Below are positions 1 to 64,000 of a stretch of DNA of 64,000 nucleotides, in pieces (position 1 is the first letter of the stretch; each line of letters starts with the position of its first letter). This stretch comes from Actinotalea caeni (lineage in GTDB: Bacteria; Actinomycetota; Actinomycetes; Actinomycetales; Beutenbergiaceae). The translations under genes were made by a program, and so were the position numbers. The notes below the pieces were generated by a model. That model ran no database searches, was not told the DNA's origin, and saw only the letters and a list, made by a program, of their open reading frames with translations. The stretch spans positions 62,001-126,000 of the forward strand of contig NZ_WNXX01000001.1 of NCBI RefSeq assembly GCF_009733795.1, read 5' to 3'.

Positions 1-477
1 CTCGACGAGATCGGCACCCCCGAGGCGGCCGATCTGCGCGGCGCGGCGGCGGTCGCCAACGCGCGTCTCGCCTACGAGATCTACGAGGAGATCTTCAGCA
101 CGCCGCGCTTCGCGGCGCTGACCGGGGCGCACCCGCAGCGCCCGCTGTGGGCGTCGACCGGCACCAAGGACCCGTCGTACCCGGACACGAAGTACGTCGA
201 CGAGCTGGTCACCTCCGACGTCGTCAGCACGATGCCGCGCGCCACCCTCGAGGCCGTCGCCGACCACGGCGCCGCGACCGGCGAGGACGTGGTGCGGGGC
301 ACCTACGACGCCGCCCGGGAGACGCTCGACGCGATCGCCCGGCTCGGGGTGCCGTTCGAGTCGATCCTCACCGACCTCGAGAGCGCGGGCGTCGCGTCGT
401 TCGAGAAGAGCTGGGCGCAGCTCCTCGACACCGTCGCCACCGGGCTCGGCACCGCCGACCAGCAGGTGGAGGGCTGA
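1..477 (+). CDS. tal: Transaldolase, C-terminal part (5' end outside window)
   Basis: Transaldolase moves a dihydroxyacetone unit between sugar phosphates in the non-oxidative pentose phosphate pathway, in the cytoplasm. Only the last 158 codons are present. They read in frame from base 1 and include the phosphate-binding stretch WASTGTKDPSYPDTKYVDEL and the downstream TMPRATLEAVADHG block typical of bacterial transaldolases. The TGA stop overlaps the ATG of zwf, so the two are translationally coupled. Gene order tal-zwf-opcA-pgl is the usual actinobacterial pentose-phosphate operon, which supports the call. Nothing looks broken; the start is simply off the window. Confidence 0.95.
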   Translation, partial: LDEIGTPEAADLRGAAAVANARLAYEIYEEIFSTPRFAALTGAHPQRPLWASTGTKDPSYPDTKYVDELVTSDVVSTMPRATLEAVADHGAATGEDVVRGTYDAARETLDAIARLGVPFESILTDLESAGVASFEKSWAQLLDTVATGLGTADQQVEG

Positions 478-2015
478 TGCCGGCACGGATCGCCCCCGGG
501 GTCAACCCGCTGCGGCTGCCGTCGGACCGCCGGCTGCCCCGCATCGCCGGGCCGTGCGGCCTGGTGATCTTCGGCGTCACCGGCGACCTGGCGCGACGCA
601 AGCTGATGCCCGCGGTGTACGACCTGTCGAACCGCGGCCTGCTGCCGCCCGGCTTCGCGCTGGTCGGGTTCGCTCGCCGCGACTGGGAGGACCAGGACTT
701 CCGCTCGATCGTCCACAAGGCGATCAAGGAGAACGCGCGGACGCCGTACGACGAGCGGGTCTGGGAGCAGCTGTCCCAGGGCGTGCGCTTCGTCTCGGGC
801 GAGTTCGGTGACGACAAGGCGTTCAAGCGGCTGGCCCGCACGGTCGAGCGCCTCGACGCCGAGCGCGGCACGGGCGGCAACCACGCCTTCTACCTGTCGG
901 TGCCGCCGAGCCAGTTCCCGGTCGTGTGCGAGCAGCTCGCCGAGGTCGGGCTCTCGACGCCGAAGGAGGGCAGCTGGCGCCGCGTCGTCATCGAGAAGCC
1001 CTTCGGCGACGACCTCGCCTCCGCGCAGGAGCTCGACCGGGTCGTCTCCGAGGTGTTCCCGCCCGACGCCGTCTTCCGGATCGACCACTACCTCGGCAAG
1101 GAGACGGTCCAGAACCTGCTGGCGCTGCGGTTCGCGAACCAGATGTTCGAGCCGATCTGGAACGCCAACTACGTCGACCACGTGCAGATCACGATGGCCG
1201 AGGACATCGGCATCGGGTCGCGCGCGGGCTACTACGACGGCATCGGCGCGGCGCGCGACGTCATCCAGAACCACCTGCTGCAGCTGCTCGCGCTCACCGC
1301 GATGGAGGAGCCTGCCTCGTTCGAGGCCGACGAGCTGCGGGCCGAGAAGGAGAAGGTGCTGTCCTCGGTGCGGCTGCCGCGCGACCTCGGCCGCCACACC
1401 GCGCGCGGTCAGTACCTGGCCGGCTGGCAGGGCGGGCAGCAGGTCGTGGGATTCCTCGAGGAGGAGGGCATGGACCCCGACTCCCGCACCGAGTCCTACG
1501 CCGCGATCCGCCTCGACATCGACAACCGCCGCTGGGCCGGGGTGCCGTTCTACCTGCGCACCGGCAAGCGGCTCGGGCGCCGCGTCACCGAGATCGCTGT
1601 CGTGTTCAAGCGGGCGCCGCACCTGCCGTTCGACCAGCAGGCGACCCAGGAGCTCGGGCACAACGCGATCGTCATCCGGGTGCAGCCCGACGAGGGCGTC
1701 ACGATCCGGTTCGGGTCGAAGGTGCCGGGCACCCAGATGGAGGTCCGCGACGTCACGATGGACTTCGGCTACGGGCACGCCTTCACCGAGTCCTCGCCCG
1801 AGGCCTACGAGCGCCTCATCCTCGACGTGCTGCTCGGCGACCCGCCGCTGTTCCCGCGCCAGCGCGAGGTCGAGCTGTCCTGGCAGATCCTCGACCCCGT
1901 GCTCGACTACTGGGAGTCGCACGGGCGGCCCGACACCTACCGGCCTGGCACGTGGGGCCCGGCCTCGGCCGACGAGATGCTCGCGCGCGACGGGCGGGTC
2001 TGGAGGCGACCGTGA
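477..2015 (+). CDS. zwf: Glucose-6-phosphate 1-dehydrogenase
   Basis: Oxidises glucose-6-phosphate to 6-phosphogluconolactone, the first step of the oxidative pentose phosphate pathway and a main NADPH source. The 512-residue protein has the family length. It shows the nucleotide-binding GVTGDLARRKLMPAVYDL near residue 32 and the active-site motif RIDHYLGKE at about residues 201-209. The ATG at 477 overlaps the tal stop, which fixes the start; an upstream in-frame extension would lie inside tal and is not credible. The stop overlaps the opcA GTG by four bases. The product probably works with OpcA from the next gene. Confidence 0.97.
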   Translation: MPARIAPGVNPLRLPSDRRLPRIAGPCGLVIFGVTGDLARRKLMPAVYDLSNRGLLPPGFALVGFARRDWEDQDFRSIVHKAIKENARTPYDERVWEQLSQGVRFVSGEFGDDKAFKRLARTVERLDAERGTGGNHAFYLSVPPSQFPVVCEQLAEVGLSTPKEGSWRRVVIEKPFGDDLASAQELDRVVSEVFPPDAVFRIDHYLGKETVQNLLALRFANQMFEPIWNANYVDHVQITMAEDIGIGSRAGYYDGIGAARDVIQNHLLQLLALTAMEEPASFEADELRAEKEKVLSSVRLPRDLGRHTARGQYLAGWQGGQQVVGFLEEEGMDPDSRTESYAAIRLDIDNRRWAGVPFYLRTGKRLGRRVTEIAVVFKRAPHLPFDQQATQELGHNAIVIRVQPDEGVTIRFGSKVPGTQMEVRDVTMDFGYGHAFTESSPEAYERLILDVLLGDPPLFPRQREVELSWQILDPVLDYWESHGRPDTYRPGTWGPASADEMLARDGRVWRRP

Positions 2016-2938
2016 AGATCAGGCTGGAGGACACCACGTCGTCGGCGATCGCCAACCGGCTCGTCGACCTGCGCGAGGAAGGTGGCGCCGTCGCGCTCGG
2101 CCGCGTGCTGACGCTCGTCATCGTCGCCGACGGCGCCGACGTCGAGACCGCGGTCGACGCCGCCAACGCGGCGAGCCGCGAGCACCCGTGCCGCGTCATC
2201 GTCGTCGCGCCAGGCGACGGCCGCCGCACCGCGGGGCTCGACGCCGAGATCCGCGTGGGCGCCGACGCCGGCGCGAGCGACGTCATCATCCTGGAGCCGC
2301 GCGGGCCCGGGCGCGACGAGGTCGACACGCTGGTGACGCCGTTGCTGCTGCCCGACGCCCCGATCGTCGTGTGGTGGCCGAAGCACCCGCCCGAGGTGAT
2401 GTCGGCCGACCTGCTCGGCACGATGGCCCAGCGCCGGATCTCCGACGTCGGCGAGTGCTCGGACCCGATCGGGCTGCTGCACCGGATGGCCGAGACCTAC
2501 GCGCCCGGCGACACCGACCTCAGCTGGGCGCGCACCACGCTGTGGCGCGGCGTCGTCGCGGCCGCGCTCGACGAGCCGCCCTACGAGCCGGTCAAGGAGG
2601 TGCGGGTCTACGGCAGCACGCAGCGGCCGTCGTCGTACCTGTTCTCCGGGTGGCTCGCGTACGCGCTGCGGCTGCCGGTGACGCTCGAGCACGTACCGAG
2701 CTCGACCGCGGTCGACGGCATCGACATCGTCCGCCGCAGCGGCACCATCTCGATGCGCCGCCCCGTGGGCAGCGCGGTCGTGACGATCACGCACCCCGAC
2801 CAGCCCGAGCGTCGCGTCGCGATGGCGAAGCGGCCGCTGCAGGACTGCCTCATGGAGGACCTGCGCCGGCTCGACCCCGACGAGGTCTACCACGCGGTGC
2901 TGGTCAAGGGCCTGCCGAAGGTCACGGTGGCATCATGA
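2012..2938 (+). CDS. opcA: Glucose-6-phosphate dehydrogenase assembly protein OpcA
   Basis: OpcA is an actinobacterial and cyanobacterial factor that assembles or activates glucose-6-phosphate dehydrogenase; it has no known catalytic site of its own. The 308-residue protein begins with GTG (MKIRLEDTTSSAIANRLVDL) in a GTGA overlap with the zwf stop, so it is made together with its partner. A conserved central block VVWWPKHPPEVMSADLLGTM and the C-terminal PDEVYHAVLVKGLP are recognisable. The next gene starts inside its stop codon (ATGA). The call rests on sequence similarity recalled from the family and on its fixed position after zwf. Confidence 0.93.
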   Translation: MKIRLEDTTSSAIANRLVDLREEGGAVALGRVLTLVIVADGADVETAVDAANAASREHPCRVIVVAPGDGRRTAGLDAEIRVGADAGASDVIILEPRGPGRDEVDTLVTPLLLPDAPIVVWWPKHPPEVMSADLLGTMAQRRISDVGECSDPIGLLHRMAETYAPGDTDLSWARTTLWRGVVAAALDEPPYEPVKEVRVYGSTQRPSSYLFSGWLAYALRLPVTLEHVPSSTAVDGIDIVRRSGTISMRRPVGSAVVTITHPDQPERRVAMAKRPLQDCLMEDLRRLDPDEVYHAVLVKGLPKVTVAS

Positions 2939-3690
2939 GCGACCCCCGGCCCCACGACGAGCGCGCGGTCGTCGTGCACCCCGACGGCGACGCCGTCGCC
3001 CGTGCGACCGCCGCTCGGCTGCTGCTGGCGCTCCTGGACGCCCAGGCGCTCCGCCGCCCCGTGCACGTCGCGGTCACCGGTGGCACCGTCGGCACGAAGG
3101 TGCTGGCCGAGACCGCCCGCTCGGAGCTGCGCGACCTCGTCGACTGGACCGGCGTCCACGTCTGGTGGGGCGACGAGCGCTACGTGGCCCCCGACAGCGA
3201 CGACCGCAACGAGAAGCAGGCGCGCGAGGCGCTCCTGGACGCCCTGCCGCTGCCGGCCGAGAACATCCACCCCTTCCCCGCCGACGACGGCACCAGGTCG
3301 CTCGAGGAGGCCGCCGCGGCGTTCGCCGACGAGCTTGCCGCGCACGCGCCCGACGGCGCCCGCTGGCCGGTCCTCGACGTCACCCTTCTCGGAGTCGGGC
3401 CGGACGGGCACGTCGCGTCGCTGTTCCCCGGCAAGGAGAGCCTCGGGGTGACCGACCGCGCGGTCGTCGCGGAGCCGGACTCCCCCAAGCCGCCGCCGGC
3501 CCGGCTGTCGCTCACGCTGCCGGTGCTCGACGACTCCCGCCAGGTGTGGTTCGTCGTCGCCGGCGCCGACAAGGCCGAGGCGGTGACGACGGCGCTCGCC
3601 GGCGGCGACCTGCCCGCCGCCCGGGTGCGTGGCCAGGACGTGACGCTCTGGCTGCTCGACGCCGCCGCAGCGGGCGCGGACGCGGGCTGA
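2935..3690 (+). CDS. pgl: 6-phosphogluconolactonase
   Basis: Hydrolyses 6-phosphogluconolactone to 6-phosphogluconate, the step after Zwf. The 251-residue protein has the NagB/RpiA-like fold signatures of the DevB family: GGTVGTKVL near residue 47, VWWGDERYVAPDSDDRN near 80, and the hallmark GVGPDGHVASLFPGK near 155. It starts with ATG in a four-base overlap with opcA and closes the operon. The 38 bases that follow separate it from a convergent gene and hold no clear terminator. Confidence 0.95.
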   Translation: MSDPRPHDERAVVVHPDGDAVARATAARLLLALLDAQALRRPVHVAVTGGTVGTKVLAETARSELRDLVDWTGVHVWWGDERYVAPDSDDRNEKQAREALLDALPLPAENIHPFPADDGTRSLEEAAAAFADELAAHAPDGARWPVLDVTLLGVGPDGHVASLFPGKESLGVTDRAVVAEPDSPKPPPARLSLTLPVLDDSRQVWFVVAGADKAEAVTTALAGGDLPAARVRGQDVTLWLLDAAAAGADAG

Positions 3691-3728
3691 CCACCGCGCG
3701 CCGGCGGACCGACGCACCGCTCCGGCGG

Positions 3729-4457
3729 TCAGGCCGGCGGCACGAGGTGCATCGAGAGGCCGGTGAGCCGACCCTGCTCGTCGCAGGTGCCGGTCACGCG
3801 TGAGCCGCGGGCGTCGGCGATCTCCACGGTGGTCGCGTCCTGCCGGACGCCCAGCCCGGTGTGCCTGGCCAGCCCCAGGAGGCTCGCGCGCAGGTCGGTG
3901 CTGGAGGCCTCCATGAGCGCCGAGCCGATCCCGGCGCCGTCGAGCCCGAGGTCGAACGGTCGCAGCGGCACACCCTCGAGCAGGTACACCATGACCGAGC
4001 CGCCGCCGATCGGCGCCACGTAGTACGGCGTGAGACCCGTCGCCTCGACGGCCGCGGCCGCGACCACGTGCGCGGCGTCCATCACCTCGGTGCCGAGCTC
4101 CGGGCCGGTGGCGGTCGTGTCGAACGGCACCTCTGGCACGGTGAGCTCGCCGATGCCGTGCTGCTCCCCCAGCTGCCGCAGCCTCTGCGCGGCCGTGCCC
4201 GTGCCCTGCGGGTGCGCCCAGCCCCACAGCAGCGACCGCGGCCCCGGCGCGAGGCTCGCGACCAGGTGCGGCCGGGTGTCGACGCGGCGCTCCGGGTCGG
4301 TCGTCGAGGCGAACCACAGCCGGCCCGCGGACGGGTCGCCGCCGAGGGTGAACTCCCCCAGCGCGGCCTGCAGGTGCTCCTCGAGGCGTCGCTGCCCCAG
4401 CAGGGCGTGCAGGGCGCCGTGGTCGGCGACCGCCTGCACCCCCGGCAGCGGGATCAT
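3729..4457 (-). CDS. DUF6882-like protein of unknown function
   Basis: A 242-residue, probably cytoplasmic protein with no signal peptide or membrane segment. The central stretch (SLLWGWAHPQ, then LRQLGEQHGIGELT) looks like the core of the actinobacterial DUF6882 family, for which no function is established; that assignment is from memory and is tentative. The ATG lies 10 bases after the rbpA stop, so it is probably cotranscribed with secG and rbpA, though this says little about its role. It is convergent with pgl. Confidence 0.6.
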   Translation of the reverse strand: MIPLPGVQAVADHGALHALLGQRRLEEHLQAALGEFTLGGDPSAGRLWFASTTDPERRVDTRPHLVASLAPGPRSLLWGWAHPQGTGTAAQRLRQLGEQHGIGELTVPEVPFDTTATGPELGTEVMDAAHVVAAAAVEATGLTPYYVAPIGGGSVMVYLLEGVPLRPFDLGLDGAGIGSALMEASSTDLRASLLGLARHTGLGVRQDATTVEIADARGSRVTGTCDEQGRLTGLSMHLVPPA

Positions 4458-4467
4458 GCCGGCCTGC

Positions 4468-4815
4468 TCAGCCGCCCCGGCGGGCCCGCAGCGCGGCGAG
4501 GGCCTCCTCGAGGAGGGCGGCGCCGTCCTCGTCGGAACGACGCTCCTTCACGTACGCCAGGTGCGTCTTGTAGGGCTCGTTCTTCGGGGGCTCGGGCGGG
4601 TTGTCCTTGTCCTGGCCCGCCGGCAGGCCGCAGCGCGGGCAGTCCCACTGCTCCGGCACCACCATGCCCGGCTCCTCGGCGAAGCTCGGCCGGGTCTCGT
4701 GACCCTGCGAGCACCAGTACGAGACCCAGACGCGCGGGGCGGCCTCGCCCCGCTCGGCCTCACCCATCGGGCCCGCGCCCACGCGCGAACCCCGGATCGC
4801 ACTCCCACCAGCCAC
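4468..4815 (-). CDS. rbpA: RNA polymerase-binding protein RbpA
   Basis: RbpA binds the principal sigma factor and RNA polymerase and stabilises the open promoter complex in Actinobacteria. The 115-residue protein has the conserved N-terminal tail SAIRGSRVGAGPMGEAERGE, the zinc-ribbon-like core with WCSQGHETRPSF and WDCPRCGLPAG, and the C-terminal sigma-interaction helix with KTHLAYVKERRS. The start is GTG, placed by the conserved N-terminus, with AAGGAG ten bases upstream. It lies 22 bases downstream of secG on the same strand, a pairing often seen in this phylum. Confidence 0.95.
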   Translation of the reverse strand: MAGGSAIRGSRVGAGPMGEAERGEAAPRVWVSYWCSQGHETRPSFAEEPGMVVPEQWDCPRCGLPAGQDKDNPPEPPKNEPYKTHLAYVKERRSDEDGAALLEEALAALRARRGG

Positions 4816-4837
4816 GCTGTTACCGCTCCTTCTCGCC

Positions 4838-5083
4838 CTACAGGCTCACACGCTGGACAAGACCCAGCAGCACGATCACGACGAACCAGACGAGCGCCGT
4901 CCCGACCGTGATCCGGTTCAGGTTGCGCTCCGCGACCCCCGAGCTGCCGATGCTGGAGGAGATGCCGCCGCCGAACATGTCGGACAGCCCGCCTCCCTTG
5001 CCCTTGTGCATGAGGATCGTCAGGGTCAGCAGCAGGCTGGTGAGCACCAGCAGCACCTGCAGAACGATGGTCAGCGCGCCCAC
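4838..5083 (-). CDS. secG: Preprotein translocase subunit SecG
   Basis: Small membrane subunit of the SecYEG protein-export channel. From the GTG at 5083 the product is 81 residues with two hydrophobic segments (about 3-22 and 57-77) flanking the conserved cytoplasmic loop HKGKGGGLSDMFGG. A longer in-frame reading exists upstream, but the GTG has GAGGAG six bases before it and gives the usual SecG N-terminus, so I chose it. It follows the tpiA terminator hairpin and has its own candidate promoter, so it probably heads a secG-rbpA-DUF6882 transcript. Confidence 0.93.
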   Translation of the reverse strand: MGALTIVLQVLLVLTSLLLTLTILMHKGKGGGLSDMFGGGISSSIGSSGVAERNLNRITVGTALVWFVVIVLLGLVQRVSL

Positions 5084-5118
5084 GCGCAACTCCTCACTAC
5101 GGACCCGGGGACCGGACG

Positions 5119-5124
5119 AGTCTA
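5119..5124 (-). promoter_or_regulatory. Candidate -10 element for secG
   Basis: On the minus strand TAGACT fits the actinobacterial TANNNT -10 consensus and lies about 35 bases before the secG GTG, just past the terminator hairpin behind tpiA. No convincing -35 element is visible. Confidence 0.45.
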
Positions 5125-5129
5125 ACCTG

Positions 5130-5170
5130 CGCACGCCCCCGGCCCGGTCACCCCGGGCCGAGGGCGTGCG
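5130..5170 (-). terminator. Terminator-like hairpin after tpiA
   Basis: A 9-bp stem (CGCACGCCC with GGGCGTGCG), one C-A mismatch, an 8-bp stem (CGGCCCGG with CCGGGCCG) and a 5-base loop. It begins about 10 bases after the tpiA stop. There is no U tract, as is common for high-G+C actinobacterial terminators. Confidence 0.75.
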
Positions 5171-5179
5171 TGCGGTCGG

Positions 5180-5977
5180 CTAGAGACCGACCTGGTGCGA
5201 CTGGTAACGGACGATCGAGGCGAACTCCTCGGCGTCGAGGCTCGCGCCGCCGACGAGCGCGCCGTCGACGTCGGGCTGCGCCATGATCGAGGCGACGTTG
5301 CCGGACTTCACCGAGCCCCCGTAGAGCACGCGCACGCGGTCGGCGACGCTCGCGTCGTAGAGCCGGCCGAGCTGCTCGCGGATCGCCCCGCAGACCTCCT
5401 GCGCGTCCTCGGGCGTGGCGACCTCACCGGTGCCGATCGCCCAGACGGGCTCGTAGGCGACGACGCAGCGCGCAGCAGCCTCGGCGTCGATCCCGGCGAA
5501 CGCGCCCTCGACCTGCGCGAGCGTGTAGGAGACCTGCTCCCCCGCCTTGCGCACGTCCAGGCCCTCGCCGACGCAGATGATCGGCGCCATGTCCGCGCCG
5601 AGCGTCGCCTTCGCCTTCGCGCTCACCAGCGCGTCGTCCTCGCCGTGGTACTGACGACGCTCCGAGTGCCCGACGACGACGTAGCGGACGCCGAGCTTGG
5701 CGAGCATCGTCGCCGAGATCTCGCCCGTGTAGGCGCCGCTGGCGTGCGCCGACACGTCCTGCGCGCCGTAGCCGATCTCGAGCTTGTCGGCGTCGACGAG
5801 CGTCTGCACCGACCGCAGGTCGGTGAACGGCGGCACGACGACGACCTCGACCGAGGAGAAGTCGTGCTTGGCGTCCTTGAGCGCCCACGCGAGCTTCTGC
5901 ACGAGGTGCGTCGCCTGCAGGTGGTCGAGGTTCATCTTCCAGTTGCCCGCCATGAGGGGCGTCCGTGCAGCTGCCAT
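5180..5977 (-). CDS. tpiA: Triosephosphate isomerase
   Basis: Interconverts dihydroxyacetone phosphate and glyceraldehyde-3-phosphate in glycolysis. The 265-residue TIM barrel carries the catalytic Lys14 in GNWKMN, His104 in VVGHSERR, Glu176 in [12 protein letters not shown], and the phosphate-binding YGGSV near the C-terminus. The ATG is six bases after the pgk stop, so it is cotranscribed with pgk. A strong hairpin follows the stop. An alternative start at Met9 would shorten the protein only slightly. Confidence 0.97.
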
Positions 5978-5983
5978 GAGTGG

Positions 5984-7186
5984 TCAGTCCTCCAGAACCG
6001 AGATGCCAGGGAGGTCCTTGCCCTCCAGGAGCTCCAGCGACGCCCCGCCGCCGGTCGAGATGTGGCTGAAGCCGGACTCGTCGAAGTCCAGCGCGCGCAC
6101 GGCGGCGGCGGAGTCGCCACCGCCGACGATGCTGAAGGCACCGGACGCCGTCGCGTCGACGATGCCCTGCGCGACCGCCCGGGTGCCCGCCGCGAACGCC
6201 GGGAACTCGAACACGCCCATCGGGCCGTTCCACACGATCGTCCTCGCGTCGGCCAGCGCGGCGGCGAACGCCTGCTGGGACGCGGGGCCGATGTCGAGAC
6301 CGATCTGGTCGTCGGGGATCGCGTCGACGCCCACCACGGTGGCGGGCGCGTCGGCTGCGAACTCCGGCGCCACGACGACGTCGGTCGGCAGCACGATCTC
6401 CACGCCGCGCTCGGCAGCGGTGGCGAGGTAGCCCTTGACGGTGTCGATCTGGTCGGCCTCGAGCAGCGACTTGCCGACGCCGTGGCCCTGCGCGGCGAGG
6501 AAGGTGAACACCATGCCGCCGCCGATGAGCAGCCGGTCCGCCTTGCTCAGCAGGTTCTCGATGACGCCGAGCTTGTCGGAGACCTTCGCACCGCCGAGCA
6601 CGACGGCGTAGGGCCGGGCCGGATCGTCGGTCGCACGGCGCAGCGCCTCGATCTCGCGCTGCACGAGACCGCCGACGGCGTGCGGCAGCTTGGTCGCGAC
6701 GTCGTAGACGCTGGCCTGCTTGCGGTGCACGACCCCGAAGCCGTCGGAGACGTAGACGTCGGCGAGCGAGGCGAGCTCGGTCGCGAGCGCGTCGCGCTCC
6801 GCGGCGTCCTTGCTGGTCTCGCGGCTGTCGAAGCGCACGTTCTCCAGCAGCGCGACCTCGCCGTCGGCCAGCGCGTCGACCGTCTCGCGGGCCGAGTCGC
6901 CGACCAGGTCAGAGGCGAGCGCGACCTCGCGGCCGAGCAGCTCGCCGAGACGCGCGGCGACGGGCGCGAGCGAGTACTTCTCCTCGAAGCCGGTGCCGGC
7001 GGGGCGGCCGAGGTGAGCCACGAGGACCACCCGGGCGCCGCCGTCGAGCAGGGTCGTGATCGTCGGGAGGGCGGCGCGGATGCGACCGTCGTCGGTGATG
7101 GTGGTGCCGTCCAGCGGCACGTTGAAGTCTGCCCGGACCAGCACGCGCTTGCCGCGCAGGTCGCCGAGGTCAGTGATCGTCTTCAT
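5984..7186 (-). CDS. pgk: Phosphoglycerate kinase
   Basis: Transfers phosphate from 1,3-bisphosphoglycerate to ADP in glycolysis. The 400-residue protein has the N-terminal substrate motif [13 protein letters not shown], the [10 protein letters not shown]-type arginine region, the hinge with [26 protein letters not shown], and the C-terminal nucleotide motif [12 protein letters not shown]. The ATG has GGAG five bases upstream. Order gap-pgk-tpiA in the direction of transcription is the standard actinobacterial glycolytic cluster; a 107-base gap separates it from gap. Confidence 0.97.
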
Positions 7187-7293
7187 GGCTCACTCCAGCT
7201 CGATGTGGTGGTTCGACCGCTCCGGGCCCGTGCGTGCCGACGCCCGCGCCCACGTCGCCGGGACGCGGACGCGGGCGTCGTGCCACGCGTGGG

Positions 7294-8442
<1,149 letters not shown>

Positions 8443-8444
8443 TC

Positions 8445-8450
8445 ACGTTA
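8445..8450 (-). promoter_or_regulatory. Candidate -10 element in the 213-base gap upstream of gap
   Basis: TAACGT on the minus strand fits TANNNT and is the only such hexamer I noticed in 8299-8511. It would give a leader of roughly 140 bases. I see no -35 match and no recognisable riboswitch; nothing else stands out in this gap. Confidence 0.3.
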
Positions 8451-8511
8451 CACCGCGCCGCAGGCCCGCGACCCGGGCCGTTGGTCCGTGAGACGCCTCA
8501 CACGGCGCGGA

Positions 8512-9495
8512 TCAGAGGCTGTCGAGCATCTCCGGCGTGAGGCTCGCCTCGGTGTCCGGGATGCCCTCGGCGTGCGCCTTCTTGTCGGCCATCGCGAGCA
8601 GCCGCCGGATGCGGCCTGCGACGGCGTCCTTGGTCAGCGGCGGGTCGGCCAGCTGGCCGAGCTCCTCGAGGCTGGCCTGCTTGTGCTCCAGCCGGAGCCG
8701 GCCCGCCTGCACGAGGTGCTCGGGCACCTCGTCGCCGAGGATCTCGAAGGCGCGCTGCACGCGCGCACCGGCCGCGACCGCCGCCTGCGCGGACCGGCGC
8801 AGGTTCGCGTCGTCGAAGTTGGCGAGCCGGTTGGCGGTGCCGCGGACCTCGCGGCGCATGCGCCGCTCCTCCCACGCGAGCACCGCGTCGTGGGCGCCCA
8901 TGCGGGTGAGCATCGCGCTGATGGCGTCGCCGTCGCGGATGACGACGCGGTCGACGCCGCGCACCTCGCGCGCCTTGGCGGCGATGCCCAGCCGACGAGC
9001 GGCGCCGACGAGAGCGAGCGCGGCCTCGGGGCCCGGGCAGGTCACCTCGAGCGCGGCCGAGCGGCCTGGCTCGGTGAGCGAGCCGTGCGCGAGGAAGGCG
9101 CCGCGCCACGCGGCGACGGCGTCGTTGAGGCTGGCGGAGACGACCTGCGGCGGGAGGCCACGCACCGGGCGGCCGCGCGAGTCGAGCAGCCCTGTCTGGC
9201 GGGCGAGCGCCTCGCCGTCCTTGACGACGCGGACGACGTAGCGGTTGCCGCGGCGCAGCGCGCCGCCGGAGACGACGATCACCTCGCTGGCGTGCCCGTA
9301 CACCTCGGCGATCGCCTGCCGCAGCCGGCGGGCCGCGATCCCGGTGTCGAGCTCGGCCTCGATGACGATCCGGCCCGAGATGATGTGCAGACCCCCGGCG
9401 AAGCGCAGCGTCGCCGCCACCTCCGCCTTGCGGGCGGAGACCTTGTCCACCCTGAGCCGCGCGAGCTCGTCCTTCACGTCGGCCGTCAGCGACAT
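8512..9495 (-). CDS. whiA: DNA-binding protein WhiA
   Basis: WhiA is a transcription factor: with WhiB it starts sporulation septation in Streptomyces, and in other Gram-positives it affects division. It has a degenerate LAGLIDADG homing-endonuclease-like N-terminal domain and a C-terminal helix-turn-helix. Here the N-terminus is [14 protein letters not shown], and the C-terminal [19 protein letters not shown] matches the DNA-binding helix region. I chose the ATG at 9495 (327 residues). ATG 9504 and a GTG at 9516 that overlaps the yvcK stop are also possible. It is the last gene of uvrC-rapZ-yvcK-whiA. Confidence 0.93.
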
Positions 9496-9512
9496 GAGCG
9501 ACATCCTGCCAT

Positions 9513-10532
9513 TCACCTCGTGGTCTCCCCCACGTCTCCCAAGATCCCCTCGAACGCGTCACGGTACGCGGCCGCCAGCCGCAGCGGGTCGTGCTGGGGT
9601 GTGCCGTCCCCCACACCCACCTGCCGCAGCAGCACGCGTGCCCCCAGCATCCTTGCGCATGCGACGAGGTCGTCGAGGTCCTCGATCGCCGAGGGGTCGG
9701 CGATGACGACGTCGACGCGCAGGTCGGGCGCGTACTCGCACAGGCTACGGAGGTGGTCGGCCGCCGAGTAGCCGGCGGTCTCGCCGGGCTGCGACGACAG
9801 GTTGAGCGTGAGCGCCAGCCGCGCCCGCGTGGTCCGCAGCGCCTCGGCCATGCCCGGCAGCAGCAGGTGCGGCATCACCGAGGTGAACCACGAGCCCGGC
9901 CCCAGGATCACCCAGTCGGCGTCGCGCACCGCCGCGACCGCCTCGGGGCACGCCTCGGCGTCCTCCGGCACCAGCCGCACCTTCTCGACGATCCCGGACG
10001 TCACGGCCACCCGGCTCTGCCCGCGCACCAGCAGCGGCGGCGCGTCCGGCCGGTCGCGCTGGCGGACGTCGGCCTGGATCTCCAGCGGCGTCGTCGACAT
10101 CGGCAGCACGCGCCCGGCGGCGCCGAGCAGCCGGCCGATGAGGTCGAGGCCGGCGACCTCGTCGCCCAGCAGCTCCCAGATCGCGACCAGCAGCAGGTTG
10201 CCGACGGCGTGCCCGTCGAGCTCGCCGCCGGTGCGGAACCGGTGCTGCAGCACGTCGCGCCAGATCTCGCCCCACTCCGAGGACTCGCACAGCGCGCTGA
10301 CCGCCATCCGCAGGTCGCCCGGCGGGAGCACCCCCATCTCGGCGCGCAGCCGACCGGAGGATCCGCCGTCGTCGGCGACCGTGACGACCGCCGTCACGTC
10401 GGTCGTCACGTGGCGCAGCGCCGCCAGGGTCGCCGACAGCCCGTGACCGCCACCCAGCGCGGTGACCCGCAGCCCCCCGCCGCGTCCCAGCCGCGCGGGC
10501 CGCGCAGTCCCCTCACTCACGCCCGAGGTCAC
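9513..10532 (-). CDS. yvcK: YvcK/CofD-like UDP-sugar-binding protein (gluconeogenesis factor)
   Basis: YvcK proteins bind UDP-GlcNAc and affect cell-wall synthesis on gluconeogenic carbon sources; the biochemical role is not fully settled. The 339-residue protein shows the CofD-fold motif [20 protein letters not shown], the following [14 protein letters not shown], and [13 protein letters not shown]. The start is uncertain: GTG 10532 overlaps rapZ by 20 bases, and GTG 10520 gives a shorter overlap; neither has a strong ribosome-binding site, so coupling to rapZ translation is likely. Confidence 0.92.
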
Positions 10533-11517
10533 GATGCACCGTGACGGCGTTGTGCCCGCGCTCGCGCAGACCCGCGGCGAGCGCCTCGCTCAGCGCGACC
10601 GAGCGGTGCTTGCCGCCGGTGCAGCCGATCGCGATCGTCACGTACGGCTTCTGCTCCTGCACGTACCCGGGCAGGATCGGCTCGAGCATGTCGAGGTAGC
10701 GCGTGACGAAGTCCTTCGCACCGGGCAGGCCCAGCACGTAGTCGCGCACCGGCTCGTCCTTGCCGGTGAGGTGCCGCAGCTCGGTCACCCAGTACGGGTT
10801 GCTCAGGAAGCGCGCGTCCGCGACGTGGTCGGCGTCGAGCGGCAGCCCGTACTTGAAGCCGAAGCTGACGACCGTGATGTGCAGCCCGGCGCTGCCCTCG
10901 CCGGCCACGAAGTCCCGCACGGCGCGCGCGAGGTCGTGCACCGACAGCGAGCTGGTGTCGATCGTGACGTCGGCGCGGTCGCGCAGGTGGTCGAGCAGCT
11001 GCCGCTCGCGGTGGATGCCGTCGAGCATCCGCCCGTCGCCCTGCAGCGGGTGCGGCCGCCTGACCTGCTCGAAGCGGCGCACGAGCGTCTCGTCGGATGC
11101 GTCGAGGAAGACGATCCGGTAGTCGATGCGCTGCGCACGGAGGTCGTCGAGCACCTGGACGAGGTCCGCGAAGAACTCGCGGCTGCGCACGTCGAGCACG
11201 ACCGCGAGACGCTTGACGCCGCCCTCGCCCGGCCTGAGCATGCCGGCCAGCGGCAGCACCATGCGCGGCGGCAGGTTGTCGACGACGTACCAGTCGAGGT
11301 CCTCGAGCACCGCCGCGGCGCGGGTGCGCCCGGCGCCCGACATCCCGGTGACGATGATGACCTCCGGACGCGGCTCCGCCGGGACCCGCGTCTGCGCCTC
11401 CAGCAGCGGGATGCCCGCAGGCACCGTCGGCGGCAGCGTGTCGTCGAGCGGCACCTCGCCCCCGTCCCGCTCGCGCGGGTCCTCCTCCTGCCGGTCGGTG
11501 CGCCCTGGTTCAGTCAT
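10513..11517 (-). CDS. rapZ: RNase adapter protein RapZ (P-loop, YvcJ family)
   Basis: A nucleotide-binding protein. In enterobacteria RapZ steers RNase E to the GlmZ small RNA and so controls amino-sugar synthesis; the actinobacterial role is not established. The 334-residue product has the P-loop [14 protein letters not shown] followed by [11 protein letters not shown], and the C-terminal signature [18 protein letters not shown]. The ATG at 11517 overlaps the uvrC stop by eight bases and was preferred over an open extension inside uvrC. About 75 N-terminal residues before the P-loop are charged and look disordered. Confidence 0.93.
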
Positions 11518-13513
11518 GGTCCGAGGATGGCACGGTTCCGGCGGCAGCCTCGGCCCGATCCTTCTCCGGGGCGCCGCCGAGCGCCGCGACGACGCTCTGG
11601 GCGACCTTCGGGCCGATGCCCGGCACCGCCGCGACCTCCTCGACGGTGGCGGCACGCAGGTTCCGGACCGACCCGAACGCGCGCAGCAGCGTGCTCTGCC
11701 GGCCGGGCCCGAGCCCGGGGATGCCCTCGAGCTCCGAGCGGGTCATCCGCTTCGCGCGCCGCTTGCGGTGGTGGGTGATCGCGAACCGGTGCGCCTCGTC
11801 GCGGACCCGCTGCAGCAGGTACAGGCCCTCGGACGTGCGCGGCAGCACCAGCGGGAACTCCTCGCCCGGCAGCCACACCTCCTCCAGCCGCTTGGCGAGC
11901 CCGACGATCGCGACGTCGACGACGCCGAGGTCCGACAGCGCCCGCTGGGCGGCCGCGACCTGGGGGGCGCCGCCGTCGACCACGACGAGGTTGGGCGGGT
12001 ACGCGAACCGCTTGGCGCGGCCGCGCTCGTCGCGCGCCGCGTCCGCGCCGTCCGTCCCGCTCTCGCCCTCGCCGTCAGTCTCGTCCGGCGAGCCGGCCGC
12101 GTCGACGAGGTAGCGCCGGAAGCGGCGCGTGAGCACCTCGTACATCGCCTCGGTGTCGTCGCGCGCGCCCTCGCCGGTCTCGCCGCGCACGACGAAGTGG
12201 CGGTACTGGTTCTTGCGCGGCAGCCCGTCCTCGAAGACGACCATCGACGCCACCTGCTCGGTGCCACCGGTGTGCGAGACGTCGTAGCACTCGATCCGCA
12301 GCGGCGACTCCGGCAGGCCGAGCTCCTCCTGCAGCTCCTGCAGCGCGCGCGAGCGGGCGGTGAGGTCGCCCGCGCGGCGCGTCTTGTGGAGCGCGAGCGC
12401 CTGCTCGGCGTTGCGGTGCACCGTCTGGGCGAGCGCCCGCTTGTCGCCGCGCTGCGCCACCCGGATGCTCACGCGCGAGCCGCGCACCGAGCTGAGCAGC
12501 GCCTCGAGGTCGTCGACGTCCTCCGGGAGCACCGGCACGATCACCTCGCGCGGGATCGCGTCGGTGTCGCCCTGCTCGGCGTCGCCGTAGACCTGCAGCA
12601 GCAGCCGGTCGACGAGCTCGGCGTCGGAGAGCTCCTCGACCCGCTCGGTCACCCAGCCGCGCTGGCCGCGCACCCGGCCGCCTCGCACGTGGAACACCTG
12701 CACGGAGGCCTCGAGCTCGTCGGCCGCCATCGCGAACACGTCGGCGTCGGTGCGCTCCCCCAGCACGACGGCGTTGCGGTCGAGGACCTTGCGCAGCGCG
12801 CCGATGTCGTCGCGCAGCCGGGCCGCGCGCTCGAACTCCAGCTCGGCGGCCGCCTGCTTCATCTCGTTCTCCAGGCGGCGCACGTACGTCGAGGTGTCGC
12901 CCGCCATGAAGGCGCAGAAGTCCTCCGCCAGCGCGCGGTGCTGGTCGGCGTCGACGCGGCCCACGCACGGCGCGGAGCACTTCTCGATGTATCCCAGCAG
13001 GCACGGCCGGCCGGTCTGCTCCGCGCGCCGGAACACACCGGCCGAGCAGGACCGGATCGGGAACACGCGCAGCAGCAGGTCGACGGTCTCGCGGATCGCC
13101 CACGCGTGCGAGTACGGGCCGAAGTAGCGCGTGCCGGGCTTCTTCCTGCCCCGCATCACCTGCACGCGCGGGTACTCCTCGCCCATCGTGACGGCGAGGA
13201 ACGGGTACGACTTGTCGTCGCGGTACTTGACGTTGAACCGCGGGTCGAACTCCTTGATCCAGGCGTACTCCAGCTGCAGCGCCTCGACCTCGTTGGAGAC
13301 GACGGTCCAGTCGACGCTCGCGGCGGTCGTCACCATCTGCCGCGTGCGCGGGTGCAGCGAGCCGAGGTCGGCGAAGTACGACGACAGCCGTTGCCGCAGC
13401 GACACCGCCTTGCCGACGTAGATGACGCGGCCGTGCGAGTCGCGGAACCGGTACACGCCCGGCTGGGTGGGGATCTCGCCCGGCTTGGGCCGGTAGGTCC
13501 TCGGATCCGCCAT
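11510..13513 (-). CDS. uvrC: Excinuclease ABC subunit C
   Basis: UvrC makes both incisions in nucleotide-excision repair. The 667-residue protein has the N-terminal GIY-YIG nuclease ([18 protein letters not shown]), a UVR region near 215, the RNase H-like nuclease with [11 protein letters not shown] near 395, and tandem helix-hairpin-helix motifs ([13 protein letters not shown] and [12 protein letters not shown]) near the C-terminus. An acidic, low-complexity insert (about 465-490) interrupts the second nuclease domain. The ATG has TACGCT seven bases upstream, so it is probably a leaderless message. Confidence 0.97.
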
Positions 13514-13520
13514 GCCGATC

Positions 13521-13538
13521 AGCGTAGTTCGCTAGCGT
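13521..13538. promoter_or_regulatory. Paired divergent leaderless promoters, uvrC and osmC-like gene
   Basis: The 32-base gap holds two -10 elements facing away from each other: TACGCT on the minus strand (13526-13521), seven bases before the uvrC ATG, and TAGCGT on the plus strand (13533-13538), seven bases before the ATG at 13546. A TANNNT hexamer 6-7 bases before the start codon is the known leaderless arrangement in Actinobacteria. Neither gene has a ribosome-binding site. Confidence 0.7.
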
Positions 13539-13545
13539 GACGGCT

Positions 13546-14031
13546 ATGGGTGGTGGTCTTCACAGCTTCTCCGTCAACGTCACGTGGACCGGCGCCGGTT
13601 CCGAGGGCACCACGAGCTACACCTCCTACAGCCGCGACCACGAGGTGGTGGTCGAGGGCAAGCCGCCGCTGCTCGGGTCGGCCGACGCCGCCTTCCGGGG
13701 TGACGCCTCGCGCTACTCCCCCGAGGACCTGTTCGTCGCGTCGCTCAGCCAGTGCCACATGCTGTGGGCGCTGCACATGGCCGCGCGCGCGGGCGTCGTC
13801 GTGGTCGGCTACTCCGACCGCGCGACCGGCACGATGCGCGTCGAGTCGGCGGGTGCCGGCCAGTTCATCGAGGTGACGCTGCGCCCCCAGCTGACGGTCG
13901 TGGGCGACGTCGACGAGGCCGTGGTCGCCAAGATCCACGACGACGCCCACGCCCACTGCTTCATCGCGCGCTCCGTGAACTTCCCGGTGCGTCACGTCCC
14001 GCTGGTCACCGAGGTCGTCACGCCCCGCTGA
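13546..14031 (+). CDS. OsmC family protein
   Basis: OsmC/Ohr-fold proteins reduce organic hydroperoxides with a pair of cysteines, or have unknown thiol functions. This 161-residue protein shows one cysteine in the helix motif [16 protein letters not shown] and a second in [20 protein letters not shown], the spacing expected of the YhfA-like branch rather than classical Ohr. The ATG at 13546 was chosen because TAGCGT lies seven bases before it; a GTG at 13537 would sit inside that promoter. It is divergent from uvrC and convergent with uvrA. The substrate is unknown. Confidence 0.85.
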
Positions 14032-14081
14032 CGGGCCGCGCCCGCCCGGGCCGCGTCCACCCCTGCGCTCCACGACCGCCA

Positions 14082-17033
<2,952 letters not shown>

Positions 17034-17039
17034 CCGGAC

Positions 17040-17045
17040 ATGGTA
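17040..17045 (-). promoter_or_regulatory. Leaderless -10 element of uvrA
   Basis: TACCAT on the minus strand, six bases before the GTG. It matches the TANNNT -10 pattern repeated before several genes in this window. Confidence 0.55.
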
Positions 17046-17061
17046 GGTCGGTCGACCGACA

Positions 17062-17077
17062 TCGCACATGTGTTCGA
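17062..17077. promoter_or_regulatory. LexA (SOS) box upstream of uvrA
   Basis: TCGCACATGTGTTCGA matches the Gram-positive and actinobacterial LexA consensus TCGAACNNNNGTTCGA with a single mismatch and keeps the palindromic form. It lies 17 bases upstream of the uvrA -10, where a repressor would cover the -35 region. uvrA is a classical SOS gene. The remaining bases of this 142-base gap show nothing else. Confidence 0.7.
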
Positions 17078-17175
17078 CGGGGTGTCGGGGCGTGTCCTTG
17101 CGCACACGGGCGCAGCCCCACGGCCCGGCCGAGACCCGTGCCGACCTTCCCCGGACGGCCGAGGACGGCCCGGTG

Positions 17176-17982
17176 TCACTGCCGCCAGGCGCCCGTGATC
17201 GCCCCGATGATCTCGTCGTTGCGCGACGTCGGGCCGTCGAAGGAGCCGTTGTTGCGTCCGTGCCGCAGCACCTCGATGCGGTCGGCGACGGCGCGCAGGT
17301 CGTTGAGGTTGTGCCCGATGACCAGCACCGCCATGCCGAGCGAGCGCAGCCGGTCGAGGTGCGTGAGCACCTCGGCGGTCTGCACGACGCCGAGCGAGGC
17401 CATCGGCTCGTCGAGCACGACGACGCGCGGCTCGCCGAGCATCGTGCGCGCGATCGCCACGCCCTGCCGCTGGCCACCGGACAGCCGCCCCACCGGGGTG
17501 CGCAGCGACGGCACGTTGGCGCCGATCATCGACAGCACCTCGCGCGAGACCCGCTCCATGCCGCCCTGGTCGAGCAGGCCACGGTGCGTGCGCTCCTGCC
17601 CGAGGAAGACGTTGGCGGTCACGTCGAGGTTGTCGCACACGCCGAGGTCCTGGAACACCGCCGCGATGCCGTGCTGGCGCGCGGCGCCCGGGCCGGGCAG
17701 CGAGACCGGCTGGCCGTCGATCTCGAGGTAGCCGGCGTCCGGCTGCAGCACGCCCGCGATCACCTTCGCCAGCGTCGACTTGCCGGCGGCGTTGTCGCCG
17801 ACCAGCGCGACGACCTCGCCCGCGTACAGGTCGAGGGAGCACTCGACGAGCGCCTCGACCGCGCCGAACCGCTTGGAGACCCCGAGCACGCTCAGCACGG
17901 GCGTGCGGGCGTCGTCGGCCACCGGGGCCGGCCCGAGGTCGTGCAGGGCCGTGGTCCCCGCGTGCATCGGCGTGTCCGTCAT
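17176..17982 (-). CDS. Single-domain sugar ABC transporter ATPase (FrcA-like)
   Basis: A 268-residue ATPase of the carbohydrate-uptake group that has one nucleotide-binding domain, as in the FrcA fructose system. Walker A is GDNAAGKST (residues 62-70; the usual form is GDNGAGKST), the signature is [16 protein letters not shown], and Walker B is [13 protein letters not shown]. All catalytic elements look usable. It overlaps the ROK gene by four bases (ATGA). No permease of its own is adjacent, and the operon already contains a double-domain ATPase, so it may be an alternative motor for the same permease; that is inference. Confidence 0.85.
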
Positions 17983-19145
17983 GTCTCGCTCCTGTGCGTG
18001 ACGTCGGTCCGCTGGACGGCGAGCACGAGCGCTCCCGTGACCTCCGCCGTCGAGCCTAGCCTGCTCGGCACGACCTCGACCGGGCCGAGGAGGTGCCTGA
18101 TCGTGTGCTGCGCCAGGGCCGCCCGCAGCGGCTCCAGGAACACCTCGCCGCTCTCGGCGAGCGGGCCGCCGACGACGACCATCGGCGGGTTGACCATCTG
18201 GCACACCGAGCCGACGACGCGACCGATCGTCGCGGCGGCGTCGGCGATGACGCGGCGGCAGCCGGCGTCCCCGTGGACGGCGCGGTCGACCAGGTCGCGC
18301 AGCGTCAGGTGCGGGTGCAGCGGGCGCAGCGGCGCGAGCAGCGCCTCGGCGCCCACGACCGTCTCGAGGCAGCCCCGGTTGCCGCAGCGGCAGATGGACC
18401 CGGTCGGGTCGACCTGGACGTGACCGATCTCCCCCGCCGCGCCCGCGAACCCGCGGTGCACGCGCCGCCCGAGCACGAGCCCGGCGCCCACGCCGTCGGA
18501 GACGGTGAGCCACAGGCTGTCGGCGACCTCGCGCGAGGCGCCGAGCGTGACCTCGGCGAGCGCGCCGAGGTTCGCGTCGTTGTCGACGTGCACCGCGCAC
18601 CCGAGCCGCTTGGCGACCAGCTCGCCGATCTGCTCGTCCTCCCAGCCCGGCATCAGGCCGCGCACCGAGACCATGCCGGTCGCGTCCACCGGGGCCGGGC
18701 AGGCGATCCCGACGGCGAGCAGGTCCGACGTCGAGCGACCGACGCCGTCGATCATCTCCGCGAGCAGCAGCGCGATCCGGTCCAGCCCGGTGTCGGCGGG
18801 CTGGTCGAACGGCACCGGCAGCGACGTCGAGGCGAGCGTCGTGTAGGAGAAGTCCCCCAGCAGCACCCGGATCTGACGCCGCGCGACGTGCACGCCCGCG
18901 ACCAGCCCCGTCTGCGGCGACAGCGTGACCATCTGCGCGCGCCGGCCGCTGCGCGACGTCGGCTGGGTGTCGACGACGCCGGAGCTCGTGAGCTCCTTGA
19001 CGATCGTCGAGACGGTGGCGGCCGAGAGCCCGGTCGCGTCGATCAGCTCGACCTGCGTGAGGCCGCCGAACTCCTTGACCGTCTCGATGACGAGCGTGCG
19101 GTTCGCCTCCCGCAACGAGGACTGCGAACCCGTCGTCCGACTCAC
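17979..19145 (-). CDS. ROK family transcriptional regulator
   Basis: ROK regulators combine an N-terminal winged helix with a sugar-kinase-like C-terminal domain and respond to sugars. This 388-residue protein has the DNA-binding helix LTQVELIDATGLSAATVSTI near residue 28 and the zinc site CRCGNRGCLETVVG near 260. It begins with GTG, 34 bases after the permease gene on the same strand, and overlaps the following ATPase gene. It is therefore part of the operon it probably controls. The inducer is likely the transported monosaccharide. A candidate operator lies at 23256-23268. Confidence 0.9.
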   Translation of the reverse strand: MSRTTGSQSSLREANRTLVIETVKEFGGLTQVELIDATGLSAATVSTIVKELTSSGVVDTQPTSRSGRRAQMVTLSPQTGLVAGVHVARRQIRVLLGDFSYTTLASTSLPVPFDQPADTGLDRIALLLAEMIDGVGRSTSDLLAVGIACPAPVDATGMVSVRGLMPGWEDEQIGELVAKRLGCAVHVDNDANLGALAEVTLGASREVADSLWLTVSDGVGAGLVLGRRVHRGFAGAAGEIGHVQVDPTGSICRCGNRGCLETVVGAEALLAPLRPLHPHLTLRDLVDRAVHGDAGCRRVIADAAATIGRVVGSVCQMVNPPMVVVGGPLAESGEVFLEPLRAALAQHTIRHLLGPVEVVPSRLGSTAEVTGALVLAVQRTDVTHRSET

Positions 19146-19179
19146 TGCCGCCTCACAGGCGCATGCTAGTGGCGGGCCG

Positions 19180-20358
19180 TCACACGGTCGCCGAACCGCG
19201 CCGCTTGCTGTAGACGTCGAAGCCGACCGCGACCAGCAGCACGAGGCCCTTGACCACCTGCTGCGTCGACGTCGGGACGCCCATCAGCTGCATGCCGTTG
19301 CTCATCACCGCCATGATCAGGCCGCCGACGATCGCGCCGGTGATCCGGCCGACGCCGCCGCTGACGGCGGCGCCGCCGATGAAGCAGGCGGCGATCGCGT
19401 CGAGCTCGAACATGTTGCCCGCGCCCGGCTGGGCGCCGTTGGTGCGCGAGGAGTAGATCACGCCCGCGACCGCGGCCAGCAGGCCCATGTTGACCATGAT
19501 CCAGAAGTTGACGAACCGCACCCGGACGCCCGACAGCCGCGCGGCGTTGAGGTTGCCGCCGATCGCGTAGACGTGCCGCCCGAACACCGTCGACTGGGTG
19601 AGGACCGCGTAGACGAGCACCAGCACGGCGAGGATGACCAGCACCACCGGGAGCCCGCGGCTCTGCGACAGCTGCCAGCCGAACGCCATCACGACCGCCG
19701 CGACCAGCACGAGCCGGACCACGAACAGCGGCAGCGACTCGACGACCTGGTTGTAGGCGATGCGGCCCTGCCGGCGGCGCCACTGGCTGAACGCGTAGCC
19801 GGCGACACCGATGCCGAACACCACCAGCGTGAAGACGTCGAAGCCCTGGCCGCCCAGCAGGCCGTTGAGGAAGCCGTTGTTGATCTGGTAGTAGGTGCCG
19901 CCGAACGGGGACAGCGACACGTTGTTGAGCACCTGGTAGGTGAGGCCGCGGAACATCAGCATGCCCGCGAGCGTCACGATGAAGGCCGGGATGCCGACGA
20001 CGGCGACCCAGAAGCCCTGCCACGCACCGACGAGCAGCCCGACGCCGAGCGCCGCGAGCACGCCCACCCACCACGGCTGCCCGTGCCGGATGACGACGAC
20101 CGCGGCCACCGCGCCGGTGAGCGCAACCAGCGAGCCGACCGACAGGTCGATGTGACCGCCGATGATGACGATCATCATCCCGATCGCGAGGATGAGGATG
20201 TAGGAGTACTGCAGCACCAGGTTGGTGAGGTTGCCCGGGCTGAGGAAGTTGCTGTTGAGGAACGTGAACAGCCCGCAGATGACGACGAACGCGACGACGA
20301 TGCCGCTCTGCCGGACGTTGCGCTGGGCCAGCTCCCACACGGAGGCGACGGCGTTCAT
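19180..20358 (-). CDS. mmsB: Monosaccharide ABC transporter permease (MmsB/GguB-like)
   Basis: Inner-membrane permease of a multiple-monosaccharide importer. The 392-residue protein is strongly hydrophobic with about ten membrane segments. It shows the family block IGGHIDLSVGSLVALTGAVA near residue 65 and the conserved IGGNLNAARLSGVRV loop near 270. The ATG overlaps the mmsA stop (ATGA). With the double ATPase and the periplasmic-type binding protein it resembles the ChvE-GguA-GguB set. The symbol reflects this similarity; the sugar is not known. Confidence 0.9.
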   Translation of the reverse strand: MNAVASVWELAQRNVRQSGIVVAFVVICGLFTFLNSNFLSPGNLTNLVLQYSYILILAIGMMIVIIGGHIDLSVGSLVALTGAVAAVVVIRHGQPWWVGVLAALGVGLLVGAWQGFWVAVVGIPAFIVTLAGMLMFRGLTYQVLNNVSLSPFGGTYYQINNGFLNGLLGGQGFDVFTLVVFGIGVAGYAFSQWRRRQGRIAYNQVVESLPLFVVRLVLVAAVVMAFGWQLSQSRGLPVVLVILAVLVLVYAVLTQSTVFGRHVYAIGGNLNAARLSGVRVRFVNFWIMVNMGLLAAVAGVIYSSRTNGAQPGAGNMFELDAIAACFIGGAAVSGGVGRITGAIVGGLIMAVMSNGMQLMGVPTSTQQVVKGLVLLVAVGFDVYSKRRGSATV

Positions 20359-21923
20359 CGGACGACCTCCGGCTGCAGGGTCTCGTCGGTCACGTTTCTC
20401 TCCAGGGTCATGAGTCGCATGAGGTTCTCCTGCGTCGCCTCGGCGGTGGGCACCTCGCCCGTCACCCGGCCGAACGCGACGGTGTAGATGCGGTCGCAGG
20501 TCCCGAGCAGCTCCTGCAGCTCGGAGGAGATGACGACGACGGCCTTGCCCGCGGCGACCATGCGGTTGATGAGGCCGTAGATCTCGTACTTGGCGCCGAC
20601 GTCGATGCCGCGCGTGGGCTCGTCGAGGATCAGCACCTCGGGCTCGGTGTACAGCCACTTCCCCAGCACGACCTTCTGCTGGTTGCCGCCCGAGAGCTGC
20701 CCGACGAGCGAGAGCACGCTGGGCGCCTTGATGCCGAGGTCGGAGCGGAAGGTCTCCGCGACGGCGATCTCGGCGTTGGCGTCGACCAGCCCGCCGCGCG
20801 ACAGCCTGCTCAGGCCGGCGGCGGAGATGTTGTGGCGGATGTCGTCGATGAGGTTCAGACCGTAGCCCTTGCGGTCCTCGGTCACGTAGGCGATGCCGTG
20901 CCGGATGCAGTCGGCGACGGTGCTGGTGTCGACGGGGACGCCGTGCAGGTAGACCTGGCCGCCGACGTGCCGGCCGTAGGAGCGCCCGAAGATGCTCATC
21001 GCGAGCTCGGTGCGGCCGGCGCCCATGAGTCCCGCGATGCCGACGACCTCGCCCGCGCGCACCGACAGCGTCGCGTGGTCGACGACGACGCGCCCCGGCT
21101 GCGTCGGGTGCATGACCGTCCAGTCCTCGACGCGGAAGACCTCCTCGCCGATCGTGGACTCGCGCTCGGGGTAGAACGTCTCGAGGTCGCGGCCGACCAT
21201 GCCCCGGATGATCCGTTCCTGCAGGCCAGGGCTGCCGTCCATCTCGATCGTCTCGACGGTGCGACCGTCGCGGATGATCGTCGTGCGGTCGGCGATGCTG
21301 GCGACCTCGTTGAGCTTGTGGGAGATGATGATCGAGGTGATGCCCTCGTCCCGCAGCCGCCGCAGCAGGTCGAGCAGGTGCTCGGAGTCGGTGTCGTTGA
21401 GCGCCGACGTCGGCTCGTCGAGGATGAGCAGCCGCACGTTCTTCGACAGCGCCTTGGCGATCTCGACCAGCTGCTGCTTGCCGACGCCGAGGTGCCCCAC
21501 CGGGGTGGTCGGGTTCTCGTCGAGGCCGACCTGCGCGAGCAGCTCGGCGGCCTCGTGGTTGGTGCGGTTCCAGTCCAGGAAGCCGGCGCGGTCGCGGCGC
21601 TCGTTGCCGAGGAAGATGTTCTCGGACACCGAGAGGTAGCGGATGAGCGCGAGCTCCTGGTGGATGATGACGATCCCCAGCCGCTCGCTGTCGTTGATCG
21701 ACCCGAACGCGACCGGGCTGCCGTCGTAGACGATCTCGCCCTCGAAGCTGCCGTGCGGGTAGACGCCGGACAGCACCTTCATGAGGGTGGACTTGCCCGC
21801 GCCGTTCTCGCCGCAGATCGCGTGGATCTCGCCGCGCGTGACGGTGAGGTTGACGTCCTCGAGCGCGGTGACGCCCGGGAACTTCTTCGTGATGCCGCGC
21901 ATCTCGAGGATGGTGTCGGCCAT
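20355..21923 (-). CDS. mmsA: Multiple-monosaccharide ABC transporter ATPase (double domain)
   Basis: A 522-residue ATPase with two fused nucleotide-binding domains that powers monosaccharide import. The first domain has intact Walker A GENGAGKSTLMKVL near residue 37 and Walker B LLILDEPTSALND. The second has the degenerate loop IAGLMGAGRTELAMSIFG typical of RbsA-type proteins, plus LSGGNQQKVVLGKWL. The ATG at 21923 has GAGGAG four bases upstream and starts the conserved MADTILEMRGITKKFPGV; the open frame further upstream was rejected. The next gene overlaps by four bases. Confidence 0.93.
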   Translation of the reverse strand: MADTILEMRGITKKFPGVTALEDVNLTVTRGEIHAICGENGAGKSTLMKVLSGVYPHGSFEGEIVYDGSPVAFGSINDSERLGIVIIHQELALIRYLSVSENIFLGNERRDRAGFLDWNRTNHEAAELLAQVGLDENPTTPVGHLGVGKQQLVEIAKALSKNVRLLILDEPTSALNDTDSEHLLDLLRRLRDEGITSIIISHKLNEVASIADRTTIIRDGRTVETIEMDGSPGLQERIIRGMVGRDLETFYPERESTIGEEVFRVEDWTVMHPTQPGRVVVDHATLSVRAGEVVGIAGLMGAGRTELAMSIFGRSYGRHVGGQVYLHGVPVDTSTVADCIRHGIAYVTEDRKGYGLNLIDDIRHNISAAGLSRLSRGGLVDANAEIAVAETFRSDLGIKAPSVLSLVGQLSGGNQQKVVLGKWLYTEPEVLILDEPTRGIDVGAKYEIYGLINRMVAAGKAVVVISSELQELLGTCDRIYTVAFGRVTGEVPTAEATQENLMRLMTLERNVTDETLQPEVVR

Positions 21924-21948
21924 GGTTCTCCTCGTCGAGACTTGGCGA

Positions 21949-21989
21949 CGCTCGCCGGTGGGACGCGCGAGGCGCCCCACCGGCGAGCG
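21949..21989 (-). repeat. Intergenic hairpin between binding-protein and ATPase genes
   Basis: A perfect 14-bp inverted repeat (left arm 21949-21962, right arm 21976-21989, 13-base loop) in the 75-base gap, directly after the binding-protein stop. Such a hairpin can stabilise the upstream message or partly stop transcription, giving more binding protein than transporter. Confidence 0.75.
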
Positions 21990-21998
21990 GTCGGCGGG

Positions 21999-23144
21999 TC
22001 AGTCGGCCTGGCCGGCCTCGATCTCCTCCTGGGTCCAGTAGCCGGTCTCGACGAGCGCGGGCTCGACGTTGTCGGCGACCACGATCACCGACTCGAGCAG
22101 GTACGAGGGCACGACCTTGATGCCGTTGTCGTACGTCTCGGTGTCGTTCGCCTCGGGCTCGCCGCCGTTGACGTAGGCCTCGGTGGCGATGACCGCCTGC
22201 TCGGCGAGCAGCCGGGTGTCCTTGAAGATCGTGGCGAACTGGACGCCGTCGACGATGAGCTTGACCGACGCGATCTCGGCGTCCTGGCCGGTGACGACCG
22301 GCAGCCCGTCGGCGAGCGACGGGCCCATGCCGGCGCCCTGGAGCGCGGTGATGATGCCGCGCGAGAGGCCGTCGTAGGGCGAGAGGACGCCGTGCAGCTC
22401 GGTGCCGTCGGAGTAGGTCGAGGTCAGCAGGTCCTCCATGCGGCGCTGCGCGGTCTCCTGCTGCCAGCGCAGGATCGCGGCCTGCTCGAAGTCGGTCTGA
22501 CCGCTGGGCACGGTGAGCACGCCCGAGTCGAGGTAGGGCTGCAGCGTCTCCATCGCGCCGTTCCAGAAGAACGTGGCGTTGTTGTCGTCCGGCGAGCCGG
22601 CGAACAGCTCGATGTTGAACGGGCCCTCCTCGCCGGTCTCGTTGCGGTCGGCGTCGAGGATGCCGAGGCCCTGCAGCAGCGAGGTGGCCTGCTGGACGCC
22701 GACGTCGTAGTTGTCGAACGTCACGTAGAAGTCGACGTTCTCGTTGTCGCGGATCAGCCGGTCGTAGGAGATCACCGGGATGCCCGCGGCCGCGGCGGCG
22801 TCGAGCTGGGAGCCCAGCGCGGTGCCGTCGATGGCGGCGATGATGAGCACGTCCGCGCCGTTGGTGATCATCTGGTCGATCTGCTGCGACTGCGTGGGGA
22901 TGTCGTCGTTGGCGAACTGCAGGTCGACGTCGTAGCCGAGCTCCTCGAGCCCGGCCTCGACGGCCTCGCCGTCGGCGATCCACCGCTCCGAGGTCTGCGT
23001 CGGCATCGAGACACCGACGAGGACGTCCTCGGGCGCGAGGGTCTCGCCGCCTTCCACCCCGCCGCCGCCGGCGCCCTCGCCGGCGCAGGCACCGAGTGCC
23101 AACACCGCCGCTGCGCCGAAGGCGACCGCTGCGAGCTTGCGCAT
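21999..23144 (-). CDS. chvE: Monosaccharide ABC transporter substrate-binding lipoprotein (ChvE-like)
   Basis: Extracellular sugar-binding protein for the importer encoded downstream. The 381-residue product has a lipoprotein signal (MRKLAAVAFGAAAVLALGAC; lipid-modified Cys at about 20) followed by a Gly-rich linker. A type I periplasmic-binding fold follows, with VGVSMPTQTSERW, DVLIIAAIDGTAL and ISYDRLIRDNENVDFYVTFD, all resembling ChvE/xylose-binding proteins. The ATG at 23144 has AAGGAG seven bases upstream; an open extension further upstream lacks a signal peptide at its start. First gene of the five-gene operon. Confidence 0.93.
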   Translation of the reverse strand: MRKLAAVAFGAAAVLALGACAGEGAGGGGVEGGETLAPEDVLVGVSMPTQTSERWIADGEAVEAGLEELGYDVDLQFANDDIPTQSQQIDQMITNGADVLIIAAIDGTALGSQLDAAAAAGIPVISYDRLIRDNENVDFYVTFDNYDVGVQQATSLLQGLGILDADRNETGEEGPFNIELFAGSPDDNNATFFWNGAMETLQPYLDSGVLTVPSGQTDFEQAAILRWQQETAQRRMEDLLTSTYSDGTELHGVLSPYDGLSRGIITALQGAGMGPSLADGLPVVTGQDAEIASVKLIVDGVQFATIFKDTRLLAEQAVIATEAYVNGGEPEANDTETYDNGIKVVPSYLLESVIVVADNVEPALVETGYWTQEEIEAGQAD

Positions 23145-23255
23145 GTTCCAACTCCTTCGTCCGGGAACTCCTGCGACCGAGCGCGGTCGCGCCGAGGCAC
23201 GAGCACTCTCGGCGACCTCGCCGCAACTCGTGACGGCGCCTACCCTGCTGGCTTC

Positions 23256-23268
23256 GACTTCCGAAGTC
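23256..23268. promoter_or_regulatory. Palindromic candidate operator upstream of the chvE-like gene
   Basis: GACTTCCGAAGTC is a perfect inverted repeat of two six-base arms around one base. It lies 111 bases before the binding-protein ATG, in the 301-base gap shared with the divergent MBL gene. It could be the target of the operon's own ROK regulator; this is inference from position. Confidence 0.45.
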
Positions 23269-23432
23269 AAGAGGCGTGAAGCGAGCCGAGGTCACAGTAG
23301 GGTAACGAGGTAACGACGGAACGCGCTGTCCGTAGACTTCTCAACGGGTGAGAGCGCGCCCACCTGGGCCGCTCGCGGTGCTTGCCTGGCTTTGGGCGCC
23401 GAACCCAAGCGCTCAGGGGGTGCTCCGCCGAC

Positions 23433-23438
23433 TACGGT
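23433..23438 (+). promoter_or_regulatory. Leaderless -10 element of the MBL-fold gene
   Basis: TACGGT, seven bases before the ATG at 23446; there is no ribosome-binding site. Apart from this and the palindrome at 23256-23268, I see nothing definite in the gap 23145-23445. Confidence 0.55.
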
Positions 23439-23445
23439 GGCTGCC

Positions 23446-24102
23446 ATGGGACTCGCTCACGTCGAACCCCACGGCGACGGTGTCGAGGTCGGCGACGACG
23501 GGCTCGCGGTCCTCAAGGTCAGCGTGTCCGACATGGACAACAACGCCTACCTGCTCACCGACGCCGCCACCGGGACGCAGCTGCTGGTCGACGCGGCCGA
23601 CTCCGCGCCGCGGCTGCTGCGGCTCGTCGCCGAGCGGGGTGATGGTCGGCTGTCGGCCGTGCTGACCACGCACCGGCATGCCGACCACCACCGGGCGCTC
23701 GCCGAGGTCGTCGCCGCCACCGGTGCCACCGTGCTCGCGGGTGCCGCCGACGCCGACGCCCTGCCCGTGCCGGTCGACGTGCGCCTGCGCCACGGCGACA
23801 CGGTCCGGGTCGGTGAGCACGTCCTCGACGTCGTCGCGCTGCGCGGTCACACGCCCGGCTCGGTGGCACTCGTCGTCCGCACCGGCGCGCGGACGCTGCT
23901 CCTCACCGGCGACTCGCTCTTCCCCGGCGGGGTCGGCAAGACCACCTCGCCCGCCGACTTCACCAGCCTCCTGGACGACGTCGAGCAGCGACTCTTTGCG
24001 GTGCTCCCCGACGAGACCGTCGTGCACCCGGGGCACGGCGACAGCACGACGCTCGGCGCCGAGCGGCCGCACCTGCCCGCGTGGCGCGCACGCGGCTGGT
24101 AG
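23446..24102 (+). CDS. MBL-fold metallo-hydrolase, glyoxalase II-like
   Basis: A 218-residue metallo-beta-lactamase-fold enzyme, probably a hydroxyacylglutathione-hydrolase-like thioesterase. It has the metal motif TTHRHADHHRAL near residue 75 (the H-x-H-x-D-H pattern), RGHTPGSVALVV, LLTGDSLFPGGVGKT with the bridging Asp, and VVHPGHGDSTTLGAERPH at the end. The ATG at 23446 is supported by the -10 hexamer seven bases before it; an upstream in-frame extension is less likely. The substrate cannot be named: Actinobacteria lack glutathione, so a mycothiol adduct is possible. Confidence 0.88.
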   Translation: MGLAHVEPHGDGVEVGDDGLAVLKVSVSDMDNNAYLLTDAATGTQLLVDAADSAPRLLRLVAERGDGRLSAVLTTHRHADHHRALAEVVAATGATVLAGAADADALPVPVDVRLRHGDTVRVGEHVLDVVALRGHTPGSVALVVRTGARTLLLTGDSLFPGGVGKTTSPADFTSLLDDVEQRLFAVLPDETVVHPGHGDSTTLGAERPHLPAWRARGW

Positions 24103-24103
24103 G

Positions 24104-25228
24104 TCAGCGGCGCTCGTCGTCGGGGACGGCACCCCTCGGGGTGCTCTCCCCCGCCGGGTCGGACGAGGCGTCGTGCACGGCGTCGTCCTGACCGCTCGCG
24201 CCGCCACCGGCGGCCGTCGCGCCCGCGGTGGTCGCCGGCTCCTCGCGGCGCGCCCCGATCGTCAGCGACGTCACGGTCGTGATCGTCAGCACGACGACGA
24301 TGACCACCAGCGAGAGCCACGACGGCACCTCGGGCACGACCGTGATGTGCTCGCCGCCGTTGAGCCACGACAGCTCGTTGGTGTGCATCGCGTGGATGAG
24401 CAGCTTGACGCCGATGAACGCGAGGATCGCGGCGAGCCCGTAGTTGAGGTAGACCAGCTTGTCGAGCAGGCCGTCGACGAGGAAGAACAGCTGCCGCAGG
24501 CCGAGCAGCGAGAACGCGTTCGCGGCGAAGATGATATACACCTGCGAGGCACCGCTCAGCTGCTCGGTGACGCCGAAGATCGCCGGGATCGAGTCGACCG
24601 CGAACAGCAGGTCGGCCGAGCCGATCGCGAGCATCACCACGAGCATCGGCGTCACGTGCAGGCGGCCGCTGCGGCGCACGAGCATGCGGTCGCCCTCGTA
24701 GCCGTCGGTGGTCGGGAACAGCCGGCGCACCCCGCGCAGCGCGATGTTCTCCGTGAACTCCTCGTCCTCGTCGTCGTCCTGCCGCAGCTGCGACCACGCC
24801 GTCCAGAGCAGGAAGCCGCCGAAGATCCAGAACACCCACGAGAAGTTCTCGACGATGGCGACGCCGGCGACGATGAAGACCGTGCGCATGACCAGCGCGA
24901 TCACGATGCCGATGAGCAGCACCTTCTGCTGGTACTCCCGTGGCACCCGGAAGCTGGCCATGATCAGCACGAACACGAACAGGTTGTCGAGGCTGAGCGA
25001 CTTCTCGAGCAGGTAGCCGGAGAAGTAGGCGACCCCGTGCGTGTGGTCCCACAGGAACCACACGAGCGCGCCGAAGACGAGCGCGATCGCCACGTACGCG
25101 GCCGACCAGGCACCCGCCTCCTTGAGCGAGGGCGCGTGCGGGGTGCGCACGTGGCCGACGAAGTCGACCGTCAGCATGACGACGATGAGACCGACCGTGG
25201 CGAACCACAGCCAGAGGGGGACGTCCAA
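24104..25228 (-). CDS. TerC family integral membrane protein, probable Mn2+ exporter
   Basis: TerC/Alx-type membrane proteins; several export manganese. From the TTG at 25228 the protein is 374 residues, starting MDVPLWLWFATVGLIVV. It has about eight to nine membrane segments, the family motif LLEKSLSLDNLFVFVLIM near residue 82 and GSADLLFAVDSIPAIFGV near 220, both with conserved acidic residues. A 60-residue hydrophilic tail follows. TTG was chosen because GGAGG lies five bases upstream, the family usually starts with MDV, and upstream GTG codons fall inside the riboswitch. It is convergent with the MBL gene. Confidence 0.9.
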   Translation of the reverse strand: MDVPLWLWFATVGLIVVMLTVDFVGHVRTPHAPSLKEAGAWSAAYVAIALVFGALVWFLWDHTHGVAYFSGYLLEKSLSLDNLFVFVLIMASFRVPREYQQKVLLIGIVIALVMRTVFIVAGVAIVENFSWVFWIFGGFLLWTAWSQLRQDDDEDEEFTENIALRGVRRLFPTTDGYEGDRMLVRRSGRLHVTPMLVVMLAIGSADLLFAVDSIPAIFGVTEQLSGASQVYIIFAANAFSLLGLRQLFFLVDGLLDKLVYLNYGLAAILAFIGVKLLIHAMHTNELSWLNGGEHITVVPEVPSWLSLVVIVVVLTITTVTSLTIGARREEPATTAGATAAGGGASGQDDAVHDASSDPAGESTPRGAVPDDERR

Positions 25229-25232
25229 CGAA

Positions 25233-25370
25233 ACCTCCGGTGTCGACAGCACAGCACCGGAGGTCTCCCCCACCGCGGTCTGCGACCGTGGCCGCTGGAA
25301 CCGAGCCTGATCCGTCTCAGGGCCGTGATGACGACGCCAGCGCTTGTGGGGTACTCCCCTCCAACCGGGT
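25233..25370 (-). promoter_or_regulatory. Manganese riboswitch (yybP-ykoY type) upstream of terC gene
   Basis: Read on the minus strand the leader has the yybP-ykoY hallmarks in order: GGGGAGTA (25359-25352), GTCATCACGGCCCTGAGAC (25332-25314), and a closing GAGACCTCCGG. GGAGG just before GGGGAGTA can pair with CCTCC at the 3' end to form P1. The same CCTCC strand is in a perfect 10-bp stem, ACCTCCGGTG (25264-25255) with CACCGGAGGT (25242-25233), that buries the ribosome-binding site of the TTG start. Metal binding should therefore switch translation on. Assignment is by motif recall, not a covariance search. Confidence 0.75.
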
Positions 25371-25371
25371 C

Positions 25372-25377
25372 AGCGTA
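25372..25377 (-). promoter_or_regulatory. -10 element of the terC riboswitch transcript
   Basis: TACGCT on the minus strand. Transcription would start about seven bases downstream, immediately before the first riboswitch stem. The rest of 25378-25472 shows nothing recognisable. Confidence 0.5.
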
Positions 25378-25472
25378 CGACACCGCGACCGACGACCGCA
25401 CCAGGCGCGGCGGGCGTCGCGGCATCCGGACGCCCGACGACGTCGGGCCGATCGACGGTGGCCGCGCCCTGG

Positions 25473-26756
25473 CTAGGGCCGAGCAGGCTGCGGGGCCTGC
25501 GGCCGCACCTCCTGGACGGGCACGACCGCGGGCTCGGCCGGCGAGTCCCCGGCGACGTCGGGCAGCACGGTCGTGCCGGCGTCGTGCGCCGCCGCCGCGG
25601 CGTCGGCGATCATCCGCCGGGAGCGGACGAGCAGCGCGACCGCCACGGCCAGCGCGACGACGGCGATCGCGAACGGGAGGTGGACGCTCACCGCGGCACC
25701 GACCACCCCCGCGACCAGCGGTGCGAGCGAGCCTCCGAAGAAGCGGACGAAGCTGTAGGCCGCCGAGGCGACCGGGCGCTCGACCGGCGCGACCTCCATG
25801 ACGGCCTCGGTCACCAGCGCGTTGTTCAGCCCCGAGCAGGCACCCGAGACGATCACGGTCACCACGAGCACCCCGGGCACCTCGGTCCACACCGCCATCG
25901 CCGCGAGGTCGAGCGCGAGCACCACGAACGTGACGACGAGCACGGGCACCAGGCCGAACCGGCGCTCGAGCCGCGGGGCCACGACGACGGCGAAGACGGC
26001 GACCAGCACGCCCCAGCCGAAGAAGACGGCGCCGAGCTGCAGCGCGCCGAAGCCGAGCAGCAGCGGCGCGTAGGCCAGCACGGTGAAGAAGGCCCAGTTG
26101 TAGAGGAACGCGACCAGGCTGAGCAGCAGCAGGCCGGGGTGACGCAGCGCGCGCACGGGCGCCGAGAGCGGCAGCGGCCGGGCGGAGGTGGGGACGTTCG
26201 GCACGAACAGCAGCGTGCCGACCAGCCCGACGAGCATGAGCACGGCCACACCGAAGAAGGGCCACCGCCAGCTGACGGCTCCGAGGAGACCGCCCAGCAC
26301 CGGGCCGACGGCGATGCCGACGCCCATCGCGGCCTCGTAGATCGCGATCGCGCCACCGATGCCGCCGCTCGCGGAGCCGACGATCACCGCGAGGCTCGTC
26401 GCGATGAACAGGGCGTTGCCCAGCCCCCAGCCGGCGCGGAAGCCGACGAGCGCACCGATCGAGGGTGACAGCCCCGAGAGCGCGGCGAACACCACGACGA
26501 CGACGAGCCCGGCCACGAGGGTCCGCTTGCCGCCGATGCGGCTCGACACCCACCCGGTGACGAGCATCGCCAGCCCCGTCACGAGGAGGTAGCTGGTGAA
26601 CAGCAGCTCGACCTGGGCGTGGCTGGCGTCCATCTGCTCGCCGATCGCAGGCAGGATGGGGTCGACGAAGCCGATCCCCATGAAGGAGATCACGCAGGCG
26701 AAGGCGACCGCCCAGACAGCCTTCGGCTGCTGGGTGCGTCGGACGGCGGTGGGCAC
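25473..26756 (-). CDS. MFS multidrug-type efflux transporter
   Basis: A 427-residue major facilitator with about twelve membrane segments. It has the motif-A-like loop GWVSSRIGGKRTLVAG between segments 2 and 3 and the segment-5 antiporter motif AAMGVGIAVGPVLGGLLGAV, which marks drug/proton antiporters. The cytoplasmic C-terminal tail is Pro-rich. The GTG start has GAGGAGG nine bases upstream. It follows a MarR-type gene by 64 bases on the same strand, a usual arrangement for regulated efflux. The substrate is unknown. Confidence 0.87.
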   Translation of the reverse strand: MPTAVRRTQQPKAVWAVAFACVISFMGIGFVDPILPAIGEQMDASHAQVELLFTSYLLVTGLAMLVTGWVSSRIGGKRTLVAGLVVVVVFAALSGLSPSIGALVGFRAGWGLGNALFIATSLAVIVGSASGGIGGAIAIYEAAMGVGIAVGPVLGGLLGAVSWRWPFFGVAVLMLVGLVGTLLFVPNVPTSARPLPLSAPVRALRHPGLLLLSLVAFLYNWAFFTVLAYAPLLLGFGALQLGAVFFGWGVLVAVFAVVVAPRLERRFGLVPVLVVTFVVLALDLAAMAVWTEVPGVLVVTVIVSGACSGLNNALVTEAVMEVAPVERPVASAAYSFVRFFGGSLAPLVAGVVGAAVSVHLPFAIAVVALAVAVALLVRSRRMIADAAAAAHDAGTTVLPDVAGDSPAEPAVVPVQEVRPQAPQPARP

Positions 26757-26820
26757 GGGACAGGACCTCCTCGGGTCGGGAGCCGGCTGGGCAGGCAGAT
26801 GGGCTCGGGTCAGGCGCGGG

Positions 26821-27270
26821 TCAGGCTCGGCCGGGATCGGCGTCGCCGAGGGCGACGAGGCCCTCGAGCGCGGGCACGGCGGCGGCGATCGCGTCGCGCT
26901 GGTCGCGCGGCAGACGACCCAGCAGCGTCGCGAGGACCTCGCCGCGGGCTGCGCGCCGGGCGAGGCTCAGGTCGCGACCGGCGTCGGTGGCGGAGACGAT
27001 GACGACGCGGCCGTCGTCGGGGTCGGCCCCGCGCGCGACGAGGCCGGCCGCCTCGAGACGCGCGACGAGCTGGGTCATGGCCGGCTGCGAGACGTGCTCG
27101 GCCGCGGCCAGCGCGGTCAGCCGCGCGGGGCCGGTCGTGACCAGCGTGTACAGCGTGGACGCGGCGGCCGGGCTGAGGTCCCCCGGCAGCGACGACCGCC
27201 GCAGCAGGCGCGTGAGGCGGTCGAGCGCCGAGCCGAGGCGAGCGACGTCGAGCGACGGCTGACTTTCCAT
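26821..27270 (-). CDS. MarR family transcriptional regulator
   Basis: A 149-residue winged-helix repressor. The DNA-binding segment is LTALAAAEHVSQPAMTQLVA followed by the wing region GLVARGADPDDGRVVIVSAT, both typical of MarR. It probably represses itself and the MFS gene downstream and is released by a small ligand. ATG 27270 is preceded by TATAGT at six bases, so the message is probably leaderless. An unusually A/T-rich palindrome overlaps that -10 element. Confidence 0.9.
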   Translation of the reverse strand: MESQPSLDVARLGSALDRLTRLLRRSSLPGDLSPAAASTLYTLVTTGPARLTALAAAEHVSQPAMTQLVARLEAAGLVARGADPDDGRVVIVSATDAGRDLSLARRAARGEVLATLLGRLPRDQRDAIAAAVPALEGLVALGDADPGRA

Positions 27271-27276
27271 AGGTGC

Positions 27277-27288
27277 ACTATATATTGT
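27277..27288. promoter_or_regulatory. MarR-type operator overlapping the marR -10 element
   Basis: ACTATATATTGT is a 12-base palindrome with one mismatched pair, sitting on the -10 hexamer TATAGT (minus strand, 27282-27277) of the MarR gene. The A/T-rich block stands out sharply from the surrounding G+C-rich sequence. Autorepression by the adjacent MarR protein is the obvious reading, by inference. Confidence 0.55.
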
Positions 27289-27387
27289 CCTTATTGATGT
27301 GCGCGAGGCCTGGTCGGAGCCGCTGCACCCGGGCGTCGTCGGCTGGGTGCTCCTCGCAGGGGCAGGCAGCGGCGGGTGCCGCGCGGC

Positions 27388-28290
27388 ATGCTGGAGGACG
27401 TGACGACGACGAGGCACGGCGCGTCCGACGAGCTGGGCGCGTTCCTGCGCAGCCGGCGCGAACGGCTCTCCCCCGAGCACGCCGGCGTGGCCACGGACGG
27501 GAGGGCACGACGGGTCCGGGGGCTGCGGCGCGAGGAGCTCGCGGATCTCGCGGGCGTGAGCGTCGGGTACTACACGCGCCTGGAGCAGGGCGCCGGGCAC
27601 GCGGTCTCCCCCGCCGTCCTCGACGCGCTCGCACGCGCGCTGCAGCTCGACGACACCGAGCACCAGCACCTGCGCACGCTCGCGACGCCGCCCCGCAGAG
27701 ATCGCCGCCGTGCGCGGCGGACGGTGCTGCGACCCGCCGTGCGCGACCTGACGTTCGAGGACGTGGCCGCCGTCGTCGTCGACCACCGCGACGACGTGCT
27801 CGGCTGGAACCCGCTCGGGCACGCCCTGCTCGCCGGTCACCTCGACCCCGCGGCTCCGGATTGCCGCGAGCGGCCGAACGTCGCGCGCATGCTGTTCCTC
27901 GACCCCGACCACCGTGCCCTGTACCGCGACTGGCGGTCCAAGGCCGCCACGACCGTGTCGGCGCTGCACCAGGAGCAGGCGCGCCGCCCGGACGACGACG
28001 CGCTCGGGGGTCTGGTCGACGAGCTCTGCTCCGCGAGCGAGGAGTTCGTCGCGATGTGGTCGCAGCGGCCGGTCCGCGTCTGCGCGTCGGGCGCGCGGGA
28101 CCTCGACCACCCGGAGGTCGGCCGGCTGCGGGTGACCAACGAGACGCTCACGCTCCCCGACGACGACCAGCAGCTGGGGCTGTTCCACGCGCGGCGCGGG
28201 ACGCCCGACCACGCGGCGCTCGCGCGGTTGGCGTCGCGCGAGCGGCGGCGCGCCGTCGTGGCCGGCGTCCGGACGGACGTGAGCGCATGA
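27388..28290 (+). CDS. XRE-family regulator with MmyB-like ligand domain
   Basis: A 300-residue helix-turn-helix protein: an N-terminal HTH (VRGLRREELADLAGVSVGYY then TRLEQG) and a C-terminal MmyB-like ligand-binding domain with VVDHRDDVLGWNPLGHALL and RMLFLDPDHRALYRDW. This architecture is common in Actinobacteria and usually controls a neighbouring oxidoreductase gene; here the SDR gene overlaps by four bases. The start is uncertain between ATG 27388, GTG 27376 and GTG 27400. It is divergent from the MarR gene; the 117-base gap holds the A/T-rich operator. Confidence 0.88.
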   Translation: MLEDVTTTRHGASDELGAFLRSRRERLSPEHAGVATDGRARRVRGLRREELADLAGVSVGYYTRLEQGAGHAVSPAVLDALARALQLDDTEHQHLRTLATPPRRDRRRARRTVLRPAVRDLTFEDVAAVVVDHRDDVLGWNPLGHALLAGHLDPAAPDCRERPNVARMLFLDPDHRALYRDWRSKAATTVSALHQEQARRPDDDALGGLVDELCSASEEFVAMWSQRPVRVCASGARDLDHPEVGRLRVTNETLTLPDDDQQLGLFHARRGTPDHAALARLASRERRRAVVAGVRTDVSA

Positions 28291-28892
28291 GGGTCCTCGT
28301 CGTCGGCGGCGAGGCCACGATCGGTCGCCACGTGAGCGCCGAGCTGCGGCGCCGTGGGCACGTCGTCGTGACGGCCGGGCGGAGCTCGGGCGACGTCCGC
28401 GTCGACGTGCGGCACCGCGACTCCGTCGCGGACATGTACCGCGAGATCGGCGGCGTGGACGCCGTCGTCGCGCCCGCGGCCCACGGCACGACCGACCGGC
28501 TGCAGACGCTGAGCCGCGACGAGCTCCTCCAGAACATGCAGGGCAAGCTCCTCGGCCAGGTCGACCTCGTCCTGCTGGGCCAGCACCACGCGGCCGCCGG
28601 GGCGTCGTTCACGCTGACGTCCGGGATCTTCGCGGACGAGCCGTGGCCGGGCGTCACGGGCGGAGCGATGATCAACGCGGCCCTGCACGCGTTCGTCCGT
28701 TCGGCTGCCCTCGAGCTGCCCCGCGGCATGCGGGTCAACGTCGTGAGCCCGACGATGGTCGGCGACTCCGTCGACAGCTTCTCATCCACGTTCCCCGGGA
28801 TGCGACCGGTGCCGATGGACGCCCTGGTGACCGGCTACCTGTCGGTGATCGAGGGCGAGCGCACCGGCGAGGTCGTGCGCGCCTACGGCTGA
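28287..28892 (+). CDS. Short-chain dehydrogenase/reductase-like protein, atypical active site
   Basis: A 201-residue Rossmann protein with the N-terminal motif VLVVGGEATIGRHVSAELRR. The Ser of the SDR triad may be in LTSGIF, but where the family has YxxxK this protein reads GGAMINAALHAFVRSAALEL, with no Tyr or Lys in the expected places. It ends with the usual VNVVSPTMV segment. It overlaps the HTH regulator gene (ATGA), so the regulator probably controls it. Either it uses a different residue or it has a non-catalytic, ligand-sensing role. Substrate unknown. Confidence 0.82.
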   Translation: MRVLVVGGEATIGRHVSAELRRRGHVVVTAGRSSGDVRVDVRHRDSVADMYREIGGVDAVVAPAAHGTTDRLQTLSRDELLQNMQGKLLGQVDLVLLGQHHAAAGASFTLTSGIFADEPWPGVTGGAMINAALHAFVRSAALELPRGMRVNVVSPTMVGDSVDSFSSTFPGMRPVPMDALVTGYLSVIEGERTGEVVRAYG

Positions 28893-28933
28893 CCGGCCGG
28901 GGCGGCCGGCCTGCGGCTGGTCGGTGACACGCC

Positions 28934-28973
28934 GACGGCGGTGCCCCTCCCCTGCGGGTGAGGCACCGCCGTC
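28934..28973. terminator. Bidirectional terminator between SDR and permease genes
   Basis: A perfect 12-bp stem, GACGGCGGTGCC with GGCACCGCCGTC, and a 16-base loop between two convergent genes; no U tract on either side. Confidence 0.7.
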
Positions 28974-28994
28974 GAGCAGCGGCAGGAGCCGCGA

Positions 28995-29906
28995 CTACTT
29001 CATCGTCCCCTGCGATACCGACCCCTGCAGCTGGCGCTGGAACAGCACGTAGCCGACGAGCACCGGCACGATCGTGATGACCACGCCCGCGAACAGCAGC
29101 CCGTACTGCGACTGGTAGCCGGCGCCCGAGACGAACGAGGCCACCGCCTGCGACAGCACCCAGTTGTTCCGCTTGGTGTTGAGGGCCACCGGCAGCAGGT
29201 ACTGGTTCCACAACCCGAGGAAGTTGAAGATCGCCACCGACGCCATGCCGCTGGTCGCCATCGGCAGCATCACCTGGAAGAAGGTGCGCCACTTGCCGGC
29301 GCCGTCGATCGCCGCCGCCTCCGAGATCTCCCCGGGCAGGCCCTGGAAGAACGCGTAGAGGAAGAAGACCGTGAACGGCAGCGCGAACGCGACGTAGGTC
29401 AGGATCAGCCCGTGCAGCGTGTTCAGCACGCCCATCGTCTGCAGGACGAAGAACAGCGGCACGATCGCGAGGAACACCGGGAAGGTGAGCCCCGCGAGCA
29501 TCAGGTAGTAGATCGCCCGCCGGCCGAAGAACTCGAACCGGGCGAGCACGTAGGCGCACATCGCGCCGAGCAGCATGACGAGCACGAGCGCGCAGCCGAC
29601 GACGATGACCGTGTTGAGCATCGCCTGGCCGAGCTTCTCGTCGACCCACGCCAGCACGAAGTTGTCGAACGACCAGCTGCTCGGCAGCGCGAGCGGCGAG
29701 CCCGAGATGATCTCGCGGTTCGACTTGAACGCCGACAGGAACACCCACAGCAGCGGGAGCACCACCACGAGCGACCAGATCCCGAGCACGACGTGCGAGG
29801 TGACGGTGACCGCACGGTCGCCGCCGGAGCCGGGTCCGGTGCTGCCGCGACCGGCACGGCCTGCCCGCGGCTCGACTCGGTCTTCCACCATGTTCGACCC
29901 TGCCAT
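28995..29906 (-). CDS. Carbohydrate ABC transporter permease (MalG/NgcG-like)
   Basis: Second membrane subunit of the importer. The 303-residue protein has about six membrane segments and the cytoplasmic EAA loop EISEAAAIDGAGKWRTFFQV near residue 210 that docks the ATPase. ATG 29906 overlaps the upstream permease stop by one base and has GAGGAG six bases before it. No ATPase gene is present in this operon, so a shared MsiK-like ATPase from elsewhere in the genome must serve it, as is known for many actinobacterial sugar systems. Last gene before a terminator. Confidence 0.9.
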   Translation of the reverse strand: MAGSNMVEDRVEPRAGRAGRGSTGPGSGGDRAVTVTSHVVLGIWSLVVVLPLLWVFLSAFKSNREIISGSPLALPSSWSFDNFVLAWVDEKLGQAMLNTVIVVGCALVLVMLLGAMCAYVLARFEFFGRRAIYYLMLAGLTFPVFLAIVPLFFVLQTMGVLNTLHGLILTYVAFALPFTVFFLYAFFQGLPGEISEAAAIDGAGKWRTFFQVMLPMATSGMASVAIFNFLGLWNQYLLPVALNTKRNNWVLSQAVASFVSGAGYQSQYGLLFAGVVITIVPVLVGYVLFQRQLQGSVSQGTMK

Positions 29907-30883
29907 CAGCTGCTCCTCGTGGTTCCGCCGGTGAGGCGGTTGATCGTGAACACCAGGCCCGCGAAGACCAGGGTCACCACGGCCATCGCGACGCCGACCG
30001 CGCTGGCGTACCCGAACTGGTTCTGGCTGAACGCCAGCCGGAACAGGTACTGCGGCATCACGAGGGTCGAGTTGTCGGGGCCGCCGGAGTTGTTCAGCAC
30101 GTGCATGTACACGAACGCGTCCAGCGCGGCGATCCCGAGGTAGATCCAGGCCGTCTGGATGTTCTCCCGGATGCTCGGGATCGTGATCGACCACATGGTG
30201 CGCATCCGGCCGGCGCCGTCGAGGCGCGCGGCCTCGAACGTCTCCGCCGGGATCGCCTTGATCGCGGCGATGAAGAGCAGCATGTAGAAGCCGACCGCGC
30301 CCCAGATGATGACGAACATCGACGACGGCAGCGCGGTGCTCACCTGCCCGAGCCAGTTCTGCCGCAGGCCCTCGGGCAGCAACCCGTTGAGCAGACCGTT
30401 CGAGGGGTCGAACACCTTGGAGAAGATCACGCCGGAGACGACGGCGGGGATGACGTAGGGGAAGAAGGAGACCACCCGGTAGAAACCGGAGTTCTTCACA
30501 CCGATCGTCTGCCCGATGCCGCGGCCACCGACGGTGACCAGCGTGGCGAAGATCATCGCGATCACGATGACGACGAGCGGCACCACGATCGCGAGCTTGA
30601 TGTTGTTCCCGAGCGCGGTCTTGAACGTGGCGTCGTTCACGAGCCGCTGGTAGTTGGCGAGCCCGATGATGTCGAAGTCCTGCGAGAACCCGCCCCAGTT
30701 GGTGAACGAGTAGAACACCGCCTGGACGAACGGCCAGATCACCAGCAGCAGGAACAGCGCCAGAGGCAGCCCGAGGAACACCAGGAAGAAGCTGATGCTG
30801 TCGAAGGTCCAACGCGCCTTGCGGCGCGCCCGCCCTCCGCGACGGAGGGCGGGCGCGCCGGCGCCGGTGACTGGTGTGGTCAC
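29906..30883 (-). CDS. Carbohydrate ABC transporter permease (MalF/NgcF-like)
   Basis: First membrane subunit. The 325-residue protein starts with a basic tail (about 25 residues, Arg-rich), followed by about six membrane segments and the EAA loop TFEAARLDGAGRMRTMWSIT near residue 225. The GTG start overlaps the binding-protein stop (GTGA). An 18-bp hairpin lies within codons of the N-terminal basic tail (30822-30860), which could limit expression of this gene and the next relative to the binding protein. Confidence 0.9.
   Translation of the reverse strand: MTTPVTGAGAPALRRGGRARRKARWTFDSISFFLVFLGLPLALFLLLVIWPFVQAVFYSFTNWGGFSQDFDIIGLANYQRLVNDATFKTALGNNIKLAIVVPLVVIVIAMIFATLVTVGGRGIGQTIGVKNSGFYRVVSFFPYVIPAVVSGVIFSKVFDPSNGLLNGLLPEGLRQNWLGQVSTALPSSMFVIIWGAVGFYMLLFIAAIKAIPAETFEAARLDGAGRMRTMWSITIPSIRENIQTAWIYLGIAALDAFVYMHVLNNSGGPDNSTLVMPQYLFRLAFSQNQFGYASAVGVAMAVVTLVFAGLVFTINRLTGGTTRSS
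30822..30860 (-). repeat. Perfect 18-bp hairpin inside the 5' end of the malF-like gene
   Basis: Arms 30822-30839 and 30843-30860 are exactly complementary, with a three-base loop CGA. The structure is nearly all G/C and lies 23 bases inside the permease gene. It encodes part of the Arg-rich N-terminus, so the repeat is kept in frame. Confidence 0.85.
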
Positions 30884-32307
30884 GAGACCGGGATGACTTC
30901 CTGGGTGTTGCGGGCCTCGTCGGTGATCGCCTGGAGGTCGCTGGTGAGCTCCTCCACGCTCTTGGAACCGTCGAGGAACGCGTTCCAGACGACCAGCTGG
31001 GCCTGGTTCAGGCCGTACAGACCCACGAACTTGTGGGTGAACGTGTCCGAACCGGCGGCGGCCAGCATCTCGACCTGGGACACCAGCGCGGTCGAGCCGA
31101 AGCCGTCCTCGGGGACGGTGTCGGCGATGACGGTCGGGGCCAGCTTCGTCTTGGCGAAGTTGGTCGCGGCCTCCTTCGACAGCATGATCCGCAGGATCTC
31201 CTTGCCGCCCGCGACGTTGGCCGCGTCGCTCGGGACGATGAACGGCTCACCCGCCTCGGAGTGCAGCGCGGTCGCCGGCAGCGCCGAGGAGTCGTCCACG
31301 ACGAACGCCGGAACGCCCATCATCTGGAAGTCGTCCGCGGTGTTGTCCTTCATCTCGTTCTCGATCCACGAGCCCGAGGGGTAGAGCAGCGCGTCCTGGT
31401 CGAGCGACCACTGCGCCTGCGCGTCGGTGAAGAAGGTGCCGGAGCCGCCGGGCTTGACGTAGCCGGCGTCGACGATCTCCTTCATCGCCGAGAACACGGC
31501 CTGCACGGCGTCGAGCGACCAGCAGCCCTCCTCGAGGTTCTCGAGCGCGAGCCGCACCTCGTCGCCGCCCTGCTTGATCGCGGAGTCGATGGCGAGGGTC
31601 TGGTAGTAGGTGGCGGCCTCCTTGCCCCACGCGAACAGGTACTTGCCCTGCTCCTTGGCGGCGGCACCGAGCTCGAGGGCCTCGGCCCACGTGGTCGGCG
31701 CGGTCCAGCCGTTGGCGTCGAAGAGGCTCTTCGAGTACCAGACGCCGTAGACCGTGAGGACGTAGTTGATCGCGGCGAGCTTGCCGTCGTAGACACCGGA
31801 GTCGAGGACGTTCGGCGCGATCAGGGTGTCGCGGATCGGGGTGCCCTCGAGGTTCGGGGCGTCGACGACGTCGGTGAGGTCCTCGAGCTGGTCGAGGATC
31901 GCGCCGAAGCCCATCGACTGGGCACCGGAGTTGTCGACGAGGTCCGGCGGGTCGCCCGCGACGAACCGCGGCTGCAGCGCCGCGGTGATCTCGGTGGTGG
32001 GCTCGACCGTGGCCTCGCCGCCCCACATCTCGTTGAAGATCTCAGCGGCGAACTCGACGTAGTCGACGCCGTAGCCACCGTTGAAGATGACGGTCTCGAC
32101 GCTCGAGCCCTCCTCGATGCCGAAGGGGTTGGAGGCGTCGGCCGGCTCGGTGGCATCGCCGCCACCGTCGGTCGTGGGGTCGTCGTCGCCGCCGCCACCA
32201 CCGGTGGCGCAGGACGCGAGCGTGACCCCGAAGGGCACGGCGGCCGCCGTGAAGAGCGCGCCACGCAGCACGCTCCGGCGGGTGATGGTGGACCTGGAGT
32301 CCGTCAT
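30880..32307 (-). CDS. Amino-sugar/oligosaccharide ABC substrate-binding lipoprotein (NgcE-like)
   Basis: Extracellular binding protein of the importer. The 475-residue product has a twin-arginine signal (TITRRSVLRGALF) and a lipobox VTLASC, followed by a Gly/Asp linker, so it is probably Tat-exported and lipidated, as NgcE is in Streptomyces. It belongs to the large MalE-type family; WYSKSLFDANGWTAPTTWAE is a typical block near residue 190. The neighbouring SIS protein, RpiR regulator and BadF-type kinase suggest N-acetylglucosamine, chitobiose or a muropeptide sugar as substrate; that is inference. Confidence 0.88.
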   Translation of the reverse strand: MTDSRSTITRRSVLRGALFTAAAVPFGVTLASCATGGGGGDDDPTTDGGGDATEPADASNPFGIEEGSSVETVIFNGGYGVDYVEFAAEIFNEMWGGEATVEPTTEITAALQPRFVAGDPPDLVDNSGAQSMGFGAILDQLEDLTDVVDAPNLEGTPIRDTLIAPNVLDSGVYDGKLAAINYVLTVYGVWYSKSLFDANGWTAPTTWAEALELGAAAKEQGKYLFAWGKEAATYYQTLAIDSAIKQGGDEVRLALENLEEGCWSLDAVQAVFSAMKEIVDAGYVKPGGSGTFFTDAQAQWSLDQDALLYPSGSWIENEMKDNTADDFQMMGVPAFVVDDSSALPATALHSEAGEPFIVPSDAANVAGGKEILRIMLSKEAATNFAKTKLAPTVIADTVPEDGFGSTALVSQVEMLAAAGSDTFTHKFVGLYGLNQAQLVVWNAFLDGSKSVEELTSDLQAITDEARNTQEVIPVS

Positions 32308-32371
32308 GGTGGTGGTGCTTCCTTTCAGGAGGGTGGGACGGTGCTGGCTGCTGGCCGCCCCGGAGGGGGTG

Positions 32372-33130
32372 CTAGATGGACTGGATGCGGCCGCCGTAGC
32401 GTGCCGTGAGCTTGTCGTTGTGCTCGTCGCCGCCGGGCACGTTGGCGGAGACGTACACGGGCGGGGTCTCGCCGTCGGCGAGCATCCGGGTGACCACGCC
32501 GACGGTGAGCGCCTGCGCGATGTAGGCGGCGGTGATCGACGACACCGCGCCCACCTTGATACCCTCGCCGACGGTGACGGTCGCGTCGCCGTAGGGCGCG
32601 AGGGTGTCGATGACGACGTCGGCGACCTCGGCGAGGCGCTTGCCGCTGGGGTGCTTGGGGGTGACGGCGTTGGTGTGCTCGAGGCTCGTCACGGCCACGA
32701 CCTTGTGGCCGCGCTCCTTGGCGGCCAGCGCCATGCCGACGATCGAGGAGTTGACGCCGGAGTTGCTGGCGATGAGGAACACGTCGGCCGGGTGCAGCTC
32801 GGTGAGCGCGAGGAGCTCGTCGACGACGGAGCCGTCGCGCTCGAGGTCCGGGCCGGTCAGCGCCTCGACGTCACGGCTGCCGCGCAGCACGACGTTGCGC
32901 AGCGCGATCCGGTGCGCCGGGATCAGCCCGCCCGCGCGGCCGGCGATCTCCATGGCGAACGCCTCGGAGTGGCCGGTGCCGAACGCCTGCAGGACGCCGC
33001 CCTCACGGATCGAGGCGACCAGCAGGTCGATCGCGGGGTCGAGCCCGCCCTCACGGACGTGCTCCGCGAGCCGGTCGAGACGCGACCGGATCTCGTGGGC
33101 GAGCTGCTCCTGCGGCTGGGTGGTGCTCAA
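32372..33130 (-). CDS. SIS-domain protein (phosphosugar binding or isomerisation)
   Basis: A 252-residue SIS-fold protein. It shows the phosphosugar loops LQAFGTGHSEAFAMEIAGRA near residue 52 and VFLIASNSGVNSSIVGMALA near 110. The size and sequence suit the COG4821-like group, whose reaction is not firmly known; it is shorter than MurQ etherases. The start is TTG at 33130: GGAGG is seven bases upstream and the TTGA overlaps the rpiR stop, leaving no better codon. It lies between the regulator and the transport genes, so it probably acts on the imported sugar after phosphorylation. Confidence 0.82.
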   Translation of the reverse strand: MSTTQPQEQLAHEIRSRLDRLAEHVREGGLDPAIDLLVASIREGGVLQAFGTGHSEAFAMEIAGRAGGLIPAHRIALRNVVLRGSRDVEALTGPDLERDGSVVDELLALTELHPADVFLIASNSGVNSSIVGMALAAKERGHKVVAVTSLEHTNAVTPKHPSGKRLAEVADVVIDTLAPYGDATVTVGEGIKVGAVSSITAAYIAQALTVGVVTRMLADGETPPVYVSANVPGGDEHNDKLTARYGGRIQSI

Positions 33131-34041
33131 GCGATGGCCTCCTGGGTAGTGGTGTCGGCGTCGGTCACTCGGTGTCCCGCCACGGCAGCGGCGGAGACGT
33201 CGAGCTTGGCCACGGCCCCTGCGTAGTCCTCCTGGATGACGAGCATGTAAATGAAGTCCAGGACGAGGAGCTGTGCGTGCTTGGTGCTGAGGTCGGCCGG
33301 GTGCAGGTACTGGTTCGGCACGGTGGCGATCAGGCACTCGTCGGCGACGCCCTCCAGCGGGGTGCCGCGCCGGCTGGTCACCGCGACGGCCAGCGCGCCC
33401 GACTGACGCGCCCGCGCGAGCATCTCGACGGTCTCGGAGGTCGCGCCGCTGTTGGAGATGCCGATCGCGACGTCGGAGGGGCCGAGCATCGAGGCGCTCG
33501 CCAGCCCGGTGTGAGGGTCGGCCCACGCGTGCGTGTTGACGCCGATGCGGTAGAACCGGTGCTCCATCTCGGCCGCGACGGCGGCGGAGCCGCCGGCGCC
33601 GTAGAGGTCGACCTGCCCGCAGTGCGCGATCGCGTGCGCGACGCGCGCGCACGCCTCGAGGTCGACGTTGGCGGCGGTGGTCTGCAGCGAGCTCACGTGG
33701 CCGCTGAGCAGGGTCCGCAGCACGTCGCGCGGCTCGTCGGTCGGGTGGAACGCGGTGCCGATCTCGATGCGCGTGGGCGCCCGCCCGACGTCGGTCGCGA
33801 CCGCGACACGGAACTGCACGTAGCCGTCGTAGCCGAGCATCCGGCAGAAGCGCGTGACGGTCGCGGGCGAGGCACCCGCGCGGTCGGCGAGCTCGGTGAT
33901 CGACATGCGCAGGGGCGCTGTCGGGTCGCTGAGCAGGACCTGCCCGATCTTGCGCATAGCCTCGCTCATGCCGGACAGCGCAGCCTCGACCTGCTGCGAC
34001 ACCTGGAGCGTGGTGCCCATCTCGGTCGAGCCTGCGATCAC
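33127..34041 (-). CDS. RpiR family transcriptional regulator
   Basis: A 304-residue regulator: an N-terminal RpiR helix-turn-helix (SITELADRAGASPATVTRFC near residue 48) and a C-terminal SIS sugar-phosphate domain (VDLYGAGGSAAVAAEME and VAIGISNSGATSETVEML). It probably controls its own operon and the divergent kinase, sensing a phosphorylated amino sugar. The GTG start has GAGAGGGA seven bases upstream. Two copies of TGAAA-N5-TCTCA and a 20-bp palindrome lie in the intergenic region. Confidence 0.92.
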   Translation of the reverse strand: MIAGSTEMGTTLQVSQQVEAALSGMSEAMRKIGQVLLSDPTAPLRMSITELADRAGASPATVTRFCRMLGYDGYVQFRVAVATDVGRAPTRIEIGTAFHPTDEPRDVLRTLLSGHVSSLQTTAANVDLEACARVAHAIAHCGQVDLYGAGGSAAVAAEMEHRFYRIGVNTHAWADPHTGLASASMLGPSDVAIGISNSGATSETVEMLARARQSGALAVAVTSRRGTPLEGVADECLIATVPNQYLHPADLSTKHAQLLVLDFIYMLVIQEDYAGAVAKLDVSAAAVAGHRVTDADTTTQEAIA

Positions 34042-34042
34042 C

Positions 34043-34057
34043 TGAAAATCCCTCTCA
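34043..34057. promoter_or_regulatory. Candidate RpiR operator, copy 1
   Basis: TGAAAATCCCTCTCA fits TGAAA-N5-TCTCA. It starts two bases upstream of the rpiR GTG, so a bound protein would block translation initiation or early transcription. RpiR sites often have TGAAA and TTTCA half sites, which supports the reading. Confidence 0.5.
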
Positions 34058-34075
34058 CATCGTTGGGGGGTTGGG

Positions 34076-34090
34076 TGAAAGATATTCTCA
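34076..34090. promoter_or_regulatory. Candidate RpiR operator, copy 2
   Basis: TGAAAGATATTCTCA, the same TGAAA-N5-TCTCA pattern, exactly 33 bases from copy 1 (about three helical turns), so two dimers could bind the same face of the DNA. Confidence 0.55.
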
Positions 34091-34093
34091 TAC

Positions 34094-34113
34094 GATGCTC
34101 GATGTCGAGCATC
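34094..34113. promoter_or_regulatory. 20-bp palindrome upstream of the sugar kinase gene
   Basis: GATGCTCGATGTCGAGCATC: two perfect nine-base arms around TG. It ends 20 bases before the kinase ATG and just upstream of its CAGAAT -10 hexamer, a good place for a second regulator or for RpiR itself. Confidence 0.6.
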
Positions 34114-34133
34114 TAGGACACAGAATGATCACA

Positions 34134-35116
34134 ATGCTGCATCTTCTTGGTATCGACGCTGGTGGCACGTCCACCCGCGCCATGGTCGTGCGTGCGGACG
34201 GGCAGTGCCTGGGCGTCGGTCGCGGCGGACGGGGCAACCCGGTCTCCGACGGCGTGGAGGCCGCGGCGGCCTCGATCGGCCAGGCGGTCGCGGGTGCTCT
34301 CGAGCGCTGGGGCGGCGCGGAGCCGATCAGCGGCGTCGCGCTGGCGATCGCGGGCGGCTCGGTGGCGGGCGGCCCGAGCTGGCTCTCCCCCACCCTCGCC
34401 GCGCTCGGCGTCGACGCCGAGATCAGGGTCGAGCCCGACCTGCTGGCGATGTTCGCCTCCGGCACCCACGAGCCCGACGGCTACGGCCTCGTCGCCGGCA
34501 CCGGGGCGACCGCCGTGCGCGTGCGCGACGGCGAGGTCGACGCCACCGCCGACGGTCTCGGCTGGTTGATCGGCGACTCGGGCTCCGGCTTCTGGATCGG
34601 GCACCAGGTCGCGCGCGCCGTCGCCGCCGACCTCGACGGCCGCGGGCCGTCGACGTCGCTGACGCCGGCGGTGCTCGACGCGCTCGGCATCACCGTCGAG
34701 GGTCCGCTGGTGCAGGGCCGGGTGCCGGCCCTCGCGCGCCTCGTGAGCGCGGTCTACGGCGCCTCGCCGCTGCGGCTGGCCGCGCTCGCCCCGCTCGCCT
34801 TCGCCGACCCCGCGGACGAGGTGGCCGACGCGATCGTGACGGCCGCCGAGGAGGCGCTGGCGCAGGCGGTGCTCGACGTCGCCGAGCCCGGGCTGCGCGG
34901 GCCGCTGGTGATCGGCGGCGGCGTCGCCACCCAGGCGCGGATCCGCGAGGCGGTCACGACGCGCGTGCGCGCAGGCGGCGTCGACGGCGAGATCCACCTC
35001 GTCGACGACGGCCTGGTGGGCGCCGGCGTGCTGGCGCTGCGCCGCGCCGGCGTCGCACCGGACGCCGAGACGTTCGCGCGGCTGCGCGACACCACCGCCG
35101 CGGCGCGGCAGCTGGG

Positions 35117-35120
<4 letters not shown>
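34134..35120 (+). CDS. N-acetylglucosamine kinase-like protein, BadF/BcrA ATPase family
   Basis: A 328-residue ASKHA-fold kinase, likely to phosphorylate an N-acetylated amino sugar. It shows the phosphate-1 motif [16 protein letters not shown] at the start, [16 protein letters not shown] near residue 120, [16 protein letters not shown] near 142, and the adenosine motif [12 protein letters not shown] near 260. ATG 34134 is seven bases after CAGAAT, a leaderless arrangement; ATG 34125 is the alternative. It is divergent from the RpiR/transport operon. Its TAG stop shares CTAG with the uvrB stop on the other strand. Confidence 0.87.
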
Positions 35121-37210
<2,090 letters not shown>

Positions 37211-37216
37211 GCCACC

Positions 37217-37222
37217 ACGCTA
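37217..37222 (-). promoter_or_regulatory. Leaderless -10 element of uvrB
   Basis: TAGCGT on the minus strand, six bases before the ATG. The same hexamer precedes the osmC-like gene at 13546 and the hydrolase at 43735. Confidence 0.6.
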
Positions 37223-37284
37223 CGTCCACCCACCGACACCAGCGGCTGCCACGGTGCAGGTTTCACGCACGGGAGAATGCCCGC

Positions 37285-38034
37285 ATGACCGACGACGGCG
37301 CCCGCCAGGGAGCCCACCACCCGCCCCGACCGGAACGCCCGCGGCCGCCGCACGTGCCGCGCACCCTGCCGATCGACGACGCCGCCACCTGGTGGTCGGT
37401 GCCCGCGGCCGCGCTGGCCGAGGCGCTCACGACGCGGCCGTTGGTCGTGCTGCTGCACGGCCTCGGCGCCGACGAGCGCGACCTCGCAGGCCTGGTGCCC
37501 GCGCTGCCGGACCGGTTCGTCTACGCCTCGGTCCGCGCGCCGCTGCCGATCGCCGGGATGCCGGGTTACGCGTGGTTCCCGCCGCTGCTGGCGGAGGGCA
37601 TCACGGCCGACCCCGCCTACGTCGACGCCGCCGCGCGCGGGTTGCTCGTGTGGCTGGAGCGGGCGCAGGCACGGGCGCGCAGCCACGCCCGGCCCGCGCT
37701 GGTCGGGTTCTCGCAGGGTGGCGCGATGGCCGTGCAGCTGCTGCGTCACGCGCCCGAGGCGTTCGCGGGCGCGGCGACGCTGTCCGGCTTCGTCGCGCCC
37801 GGGCTCCTCGCCGGGGACGAGGCGCTCGCGCAGATCCGGCCGCGGGTGCTGTGGGGCTACGACCCGGCGGACCCGGTGGTGACGACACCCGCGATCGAGC
37901 GCCTGCGCGCCTTCCTGGTCGCGCACACCGACCTCGACGAGCGGACCTACCCGGGCACCGGGCACGGGATCGCGACGACCGAGGCCGCCGATCTCGCCGC
38001 GTTCCTGACGTCGGTGCTCGACGGCGAGGCCTGA
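37285..38034 (+). CDS. Alpha/beta hydrolase, phospholipase/carboxylesterase family
   Basis: A 249-residue serine hydrolase of the small carboxylesterase group. It has the oxyanion motif VVLLHGLGADERDL near residue 53, the nucleophile elbow LVGFSQGGAMAVQLL near 140, and a C-terminal YPGTGHGIATTEA His; the acid is probably the Asp in the YDPADPVV segment. There is no signal peptide, so it is cytoplasmic. The ATG is preceded by GAGAAT at six bases, a weak leaderless -10. The substrate is unknown and the neighbours are unrelated. Confidence 0.85.
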   Translation: MTDDGARQGAHHPPRPERPRPPHVPRTLPIDDAATWWSVPAAALAEALTTRPLVVLLHGLGADERDLAGLVPALPDRFVYASVRAPLPIAGMPGYAWFPPLLAEGITADPAYVDAAARGLLVWLERAQARARSHARPALVGFSQGGAMAVQLLRHAPEAFAGAATLSGFVAPGLLAGDEALAQIRPRVLWGYDPADPVVTTPAIERLRAFLVAHTDLDERTYPGTGHGIATTEAADLAAFLTSVLDGEA

Positions 38035-38153
38035 GCGCCGCGCGTCACGGCGCCGTCGGGCACCGACCGGCCGCCGACCGCGCCCGTCCGGCTGACCTCT
38101 CCCCCGTGGTCCGGCAGGATGGTCGGACCAGATCGTCGACGAGAGGAGCAGAC

Positions 38154-38579
38154 ATGGCAGCCGTGTCCCAGGCGACCACGACGTGGAACGGTGACCTCCC
38201 CAGCGGGTCGGGCTCGACCGCCCTGGAGACCTCGGGGGTGGGCACCTACGAGGTGTCGTGGAAGGCCCGCACCGAGCCCGGCGGCGGCACCACGAACCCC
38301 GAGGAGCTGCTGGCCGCCGCGCACGCGTCCTGCTTCTCGATGGCGCTCGCGCACGGCCTCGGCGAGCGAGGCACGCCACCGACCTCGATCTCGACGACGG
38401 CGAAGGTCTCGTTCGTGCCCGGCACCGGGATCACCGGCATCGAGCTGAGCACGACGGCGTCCGTCGAGGGCATCTCGGAGGCGGACTTCCAGGAGGTCGC
38501 GGAGGCGACGAAGACCGGGTGCCCGGTGTCGGCCGCGCTCGCCGCCGTGCCGATCACGCTGACCGCGACGCTCGCCTGA
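38154..38579 (+). CDS. OsmC family peroxiredoxin-like protein
   Basis: A 141-residue OsmC-fold protein with both redox cysteines: NPEELLAAAHASCFSMALAH near residue 57 and TKTGCPVSAALA near 123, the classical OsmC arrangement for reduction of organic peroxides. The ATG at 38154 has GAGAGGAG five bases before it; an open frame far upstream is a shadow. The stop is three bases from the convergent coaE stop. It is distinct from the OsmC protein at 13546, which belongs to another branch. Confidence 0.9.
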   Translation: MAAVSQATTTWNGDLPSGSGSTALETSGVGTYEVSWKARTEPGGGTTNPEELLAAAHASCFSMALAHGLGERGTPPTSISTTAKVSFVPGTGITGIELSTTASVEGISEADFQEVAEATKTGCPVSAALAAVPITLTATLA

Positions 38580-38582
38580 CCC

Positions 38583-39482
38583 TCAGTCCCCGCCGGGCTC
38601 GAGCGCGAGCTCGGCGGGGCGGCCGGGGTCGGCGCTCGCGAACCGGCCCGGACCGGTCGGCACGAACCCGGCGTCGTGGGCGGCGCGCTCCCCCAGCCGG
38701 CCGACGCCGTGCAGGACGAACGGCGTCGACCGCCCGGCCGGGGGGTCGTAGCGCAGCTGCGCGAGGTCGTCGCCCGCGACGTGCCGCAGCCGCGCCACCA
38801 GGCGCTCCACCTGCTGCTGGGGCGTGCCGTGCCCCGCGGCCGGCACGGGCAGCGGCGTCGACGCCGCCGGTGTCCCCGACCGCAGGTTGTCGGCGAACGG
38901 TCGCAGGCGCGCCCGCCACACGGTCGCGACGGCGTCCCGCAGCGCGTCCTCGTCGCCCTCGTTGGGCAGCCAGACGTCGGCGACCGCGTGCCGGGCGTCG
39001 TCGTCGGCCTGAGCGGCGATGCGGGCCGCGGCGGCGTCCTCGTCGAGACCGCGCGCGACCGCGCGCCGCAGCCGCAGCTCCGCAGGCGCCGCGACGACCA
39101 CGACGAGGTGGAACTGCGGCGCCATCCCGTTCTCGACGATCAGCGGCACGTCGTGGACGACGACGGCGTCGTCGGGCAGCTCCGCGACCCGCGCGGCCGA
39201 CGCCTCCCGCACGAGCGGGTGCACGATCCCGTTGAGCACCGCCCGCGCCGCGTCGTCGCCGAACACGCGCCGGCCCAGCGCCGGGCGGTCGAGCGACCCG
39301 TCCGGCAGCAGCACGTCCTCGCCGAACGCCGCCACGACCGCCCGCAGACCCGGGGTGCCCGGCTCGACCACCTCGCGCGCGAGCCGGTCGGCGTCGACGA
39401 CGACCCCTCCGTGGCCCGCCAGCAGGGCGGCCACGGTCGACTTCCCCGACGCGAGACCTCCGGTCAGCCCGACGTGCAGCAT
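38583..39482 (-). CDS. coaE: Dephospho-CoA kinase with truncated GrpB-like tail
   Basis: Phosphorylates dephospho-CoA, the last step of coenzyme A synthesis. The 299-residue protein has the P-loop MLHVGLTGGLASGKSTVAAL at the N-terminus and the CoaE block VVDADRLAREVVEPG, with the kinase domain ending near residue 200. In mycobacteria CoaE carries a GrpB/UPF0157 domain of about 200 residues; here only about 90 remain, ending ASADPGRPAELALEPGGD, so the part after the DPGRP strand is lost. The ATG is four bases after the ptsI stop, so the genes are cotranscribed. Confidence 0.92.
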   Translation of the reverse strand: MLHVGLTGGLASGKSTVAALLAGHGGVVVDADRLAREVVEPGTPGLRAVVAAFGEDVLLPDGSLDRPALGRRVFGDDAARAVLNGIVHPLVREASAARVAELPDDAVVVHDVPLIVENGMAPQFHLVVVVAAPAELRLRRAVARGLDEDAAAARIAAQADDDARHAVADVWLPNEGDEDALRDAVATVWRARLRPFADNLRSGTPAASTPLPVPAAGHGTPQQQVERLVARLRHVAGDDLAQLRYDPPAGRSTPFVLHGVGRLGERAAHDAGFVPTGPGRFASADPGRPAELALEPGGD

Positions 39483-39486
39483 CCGG

Positions 39487-41157
39487 CTACTCGACCTCGA
39501 GGACCGCGCGGGCGGCGTCACGGGCGGCGACCGGGTCGCTGGTGGCGAGCACCGCGGTCGCGGCCTGCCGGCACTGCTCGAGCGTGTGGCGCGACAGCCG
39601 GGCACCGACGGCGGGCAGCGCGGCCGCGGCCGCGGACAGCGACGTCACGCCGAGACCGACGAGCACGGCGGCCAGCACGGGATCGGCAGCGGCCTCGCCG
39701 CAGACGCCGACCGGCTTGCCGAGCCGCTGCCCGGCCTCGGCGGTCATCCCGACCAGCCGCAGCACCGCTGGCTGCCAGGGGTCGCTCAGCGACGCCAGCG
39801 AGGGCGAGAGCCGGTCCGCGGCCATCGTGTACTGGGTGAGGTCGTTGGTGCCGATCGAGACGAAGTCGACCTCGGCGAGCAGCGCGTCCGCGAGCAGGGC
39901 CGCGGCGGGCACCTCGACCATGATGCCGGGGGTCAGCCCGCGCGCCCGCACACGCTCGGCGAAGAACGCGGCCTCGGCGACGGTCGCGACCATCGGGGCC
40001 ATCACCCACACCTCGGCGCTGGTCGCGCCCGCGGCCGCGGCGATCGCGTCGAGCTGACGGTCGAGGATGCCCGGGTCGTCCATCGCGATGCGCAGCCCGC
40101 GCACGCCGAGCGCCGGGTTGGCCTCCTCGTCGAGCCCGGCGTACACCAGCGGCTTGTCGGAACCGGCGTCCAGCGTGCGGACGACGACCTTGCGGCCTGG
40201 GAAGGCCTCGAGGACCTCGGCGTAGATCGCCGTCTGCTGCTCGACGCTCGGCTCGGTGGCGGCGGACAGGAAGCACAGCTCGGTCCGGAACAGGCCGACG
40301 CCCTGGGCGACGCCCTGGGCCGCCTCGCGGGCCGCGGCGCCGTCGGCCACGTTGGCGAGGATGTCGACGGCGTGACCGTCGCTGGTGCGGCCCTCGCCCC
40401 GCCACTGCGCCGCCTCGCGCGCGAGCTCGCGGGCCGCCCGCACGCGCGTCTCGGCCTCCTCCTCCTCGGGGGCGACGACGACCTCGCCGGTGCCGCCGTC
40501 GACGAGCAGCGGGGTGCCGGAGGCGACGTCGCCGAGGTCGGGCACGGCGACGACGCACGGGATGCCGAGCTGGCGCGCGATGATCGCCGTGTGGCTCGTC
40601 GGCCCGCCGAGCCGGGTGGCGAGCGCGACGACGAGCGCCGGGTCGAGCAGCGCGGCGTCGGCGGGCGCGAGGTCGTCCGCGACCAGCACCGACGGCTCGT
40701 CCGGGTGCGGGACGCCGGGCTCCGGGTGCCCGAGCAGCTCGGCGACGACGCGGTCGCGGATGTCCTCCAGGTCCGTGACGCGCTCGGCCATGAGGCCGCC
40801 GGCCGCGCTGAACATCGCGGTGAACTCGGCGGTCGCCGACGCGACCGCCTGCACCGCGGGGACGCCGTCGGCGATGGCCTTCTCGACCCCGGCCGCGAGC
40901 GTGGGGTCGGCCGCCATGGTGGCCGTGGTCGCGAGCACCTCGGCCGCCTGCCCGGTCGCACGGGCGGCGCGCTGCTCCAGGCGCTCGGCGACCGCGGCGA
41001 CGGCGGCGCGGAACCTCTCCCGCTCGGCCTCGCGGGCCGGCTCGGGAAGCTCCGAGGCGACCGGGGGGATCGCCGGCCGTGGCGCCGCCCGCAGCGCCGG
41101 TCCGTACCCGGTGCCGGGCACCACCGGTGTCCCGTGAAGCCTCGCTCCGGTCGTCAT
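39487..41157 (-). CDS. ptsI: PTS enzyme I (phosphoenolpyruvate-protein phosphotransferase)
   Basis: Starts the PTS phosphorelay by moving phosphate from PEP to HPr. The 556-residue protein has an N-terminal HPr-binding domain, the phospho-histidine loop LGGPTSHTAIIARQLGIPC near residue 190, the PEP-binding KVVVRTLDAGSDKPL near 293, and VDFVSIGTNDLTQYTMAADR with the downstream catalytic Cys in GVCGEAAADP. The ATG has GGGAGG seven bases upstream. No HPr or enzyme II gene is in the window. It sits after the rpsA terminator. Confidence 0.95.
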   Translation of the reverse strand: MTTGARLHGTPVVPGTGYGPALRAAPRPAIPPVASELPEPAREAERERFRAAVAAVAERLEQRAARATGQAAEVLATTATMAADPTLAAGVEKAIADGVPAVQAVASATAEFTAMFSAAGGLMAERVTDLEDIRDRVVAELLGHPEPGVPHPDEPSVLVADDLAPADAALLDPALVVALATRLGGPTSHTAIIARQLGIPCVVAVPDLGDVASGTPLLVDGGTGEVVVAPEEEEAETRVRAARELAREAAQWRGEGRTSDGHAVDILANVADGAAAREAAQGVAQGVGLFRTELCFLSAATEPSVEQQTAIYAEVLEAFPGRKVVVRTLDAGSDKPLVYAGLDEEANPALGVRGLRIAMDDPGILDRQLDAIAAAAGATSAEVWVMAPMVATVAEAAFFAERVRARGLTPGIMVEVPAAALLADALLAEVDFVSIGTNDLTQYTMAADRLSPSLASLSDPWQPAVLRLVGMTAEAGQRLGKPVGVCGEAAADPVLAAVLVGLGVTSLSAAAAALPAVGARLSRHTLEQCRQAATAVLATSDPVAARDAARAVLEVE

Positions 41158-41269
41158 CGCAGTGCCTCCCGCCGGGGTCCGTGTGCTCGTCCCACAGTAG
41201 GGAGCGGCGCCCACCCCGAACCCGGGATCCCGGGGTACGTGCGTGTGAAACGAGGCACACCCTGAGACG

Positions 41270-41315
41270 ACGACGGCGGCCCGCCACCCCCGAGAGGGTG
41301 ACGGGCCGCCGTCGT
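41270..41315 (-). terminator. Terminator of rpsA
   Basis: A 14-bp perfect outer stem (41270-41283 with 41302-41315), one C-A mismatch, then CACCC with GGGTG around a six-base loop. It begins seven bases after the rpsA stop; no U tract. Confidence 0.85.
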
Positions 41316-41321
41316 GATGGC

Positions 41322-42779
41322 TCAGTTGCCGGTGAGCTTCTCGCGGAGCGCCGCGAGCGCCTCGTCCGAGGCGAGCGTGCCGGTCGTCTCCGGGGCCGCG
41401 GAGGTGTAGCTGGCGGTGTCGGCGCTGCCGCCACCCACCTCGCTGTCCGCCTCCTGCGCCGCGGCGACCTGCTTCTTGTGGGCCTCCCAGCGGGCGTGGG
41501 CGGCCGCGTACTGCGCCTCCCAGGCCTCGCGCTGGGCCTCGTAGCCCTCGAGCCACTCGTTGGTCTCGGGGTCGAAGCCCTCGGGGTACTTGTAGTTGCC
41601 CTGCTCGTCGTACTCGGCGGCCATGCCGTACAGCGACGGGTCGAAGTCGTCGCTGTTGGGGTCGACGCCCTCGTTGGCCTGCTTGAGCGACAGCGAGATG
41701 CGACGACGCTCGAGGTCGATGTCGATGACCTTGACGAACACCTCGTCGTCGACCTTCGCGACCTGCTCGGGCACCTCGACGTGACGCTGCGCGAGCTCCG
41801 AGATGTGCACGAGGCCCTCGATGCCGTCCTCGACACGGACGAACGCACCGAACGGCACGAGCTTGGTGACCTTGCCCGGCACGACCTGACCGATCGCGTG
41901 GGTCCGGGCGAACGCCTGCCACGGGTCCTCCTGCGTCGCCTTGAGCGACAGCGAGACACGCTCGCGGTCGAAGTCGACGTCGAGCACCTCGACCGTGACC
42001 TCCTGGCCGACCTCGACGACCTCGTTCGGGTGGTCGATGTGCTTCCAGGACAGCTCCGAGACGTGCACGAGGCCGTCGACGCCGCCGAGGTCCACGAACG
42101 CACCGAAGTTGACGATCGAGGAGACCACACCGGTGCGGACCTGACCCTTGGCCAGCGTCTGCAGGAAGGTGGAGCGCACCTCCGACTGGGTCTGCTCGAG
42201 CCACGCACGACGCGAGAGCACGACGTTGTTGCGGTTCTTGTCGAGCTCGATGATCTTGGCCTCGAGCTGCTGACCGATGTAGGGCTGCAGGTCGCGCACG
42301 CGACGCATCTCCACCAGCGACGCCGGCAGGAAGCCGCGCAGGCCGATGTCGAGGATCAGGCCGCCCTTGACGACCTCGATGACGGTGCCGGTGACGACGC
42401 CGTCCTCCTCCTTGATCTTCTCGATCGTGCCCCAGGCGCGCTCGTACTGGGCGCGCTTCTTGGACAGCAGCAGACGACCCTCCTTGTCCTCCTTCTGGAG
42501 GACAAGGGCCTCGACGCGCTCGCCCACCTCGACGACCTCGGTCGGGTCGACGTCGTGCTTGATGGACAGCTCGCGGGAGAGGATGACGCCTTCGGTCTTG
42601 TAGCCGATGTCGAGGAGAACCTCGTCGCGGTCGACCTTGACGATGGTGCCTTCGACGATGTCGCCGTCGTTGAAGTACTTGATGGTCGCGTCGACGGCTG
42701 CGAGGAAGTCCTCTTCCGAGCCGATGTCGTTGACGGCGACCTGCGGTGCGGCGGTGGTCGAAGGGGCGGTGATAGTCAA
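41322..42779 (-). CDS. rpsA: 30S ribosomal protein S1
   Basis: RNA-binding protein of the small ribosomal subunit that helps mRNA binding. The 485-residue protein has four S1 domains between about residues 38 and 355, with repeated signatures such as VNFGAFVDLGGVDGLVHVSE and VPFGAFVRVEDGIEGLVHIS. A Glu/Ala-rich tail of about 110 residues follows. The start is TTG at 42779 with GGAG eight bases before it: it gives the usual MTITAPST...VAVNDIGS N-terminus, while the longer open reading would add an unrelated extension. The tail is typical of actinobacterial S1. Confidence 0.95.
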   Translation of the reverse strand: MTITAPSTTAAPQVAVNDIGSEEDFLAAVDATIKYFNDGDIVEGTIVKVDRDEVLLDIGYKTEGVILSRELSIKHDVDPTEVVEVGERVEALVLQKEDKEGRLLLSKKRAQYERAWGTIEKIKEEDGVVTGTVIEVVKGGLILDIGLRGFLPASLVEMRRVRDLQPYIGQQLEAKIIELDKNRNNVVLSRRAWLEQTQSEVRSTFLQTLAKGQVRTGVVSSIVNFGAFVDLGGVDGLVHVSELSWKHIDHPNEVVEVGQEVTVEVLDVDFDRERVSLSLKATQEDPWQAFARTHAIGQVVPGKVTKLVPFGAFVRVEDGIEGLVHISELAQRHVEVPEQVAKVDDEVFVKVIDIDLERRRISLSLKQANEGVDPNSDDFDPSLYGMAAEYDEQGNYKYPEGFDPETNEWLEGYEAQREAWEAQYAAAHARWEAHKKQVAAAQEADSEVGGGSADTASYTSAAPETTGTLASDEALAALREKLTGN

Positions 42780-42938
42780 GAGATGAGCTCCGATGCGGAC
42801 AGGGATAGTCGGGACAGATGACGTGGCGACCGACGGCCTGACGGTCCTCGGTGCCGTAGCGTTCGAGACGGCCTCAGCAGCTCCCGCACCTGTTCTCCAG
42901 GGCACGACCACCAAGCGCGCACGATGCGCCAACGGATC

Positions 42939-42944
42939 ATCCTA
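42939..42944 (-). promoter_or_regulatory. Candidate -10 element for rpsA
   Basis: TAGGAT on the minus strand gives an rpsA leader of about 150 bases. The gap between rpsA and the next gene is 176 bases, and I see no other element in it; whether the leader is structured cannot be judged by eye. Confidence 0.4.
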
Positions 42945-42955
42945 CCAGCGCTGCG

Positions 42956-43735
42956 TCAGAGCAGGAACCGGCGCACGACCTCGCCGAACACCTCCGGCCG
43001 CTCGGAGTGCACCCAGTGGCCGGCGCCCTTGACGACCACGTGACGCGTCGCCGGGAACAGCCGCCGCATCGCGGTCTCCTCGTCGGGCCCGGTGTAGTCG
43101 GAGCGCTCACCGGTGACCCAGAGCACCGGGCCGTCGTGCCGCGCGTCTCCGACGTCCGGGAAGCCGCCGATGACGTCGAGCGAGCGGCGCAGCAGCGCGA
43201 GGTTGGCGCGCCACGCCCAGCCGTCGTCGTCGCGGTGCAGGTTCTGCAGCAGGAACGCGCGCACGGTCTCGTTCGGGATCTGCTCGCGCAGCGCCTCGTC
43301 GGCGTCGCCGCGGCGCTCCAGCGTCGTGAGGTCGAGCGTCGCCAGCGCGCCGAGCAGGTGCTCGAACTCCCCGACCGAGCGGCTCGCGGTCGGCGCGATG
43401 TCGACGACGACGAGCCGGTCCAGCAGCTCGGGGTGCCGCAGCGCGACCAGCATCGCGACCTTGCCGCCCAGCGAGTGCCCGACGAGGTGGACCGGTGCGT
43501 CCGCGCCCGCCCGCACCCGCTCCGCGACGGCGTCGGCCATCGCCGCGAGGTCGACGGTCTCGGTCCACGCCGAGCGGCCGTGGTTCGGCAGGTCGACGAG
43601 CACGCTGCGCGCGTCGGGCAGCAGCCCCTTGGCGATCGTCGAGAAGTTGCGCCCCTGCCCGAAGAGACCGTGCAGGAACACGACGGTCGGGACGTCGTCG
43701 GGCAGCTCGTCGCCGACGGTGAGGACGTGGAGCAC
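42956..43735 (-). CDS. Alpha/beta hydrolase (YbfF-like esterase family)
   Basis: A 259-residue alpha/beta hydrolase. It has the oxyanion motif TVVFLHGLFGQGRNFSTIA near residue 20, LVDLPNHGRSAW, the nucleophile VHLVGHSLGGKVAMLVAL near 90, and the His in VVKGAGHWVHSERPE. This is the YbfF/acyl-esterase style; the substrate is unknown. GTG 43735 was chosen over an open extension because TAGCGT lies exactly seven bases before it. It is divergent from the methyltransferase gene. Confidence 0.85.
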   Translation of the reverse strand: MLHVLTVGDELPDDVPTVVFLHGLFGQGRNFSTIAKGLLPDARSVLVDLPNHGRSAWTETVDLAAMADAVAERVRAGADAPVHLVGHSLGGKVAMLVALRHPELLDRLVVVDIAPTASRSVGEFEHLLGALATLDLTTLERRGDADEALREQIPNETVRAFLLQNLHRDDDGWAWRANLALLRRSLDVIGGFPDVGDARHDGPVLWVTGERSDYTGPDEETAMRRLFPATRHVVVKGAGHWVHSERPEVFGEVVRRFLL

Positions 43736-43742
43736 GCACGCC

Positions 43743-43748
43743 ACGCTA
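43743..43748 (-). promoter_or_regulatory. Leaderless -10 element of the hydrolase gene
   Basis: TAGCGT on the minus strand, seven bases before the GTG at 43735; it lies inside the 37-base gap with the divergent methyltransferase. Confidence 0.6.
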
Positions 43749-43772
43749 CCGGGGTGCTGGGATGCTGACGCC

Positions 43773-44600
43773 ATGAGCGACGAGCACCCCGCGATGGCGC
43801 GCGCGGGCTACACCGACGTCGACGGCGCCGCGGCCGCCCGGGCGACGGCGCGCTGGTGGAGCGCCGAGGCGTCCGACTACCTCGCCGAGCACGGCGCGTT
43901 CCTGGGCGACGCGGACTTCTGCTGGTGCCCCGAGGGGCTGCGCGAGGCCGACGCGGCGCTGCTGGGCCCGTTGCCGGGCCTGCGCGGCCGCCGCGTGCTC
44001 GAGGTCGGTGCCGGGGCCGCGCAGTGCTCGCGCTGGCTCGCGGCCCGGGGCGTCGACGCGGTCGCGACCGACGTCGCGCCCGGCATGGTCGAGGCCGCCG
44101 CCGCGCTCGACGCCCGCACCGGGATCACGGTGCCGGCCCGGGTCGCCGACGCGCGCGAGCTGCCGTTCGAGGACGCGACGTTCGACGTCGCGTTCACGGC
44201 GTTCGGCGCGATCCCGTTCGTCCCCGACGCCGACCGCGTCCACCGCGAGGTCGCGCGCGTGCTGCGGCCGGGCGGGCTGTGGGTGTTCTCGGTGACGCAC
44301 CCGCTGCGATGGGCGTTCCCGGACGACCCGACCGCGGCCGGCCTGACCGTGGTGCGCTCGTACTTCGACCGCACCCCCTACGTCGAGGAGGACGCCGCGG
44401 GCGAGCCGGTGTACGCGGAGTTCCACCGCACGTTCGGCGACCACGTGCGCGACGTCGTCGGTGCGGGCCTGGTGCTGCTCGATGTCGTCGAGCCGGAGTG
44501 GCCCGACGACCTCGAGGAGGTGTGGGGCGGCTGGGGCCCCGAACGCGGCCGGCTGCTGCCCGGCACCGCGATCTTCCGCACCCGGAAGCCGCCTGCGTGA
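43773..44600 (+). CDS. Class I SAM-dependent methyltransferase
   Basis: A 275-residue methyltransferase of the Methyltransf_11 type. Motif I is RRVLEVGAGAAQCSRWLAAR near residue 72, motif II is DARELPFEDATFDVAFTAF near 128, and RVLRPGGLWVFSVTHPLRW follows near 165. The N-terminal about 60 residues are an actinobacteria-style cap. The acceptor is unknown. The only promoter-like element upstream is GATGCT six bases before the ATG, a poor -10. It is convergent with polA. Confidence 0.87.
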   Translation: MSDEHPAMARAGYTDVDGAAAARATARWWSAEASDYLAEHGAFLGDADFCWCPEGLREADAALLGPLPGLRGRRVLEVGAGAAQCSRWLAARGVDAVATDVAPGMVEAAAALDARTGITVPARVADARELPFEDATFDVAFTAFGAIPFVPDADRVHREVARVLRPGGLWVFSVTHPLRWAFPDDPTAAGLTVVRSYFDRTPYVEEDAAGEPVYAEFHRTFGDHVRDVVGAGLVLLDVVEPEWPDDLEEVWGGWGPERGRLLPGTAIFRTRKPPA

Positions 44601-44644
44601 CTCCGTGAGCGTCAGGGCCCGAGCCGACGCGGGCCTCGGCCGTC

Positions 44645-47314
44645 TCAGTGCCCGGCGGCCTGCCACGACGGTCCGGTCCCGACGCTGACGTCGAGCGGGA
44701 CCGAGAGCGCGGTCGCCGAGCCCATCTGCTCACGCAGCACCAGCTCGGCCGCGGCCTCCTCGCCCGGTGCCACCTCGAGCACGAGCTCGTCGTGCACCTG
44801 CAGCAGCAGCCTGGTCGCCATCCCCTGCGCGCGCAGCTCGCGGTCGACGTTGATCATCGCGACCTTGATGATGTCGGCGGCGCTGCCCTGGATCGGGGCG
44901 TTGAGCGCCATCCGCTCCGCCATCTCGCGGCGCTGGCGGTTGTCGCTGACGAGGTCCGGCAGGTAGCGGCGGCGGCCGAGGATCGTCTCGGTGTAGCCCA
45001 CGCCGCGCGCCTCCGCGACGATGTCGTCGAGGTAGGCGCGCACCGCGCCGAAGCGCTCGAAGTACTCCTCCATGAGCTCCTTGGCCTCGGCCGTGGAGAT
45101 CTTCAGCTGGTTCGACAGGCCGAACGCGCTCAGGCCGTAGGCGAGGCCGTAGCTCATCGCCTTGATCTTGCTCCGCTGCGCGGGCGTGACCTCCTCCGGC
45201 GGGACGCCGAACACGCGGGACCCGACGAAGCTGTGCAGGTCCTCCCCCGAGCGGAACGCCTCGATCAGCCCGGCGTCACCCGAGAGGTGGGCCATGATCC
45301 TCATCTCGATCTGGCTGTAGTCGGCCGTCATGAGGGTCGCGTAGCCCTCGCCGACGACGAAGGCCGCCCGGATCCGGTTGCCCTCCTCGGTGCGGATCGG
45401 GATGTTCTGCAGGTTCGGGTCGGAGGAGGACAGCCGGCCGGTGGCGGCGATCGTCTGGCTGTAGGTGGTGTGGATACGGCCGTCGGGCGCCACGGTGCGC
45501 AGCAGACCCTCGACCGTCTGCCGCAGCCGGATCGCGTCGCGGTGGGCGAGCAGGTGCTGCAGGAACGGGTGCTCGGTCTTGGCGTACAGGTCGGCCAGCG
45601 CGTCGGCGTCGGTCGTGTAGCCGGTCTTCGTCTTGCGCGTCTTCGGCATCCCCAGCTGGTCGAAGAGGATCTCCTGCAGCTGCTTGGGCGAGGACAGGTT
45701 CACCTCGCGGCCGATGACCGCGTACGCCTCCGACGCCGCGTCGTCGACCGCGGCACCGAAGTGCTTCTCGAGGTCGCGCAGGTAGTCGACGTCGGCCGCG
45801 ATGCCGGCCTTCTCCATGCGCGCGAGCACCCCGGCGACCGGCAGCTCGACGTCGGCGAGCAGCCGGGTGCCGCCGCGCTGCTGGAGATCGGCTCCGATGA
45901 CGTCGACGAGCTCGCGCACCGCCGCGGCGCGCACGGCGCCCAGCTCGTCCTCGGCGGGACCGTCGAGGCTGAGCATCTGCTGCCCGCCCGCGTCGGTCCC
46001 GGTGCCGCCGATCTCCTTGTGGAGCCGGCGCACCGCGAGGTCGTCGAGGGCGAACAGCCGCTGGTCGGGGTGGCACAGGTACTCGGCGATCGCGGTGTCG
46101 AAGGTGACGCCCGCGAGCGTCAGCCCGCGGCTGTCGAGCGCGTGCCACGCCGTCTTGGCGTCGTGGAGCGCCTTGGGCTGCGACTCGTCGGCGAGCCACG
46201 CCGCGAGGGCGCCCTCGTCGGCGGGGTCGATGTCGGTGAGGTCGAGCACGAGCGCGGCACCCGCGGCGTCGGCGACGGCGATCCCCCAGGCGTCGCCGCT
46301 GCCGTGCGCGACGCTGCCGCGCACGTCGACGCCGAGCAGCTGACCGGCACGGGCGGCGAACCAGTCGGCGGCGCCGCTGCGGGAGATCTCCACCTCGAAC
46401 GGCTGCGCCTCGACCGTCTCGGCGTCGGTCGGGGTCATCGCGAACAGGCGGTCGCGCAGGATCCGGAACTCCAGCGCGTCGAAGACCTGGTGCACCTGCT
46501 CGCGCGAGAACGGGCGACGCTCGAGGTCCTCGACGCCGACCGGCAGCGCGACGTCGGTGAGCAGCCGGTTGACCTGGCGGTTGACGATCACCTGGTCGAG
46601 GTGCGCGCGCAGGTTCTCGCCCGCCACTCCCTTGATGGCGCCCGCGTTGCCGATGACGCCGTCGAGCCCTCCGTAGGTGAGGATCCACTTGGCGGCGGTC
46701 TTCGGCCCCACCTTCGGCACGCCCGGGAGGTTGTCGCTGGACTCCCCCACCAGCGCCGCGAGGTCGCTGTAGCTCGACGGCGGTACGCCGTAGCGCTCCT
46801 CGACCGCGGCGGCGTCCATCCGGGCCAGGTCGGAGACGCCCTTGCGCGGGTAGAGCACGAGCACGCGCTCGTCGATCAGCTGGAACGTGTCGCGGTCGCC
46901 GGAGCAGATCAGCACGTCCATGCCGGCGGCGCGGCCCTGGTCCGCCAGGGTCGCGAGCACGTCGTCGGCCTCGTAGCCCTCGATGCCCAGCCGCGGGATC
47001 GACAGCGCGTCCAGCACCTGCTCGATCAGCGGGATCTGCCCGCGGAACTCCTCGGGCGAGCTCGTGCGGTTGGCCTTGTAGTCGGCGTACGCCTCGGTAC
47101 GGAACGCCGCACCGCTGACGTCGAAGGCGACGGCGACGTGGGTCGGCTCCTCGTCGCGCAACAGGTTGATGAGCATCGACGTGAACCCGTACACCGCGTT
47201 GGTGTGCTGGCCTGTCGTGGTGGAGAAGTTCTCCACCGGCAGGGCGAAGAACGCCCGGTATGCCATCGAGTGGCCGTCGATGAGCAGGAGCCTCGGTCGC
47301 GCAGGTGCCGTCAC
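44645..47314 (-). CDS. polA: DNA polymerase I
   Basis: Repair and Okazaki-fragment polymerase. The 889-residue protein has the 5'-nuclease domain (LLLIDGHSMAYRAFFALP at the start; GYEADDVLATLA), a degenerate 3'-5' exonuclease domain (about 310-490) in which the usual D-x-E metal motif reads DVR, so proofreading is probably absent, and an intact polymerase domain: motif A MTADYSQIEMRIMAHL, motif B RSKIKAMSYGLAYG, and motif C LLQVHDELVLEV. GTG 47314 was chosen because TAGGCT lies seven bases upstream. Confidence 0.96.
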   Translation of the reverse strand: MTAPARPRLLLIDGHSMAYRAFFALPVENFSTTTGQHTNAVYGFTSMLINLLRDEEPTHVAVAFDVSGAAFRTEAYADYKANRTSSPEEFRGQIPLIEQVLDALSIPRLGIEGYEADDVLATLADQGRAAGMDVLICSGDRDTFQLIDERVLVLYPRKGVSDLARMDAAAVEERYGVPPSSYSDLAALVGESSDNLPGVPKVGPKTAAKWILTYGGLDGVIGNAGAIKGVAGENLRAHLDQVIVNRQVNRLLTDVALPVGVEDLERRPFSREQVHQVFDALEFRILRDRLFAMTPTDAETVEAQPFEVEISRSGAADWFAARAGQLLGVDVRGSVAHGSGDAWGIAVADAAGAALVLDLTDIDPADEGALAAWLADESQPKALHDAKTAWHALDSRGLTLAGVTFDTAIAEYLCHPDQRLFALDDLAVRRLHKEIGGTGTDAGGQQMLSLDGPAEDELGAVRAAAVRELVDVIGADLQQRGGTRLLADVELPVAGVLARMEKAGIAADVDYLRDLEKHFGAAVDDAASEAYAVIGREVNLSSPKQLQEILFDQLGMPKTRKTKTGYTTDADALADLYAKTEHPFLQHLLAHRDAIRLRQTVEGLLRTVAPDGRIHTTYSQTIAATGRLSSSDPNLQNIPIRTEEGNRIRAAFVVGEGYATLMTADYSQIEMRIMAHLSGDAGLIEAFRSGEDLHSFVGSRVFGVPPEEVTPAQRSKIKAMSYGLAYGLSAFGLSNQLKISTAEAKELMEEYFERFGAVRAYLDDIVAEARGVGYTETILGRRRYLPDLVSDNRQRREMAERMALNAPIQGSAADIIKVAMINVDRELRAQGMATRLLLQVHDELVLEVAPGEEAAAELVLREQMGSATALSVPLDVSVGTGPSWQAAGH

Positions 47315-47321
47315 AGGTGCC

Positions 47322-47327
47322 AGCCTA
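47322..47327 (-). promoter_or_regulatory. Leaderless -10 element of polA
   Basis: TAGGCT on the minus strand, seven bases before the GTG, in the 19-base gap with the divergent thioesterase gene. Confidence 0.6.
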
Positions 47328-47333
47328 GGTGCC

Positions 47334-47786
47334 ATGACCGACACCGATGGCTCCGCCGCCGGCCCCGCCGCGGCCACGCCGGGCACCGCCGCCGCGGGGC
47401 GCTTCCGCGACGTCTCGGGCACGCTGCTGGAGCGCATGGGCATCGAGCTGACCGAGATCGGCGCCGAGCGGACCGCGGGCACGATGCCGGTCGCGGGCAA
47501 CACCCAGCCGGCGGGGCTGCTGCACGGCGGCGCCTCGGCGGTGCTGGCGGAGAGCCTGGGGTCGATCGCGGCGACGCTGCACGCCGGGCCGGGGCGGGCC
47601 GCCGTCGGCATCGAGATCAGCGCGACGCACCACCGCGCGGTGCGCGAGGGCGTCGTCTCGGGCGTCGCGACGCCGCTGCACCTGGGCCGCACGGTCGCCA
47701 CCTACGAGATCGTCATCACCGACGAGCGGGACCGCCGCGTCTGCACGTCGCGGCTCACCTGCATGCTGGTCGACGCGCGGGACTGA
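47334..47786 (+). CDS. Hotdog-fold thioesterase (PaaI-like)
   Basis: A 150-residue hotdog protein that probably hydrolyses acyl- or aryl-CoA thioesters. It has the active-site helix GLLHGGASAVLAESLGS near residue 62, with the catalytic acid, and GIEISATHHRAVREG, as in PaaI and EntH. The N-terminal 25 residues are Ala-rich. The ATG is divergent from polA by 19 bases; it has no ribosome-binding site and only a weak -10 (CAGCCT). A strong terminator follows. Confidence 0.85.
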   Translation: MTDTDGSAAGPAAATPGTAAAGRFRDVSGTLLERMGIELTEIGAERTAGTMPVAGNTQPAGLLHGGASAVLAESLGSIAATLHAGPGRAAVGIEISATHHRAVREGVVSGVATPLHLGRTVATYEIVITDERDRRVCTSRLTCMLVDARD

Positions 47787-47852
47787 GCCGCGCACACGGG
47801 TCGAGGCGGCGCACCCCTGCCCGGAGCAGGACGAGGGGCGGGCGTACGACGA

Positions 47853-47881
47853 GGGCCGGGCACCTGCGCGGTGCCCGGCCC
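47853..47881. terminator. Bidirectional terminator, thioesterase and proX-like genes
   Basis: A perfect 12-bp stem, GGGCCGGGCACC with GGTGCCCGGCCC, and a five-base loop, between two convergent genes. Confidence 0.8.
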
Positions 47882-47924
47882 TGCGTGCCGGTCGCTGCCG
47901 GCCGTGACGGCTCGGCGAGCCGTG

Positions 47925-48866
47925 TCAGCCCTCGACCGAGCCCACGACGTCGTCGTGCTGCTCGAGCCACGCGGCGACACCGGCCGCCGGGTCGTCGGGG
48001 TTGTCGTTGACGACAGAGCTCTCGAGCGCGCCGTACTGCTCGTCGTCGAGGTGGATGCCGCCGATCCACTCGGCGACCTCCGGGAACTCCTCGGCGAAGC
48101 CGTCGGTCGCGAGGAAGTGCAGGCCCTCGGCCTCGCCCAGCGCGCCCTCCGGGTCCTCCAGGTCGCGCACCGGGTAGGTGGCGTTCGCCCAGAACGGCCG
48201 CCACAGCGTGACGACGATCTCCTCCTCGGCCGAGACCGCGCTCTCCAGCTCGGCGAGCATCGCCTGGGTCGACGACGTCGCGAGCGTGAAGCCGGCCTCG
48301 TCGAGACCGTAGGTCGGGATGACGCTCTCCTGCGTCACCTCGGTCAGACCGGCGCCGGGCTCGATGCCGACGATCCGGCCGCCGAGCTCGTCGACGTGGT
48401 CGGGGAGCTCGGCGATCGAGGTGATCTCGCTGTACTCCGGCACCGCGAAGGTCAGCTTCGCGTTGTCGTAGTAGGTGGCGAGGTCCTCGATCTGGTCCCC
48501 GTACTCCTCCATGTAGGAGGCGTGGGTGACCTCCGGCCACGCCGACGGGTAGATGTCGACGTCACCCTGCGCGAGGGCCGTGTACAGCACACCGGCCTCG
48601 GTGAGCTCCTGGTGCTCGACCGTGTAGCCGGCCTCCTCGAGCTTGGCCTCGAGCAGGTAGGCGGTGCTCAGGCCGTCGGTCCACGACGGGATGTAGCCGA
48701 GCGTGATCGTGCCCTTGTCGCCACCGCCCTCGGCGGCGGAGGTCTCGTCGGTGCCGTCGCCGTCGGCGGACGGGTTGTCGGGGTTGCACGCGGCGAGCGT
48801 GAGCCCGAGCGCGGCGGCCGCGCCCAGCGCGACCACCTGACGGCGGCCGAACATCCTGCGGGACAT
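47925..48866 (-). CDS. proX: Glycine betaine/choline ABC substrate-binding lipoprotein
   Basis: Extracellular binding protein of a ProU-type osmoprotectant importer. The 313-residue product has a basic N-region, a hydrophobic core and the lipobox LTLAAC near residue 26. It belongs to the OpuAC/ProX fold: TLGYIPSWTDGLSTAYLLEA near 53, DVDIYPSAWPEVTHASYMEE near 103, and VVTLWRPFWANATYPVRDLE near 220, with the Trp and Tyr residues that cage quaternary ammonium groups. AAGGAG lies five bases before the ATG. Last gene of the operon; a terminator follows. Confidence 0.9.
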   Translation of the reverse strand: MSRRMFGRRQVVALGAAAALGLTLAACNPDNPSADGDGTDETSAAEGGGDKGTITLGYIPSWTDGLSTAYLLEAKLEEAGYTVEHQELTEAGVLYTALAQGDVDIYPSAWPEVTHASYMEEYGDQIEDLATYYDNAKLTFAVPEYSEITSIAELPDHVDELGGRIVGIEPGAGLTEVTQESVIPTYGLDEAGFTLATSSTQAMLAELESAVSAEEEIVVTLWRPFWANATYPVRDLEDPEGALGEAEGLHFLATDGFAEEFPEVAEWIGGIHLDDEQYGALESSVVNDNPDDPAAGVAAWLEQHDDVVGSVEG

Positions 48867-48916
48867 GGGTACTCCTTCTCTCCAGGCGGTGCCTGGTTCG
48901 ACGGTGGGTGGTCTGG

Positions 48917-49927
48917 TCAGTGGACGGGCTCGGGCGCGCCGGTGGCCTCCGGCTCCGCGGTGCCCGTCCGCTGCGGTGCGTCGGTGACGGCGCCGCCTGC
49001 GGTGCTGCCCGCACCGGCCGTGCTGCTCGCCTCGGCCGCGACGGCGGCCTGCGCGGCACGCCGGCGACGACCGCGCAGGCGCGAGGCGAGCGAGTGCGGC
49101 GTCGGCTGCCCGACGGCGCCGGTCAGCCGGTCGAGGACGATCGCCAGGATGACGATCGAGAGCCCGGCCTCGAAGCCCTGCGCGACGTCGACGCGGCTGA
49201 AGGCGCTGGTCACCGACTGGCCGAGGCCCGGTGCGCCGACGAAGCCGGCGATGACGACCATCGACAGCGCGAGCATGATCACCTGGTTGACGCCGGCCAT
49301 GATCGTCGGCAGCCCCAGCGGCAGCTGGATGCCGCGCAGGATCTGCCACGGTGTGCCGCCGAACGCCTCGCCCGCCTCGACGGTCTCGGCGTCGACCTGG
49401 CGGATGGCCAGCTCGGTGAGCCGGATGCCCGGTGCGATCGCGAACACCACGGTCGCGACGATCCCCGGTGCGTAGCCGATGCTGAAGAAGATGACGACCG
49501 GCACGAGGTAGACCAGAGACGGGATCGTCTGCAGGAAGTCGAGCACCGGCCGCAGCACCACGCTCACGGCCGAGCTCTTGGCGGCGAGGATGCCGAGCGG
49601 GATCCCGATGACGAGCGCGACGAGGGTCGCGACGAGCACCATCGACAGCGTCTGGACCGTCTGGGTCCACAGGCCCATGCTCATCGTCAGCACGAGCCCG
49701 ACGAGCGCGAACGCGGCGAACCACAGCGAGCGCACCCAGGCGGCCAGCAGCGCGACGAGCAGGGCCACGAGCAGCGGGTGGAGCAGCAGCACGACGTCGG
49801 TGATCGTCGTCGCGGCGGTGTTGAACGTGCTCTGGATGCCCGCGAGCAGGCCGGGCAGGTGAGCCTTGATCCAGGCCACGAGCGCCGCGGCGCCGGACCC
49901 GAGCGGGATCTGCGGGAGCCAGCTCAT
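48917..49927 (-). CDS. proW: Glycine betaine/proline ABC permease
   Basis: Membrane subunit of the ProU-type importer. The 336-residue protein has about six membrane segments and the permease EAA region ETVEAGEAFGGTPWQILRGI near residue 180. FLQTIPSLVYLVPVVIFFSI marks the ProW family. A 60-residue Ala/Gly-rich hydrophilic tail follows the last segment. The ATG overlaps the ATPase stop by four bases (ATGA). The tail is longer than usual and looks disordered. Confidence 0.92.
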   Translation of the reverse strand: MSWLPQIPLGSGAAALVAWIKAHLPGLLAGIQSTFNTAATTITDVVLLLHPLLVALLVALLAAWVRSLWFAAFALVGLVLTMSMGLWTQTVQTLSMVLVATLVALVIGIPLGILAAKSSAVSVVLRPVLDFLQTIPSLVYLVPVVIFFSIGYAPGIVATVVFAIAPGIRLTELAIRQVDAETVEAGEAFGGTPWQILRGIQLPLGLPTIMAGVNQVIMLALSMVVIAGFVGAPGLGQSVTSAFSRVDVAQGFEAGLSIVILAIVLDRLTGAVGQPTPHSLASRLRGRRRRAAQAAVAAEASSTAGAGSTAGGAVTDAPQRTGTAEPEATGAPEPVH

Positions 49928-51213
49928 CGGGCACCTCCCTGGGTGTCGGTGGCGGCGTCGGGCTCGGGTGCGTCGGTCTCGTGCCCGGAGCCGTTCGGGT
50001 CGGCGAGGGCGCTGAGCAGCGTCACACGCGGGATCAGCCCGACGAGCACACCGGCGTCGTCGACGACGGCGAGCGGCGACCGGGTGGCGGCCGCGTCGGC
50101 GAGCAGGTCGGCGAGCTGGGTGTCGGGCCCGACCGTGGTCACCTCACGTGCCGACAGCCGCGGCAGCGCCTCGGCGCCGCGCCGGATGGCCTCGGCGACG
50201 TCGTCCTCGTGGACGACGCCCAGGACCCGCCGGTCGCGGCTCACGACCAGCAGCGACGACGTCTGGTGCTCCCGCATCAGGCGGTGCGCCGTGCGCGGCC
50301 CGGCCTCGGGGCCGATGACGGCGACCGGGCGCTCCATGACCGAGCTCGCGGTCAGCACCCGGGCGCGGTCGACCTCGGCGACGAACTGGGCGACGTAGTC
50401 GTTCGCGGGGTCGGTGAGAATGTCCTCGGGGGTGCCGACCTGCACGATCCGACCGGCGCGCATCATCGCGATGCGGTCGCCCAGGCGCATCGCCTCGTTG
50501 AGGTCGTGCGTGATGAAGACGATCGTCATGCCGAGCTTGGACTGCAGCTCGAGCAGCTGGTCCTGCATCTCCTTGCGGATCAGCGGGTCGAGCGCGCTGA
50601 ACGCCTCGTCCATGAGCAGGATGTCGGTGCCTGCGGCGAGCGCACGGGCCAGCCCGACGCGCTGCCGCATGCCGCCCGACAGCTCCGAGGGCAGCGAGGC
50701 ACCCCAGCCGGCGAGCCCGACCATGCCGAGGGCCTCCTCGGCACGCTGCAGCCGCTCGGCCTTGCGGACGCCGCGCAGCTCCAGGGCGTAGGCGGCGTTC
50801 TCGAGCACCGTGCGGTGCGGCAGCAGCGCGAAGTGCTGGAACACCATCGAGACCCGGGAGCGGCGCACCTCGCGCAGCTGCGCGGCCGAGGCACCGGAGA
50901 CCAGCGCGTCGCCGATCTCGACGGTGCCCGCGGTGGGCTCCAGCAGGCCGTTGAGGGTGCGGATCAGGGTCGACTTCCCCGACCCCGACAGCCCCATGAC
51001 GACGAAGATCTCGCCGGGGTGCACCTCGAAGCTGGCATCGATGACTGCTGCGGTCGTCCCCTGCGGGAGGTCGTCGCGCGAGGCGCCCTCCTGCAGGCGG
51101 CGCACCGCCTCGGGAGCCCCCCGCCCGAAGACCTTGTACAGGCCCTCGACGCGCAGCGCGTGGGTGGCTGGAGCCTCGGACGGCTCGGCCACGGTTCGGA
51201 TGGTCTCGGTCAC
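49924..51213 (-). CDS. proV: Glycine betaine/proline ABC ATPase with CBS domains
   Basis: ATPase of the ProU-type importer. The 429-residue protein has Walker [21 protein letters not shown] near residue 70, the signature ELSGGMRQRVGLARALAAG, and Walker B DILLMDEAFSALDP. Two CBS domains occupy about residues 285-415; in OpuA these sense ionic strength or c-di-AMP. GTG 51213 was chosen for the family start; AGGA precedes it. First gene of proV-proW-proX. The leader upstream is long and structured. Confidence 0.92.
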   Translation of the reverse strand: MTETIRTVAEPSEAPATHALRVEGLYKVFGRGAPEAVRRLQEGASRDDLPQGTTAAVIDASFEVHPGEIFVVMGLSGSGKSTLIRTLNGLLEPTAGTVEIGDALVSGASAAQLREVRRSRVSMVFQHFALLPHRTVLENAAYALELRGVRKAERLQRAEEALGMVGLAGWGASLPSELSGGMRQRVGLARALAAGTDILLMDEAFSALDPLIRKEMQDQLLELQSKLGMTIVFITHDLNEAMRLGDRIAMMRAGRIVQVGTPEDILTDPANDYVAQFVAEVDRARVLTASSVMERPVAVIGPEAGPRTAHRLMREHQTSSLLVVSRDRRVLGVVHEDDVAEAIRRGAEALPRLSAREVTTVGPDTQLADLLADAAATRSPLAVVDDAGVLVGLIPRVTLLSALADPNGSGHETDAPEPDAATDTQGGAR

Positions 51214-51573
51214 GTGTCCTGTGCCTCGCGGCACCTGTGCGTGCACGGCGAGGTCTTTGGGTTACGGTCCGGGCCACCGGGGCGGGTCGTGCCGAGCGCC
51301 ACGCCTTGGGCGCCACCCCGGGTGCCGTACGCCCGCCATCCCCCCGGTGGCGGCCGCGGCCTGGGCTTGACGTCCCCGTTGCCAGCAGGCGTCCAGGGAC
51401 CGTCAAGCACCGTAGCAAGGTACAACGGTGGGCGCACCCGCCCGATCCGTGGGCCAACCTCCGAGGATCCGCATGCTGGTGCGGATCGTGCGCGGTCCTC
51501 GCCGAGAGCGAACGTTAGCGAATCGTGACCCAGCACTCACCGAGCGATGGCTCGGCCGTGAGGTGGTTGTGAC
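51214..51573 (-). other. Long proV leader/intergenic region with candidate promoter and hairpin
   Basis: About 360 bases without a gene. Read on the minus strand there is a -10-like TACGGT at 51414-51409. Beyond it is an inverted repeat of eight bases (GCTTGACG at 51408-51401 with CGTCAAGC at 51372-51365), extended by four more pairs past a bulge. Further runs such as CCCGGGGTGGCGCC and CGGCACGACCCG loosely recall c-di-AMP (ydaO) riboswitches, but I could not match the whole consensus. Confidence 0.35.
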
Positions 51574-52218
51574 CTAGGTCTCGGCGGAGGTGCGCTCGAC
51601 GAAGGTCGTACCGCGACCGGTGCGGGCGCCCAACGAGATCCCGCTCGGCGGCGTCGGAGGCAGCCCGCGGGAGCGGCGCCGGCGCGCGATCAGCTCGTCG
51701 ATGCCCCGCGTGCGGCGCGGGCTGGCGAGCGCGTCGAGGCGGCGCTGGAGCATGGGCGTCTCGACGATGCGGCGCGTCGCCGCCGGCGAGAACCCCAGGC
51801 CCGACAGGAAACGCTGCTCGGAGCGGTTGCCGCTCAGCGGCTGCGTGACGACGTGGCTGCCACCGCTCTCGGCGGCGACGTGGGCGACCAGGGACATCAG
51901 CGAGCGGCCGACGCCGCGGCGCCGGTGGGCCGGGTCGACGAACAGCGCCTCCAGCTGGAGGTAGGCGACGTCGGCGAACAGGTTGACGTCGACGTGCTGC
52001 GTGAGGGCCACGCCCACGACGTCGTCGGCGACCTCGGCGACGAGCAGGGCGGCGCCCGGCATCGTGCACCACACGGTCACCTGCTCCCCCAGCGAGGAGG
52101 AGTCGGGGCTGCACAGCTGGGGCCCGAGCGGTGAGTCCGCACGGGCCATCCGAAGAAGCTCCACGACCCGTGGCAGGTCGTCGGGGCGGGCAAGCCTGGC
52201 TGTCGCGCCGTGCCGCAC
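51574..52218 (-). CDS. GNAT family N-acetyltransferase
   Basis: A 214-residue GNAT-fold acyltransferase. It has acetyl-CoA motif A, LEALFVDPAHRRRGVGRSLM, near residue 95, with the R/Q-x-x-G-x-G/A pattern. The C-terminal 50 residues are Arg-rich and probably flexible. GTG 52218 was chosen because AGGGAG lies six bases upstream. The substrate is unknown. It lies 77 bases after the response-regulator stop on the same strand, with nothing to tie the two functionally. Confidence 0.82.
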   Translation of the reverse strand: MRHGATARLARPDDLPRVVELLRMARADSPLGPQLCSPDSSSLGEQVTVWCTMPGAALLVAEVADDVVGVALTQHVDVNLFADVAYLQLEALFVDPAHRRRGVGRSLMSLVAHVAAESGGSHVVTQPLSGNRSEQRFLSGLGFSPAATRRIVETPMLQRRLDALASPRRTRGIDELIARRRRSRGLPPTPPSGISLGARTGRGTTFVERTSAET

Positions 52219-52295
52219 GCGTCGCTCCCTTCCGGTCTCGGTCCAGCGTGGTCCCTGGGACACCTTACGCATGGAAACCGTGTCGCGTACGGTTC

Positions 52296-52985
52296 TCAGC
52301 CCTCGCTGCGACCGACCTGGTCGATGACGGCGTCGGCGACCTCGCGCATCGTGAGGCGGCGGTCCATCGACGTCTTCTGGATCCAGCGGAACGCCTCGGG
52401 CTCGGTCAGGCCCATGCGGGTCATGAGCAGTCCCTTGGCGCGGTCGACGCGCTTGCGGGTCTCGAAGCGGTCGGTGAGGTCGGCGACCTCGGCCTCGAGC
52501 GCGACGATCTCGCGGTGGCGGTGCAGCGCGATCTCGAGCGCCGGCAGCAGGTCGGCGGGCGTGAACGGCTTGACGACGTAGGCCATCGCGCCGGCGTCGC
52601 GCGCCCGCTCGACGAGCTCGGTCTGGGAGAAGGCGGTGAGCAGCACGACCGGGGCGATCCGGGCCTTGGTGATGCGCTCGGCGGCGGTGATGCCGTCGAG
52701 GACGGGCATCTTGACGTCCATGACGACGACGTCGGGCTCGAGGTCGGTGGCGAGCTTGACGGCGGTCTCGCCGTCGCCGGCCTCGCCGATGACGTCGTAG
52801 CCGGCCTCGTTGAGGGTCTCGACGACGTCCATCCGGATGAGGGGCTCGTCCTCGGCGACGACCACGGTGCGGCGCTCGCCGGCGCCGGTGGGCGCGGGCG
52901 CGTCCTCGGCCTGGCGGGCGTGGTCGAGGTCGAGGACCACGTCGTCGGCGGGCGTCCTGGGCTGCTTACCGTTCGCTTCTGTCAC
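52296..52985 (-). CDS. ANTAR-domain response regulator (PdtaR-like)
   Basis: A 229-residue regulator: a receiver domain (about 42-155) with VVVAEDEPLIRMD, the phospho-acceptor in DVVVMDVKMPVLDG, the Thr/Lys switch in LLTAFSQ and VVKPF, and a C-terminal ANTAR RNA-binding domain (KRVDRAKGLLMTRMGLTEPE then AFRWIQK). ANTAR proteins act as antiterminators on paired hairpins in nascent RNA. No histidine kinase is adjacent; in mycobacteria the partner PdtaS is also unlinked. GTG 52985 has TACGCT six bases upstream and was preferred over longer readings that run into the tRNA. Confidence 0.93.
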   Translation of the reverse strand: MTEANGKQPRTPADDVVLDLDHARQAEDAPAPTGAGERRTVVVAEDEPLIRMDVVETLNEAGYDVIGEAGDGETAVKLATDLEPDVVVMDVKMPVLDGITAAERITKARIAPVVLLTAFSQTELVERARDAGAMAYVVKPFTPADLLPALEIALHRHREIVALEAEVADLTDRFETRKRVDRAKGLLMTRMGLTEPEAFRWIQKTSMDRRLTMREVADAVIDQVGRSEG

Positions 52986-52991
52986 GGGGGT

Positions 52992-52997
52992 AGCGTA
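52992..52997 (-). promoter_or_regulatory. Leaderless -10 element of the ANTAR regulator
   Basis: TACGCT on the minus strand, six bases before the GTG at 52985, in the gap with the divergent tRNA. Confidence 0.6.
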
Positions 52998-53038
52998 GTG
53001 CTCCGTCGCGTCGACGCAGGTGAGACCGACGTCACTGT

Positions 53039-53112
53039 GCCCCGATAGCCCAACCGGCAGAGGCAATCGGCTCAAACCCGATCCAGTGTGGGTTCGAATC
53101 CCACTCGGGGCA
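53039..53112 (+). tRNA. tRNA-Leu-like gene, anticodon CAA, short variable arm
   Basis: A full cloverleaf: acceptor GCCCCGA (53039-53045) with TCGGGGC (53105-53111) and discriminator A; anticodon stem ATCGG with CCGAT around CTCAAAC, anticodon CAA at 53073-53075; T-arm GTGGG/CCCAC with loop TTCGAAT. The D-stem is weak. CAA reads UUG leucine, yet the variable loop is five bases (CCAGT), where leucine tRNAs have a long arm. The 3' CC is followed by G, so CCA is not fully encoded. It could be a genuine oddity or a tRNA-like regulator. Confidence 0.85.
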
Positions 53113-53504
53113 CCGAGCGCCAGCGAGGTGCCCCGAGCGGGATGACGGGAGCCGGAACGGCGTGCGAGGAACGAGCACGACGAGACGGCGGCTCCCACTC
53201 GGGGCACCGAGCGCCAGCGAGGTGCCCCGAGCGGGATGACGGGAGCCGGAACGGCGTGCGAGGAACGAGCACGACGAGACGGCGGCTCCCACTCGGGGCA
53301 GCAGCCGACCAGTGCGCCAGCGAGGAGCCCCGCGCGGGATGACGGGAGCCAGCGCCGCGTGCGAGGAACGAGCACGACGAGACGGCGGCTCCCACTCGGG
53401 GCAGCAGCCGACCAGTGCGCCAGCGAGGAGCCCCGCGCGGGATGACGGGAGCCAGCGCCGCGTGCGAGAACGAGCACGACGAGACGCCGGCTCCCACTCG
53501 GGGC
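53099..53504 (+). repeat. Tandem repeats attached to the tRNA 3' end (tyrT-repeat-like)
   Basis: Four direct units of 94, 94, 103 and 102 bases start at 53099, 53193, 53287 and 53390; a 13-base partial fifth starts at 53492. Each starts with TCCCACTCGGGGC, the 3' end of the tRNA; unit 1 is physically that end. Units 1 and 2 are identical. Units 3 and 4 form a second type with an insertion near the start and differ from each other by one deletion and one substitution. In units 1-2 CTCGGGGCACC pairs with GGTGCCCCGAG (11 bp). Later, GGGAGCC pairs with GGCTCCC at the unit joint. No protein is supported. Confidence 0.9.
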
Positions 53505-53539
53505 GCGCGCTCCTGCCGACCCGCCGGTGACGCGCCCCG
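53499..53539 (+). terminator. Hairpin closing the tRNA repeat array
   Basis: CGGGGCGCG (53499-53507) pairs with CGCGCCCCG (53531-53539). It starts within the partial fifth copy and probably ends the tRNA-repeat transcript, facing a convergent gene. Confidence 0.5.
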
Positions 53540-53579
53540 GAGCGAGGACGGCCCCCACGCGCGCACCAGGCCGCGCTCG

Positions 53580-54674
53580 CTAGCGGCGCGCCTCGTCCTC
53601 GACGGTCTCCGACGCCTCGTCGGCCGTGGTCTTCGTCACGTCACCGTCCGCCGCGTCCGCCGCGTCCGACCCGTCCGCCGCGTCGGTCGCGTCGCCGCTG
53701 GCCTCCGCCTCGGCCGGCTCGGTGGCCGCCGCGGGCTCCTGCACGAGCGCGCTGAGGGCGGCACCGGAGACCCCGCCGCCGATCGTCGCGAGCATCTGCC
53801 GCACGTTGGACAGCTGCGCGGTGATCGCCTCGCGCTGGCTGGCGGCGGCGGCGAGCTCGCGGTCGGACTCGCGCTTGATCTTCTCGGCCGTCTCGCGGGC
53901 CTCGCGGACGAGCCGCTCGGCCTCGGCGCGTGCGCCGTCGAGCAGCTGCTGCGCCTCGCGCTCGGAGTCGGCCTTGCGCTCCTCGGCCTCCTTCTCGATC
54001 GCGGCGAGCCGCTCCTCGGCCGCCGCGAGCTTCTGGTCGTGCTGAGCGAGCGCGCGGGCGAACTCGGCGGACGCCTGCTCGCGCCGCTCGGCGAGCGTGG
54101 TCTCGAACTCGGTCGCGGCGGCCGCGGCCTTGGCGCGCTGCCGCTCGAACACGGCCTCCGCCTCCTCGCGGCGCGCGGCGGCCTCGCGGTCGGCGACGTC
54201 GAGGATCTCGTCGGCGCGGCGCTGCGCGTCCGCGAGCCGCTTCGCGACCTCGGCGTCGGTGCGCGAGATCGACTCGTCGGCGTGCGCACGCGCCTGCGCG
54301 ACCTGACGCTCGGCCTTCTCCTGCGCGTCGCGCAGCAGGGCGTCGGCGTCGGCCTGGGCGCTGCTGCGCAGCTCCTCGGCCTCCTCCTGCGCGAGGCTGA
54401 GGATCCGGCCGATCCGTTCCCCCAGGTCGGCGTAGGAGGGCGCGCTGGCCGTCTGCTCCTCGGCGGTCGCCTCGAGCTCGGCGACGCGGGCCTGCAGCCG
54501 CTCGAGCTCCTGGGCGGTCTGGCCGCGCTGGGCGCGCTCGCGCTCCAGCTCCACGGTCCGCTCGGCCACCGCCTGCCGGGCGGCCTCGGCCGCCTCCTTC
54601 AGAGAGGTGACGTACCGGTCCACCTCGGTCGGCTCGTAGCCGCGCAGAACGGTGCGGAACGTGGCGTCAGACAT
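53580..54674 (-). CDS. DivIVA-like coiled-coil protein
   Basis: A 364-residue cytoplasmic protein. The first 25 residues (TFRTVLRGYEPTEVDRYVTS) resemble the DivIVA N-terminal motif that senses curved membrane. A long Ala/Glu/Arg coiled coil (about 30-290), then a hydrophobic patch and an acidic Ala/Asp tail follow. Proteins of this build (FilP, Scy, Wag31-like) organise polar growth or cell shape. ATG 54674 has GAGGAG six bases upstream and overlaps the preceding coiled-coil gene by eight bases, which suggests a hetero-complex. Confidence 0.82.
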   Translation of the reverse strand: MSDATFRTVLRGYEPTEVDRYVTSLKEAAEAARQAVAERTVELERERAQRGQTAQELERLQARVAELEATAEEQTASAPSYADLGERIGRILSLAQEEAEELRSSAQADADALLRDAQEKAERQVAQARAHADESISRTDAEVAKRLADAQRRADEILDVADREAAARREEAEAVFERQRAKAAAAATEFETTLAERREQASAEFARALAQHDQKLAAAEERLAAIEKEAEERKADSEREAQQLLDGARAEAERLVREARETAEKIKRESDRELAAAASQREAITAQLSNVRQMLATIGGGVSGAALSALVQEPAAATEPAEAEASGDATDAADGSDAADAADGDVTKTTADEASETVEDEARR

Positions 54675-56094
54675 TCGTTGCTCCTCGGGAGGACGGGTCC
54701 GCCGTTTCGGGGACGGACAGGGCTTCGATCACGCCGGCGAGCTCTCCGAGCTCCTCGGCGATGGCTTCACGACGGCGGCGCAGCTCGGCGACCTCGGCAC
54801 GGGCCTCCTCGAGGATGCGGGTGGCCTCCTCGCGCATCTGCTGGGCGTCTTGCCGTGCGGTGTCGAGCAGCTCGACGGCCTCGGCGCGCGCACGCGCGGT
54901 CTCGGCATAGGTCTGCTGCTGCAGCGCCTCCAGGTCGGCGGCGGCGCGCTCGCGCACCATGCGCGCGCCGTCGGCGGCGTCGGCGAGCCGCTGCTCGGCG
55001 CGGCGCACCTGGGCGTCGGCCTCGGCCTGCGCCCGGGCGAGCACCGCCTCGGCCTCCTGCTCGGCGCGCTCCCGGGTGGCGGCAGCGTCCTCATCGGCGA
55101 CCCGCACCAGGGCGAGCGCCCGTGCCTCGGCGTCCTCGGCCGCGGCCCGCGTCTCGGTGAGCTGCTGCCGCATGCGGTGCGAGGAGCGCGCGAGGATGAC
55201 CGACAGACGGGTGCGGACCCGGCGCGCGTGCGCGGCGAGGTCGGCGGCGGAGCGGCGCCGCATGGCATCGACCTCGGCGTGCGCACCGGCGAGCAGGCCG
55301 GCGACCGTGCTCTGCGCCCACGCGAGGTGCTGCTCGGCCTCCGCGATCGTCGTGCGGGCCTCCTCGCGCGCCTGCGCCAGCAGCTCGTCCCGCTCCTGGG
55401 TGGCGTCGGCGAGCAGCTGTTCCGCACGCTCCGTGTGCTCGGCCAGCACGGCCTCGGCGGCGGTGACGAGCTTCTCGCGGGTCGCCTCGGCCTCGCCCCG
55501 GATCAGGGCCGCCTCGGCCTCGGCCTCCTCGCGGCGGTGCTGCACGCTGCTGACGGTCGCCTGCGCCCAGGCCTCCACCTCGGCGCGGTAGCGCGCGATC
55601 TCCTCGTCGTTGTCCCGTACCTGCTGCGCGAGCCGCTGCTCGGTCTCGGCGCGCAGCCGGTCGCGCTCGCCCTCGGCCTGCGTGAGCAGCTGCTCCGCGC
55701 GCGCACGGGCGTCCTCGACCAGCCGCGCGGCCTCCTCGCGGGCGGCGGTCACCGCAGCCGCGGCGGTCCGCTCCGCCGTCGCGGTCACGACGGCTGCCTG
55801 GTCGGCGGCGTCGTTCAGCGCCTGCCCGGCGTCCTCGCGGGCGGCCGCGAGCTCGCGCGCCGCGGCCTGCCGGTCCTGCTCGGCCTCGCGCCGCGCGGTC
55901 TCGATCGCCTGTGTGGCCTCCTGCTGCGCCTGCCGCTCGGCGGCGAGCCGCTCGGCGTGCGCGCGCGCCTCCGCCTCCGCCTCGGCGCGCAGCCTGTCGG
56001 CGTGCTCCTGGGCCGTGCGGAGGATCTCGACGGTGTGACGGTGGACGTCACCGACGTCCCCCGAGCCCGCGGATGGCACCACCACGCCCGCCAT
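54667..56094 (-). CDS. Large coiled-coil protein, likely cytoskeletal
   Basis: A 475-residue protein that is almost entirely Ala/Glu/Arg heptad repeat from about residue 18 to 450. It has no signal peptide, membrane segment or enzymatic motif. It resembles the long coiled-coil proteins of Actinobacteria (Scy/FilP class) only in composition, so the specific role is unknown. The start is ambiguous: ATG 56094, or GTG 56085, which has TACGAT exactly seven bases before it in the leaderless style. It is coupled to the DivIVA-like gene by an eight-base overlap. Confidence 0.75.
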   Translation of the reverse strand: MAGVVVPSAGSGDVGDVHRHTVEILRTAQEHADRLRAEAEAEARAHAERLAAERQAQQEATQAIETARREAEQDRQAAARELAAAREDAGQALNDAADQAAVVTATAERTAAAAVTAAREEAARLVEDARARAEQLLTQAEGERDRLRAETEQRLAQQVRDNDEEIARYRAEVEAWAQATVSSVQHRREEAEAEAALIRGEAEATREKLVTAAEAVLAEHTERAEQLLADATQERDELLAQAREEARTTIAEAEQHLAWAQSTVAGLLAGAHAEVDAMRRRSAADLAAHARRVRTRLSVILARSSHRMRQQLTETRAAAEDAEARALALVRVADEDAAATRERAEQEAEAVLARAQAEADAQVRRAEQRLADAADGARMVRERAAADLEALQQQTYAETARARAEAVELLDTARQDAQQMREEATRILEEARAEVAELRRRREAIAEELGELAGVIEALSVPETADPSSRGATNV

Positions 56095-56146
56095 CGTAGT
56101 CGCGGGCTCCTCCGGTGCCCACCGCCCGGTGGTCGTCGCTCATGGC

Positions 56147-56956
56147 TCAGATCTGACCGACGGGCTCGCGCTTCTCCGCCTGGAACTGGTCCTCCACGCG
56201 ACCGCGGGCCCAGTAGGCCGAGATCGAGAGCCTGCCGCGGTCGATGCAGCGCTCGTCGGTCAGGTGGCGACGCAGCAGCTTGACCGCGCCGCGCTCCCCG
56301 TGGACGAACGCCTGGACGTCGCCGCCGCGCCAGGGCAGGGCCCGCACCGCCTCGACGAGCGCCTCCTCGTCCGCGCCGTGCACCCAGGTGACCTCGAGAC
56401 CGTCGGGCCGGGCGAGGTCCACGACGTCGGACGGGCTCTCGACCTGCACCACCGCGTGCCCGACGGCGTCGGCCGGCAACGCCTCGAGGGCGGCCGCGAT
56501 CGCCGGCAGCGCGGCGAGGTCGCCGACGAGCAGGTGCCAGTCCGCGGTGGGGTCGGGGGCGTACGCCCCGCCCGGGCCGCTGAGGACCAGCCGGTCGCCG
56601 GGCCGCGCACGGTCGGCCCACGGGCCCGCGAGACCGTCGTCGCCGTGCAGCACGAAGTCGATGGCGAGCTGCTGCGCGGCCTCGTCGACCCAGCGCACCG
56701 TGTAGGTGCGTGGCCGCGGCAGCGCCTCGGGACGGTCGCGGCGCAGCGCCTCCAGGTCGTACGGCGGCTCGAGCCCGGCGGCGGGATCGGCGAACAACAG
56801 CTTCACGTAGCGGTCGGTGAACGCGTTGTTCTGGAAGGACGCGAAGCCCGGGCCGCCCGCGACGACGCGCACGAGGTGCGGGCCGAGACGCTCGGTGCGG
56901 AGCACCTCGAGCACCGTCTGCGGACGGCGTCCCCGCCCGCGCGCTGGCTGCGTCAT
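56147..56956 (-). CDS. Siderophore-interacting protein (FAD/NAD(P)H ferric reductase)
   Basis: A 269-residue SIP-type reductase, cytoplasmic, that releases iron from imported ferric siderophores by reduction with a flavin. It has the FAD-binding motif LPRPRTYTVRWVD near residue 80, VLHGDDGLAGPWADRARPGD near 104, and the C-terminal SISAYWARGRVEDQFQAEK, a hallmark of the family. GGAGGGG lies just before the ATG. No siderophore transport gene is adjacent, and I see no DtxR-type box in the 75 bases upstream. Confidence 0.9.
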   Translation of the reverse strand: MTQPARGRGRRPQTVLEVLRTERLGPHLVRVVAGGPGFASFQNNAFTDRYVKLLFADPAAGLEPPYDLEALRRDRPEALPRPRTYTVRWVDEAAQQLAIDFVLHGDDGLAGPWADRARPGDRLVLSGPGGAYAPDPTADWHLLVGDLAALPAIAAALEALPADAVGHAVVQVESPSDVVDLARPDGLEVTWVHGADEEALVEAVRALPWRGGDVQAFVHGERGAVKLLRRHLTDERCIDRGRLSISAYWARGRVEDQFQAEKREPVGQI

Positions 56957-57031
56957 GTCCCCTCCGATCGGGTCAGCAGCCTAGCCGCCGTCGCGCGGCC
57001 GACCGAGCCGCGGCCAGAGTCCGGACGCTGG

Positions 57032-57715
57032 TCAGCCGACGGCGAGGCTCGCCACGAGGTCGTCGCAGCCGCGCTCGATCACCTCGCGGTCACCGTCCGG
57101 CGTCCACTGGCAGTACAGGTGCAGCAGCTGGTCGGAGCTGAACAGCCACCAGCCGGCATAGGAGTAGCGGTCGAGACCGATGTCCTGCCGGATGGCGGGG
57201 TGCCCGGCCAGCTCGGTCGTGCGCGCCTCCGACAGCGGTTCGGCGCCGATCTGCTCGCGGTAGCGCGCGAGCTTCTCCTCGACGGCGGCGATTGGCACCC
57301 GCCCGCACTCGTCGGCGAGGTCGCCCCAGTCGATGTCGACGTAGACGACGACCTGCACGACGTTGAGCGAGGGCAGCACCGGGTCGGTGGGCACCGCGTA
57401 CCAGGTCGAGTGGATCCGCTCGACCGGGTTGTCCTCGACGTAGGACGTCGAGACCTCGAAGCCGGGCGGCGTCGCCCACGTCGCCGTCGTCAGGTCGAGG
57501 TCCGCGAGCTGCAGCTCCTGGTCCTTGCCGTCGTCGGCGCCGCACTCGAGCAGCCACGAGGGGATCTCGGTGGGTGTCGAGCCCGTGCCGGGGGCCGACG
57601 TCGACGCCGTCGGGTCGGATCCCGGTCCGGCGCCCGGGTCGGCGCCGGGCACGCAGCCGGCCAGCGCGGCCGCGAGCAGCAGCGCGCCGCTCGCGACGCG
57701 AGCGGCCTCACGCAC
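57032..57715 (-). CDS. Tandem lipoprotein paralogue A (third gene of three)
   Basis: A 227-residue lipoprotein (lipobox LAAALAGC near residue 21) of a family I do not recognise. It shares blocks with its two upstream neighbours: PSWLLECG, YVEDNPVERIHSTW, LPSLNVVQVVVYVDIDWGDL, CGRVPIAAVEEKLARYREQI and SSDQLLHLYCQWT. Four cysteines in the mature domain are shared (in LLECG, CGRVP, YCQW and GCDDL), so two disulphides are likely. The GTG overlaps the paralogue B stop by eight bases. Probably anchored outside the membrane; function unknown. Confidence 0.8.
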   Translation of the reverse strand: MREAARVASGALLLAAALAGCVPGADPGAGPGSDPTASTSAPGTGSTPTEIPSWLLECGADDGKDQELQLADLDLTTATWATPPGFEVSTSYVEDNPVERIHSTWYAVPTDPVLPSLNVVQVVVYVDIDWGDLADECGRVPIAAVEEKLARYREQIGAEPLSEARTTELAGHPAIRQDIGLDRYSYAGWWLFSSDQLLHLYCQWTPDGDREVIERGCDDLVASLAVG

Positions 57716-58388
57716 CAGGCACCTGCACCGACGCCACGAGCTCGTCGCACCCGCTCGTGATCGTCGCCCGGTAGGAGTCGGAGGTCCACTGGCAGTACAC
57801 GTGCAGCAGCTGGTCGGAGCTGAACAGCCAGTAGCCGACGTAGTCGTAGGAGGCGAGCCCCACCTCCTGGGTGACCGCAGGCAGGCCCGACACCTCGGTC
57901 ATCGTCGCCTCGCCCATCGGGGTGGCGCCGATCTGGTCGCGGTAGCGCGCGAGCTTCTCCTCGACCGCCGCGAGCGGCACCCGGCCGCACCCGTCGGCCA
58001 GGTCGCCCCAGTCGACGTCGGTGTAGAGCACGACGTTGACGACGTTGAGGCTCGGCAGCGGCGGGTCGGCCGGCTCCGCCACCCAGATGCTGTGCAGCGT
58101 CTCGACCGGGTTGTCCTCGACGTAACCGCTCGCGCGCTGGAAGCCGGCGGGCATCGCCCAGGTCGCCTGCGTGAGGTCGAGGGTGCTCAGCTGCAGCTCG
58201 TCGCGCTCGTCGTCCGAGGAGCCGCACTCCAGCAGCCACGACGGGATCTCGCTCGGCATGGTCGCGGGCTCGCCGGGCGACGACGTCGCGACGTCGTCGG
58301 GCTCCTCGTCCCCGGTGCCCGGCAGCATCCCGCAGCCCGCGAGCAGCACAGCGAGCACCGCGCACGCGAGCAGCCGGGCGCTACGCAC
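57708..58388 (-). CDS. Tandem lipoprotein paralogue B (second gene of three)
   Basis: A 226-residue lipoprotein: MRSARLLACAVLAVLLAGC is the signal with lipobox LLAGC. The mature domain is closest to paralogue A, sharing PSWLLECG, GYVEDNPVETLHSIW, DWGDLADGCGRVPLAAVEEK and YWLFSSDQLLHVYCQWT. The GTG at 58388 overlaps the paralogue C stop by eight bases, the same geometry as the B-A joint, so the genes look like a recent tandem duplication with the junction copied too. Function unknown. Confidence 0.8.
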   Translation of the reverse strand: MRSARLLACAVLAVLLAGCGMLPGTGDEEPDDVATSSPGEPATMPSEIPSWLLECGSSDDERDELQLSTLDLTQATWAMPAGFQRASGYVEDNPVETLHSIWVAEPADPPLPSLNVVNVVLYTDVDWGDLADGCGRVPLAAVEEKLARYRDQIGATPMGEATMTEVSGLPAVTQEVGLASYDYVGYWLFSSDQLLHVYCQWTSDSYRATITSGCDELVASVQVPGA

Positions 58389-59055
58389 CCGGCGCCTCGA
58401 ACGAGGCCAGCAGCTCCTCGCAGCCGGCGAGCACGCGCTCCTGCTCCGCCTCCGAGGTCCACTGGCAGTACAGGTGGACCATCTGGTCGCGCCCGAACAC
58501 CCAGTAGCCGCGGTAGGAGTAGTCGGGCAGCTCCAGGTCCTGGCGCAGCGCCGGCAGGCCCGCGAGCTCGACCTGCTCCACCTCGGTGAGCGGCTGCGCA
58601 CCGTTGACCTCGTGGTAGCCGGCGAGCCGCTCGTCGACCGCGCTGATCGGCACCCGGCCGCACTCGTCCGCGTCGCCGCTCCAGTCCATCCGCCCGTACA
58701 CCACGACCGTGAGGACGTTCAGCGGCACCGGGTCCTCCTCGGGCTCGGCGGCCCAGAACGACTCGATGTGCTCGACCGGCAGGTCCTCGCTGTAGGCGAA
58801 GGTCTCGACGAACCCCGACGGCATCTCCCAGGTGACCTGGGTCAGGTCGACCTCGGAGAGCTGCAGCGTCGGGTCGGCGCCGGCGGGGTCGCCGCACTCC
58901 AGCAGCGCCGCGTCGATCGGCGTCGGCCGCTCCGCGGCGCTGCCGGAGCCGTCGGCCCCCTCACCGCCGCCGGTCGCGTCGCCGTCGCTGCTGCACCCGG
59001 CCAGCGCCAGGACCAGCCCGGCAGCGGCCAGCGCCGTCGCCCGTCGTCTCCCCAT
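58381..59055 (-). CDS. Tandem lipoprotein paralogue C (first gene of three)
   Basis: A 224-residue lipoprotein: MGRRRATALAAAGLVLALAGC is the signal. It is the most diverged copy. It keeps LLECG, LSEVDLTQVTWEMPSGF, DECGRVPISAVDERLAGYHE, YWVFGRDQMVHLYCQWT and GCEELLAS, with the same four cysteines. The ATG is seven bases after TAGAAC, so a leaderless message probably starts here and covers all three genes. Function unknown; no known domain is visible to me. Confidence 0.8.
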   Translation of the reverse strand: MGRRRATALAAAGLVLALAGCSSDGDATGGGEGADGSGSAAERPTPIDAALLECGDPAGADPTLQLSEVDLTQVTWEMPSGFVETFAYSEDLPVEHIESFWAAEPEEDPVPLNVLTVVVYGRMDWSGDADECGRVPISAVDERLAGYHEVNGAQPLTEVEQVELAGLPALRQDLELPDYSYRGYWVFGRDQMVHLYCQWTSEAEQERVLAGCEELLASFEAPGA

Positions 59056-59062
59056 GCGCAGA

Positions 59063-59068
59063 GTTCTA
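59063..59068 (-). promoter_or_regulatory. Leaderless -10 element of the lipoprotein operon
   Basis: TAGAAC on the minus strand, seven bases before the ATG; one base off TANNNT at the last position. It would drive genes C, B and A. Confidence 0.45.
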
Positions 59069-59117
59069 ACACAGCCCGGCGGGCGCCCCGCGGCGCGCCG
59101 ATGGGCAGGAGGACCCG

Positions 59118-60542
59118 TCAGGAGTGGACGATCTGGTCCCCGATGGCGTGCAGCCGGATCGAGTTCGTGCTGCCCGCGACGCCCGGCGGCAGGCCCGCCA
59201 CGACGACGACCGGGTCGCCGACGTCGGCCAGCCCGCTGGTCTGCAGCACCTGGTCCATCTGGGCGATCATGTCGTCGGTGTGCTTGACCTGCTCGACGAT
59301 GAACGCCTGCACGCCCCACGTGAGCGCGAGCTGGTTGCGCACCGCCTCCAGGGGCGTGAACGCCAGCAGCGGGATCGCCGAGCGCAGCCGCGCCATGCGG
59401 CGCGCGCTGTCGCCCGACTGCGTGAAGCACGCGACGTAACGGACCTCGAGCGACTCCGCGATCTGCTTGGCCGCGCGGGTCATGACACCGCCACGGGTGT
59501 GCGGCGGCGCCGTCACGCGCGTCACCCGCTCCAGGCCGTGCTCCTCGGTGTTCTCGATGATCCGCGCCATCGTGCGGACGCACTCGACCGGGTAGTCGCC
59601 CACGCTGGTCTCGCCCGAGAGCATGACCGCGTCGGCGCCGTCGAGGACGGCGTTGGCGCAGTCGGACGCCTCGGCGCGCGTCGGGCGCGGCGCCGAGATC
59701 ATCGACTCGAGCACCTGGGTGGCGACGATGACCGGCTTGGCGTTGCGCTGCGCGAGCTCGATCGCGGTCTTCTGGACCAGCGGCACCTCCTCGAGCGGCA
59801 GCTCGACGCCGAGGTCGCCGCGGGCGACCATGATGCCGTCGAAGGCGTCGATGATCTCCGAGAGGTTCTCGACGGCCTGCGGCTTCTCGATCTTGGCGAT
59901 GACCGGGACGGTCACGCCCTCCTCGTCCATGATCGCCGCGACGTCGTCGTAGTCGCGCGCCGATCGCACGAACGACAGCGCGATGAAGTCGACCCCGAGC
60001 CGCAGCGCCCAGCGCAGGTCCTCGGCGTCCTTCTCGCTCAGCGCCGGCACGTTCACCGCGACACCGGGCAGGTTGAGGCCCTTGTTGTTCGACACCGGGC
60101 CGGGGACCTCGACGCGCGTGACCACGCGCGGGCCCTCGACCGAGACCACCCGCACCGCGACGCGACCGTCGTCGATGAGGATGACGTCGCCGGGGTTGAC
60201 GTCGTCCGGCAGCCCCTTGAACGTCGTCGACACCAGCTCCTTGGTGCCAGGGACGTCCTCGGTGGTGATCGTGAAGGTGTCGCCCTCGGCGAGCTCGTGA
60301 CGGCCCTCGACGAATCGACCGAGGCGGATCTTCGGGCCCTGGAGGTCGACGAGCACGGCGACCGCACGGCCGGAGGCGGCCGCCGCCGCCCGCACGCGCT
60401 CGATGACGACGGCGTGCTGGTCCGCGTCACCGTGGCTGCGGTTGATCCGCGCCACATCCATGCCGGCGTCCACGAGAGCCTGGATCATCTCCGTGCTCTC
60501 GGTCGCCGGGCCCAGCGTGCAGACGATCTTGGCTCTACGCAT
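59118..60542 (-). CDS. pyk: Pyruvate kinase
   Basis: Converts phosphoenolpyruvate and ADP to pyruvate and ATP, the last step of glycolysis. The 474-residue protein starts MRRAKIVCTLGPATES and has the catalytic VIAKIEKPQAVENL near residue 220, DGIMVARGDLGVELPLEEVP near 243, and KPVIVATQVLESMI near 275. The C-terminal domain is present. The ATG is six bases after TAGGGT, with no ribosome-binding site, so the message is probably leaderless. It lies 52 bases after gltD on the same strand, a common neighbour in Actinobacteria. Confidence 0.97.
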   Translation of the reverse strand: MRRAKIVCTLGPATESTEMIQALVDAGMDVARINRSHGDADQHAVVIERVRAAAAASGRAVAVLVDLQGPKIRLGRFVEGRHELAEGDTFTITTEDVPGTKELVSTTFKGLPDDVNPGDVILIDDGRVAVRVVSVEGPRVVTRVEVPGPVSNNKGLNLPGVAVNVPALSEKDAEDLRWALRLGVDFIALSFVRSARDYDDVAAIMDEEGVTVPVIAKIEKPQAVENLSEIIDAFDGIMVARGDLGVELPLEEVPLVQKTAIELAQRNAKPVIVATQVLESMISAPRPTRAEASDCANAVLDGADAVMLSGETSVGDYPVECVRTMARIIENTEEHGLERVTRVTAPPHTRGGVMTRAAKQIAESLEVRYVACFTQSGDSARRMARLRSAIPLLAFTPLEAVRNQLALTWGVQAFIVEQVKHTDDMIAQMDQVLQTSGLADVGDPVVVVAGLPPGVAGSTNSIRLHAIGDQIVHS

Positions 60543-60548
60543 GCATCA

Positions 60549-60554
60549 ACCCTA
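60549..60554 (-). promoter_or_regulatory. Leaderless -10 element of pyk
   Basis: TAGGGT on the minus strand, six bases before the ATG, in the short gap after gltD. Confidence 0.55.
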
Positions 60555-60594
60555 AGAGAAAGTAGGTAACGAGGAAGTCGGTGGAACTGGTGCC

Positions 60595-62056
60595 TCAGAC
60601 GGCCATCTGGACCGTCGTCGGCTCGATCGGGGCCGGCAGCTCGGTGTAGCCCCGCAGGTAGGTGTCGACCGCGGCGGCCGCGGCCCTCCCCTCGGCGATG
60701 GCCCACACGATGAGGCTCTGGCCGCGACCGGCGTCGCCGGCGACGAACACGCCGGGCACGCTGGTGGCGAAGTGCTTGTCGCGCACGATGCGACCGCGCG
60801 GGTCGACCTCGAGGCCGAGCTGCGACACCACGCCGTCGGTCTCCACACCCGTGAAGCCCATCGCGAGCAGCACCAGCTGCGCCGGGATCGTCCGCTCGGT
60901 GCCCTCGACGGGGGTGGGCCGGCCGTCGACGAGCTGGACCTCGTGCACGCGCAGCGCCTGCACGTTGCCGTCCTCGTCGCCCACGAACTCGGCCGTCGAG
61001 GTCGCGTACACGCGCTCGCCGCCCTCCTCGTGGGCGCTGGCGACCCGGTAGATCATCGGGTAGGTCGGCCACGGCTGGTGCGGCGGCCGCTCCTCGGAGG
61101 GCCGCGGCATGATCTCGAGCTGGGTGACGCTGCGCGCCCCCTGCCGCAGCGCGGTGCCGAGGCAGTCGGCGCCGGTGTCGCCGCCGCCGATGATGATCAC
61201 GTCCTTGCCCTCGGCGGTGATCTGGTTCTCGACGTGCTGGCCGAGCGCCGCCCGGTTGCCCTGCGGCAGGTACTCCATCGCCTGGTGGATGCCGCCGAGC
61301 TCGCGGCCCGGCACCGGCAGGTCCCGGCGCACGGTGGCGCCCGTCGCGAGGACGACCGCGTCGTAGCGCTCCAGCAGGTCCTGCCCGGTGGTGCCCTCGT
61401 CGAAGCCGACGCGGACACCCGGGCGGAACCGGGTGCCCTCCTCGGCCATCTGCTCCAGGCGCCGGTCGAGGACGGCCTTCTCCATCTTGAACTCGGGGAT
61501 GCCGTAGCGCAGCAGCCCGCCGATGGCGTCGTCGCGCTCGTACACCGCCACCGTGTGACCGATCCGGGTCAGCTGCTGGGCCGCCGCGAGACCGGCCGGA
61601 CCGGAGCCGATGACGGCGACCGTCGAGCCGGTGAGGCGACCGGGCACCTGGGGCGTGACCAGCCCGTCCTCGAACGCCTTGTCGATGATCGACTGCTCGA
61701 TGAGCTTGATCGTCACCGGCTGCTGGTTGATGCCGAGCACGCAGGAGGTCTCGCACGGCGCGGGGCACAGCCGCCCGGTGAACTCCGGGAAGTTGTTGGT
61801 CGCGTGCAGCCGCTCGATCGCGTCCTCCCAGCGCCCCTGGCGGGTGAGGTCGTTCCACTCGGGGATGAGGTTCCCGAGCGGGCAGCCGTTGTGGCAGAAC
61901 GGGATGCCGCAGTCCATGCAGCGACCGGCCTGCCGCGTCAGCGCCGGGCCGTCCTCGGGACGCTTCTCGTAGACCTCGCGCCAGTCCTGGAGCCGGATCG
62001 GCACCGGACGGCGAGCGGGCAGCTCACGCTCCCTCCACTTGAGGAAGCCCTTCGGG

Positions 62057-62064
<8 letters not shown>
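60595..62064 (-). CDS. gltD: Glutamate synthase small subunit
   Basis: Feeds electrons from NADPH to the large subunit for glutamate synthesis from glutamine and 2-oxoglutarate. The 489-residue protein has the N-terminal Fe-S cysteine motif [20 protein letters not shown] near residue 50, the FAD motif [15 protein letters not shown] near 150, the NADPH motif [16 protein letters not shown] near 290, and the FAD-closing [18 protein letters not shown]. The ATG overlaps the gltB stop by eight bases, so the subunits are made together. Confidence 0.97.

Positions 62065-64000
<1,936 letters not shown>

Follow-up and report, generated by a model that had tools for sequence, protein, structure and literature searches.

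The array behind tRNA-Leu(CAA)

Directly downstream of a tRNA-Leu(CAA) gene of Actinotalea caeni, within a stretch of 64,000 nucleotides (the window), lies an array of head-to-tail units of 94, 94, 103 and 102 bases in which TCCCACTCGGGGC occurs five times, the tRNA's own copy included. Its parts are given below in window coordinates.

53039..53114, plus strand: tRNA-Leu(CAA), short variable arm (ARAGORN; Rfam tRNA, 57.5 bits)
53099-53114, plus strand: L0, the template copy, which is the tRNA-Leu(CAA) 3' strand T60-C75
53115..53126, plus strand: loop of hairpin A (L0-loop-L'), GAGCGCCAGCGA
53127..53142, plus strand: L' of unit 1, an inverted copy of the tRNA 3' end (inverted-repeat search; DNA fold)
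53143..53192, plus strand: core of unit 1, TGACGGGAGCC...GCGAGGAACGAGC...GACGGCGGC, stopping directly before L1
53164..53176, plus strand: GCGAGGAACGAGC, the GA / GNA-triloop / GA minihairpin of unit 1
53193..53208, plus strand: L1, the first copy of the tRNA 3' end, 16 nt, TCCCACTCGGGGCACC
53193..53286, plus strand: unit 2, 94 bases, identical letter for letter to 53099-53192
53287..53389, plus strand: unit 3, 103 bases, second type
53390..53491, plus strand: unit 4, 102 bases, second type, one base shorter than unit 3
53492..53504, plus strand: final copy of the tRNA 3' end, a partial fifth unit

The original prediction had described four tandem units of these lengths and a partial fifth, each with a copy of the tRNA end, and this was confirmed by the copy positions and by TRF. 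Copies of TCCCACTCGGGGCA start at 53099, 53193, 53287 and 53390 (14/14 each) and at 53492 (13/14), giving spacings of 94, 94, 103 and 102; TRF reported a single array at 53099-53504 (4.1 copies, 93% matches), whose score of 564 was the highest of 13 rows for the window. Units 1 and 2 agree in 94/94 bases and units 3 and 4 form a second type, also as predicted, and growth of the array by tandem duplication is supported. The copied 3' strand of the tRNA was present as described, with the refinement that the copies start at T60/C61 and that only L0 and L1, the copy that opens unit 2, extend through ACC (16 nt); later copies stop short, and the in-window copies measure 13-16 nt. The hairpin foreseen at 11 bp exists but is larger: its 17-nt arms (53098-53114 and 53127-53143) are 94% complementary and enclose a 12-nt loop.

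Folding as DNA gave z -5.5 for 53099-53143 and z -3.5 for 53144-53200, compared with -2.65 for tRNA-Leu(CAA) alone. The GCGAGGAACGAGC minihairpin is found again at 53258-53270 and 53361-53373 and, minus one base, at 53464-53475. Rfam detected only the tRNA in the array region, apart from an antisense match to a plastid model that fell below threshold. The array ends at 53504, and the next ORF, on the opposite strand, ends at 53580. By reading, a 420-aa ORF on the minus strand (window 52296-53558) crosses the array into a response-regulator-like gene, the true start of which probably lies near 52985. An imperfect 9-base tandem repeat occupies window positions 53645-53698 within the minus-strand ORF downstream of the array. 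Both UUR leucine tRNAs of this genome have a short variable arm (CAA, 76 nt; UAA, 75 nt, locus L043), the other leucine tRNAs here measuring 83-88 nt; over all 28 printed CAA or UAA loci, from relatives as well as from this genome, the range was 74-77 nt.

Distribution of the units and comparison with E. coli

The same part order recurs across loci: L0, a loop or a terminator-like hairpin, L' (inverted), a core with a GNA-triloop hairpin, and L1 (direct). The core spans ~50 bases; GGGAG, GCGA-G-A-GAGC and CGG contain its invariant letters, and its apex reads GA-S-GNA-S-GA, where N is any base. GNA triloops are unusually stable in DNA and are related to the GCGAAGC hairpin. Among 40 copies selected at no more than 1 mismatch in 12, a selection that leaves aside six unit loci without such a copy and one without a recognised tRNA, L1 starts at T60/C61 in 40/40 (T60 is shared by 35; the five Arg-TCT copies start at C61). 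Counted from C61, the match covers 12 to 15 bases in 25/40, ending near the tRNA end; in 11/40 it extends to 17 to 90 bases by also taking in the sequence that follows. Copies are spaced 70-141 bases apart across loci, and no gene is carried.

In this genome, 45 fetched tRNA loci were annotated with ARAGORN and scanned for the 12 bases from C61 (at most 1 mismatch; copies inside other tRNAs excluded). A copy of the tRNA's own 3' end was present within 450 bases downstream of 8/45 tRNAs (Leu-CAA, Arg-CCG, Arg-TCT, Arg-CCT, Ser-GCT, Ser-CGA, Gly-CCC and Pro-TGG) and upstream of 0/45, which places the downstream copies beyond chance. Two further carriers in this genome are tRNA-Pro(CGG), whose unit lies ~1.4 kb off, beyond an IS481-type insertion, and the tmRNA gene, which has one unit plus two more tmRNA-type units on the same contig. 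Overall, the carriers comprise at least 10 tRNA types and tmRNA. BLAST with a single unit found the unit body behind Leu-CAA and Arg-CCG only (6 matches). A covariance model built from 14 units gave 16 matches in this genome, and all 16, placed by their coordinates, are at a tRNA or tmRNA end or are displaced copies thereof, in line with the predicted link to tRNA genes. At the one 5S gene match in this assembly, no unit was found.

Three neighborhoods in this genome (G000) deserve separate description. At contig C4:13600-14930 (locus L233), an IS481-type insertion sits at the tRNA-Pro(CGG) 3' end, with 15 bp of the tRNA tail duplicated (CTGTCACCCCGACAC). At contig C5:54149-68550 (loci L231 and L279), a defence-type island, three tmRNA-type units are interspersed among a broken integrase ORF and genes for a PD-(D/E)XK nuclease and an HsdM-type methylase. 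Finally, another palindromic element, with a GGGAGC...GCGAGGAACGAGC core in what read as long inverted arms, occurs once, at contig C26:4696 (L200), and also at L088, L092, L093, L101, L109 and L145, in records of Actinomyces, Cellulosimicrobium, Luteimicrobium and Isoptericola. In Blastococcus and Trujillonella (L105, L118, L139 and L166), we read tandem units with the core GGGAGCATCGCAGCGAGGAACGAGC and with arms that repeat the adjacent sequence as those of the tRNA units do; at L105 and L166 they stand directly at apparent stop codons of protein genes.

Among relatives, the covariance model matched 11/24 family genomes (38 matches in all), and the 30 family loci that were fetched had a tRNA in 30/30 cases, close by in 29 and behind an insertion sequence in one. 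Order-wide, at E<=1e-4, 10/248 genomes matched, three of them from other families; of the six loci in these three, five follow a Ser or Pro tRNA, and the sixth is beside what reads as a tRNA-Ser-like stretch that ARAGORN rejects. A phylum-wide draw matched 1/396 genomes, namely this one. The phylum and order scans used stricter filters and a stricter E-value and recovered just 11 and 15, respectively, of the 16 matches in this genome, so absence elsewhere is a weak inference. Matching units are present in Terrabacter and Phycicoccus records. A pattern scan of named genomes gave at least 118 stretches, 15 of which were read by eye; among the matches listed, L087, L168 and L196 show the pattern downstream of a tRNA together with a tRNA-end copy; L180 also follows a tRNA but has no such copy. 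All others listed, including a second match in L087, have no same-strand tRNA within 1500 bases upstream. Spread via phages or plasmids was rejected, BLAST giving one weak partial match per collection; a pattern scan of viral contigs gave 23 stretches by pattern match alone.

The original prediction had asked whether the array sits behind the same tRNA elsewhere, and in one relative it does: of 18 tRNA-Leu(CAA) loci printed with 320 bases downstream, just 2 carry the array, those of this genome and of G001, from the same genus. In G001, the copies track that genome's own altered tRNA end, TCCCACCCGGGGCAC. Ten tRNA-Leu(UAA) loci printed alongside were array-free by eye.

The closest known design is that of the tRNA-linked repeats (TLRs) of E. 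coli, 22 of which occur at ten loci in K-12 (Rudd 1999, cited in PMC8144298). TLRs have been known since 1978 and carry 18-19 bp of the upstream gene's end; as far as the accessible part of that source goes, they have no known function, a tyrT phenotype having been retracted (PMC8144298). The likeness to tyrT in the original prediction is borne out by the tyrV array of MG1655, which has the same part order, with copies that start from the T-loop/T-stem border, and by further units behind Pro, Lys and Arg tRNAs. The tyrV tRNA-end copies lie at +178, +356 and +534 from C61, with an inverted copy, GGGGAAGGA, ahead of the core; GAGCGCCAGCGAG, from the loop of the Leu hairpin A, recurs in 2/3 tyrV repeats, and the third has GAGCGTCAGCGAG. 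Our MG1655 scan covered 16 stretches (one without a tRNA) with 45 tRNA predictions, one apparently spurious, and thus a subset of the strain's tRNA loci. It found 13 units, behind Tyr (3), Pro-CGG (1), Lys (6) and Arg-ACG (3), and the copy starts at the T-loop/T-stem border in 13/13. The inverted copy before the core scores at least 7 in 9/13 units (Tyr 3, Lys 4, Arg 2; scored without a control), and a GA / GNA-triloop / GA hairpin with a varying stem stands directly ahead of the copy in 10/13 (Tyr, Pro and Lys); it was not found in the three Arg units. Matches to the tyrV core, counted by match alone, occur at 1 to 10 places (median 3) in 4692/5426 E. coli genomes; in SK1144, two tandem tRNA-Tyr genes were read with no array behind them. 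Covariation and tandem GA have been noted in the E. coli element (PMC8250186, PMC7657543).

The Actinotalea units share with TLRs their site directly 3' of tRNA genes, their occurrence as one or more units and the terminal copy of the upstream gene's end. They differ in core sequence, in copy length (mostly 12-16 nt here versus 18-19 bp) in occurring also behind tmRNA, and in not having been found behind the one 5S gene match of this assembly. The Rfam RtT model (RF00391) placed the E. coli Tyr, Pro and Lys units, used as a positive control, above the gathering score and the Arg units below it; it gave no match at E<=1 in window 52900-53800 or in the 11 loci scanned. By the stated copy length and the Rfam model, the array is not assigned to the E. 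coli family, though it is built the same way. Searches of the openly accessible literature listed no report of such arrays outside enterobacteria.

Pairing in the units

Both hairpins of the unit keep their pairing while their letters change. For the core stem, four units without the apex pattern were dropped and 42 were merged to 35 unique hairpins with four inner pairs each; standard pairs fill 135/140 of these cells, compared with a mean of 97.9 and a maximum of 112 in 2000 shuffles, and the third pair is GC in 12, CG in 8, AT in 7 and TA in 6. The fit of L' to the end of its own tRNA had a mean score of 9.61, compared with a mean of 6.30 and a maximum of 7.44 in 2000 permutations. The fit to its own end outscored that to every other tRNA end in 22/36 cases; since it is best in only this number, L' cannot be the sole template for an exact L1.

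RNA helices tolerate G-U but not A-C, and the deviations from Watson-Crick pairing were therefore counted by type. The arms had 9 GT, 8 AC and 41 other deviations beside 413 Watson-Crick pairs (31/36 L' cases; 5 under the score limit were dropped), and the core stems had 8 GT, 9 AC and 22 others beside 241 Watson-Crick pairs (core position 6 left out). As a control, the acceptor and T stems of 45 tRNAs had 29 GT, 0 AC and 2 others. Summed over arms and core, the unit helices thus show 17 GT and 17 AC, i.e., no G-U preference, in a noisy count in which other mismatches outnumber both. Since RNA helices accept the one and not the other, this equality points to pairing that is kept at the DNA level, through selection or templated copying; it is suggestive rather than final, because the background of other mismatches is high and the counts are uncorrected for relatedness, and part of the equality may reflect decay or misalignment.

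These counts bear on the reading that the units are functional RNA, in which read-through from the tRNA promoter would yield processed small RNAs, processing decoys or staged terminators. Such a role was first proposed for tyrT. In its favor, three E. coli TLRs located after rRNA operons, RrA, B and F, yield processed transcripts that bind Hfq and CsrA in vitro (PMC8144298), so that an RNA role is possible there, and the RtT helices have covariation support (PMC8250186). In silico, moreover, when the tRNA and unit 1 are folded together as RNA, L0 pairs with L' and L1 with the tRNA 5' strand, so that the predicted competition with tRNA folding is possible on paper, although as a function it is unsupported. 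The units' equal GT and AC counts, set against 29 and 0 in tRNA stems, speak against an RNA role within the noise of the test, as do the loss of a unit without trace in a near relative (see below) and, for TLRs, the want of a known function and the retracted tyrT phenotype in the accessible part of PMC8144298. In several loci, moreover, the unit stands, by eye, beyond an apparent terminator hairpin, and a simple scan of 52900-53700 found no terminator-like site. The functions originally put forward (a decoy for RNase P/Z, competition with tRNA folding, graded termination and small-RNA production) accordingly find no support in arms and core stems that covary without the G-U preference of tRNA stems, noisy as that comparison is, and we consider a functional RNA unlikely.

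Locus states and possible origin

The tRNA-Arg(CCG) locus, read in four genomes of one genus, is found in several states: a full unit in G012, a unit without the hairpin core in G018, the first bases only in G005 and, in G015, downstream sequence that abuts the tRNA end directly, i.e., a scarless empty site. The arms follow their host gene: a T-stem pair of tRNA-Gly(CCC) differs between two genera, and L1 and L' differ along with the tRNA. Pro-TGG and Gly-CCC of G005 share the same core over 47 bases but have different arms, a sign of transfer or gene conversion. Mean core likeness was 0.79 for the same tRNA across genomes (62 pairs), 0.74 for different tRNAs within a genome (57 pairs) and 0.74 for other pairs (547), values that fit vertical descent better than frequent jumping. 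Part order, the T60/C61 start, tRNA-specific arms, covarying hairpins, tandem copies and full, decayed and empty states are all features of the units as observed.

Several routes to such repeats were considered and set aside. A retroviral-style primer-site origin of L' was rejected because L', by reading, follows the genomic letters behind the tRNA and not the added CCA; a strong stop of a polymerase at modified A58, because the copy begins at 60/61 and not at 59; and target-site duplication by an insertion sequence, because units often have a terminator-like hairpin between L0 and L', which simple duplication does not produce. Many scattered copies are typical of REP/RAYT systems. Here, the 16 model matches are not scattered but are all at RNA-gene ends or displaced copies, with arms that vary by tRNA, and the Y1 transposase PF01797 had 0 matches in this genome and in 0/11 unit-bearing family genomes (5/14 control genomes matched), so this candidate too was rejected. 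REPs/REPINs and CGTC-tagged palindromes, as described in the accessible part of PMC3733652, are, like the units, short palindromes found at the ends of genes and sometimes nested in a longer host palindrome, and the CGTC-tagged ones resemble the units also in being without a dedicated transposase; REPs are scattered palindrome families, whereas the units here have arms matching the adjacent tRNA, and no Y1 transposase was found.

It is conceivable that L1 serves as a second attB that captures integrases targeting tRNA 3' ends. The tmRNA locus has an integrase-like ORF (PF14659) that starts ~100 bases past L1; farther on come two more tmRNA-type units, with defence-type genes in the interval. 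A precedent is provided by the Dehalococcoides islands, whose insertion in the T-loop of tmRNA leaves direct repeats in tandem (PMC3146451). These ssrA islands resemble the units in their tandem repeats of an RNA-gene 3' end, the T-loop border and a conserved motif just before each repeat, but they carry genes and a serine recombinase (PMC3146451), whereas the spacing here is 70-141 bases and geneless. A search for tyrosine-type integrase motifs near units found one in 1/36 loci, the tmRNA one, and spare attachment sites would leave L' and the covarying core unexplained; we regard this possibility as very unlikely.

A different view dispenses with an element altogether: slippage and hairpin-templated copying at strong palindromes would repeatedly make units behind tRNA genes, and the likeness of the cores would reflect the hairpin best suited to the process. 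The locus-specific arms and the equal GT and AC counts agree with this, and what read as like designs with locus-specific arms occur in Blastococcus and Trujillonella. Against it stand the core letters that are invariant across different tRNAs and families, and the confinement of all 16 model matches in this genome to RNA-gene ends or displaced copies. Repeated local origin appears improbable to us.

The reading that we favor, with somewhat better than even confidence, is that the array is the actinobacterial counterpart of the E. coli TLRs: dispersed DNA palindromes at tRNA and tmRNA 3' ends whose arms correspond to the host gene and which propagate and stay in register through DNA-level processes. 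We infer this propagation, the keeping of register and the mechanism of spread from the features described above. The GNA-triloop hairpins would form in single-stranded DNA, and copying across them could rewrite L' from L0. Slippage or tandem duplication over short direct repeats could add units, as in the Leu array, and slippage over such repeats could delete them scarlessly, as at the empty Arg locus; cores might occasionally be swapped from one tRNA locus to another. A dedicated processing enzyme may be involved, though none was found. Transcripts of the units would be a by-product of tRNA read-through, and the effect of a unit on its host is probably small. The units seem to resemble a self-templating or mobile DNA palindrome more closely than a working RNA, an argument that is made, with the caveats given, from unit helices that covary without a G-U preference.

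A more far-reaching version, which is possible but which we hold to be doubtful, treats the TLRs of enterobacteria and of these actinobacteria as one miniature mobile DNA: a GNA-triloop core would enter RNA genes, those for tRNA and tmRNA among them, at the border of the T-stem and rewrite both arms from its target, moved by a putative enzyme acting on single-stranded-DNA hairpins.

For annotation, repeats of tRNA tails can mislead gene callers, as with the 420-aa minus-strand ORF that runs through the array, and searches for att sites. Why TLRs carry the tail of the neighboring tRNA is not explained in the accessible part of PMC8144298. The wobble counts, together with the full, decayed and empty states, shift the question from RNA function to DNA dynamics, and the same design outside enterobacteria provides a comparative data set for testing origin and function. 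If the version with a single mobile DNA is true, the E. coli oddity of 1978 would be a cross-phylum transposable element with target-derived ends.
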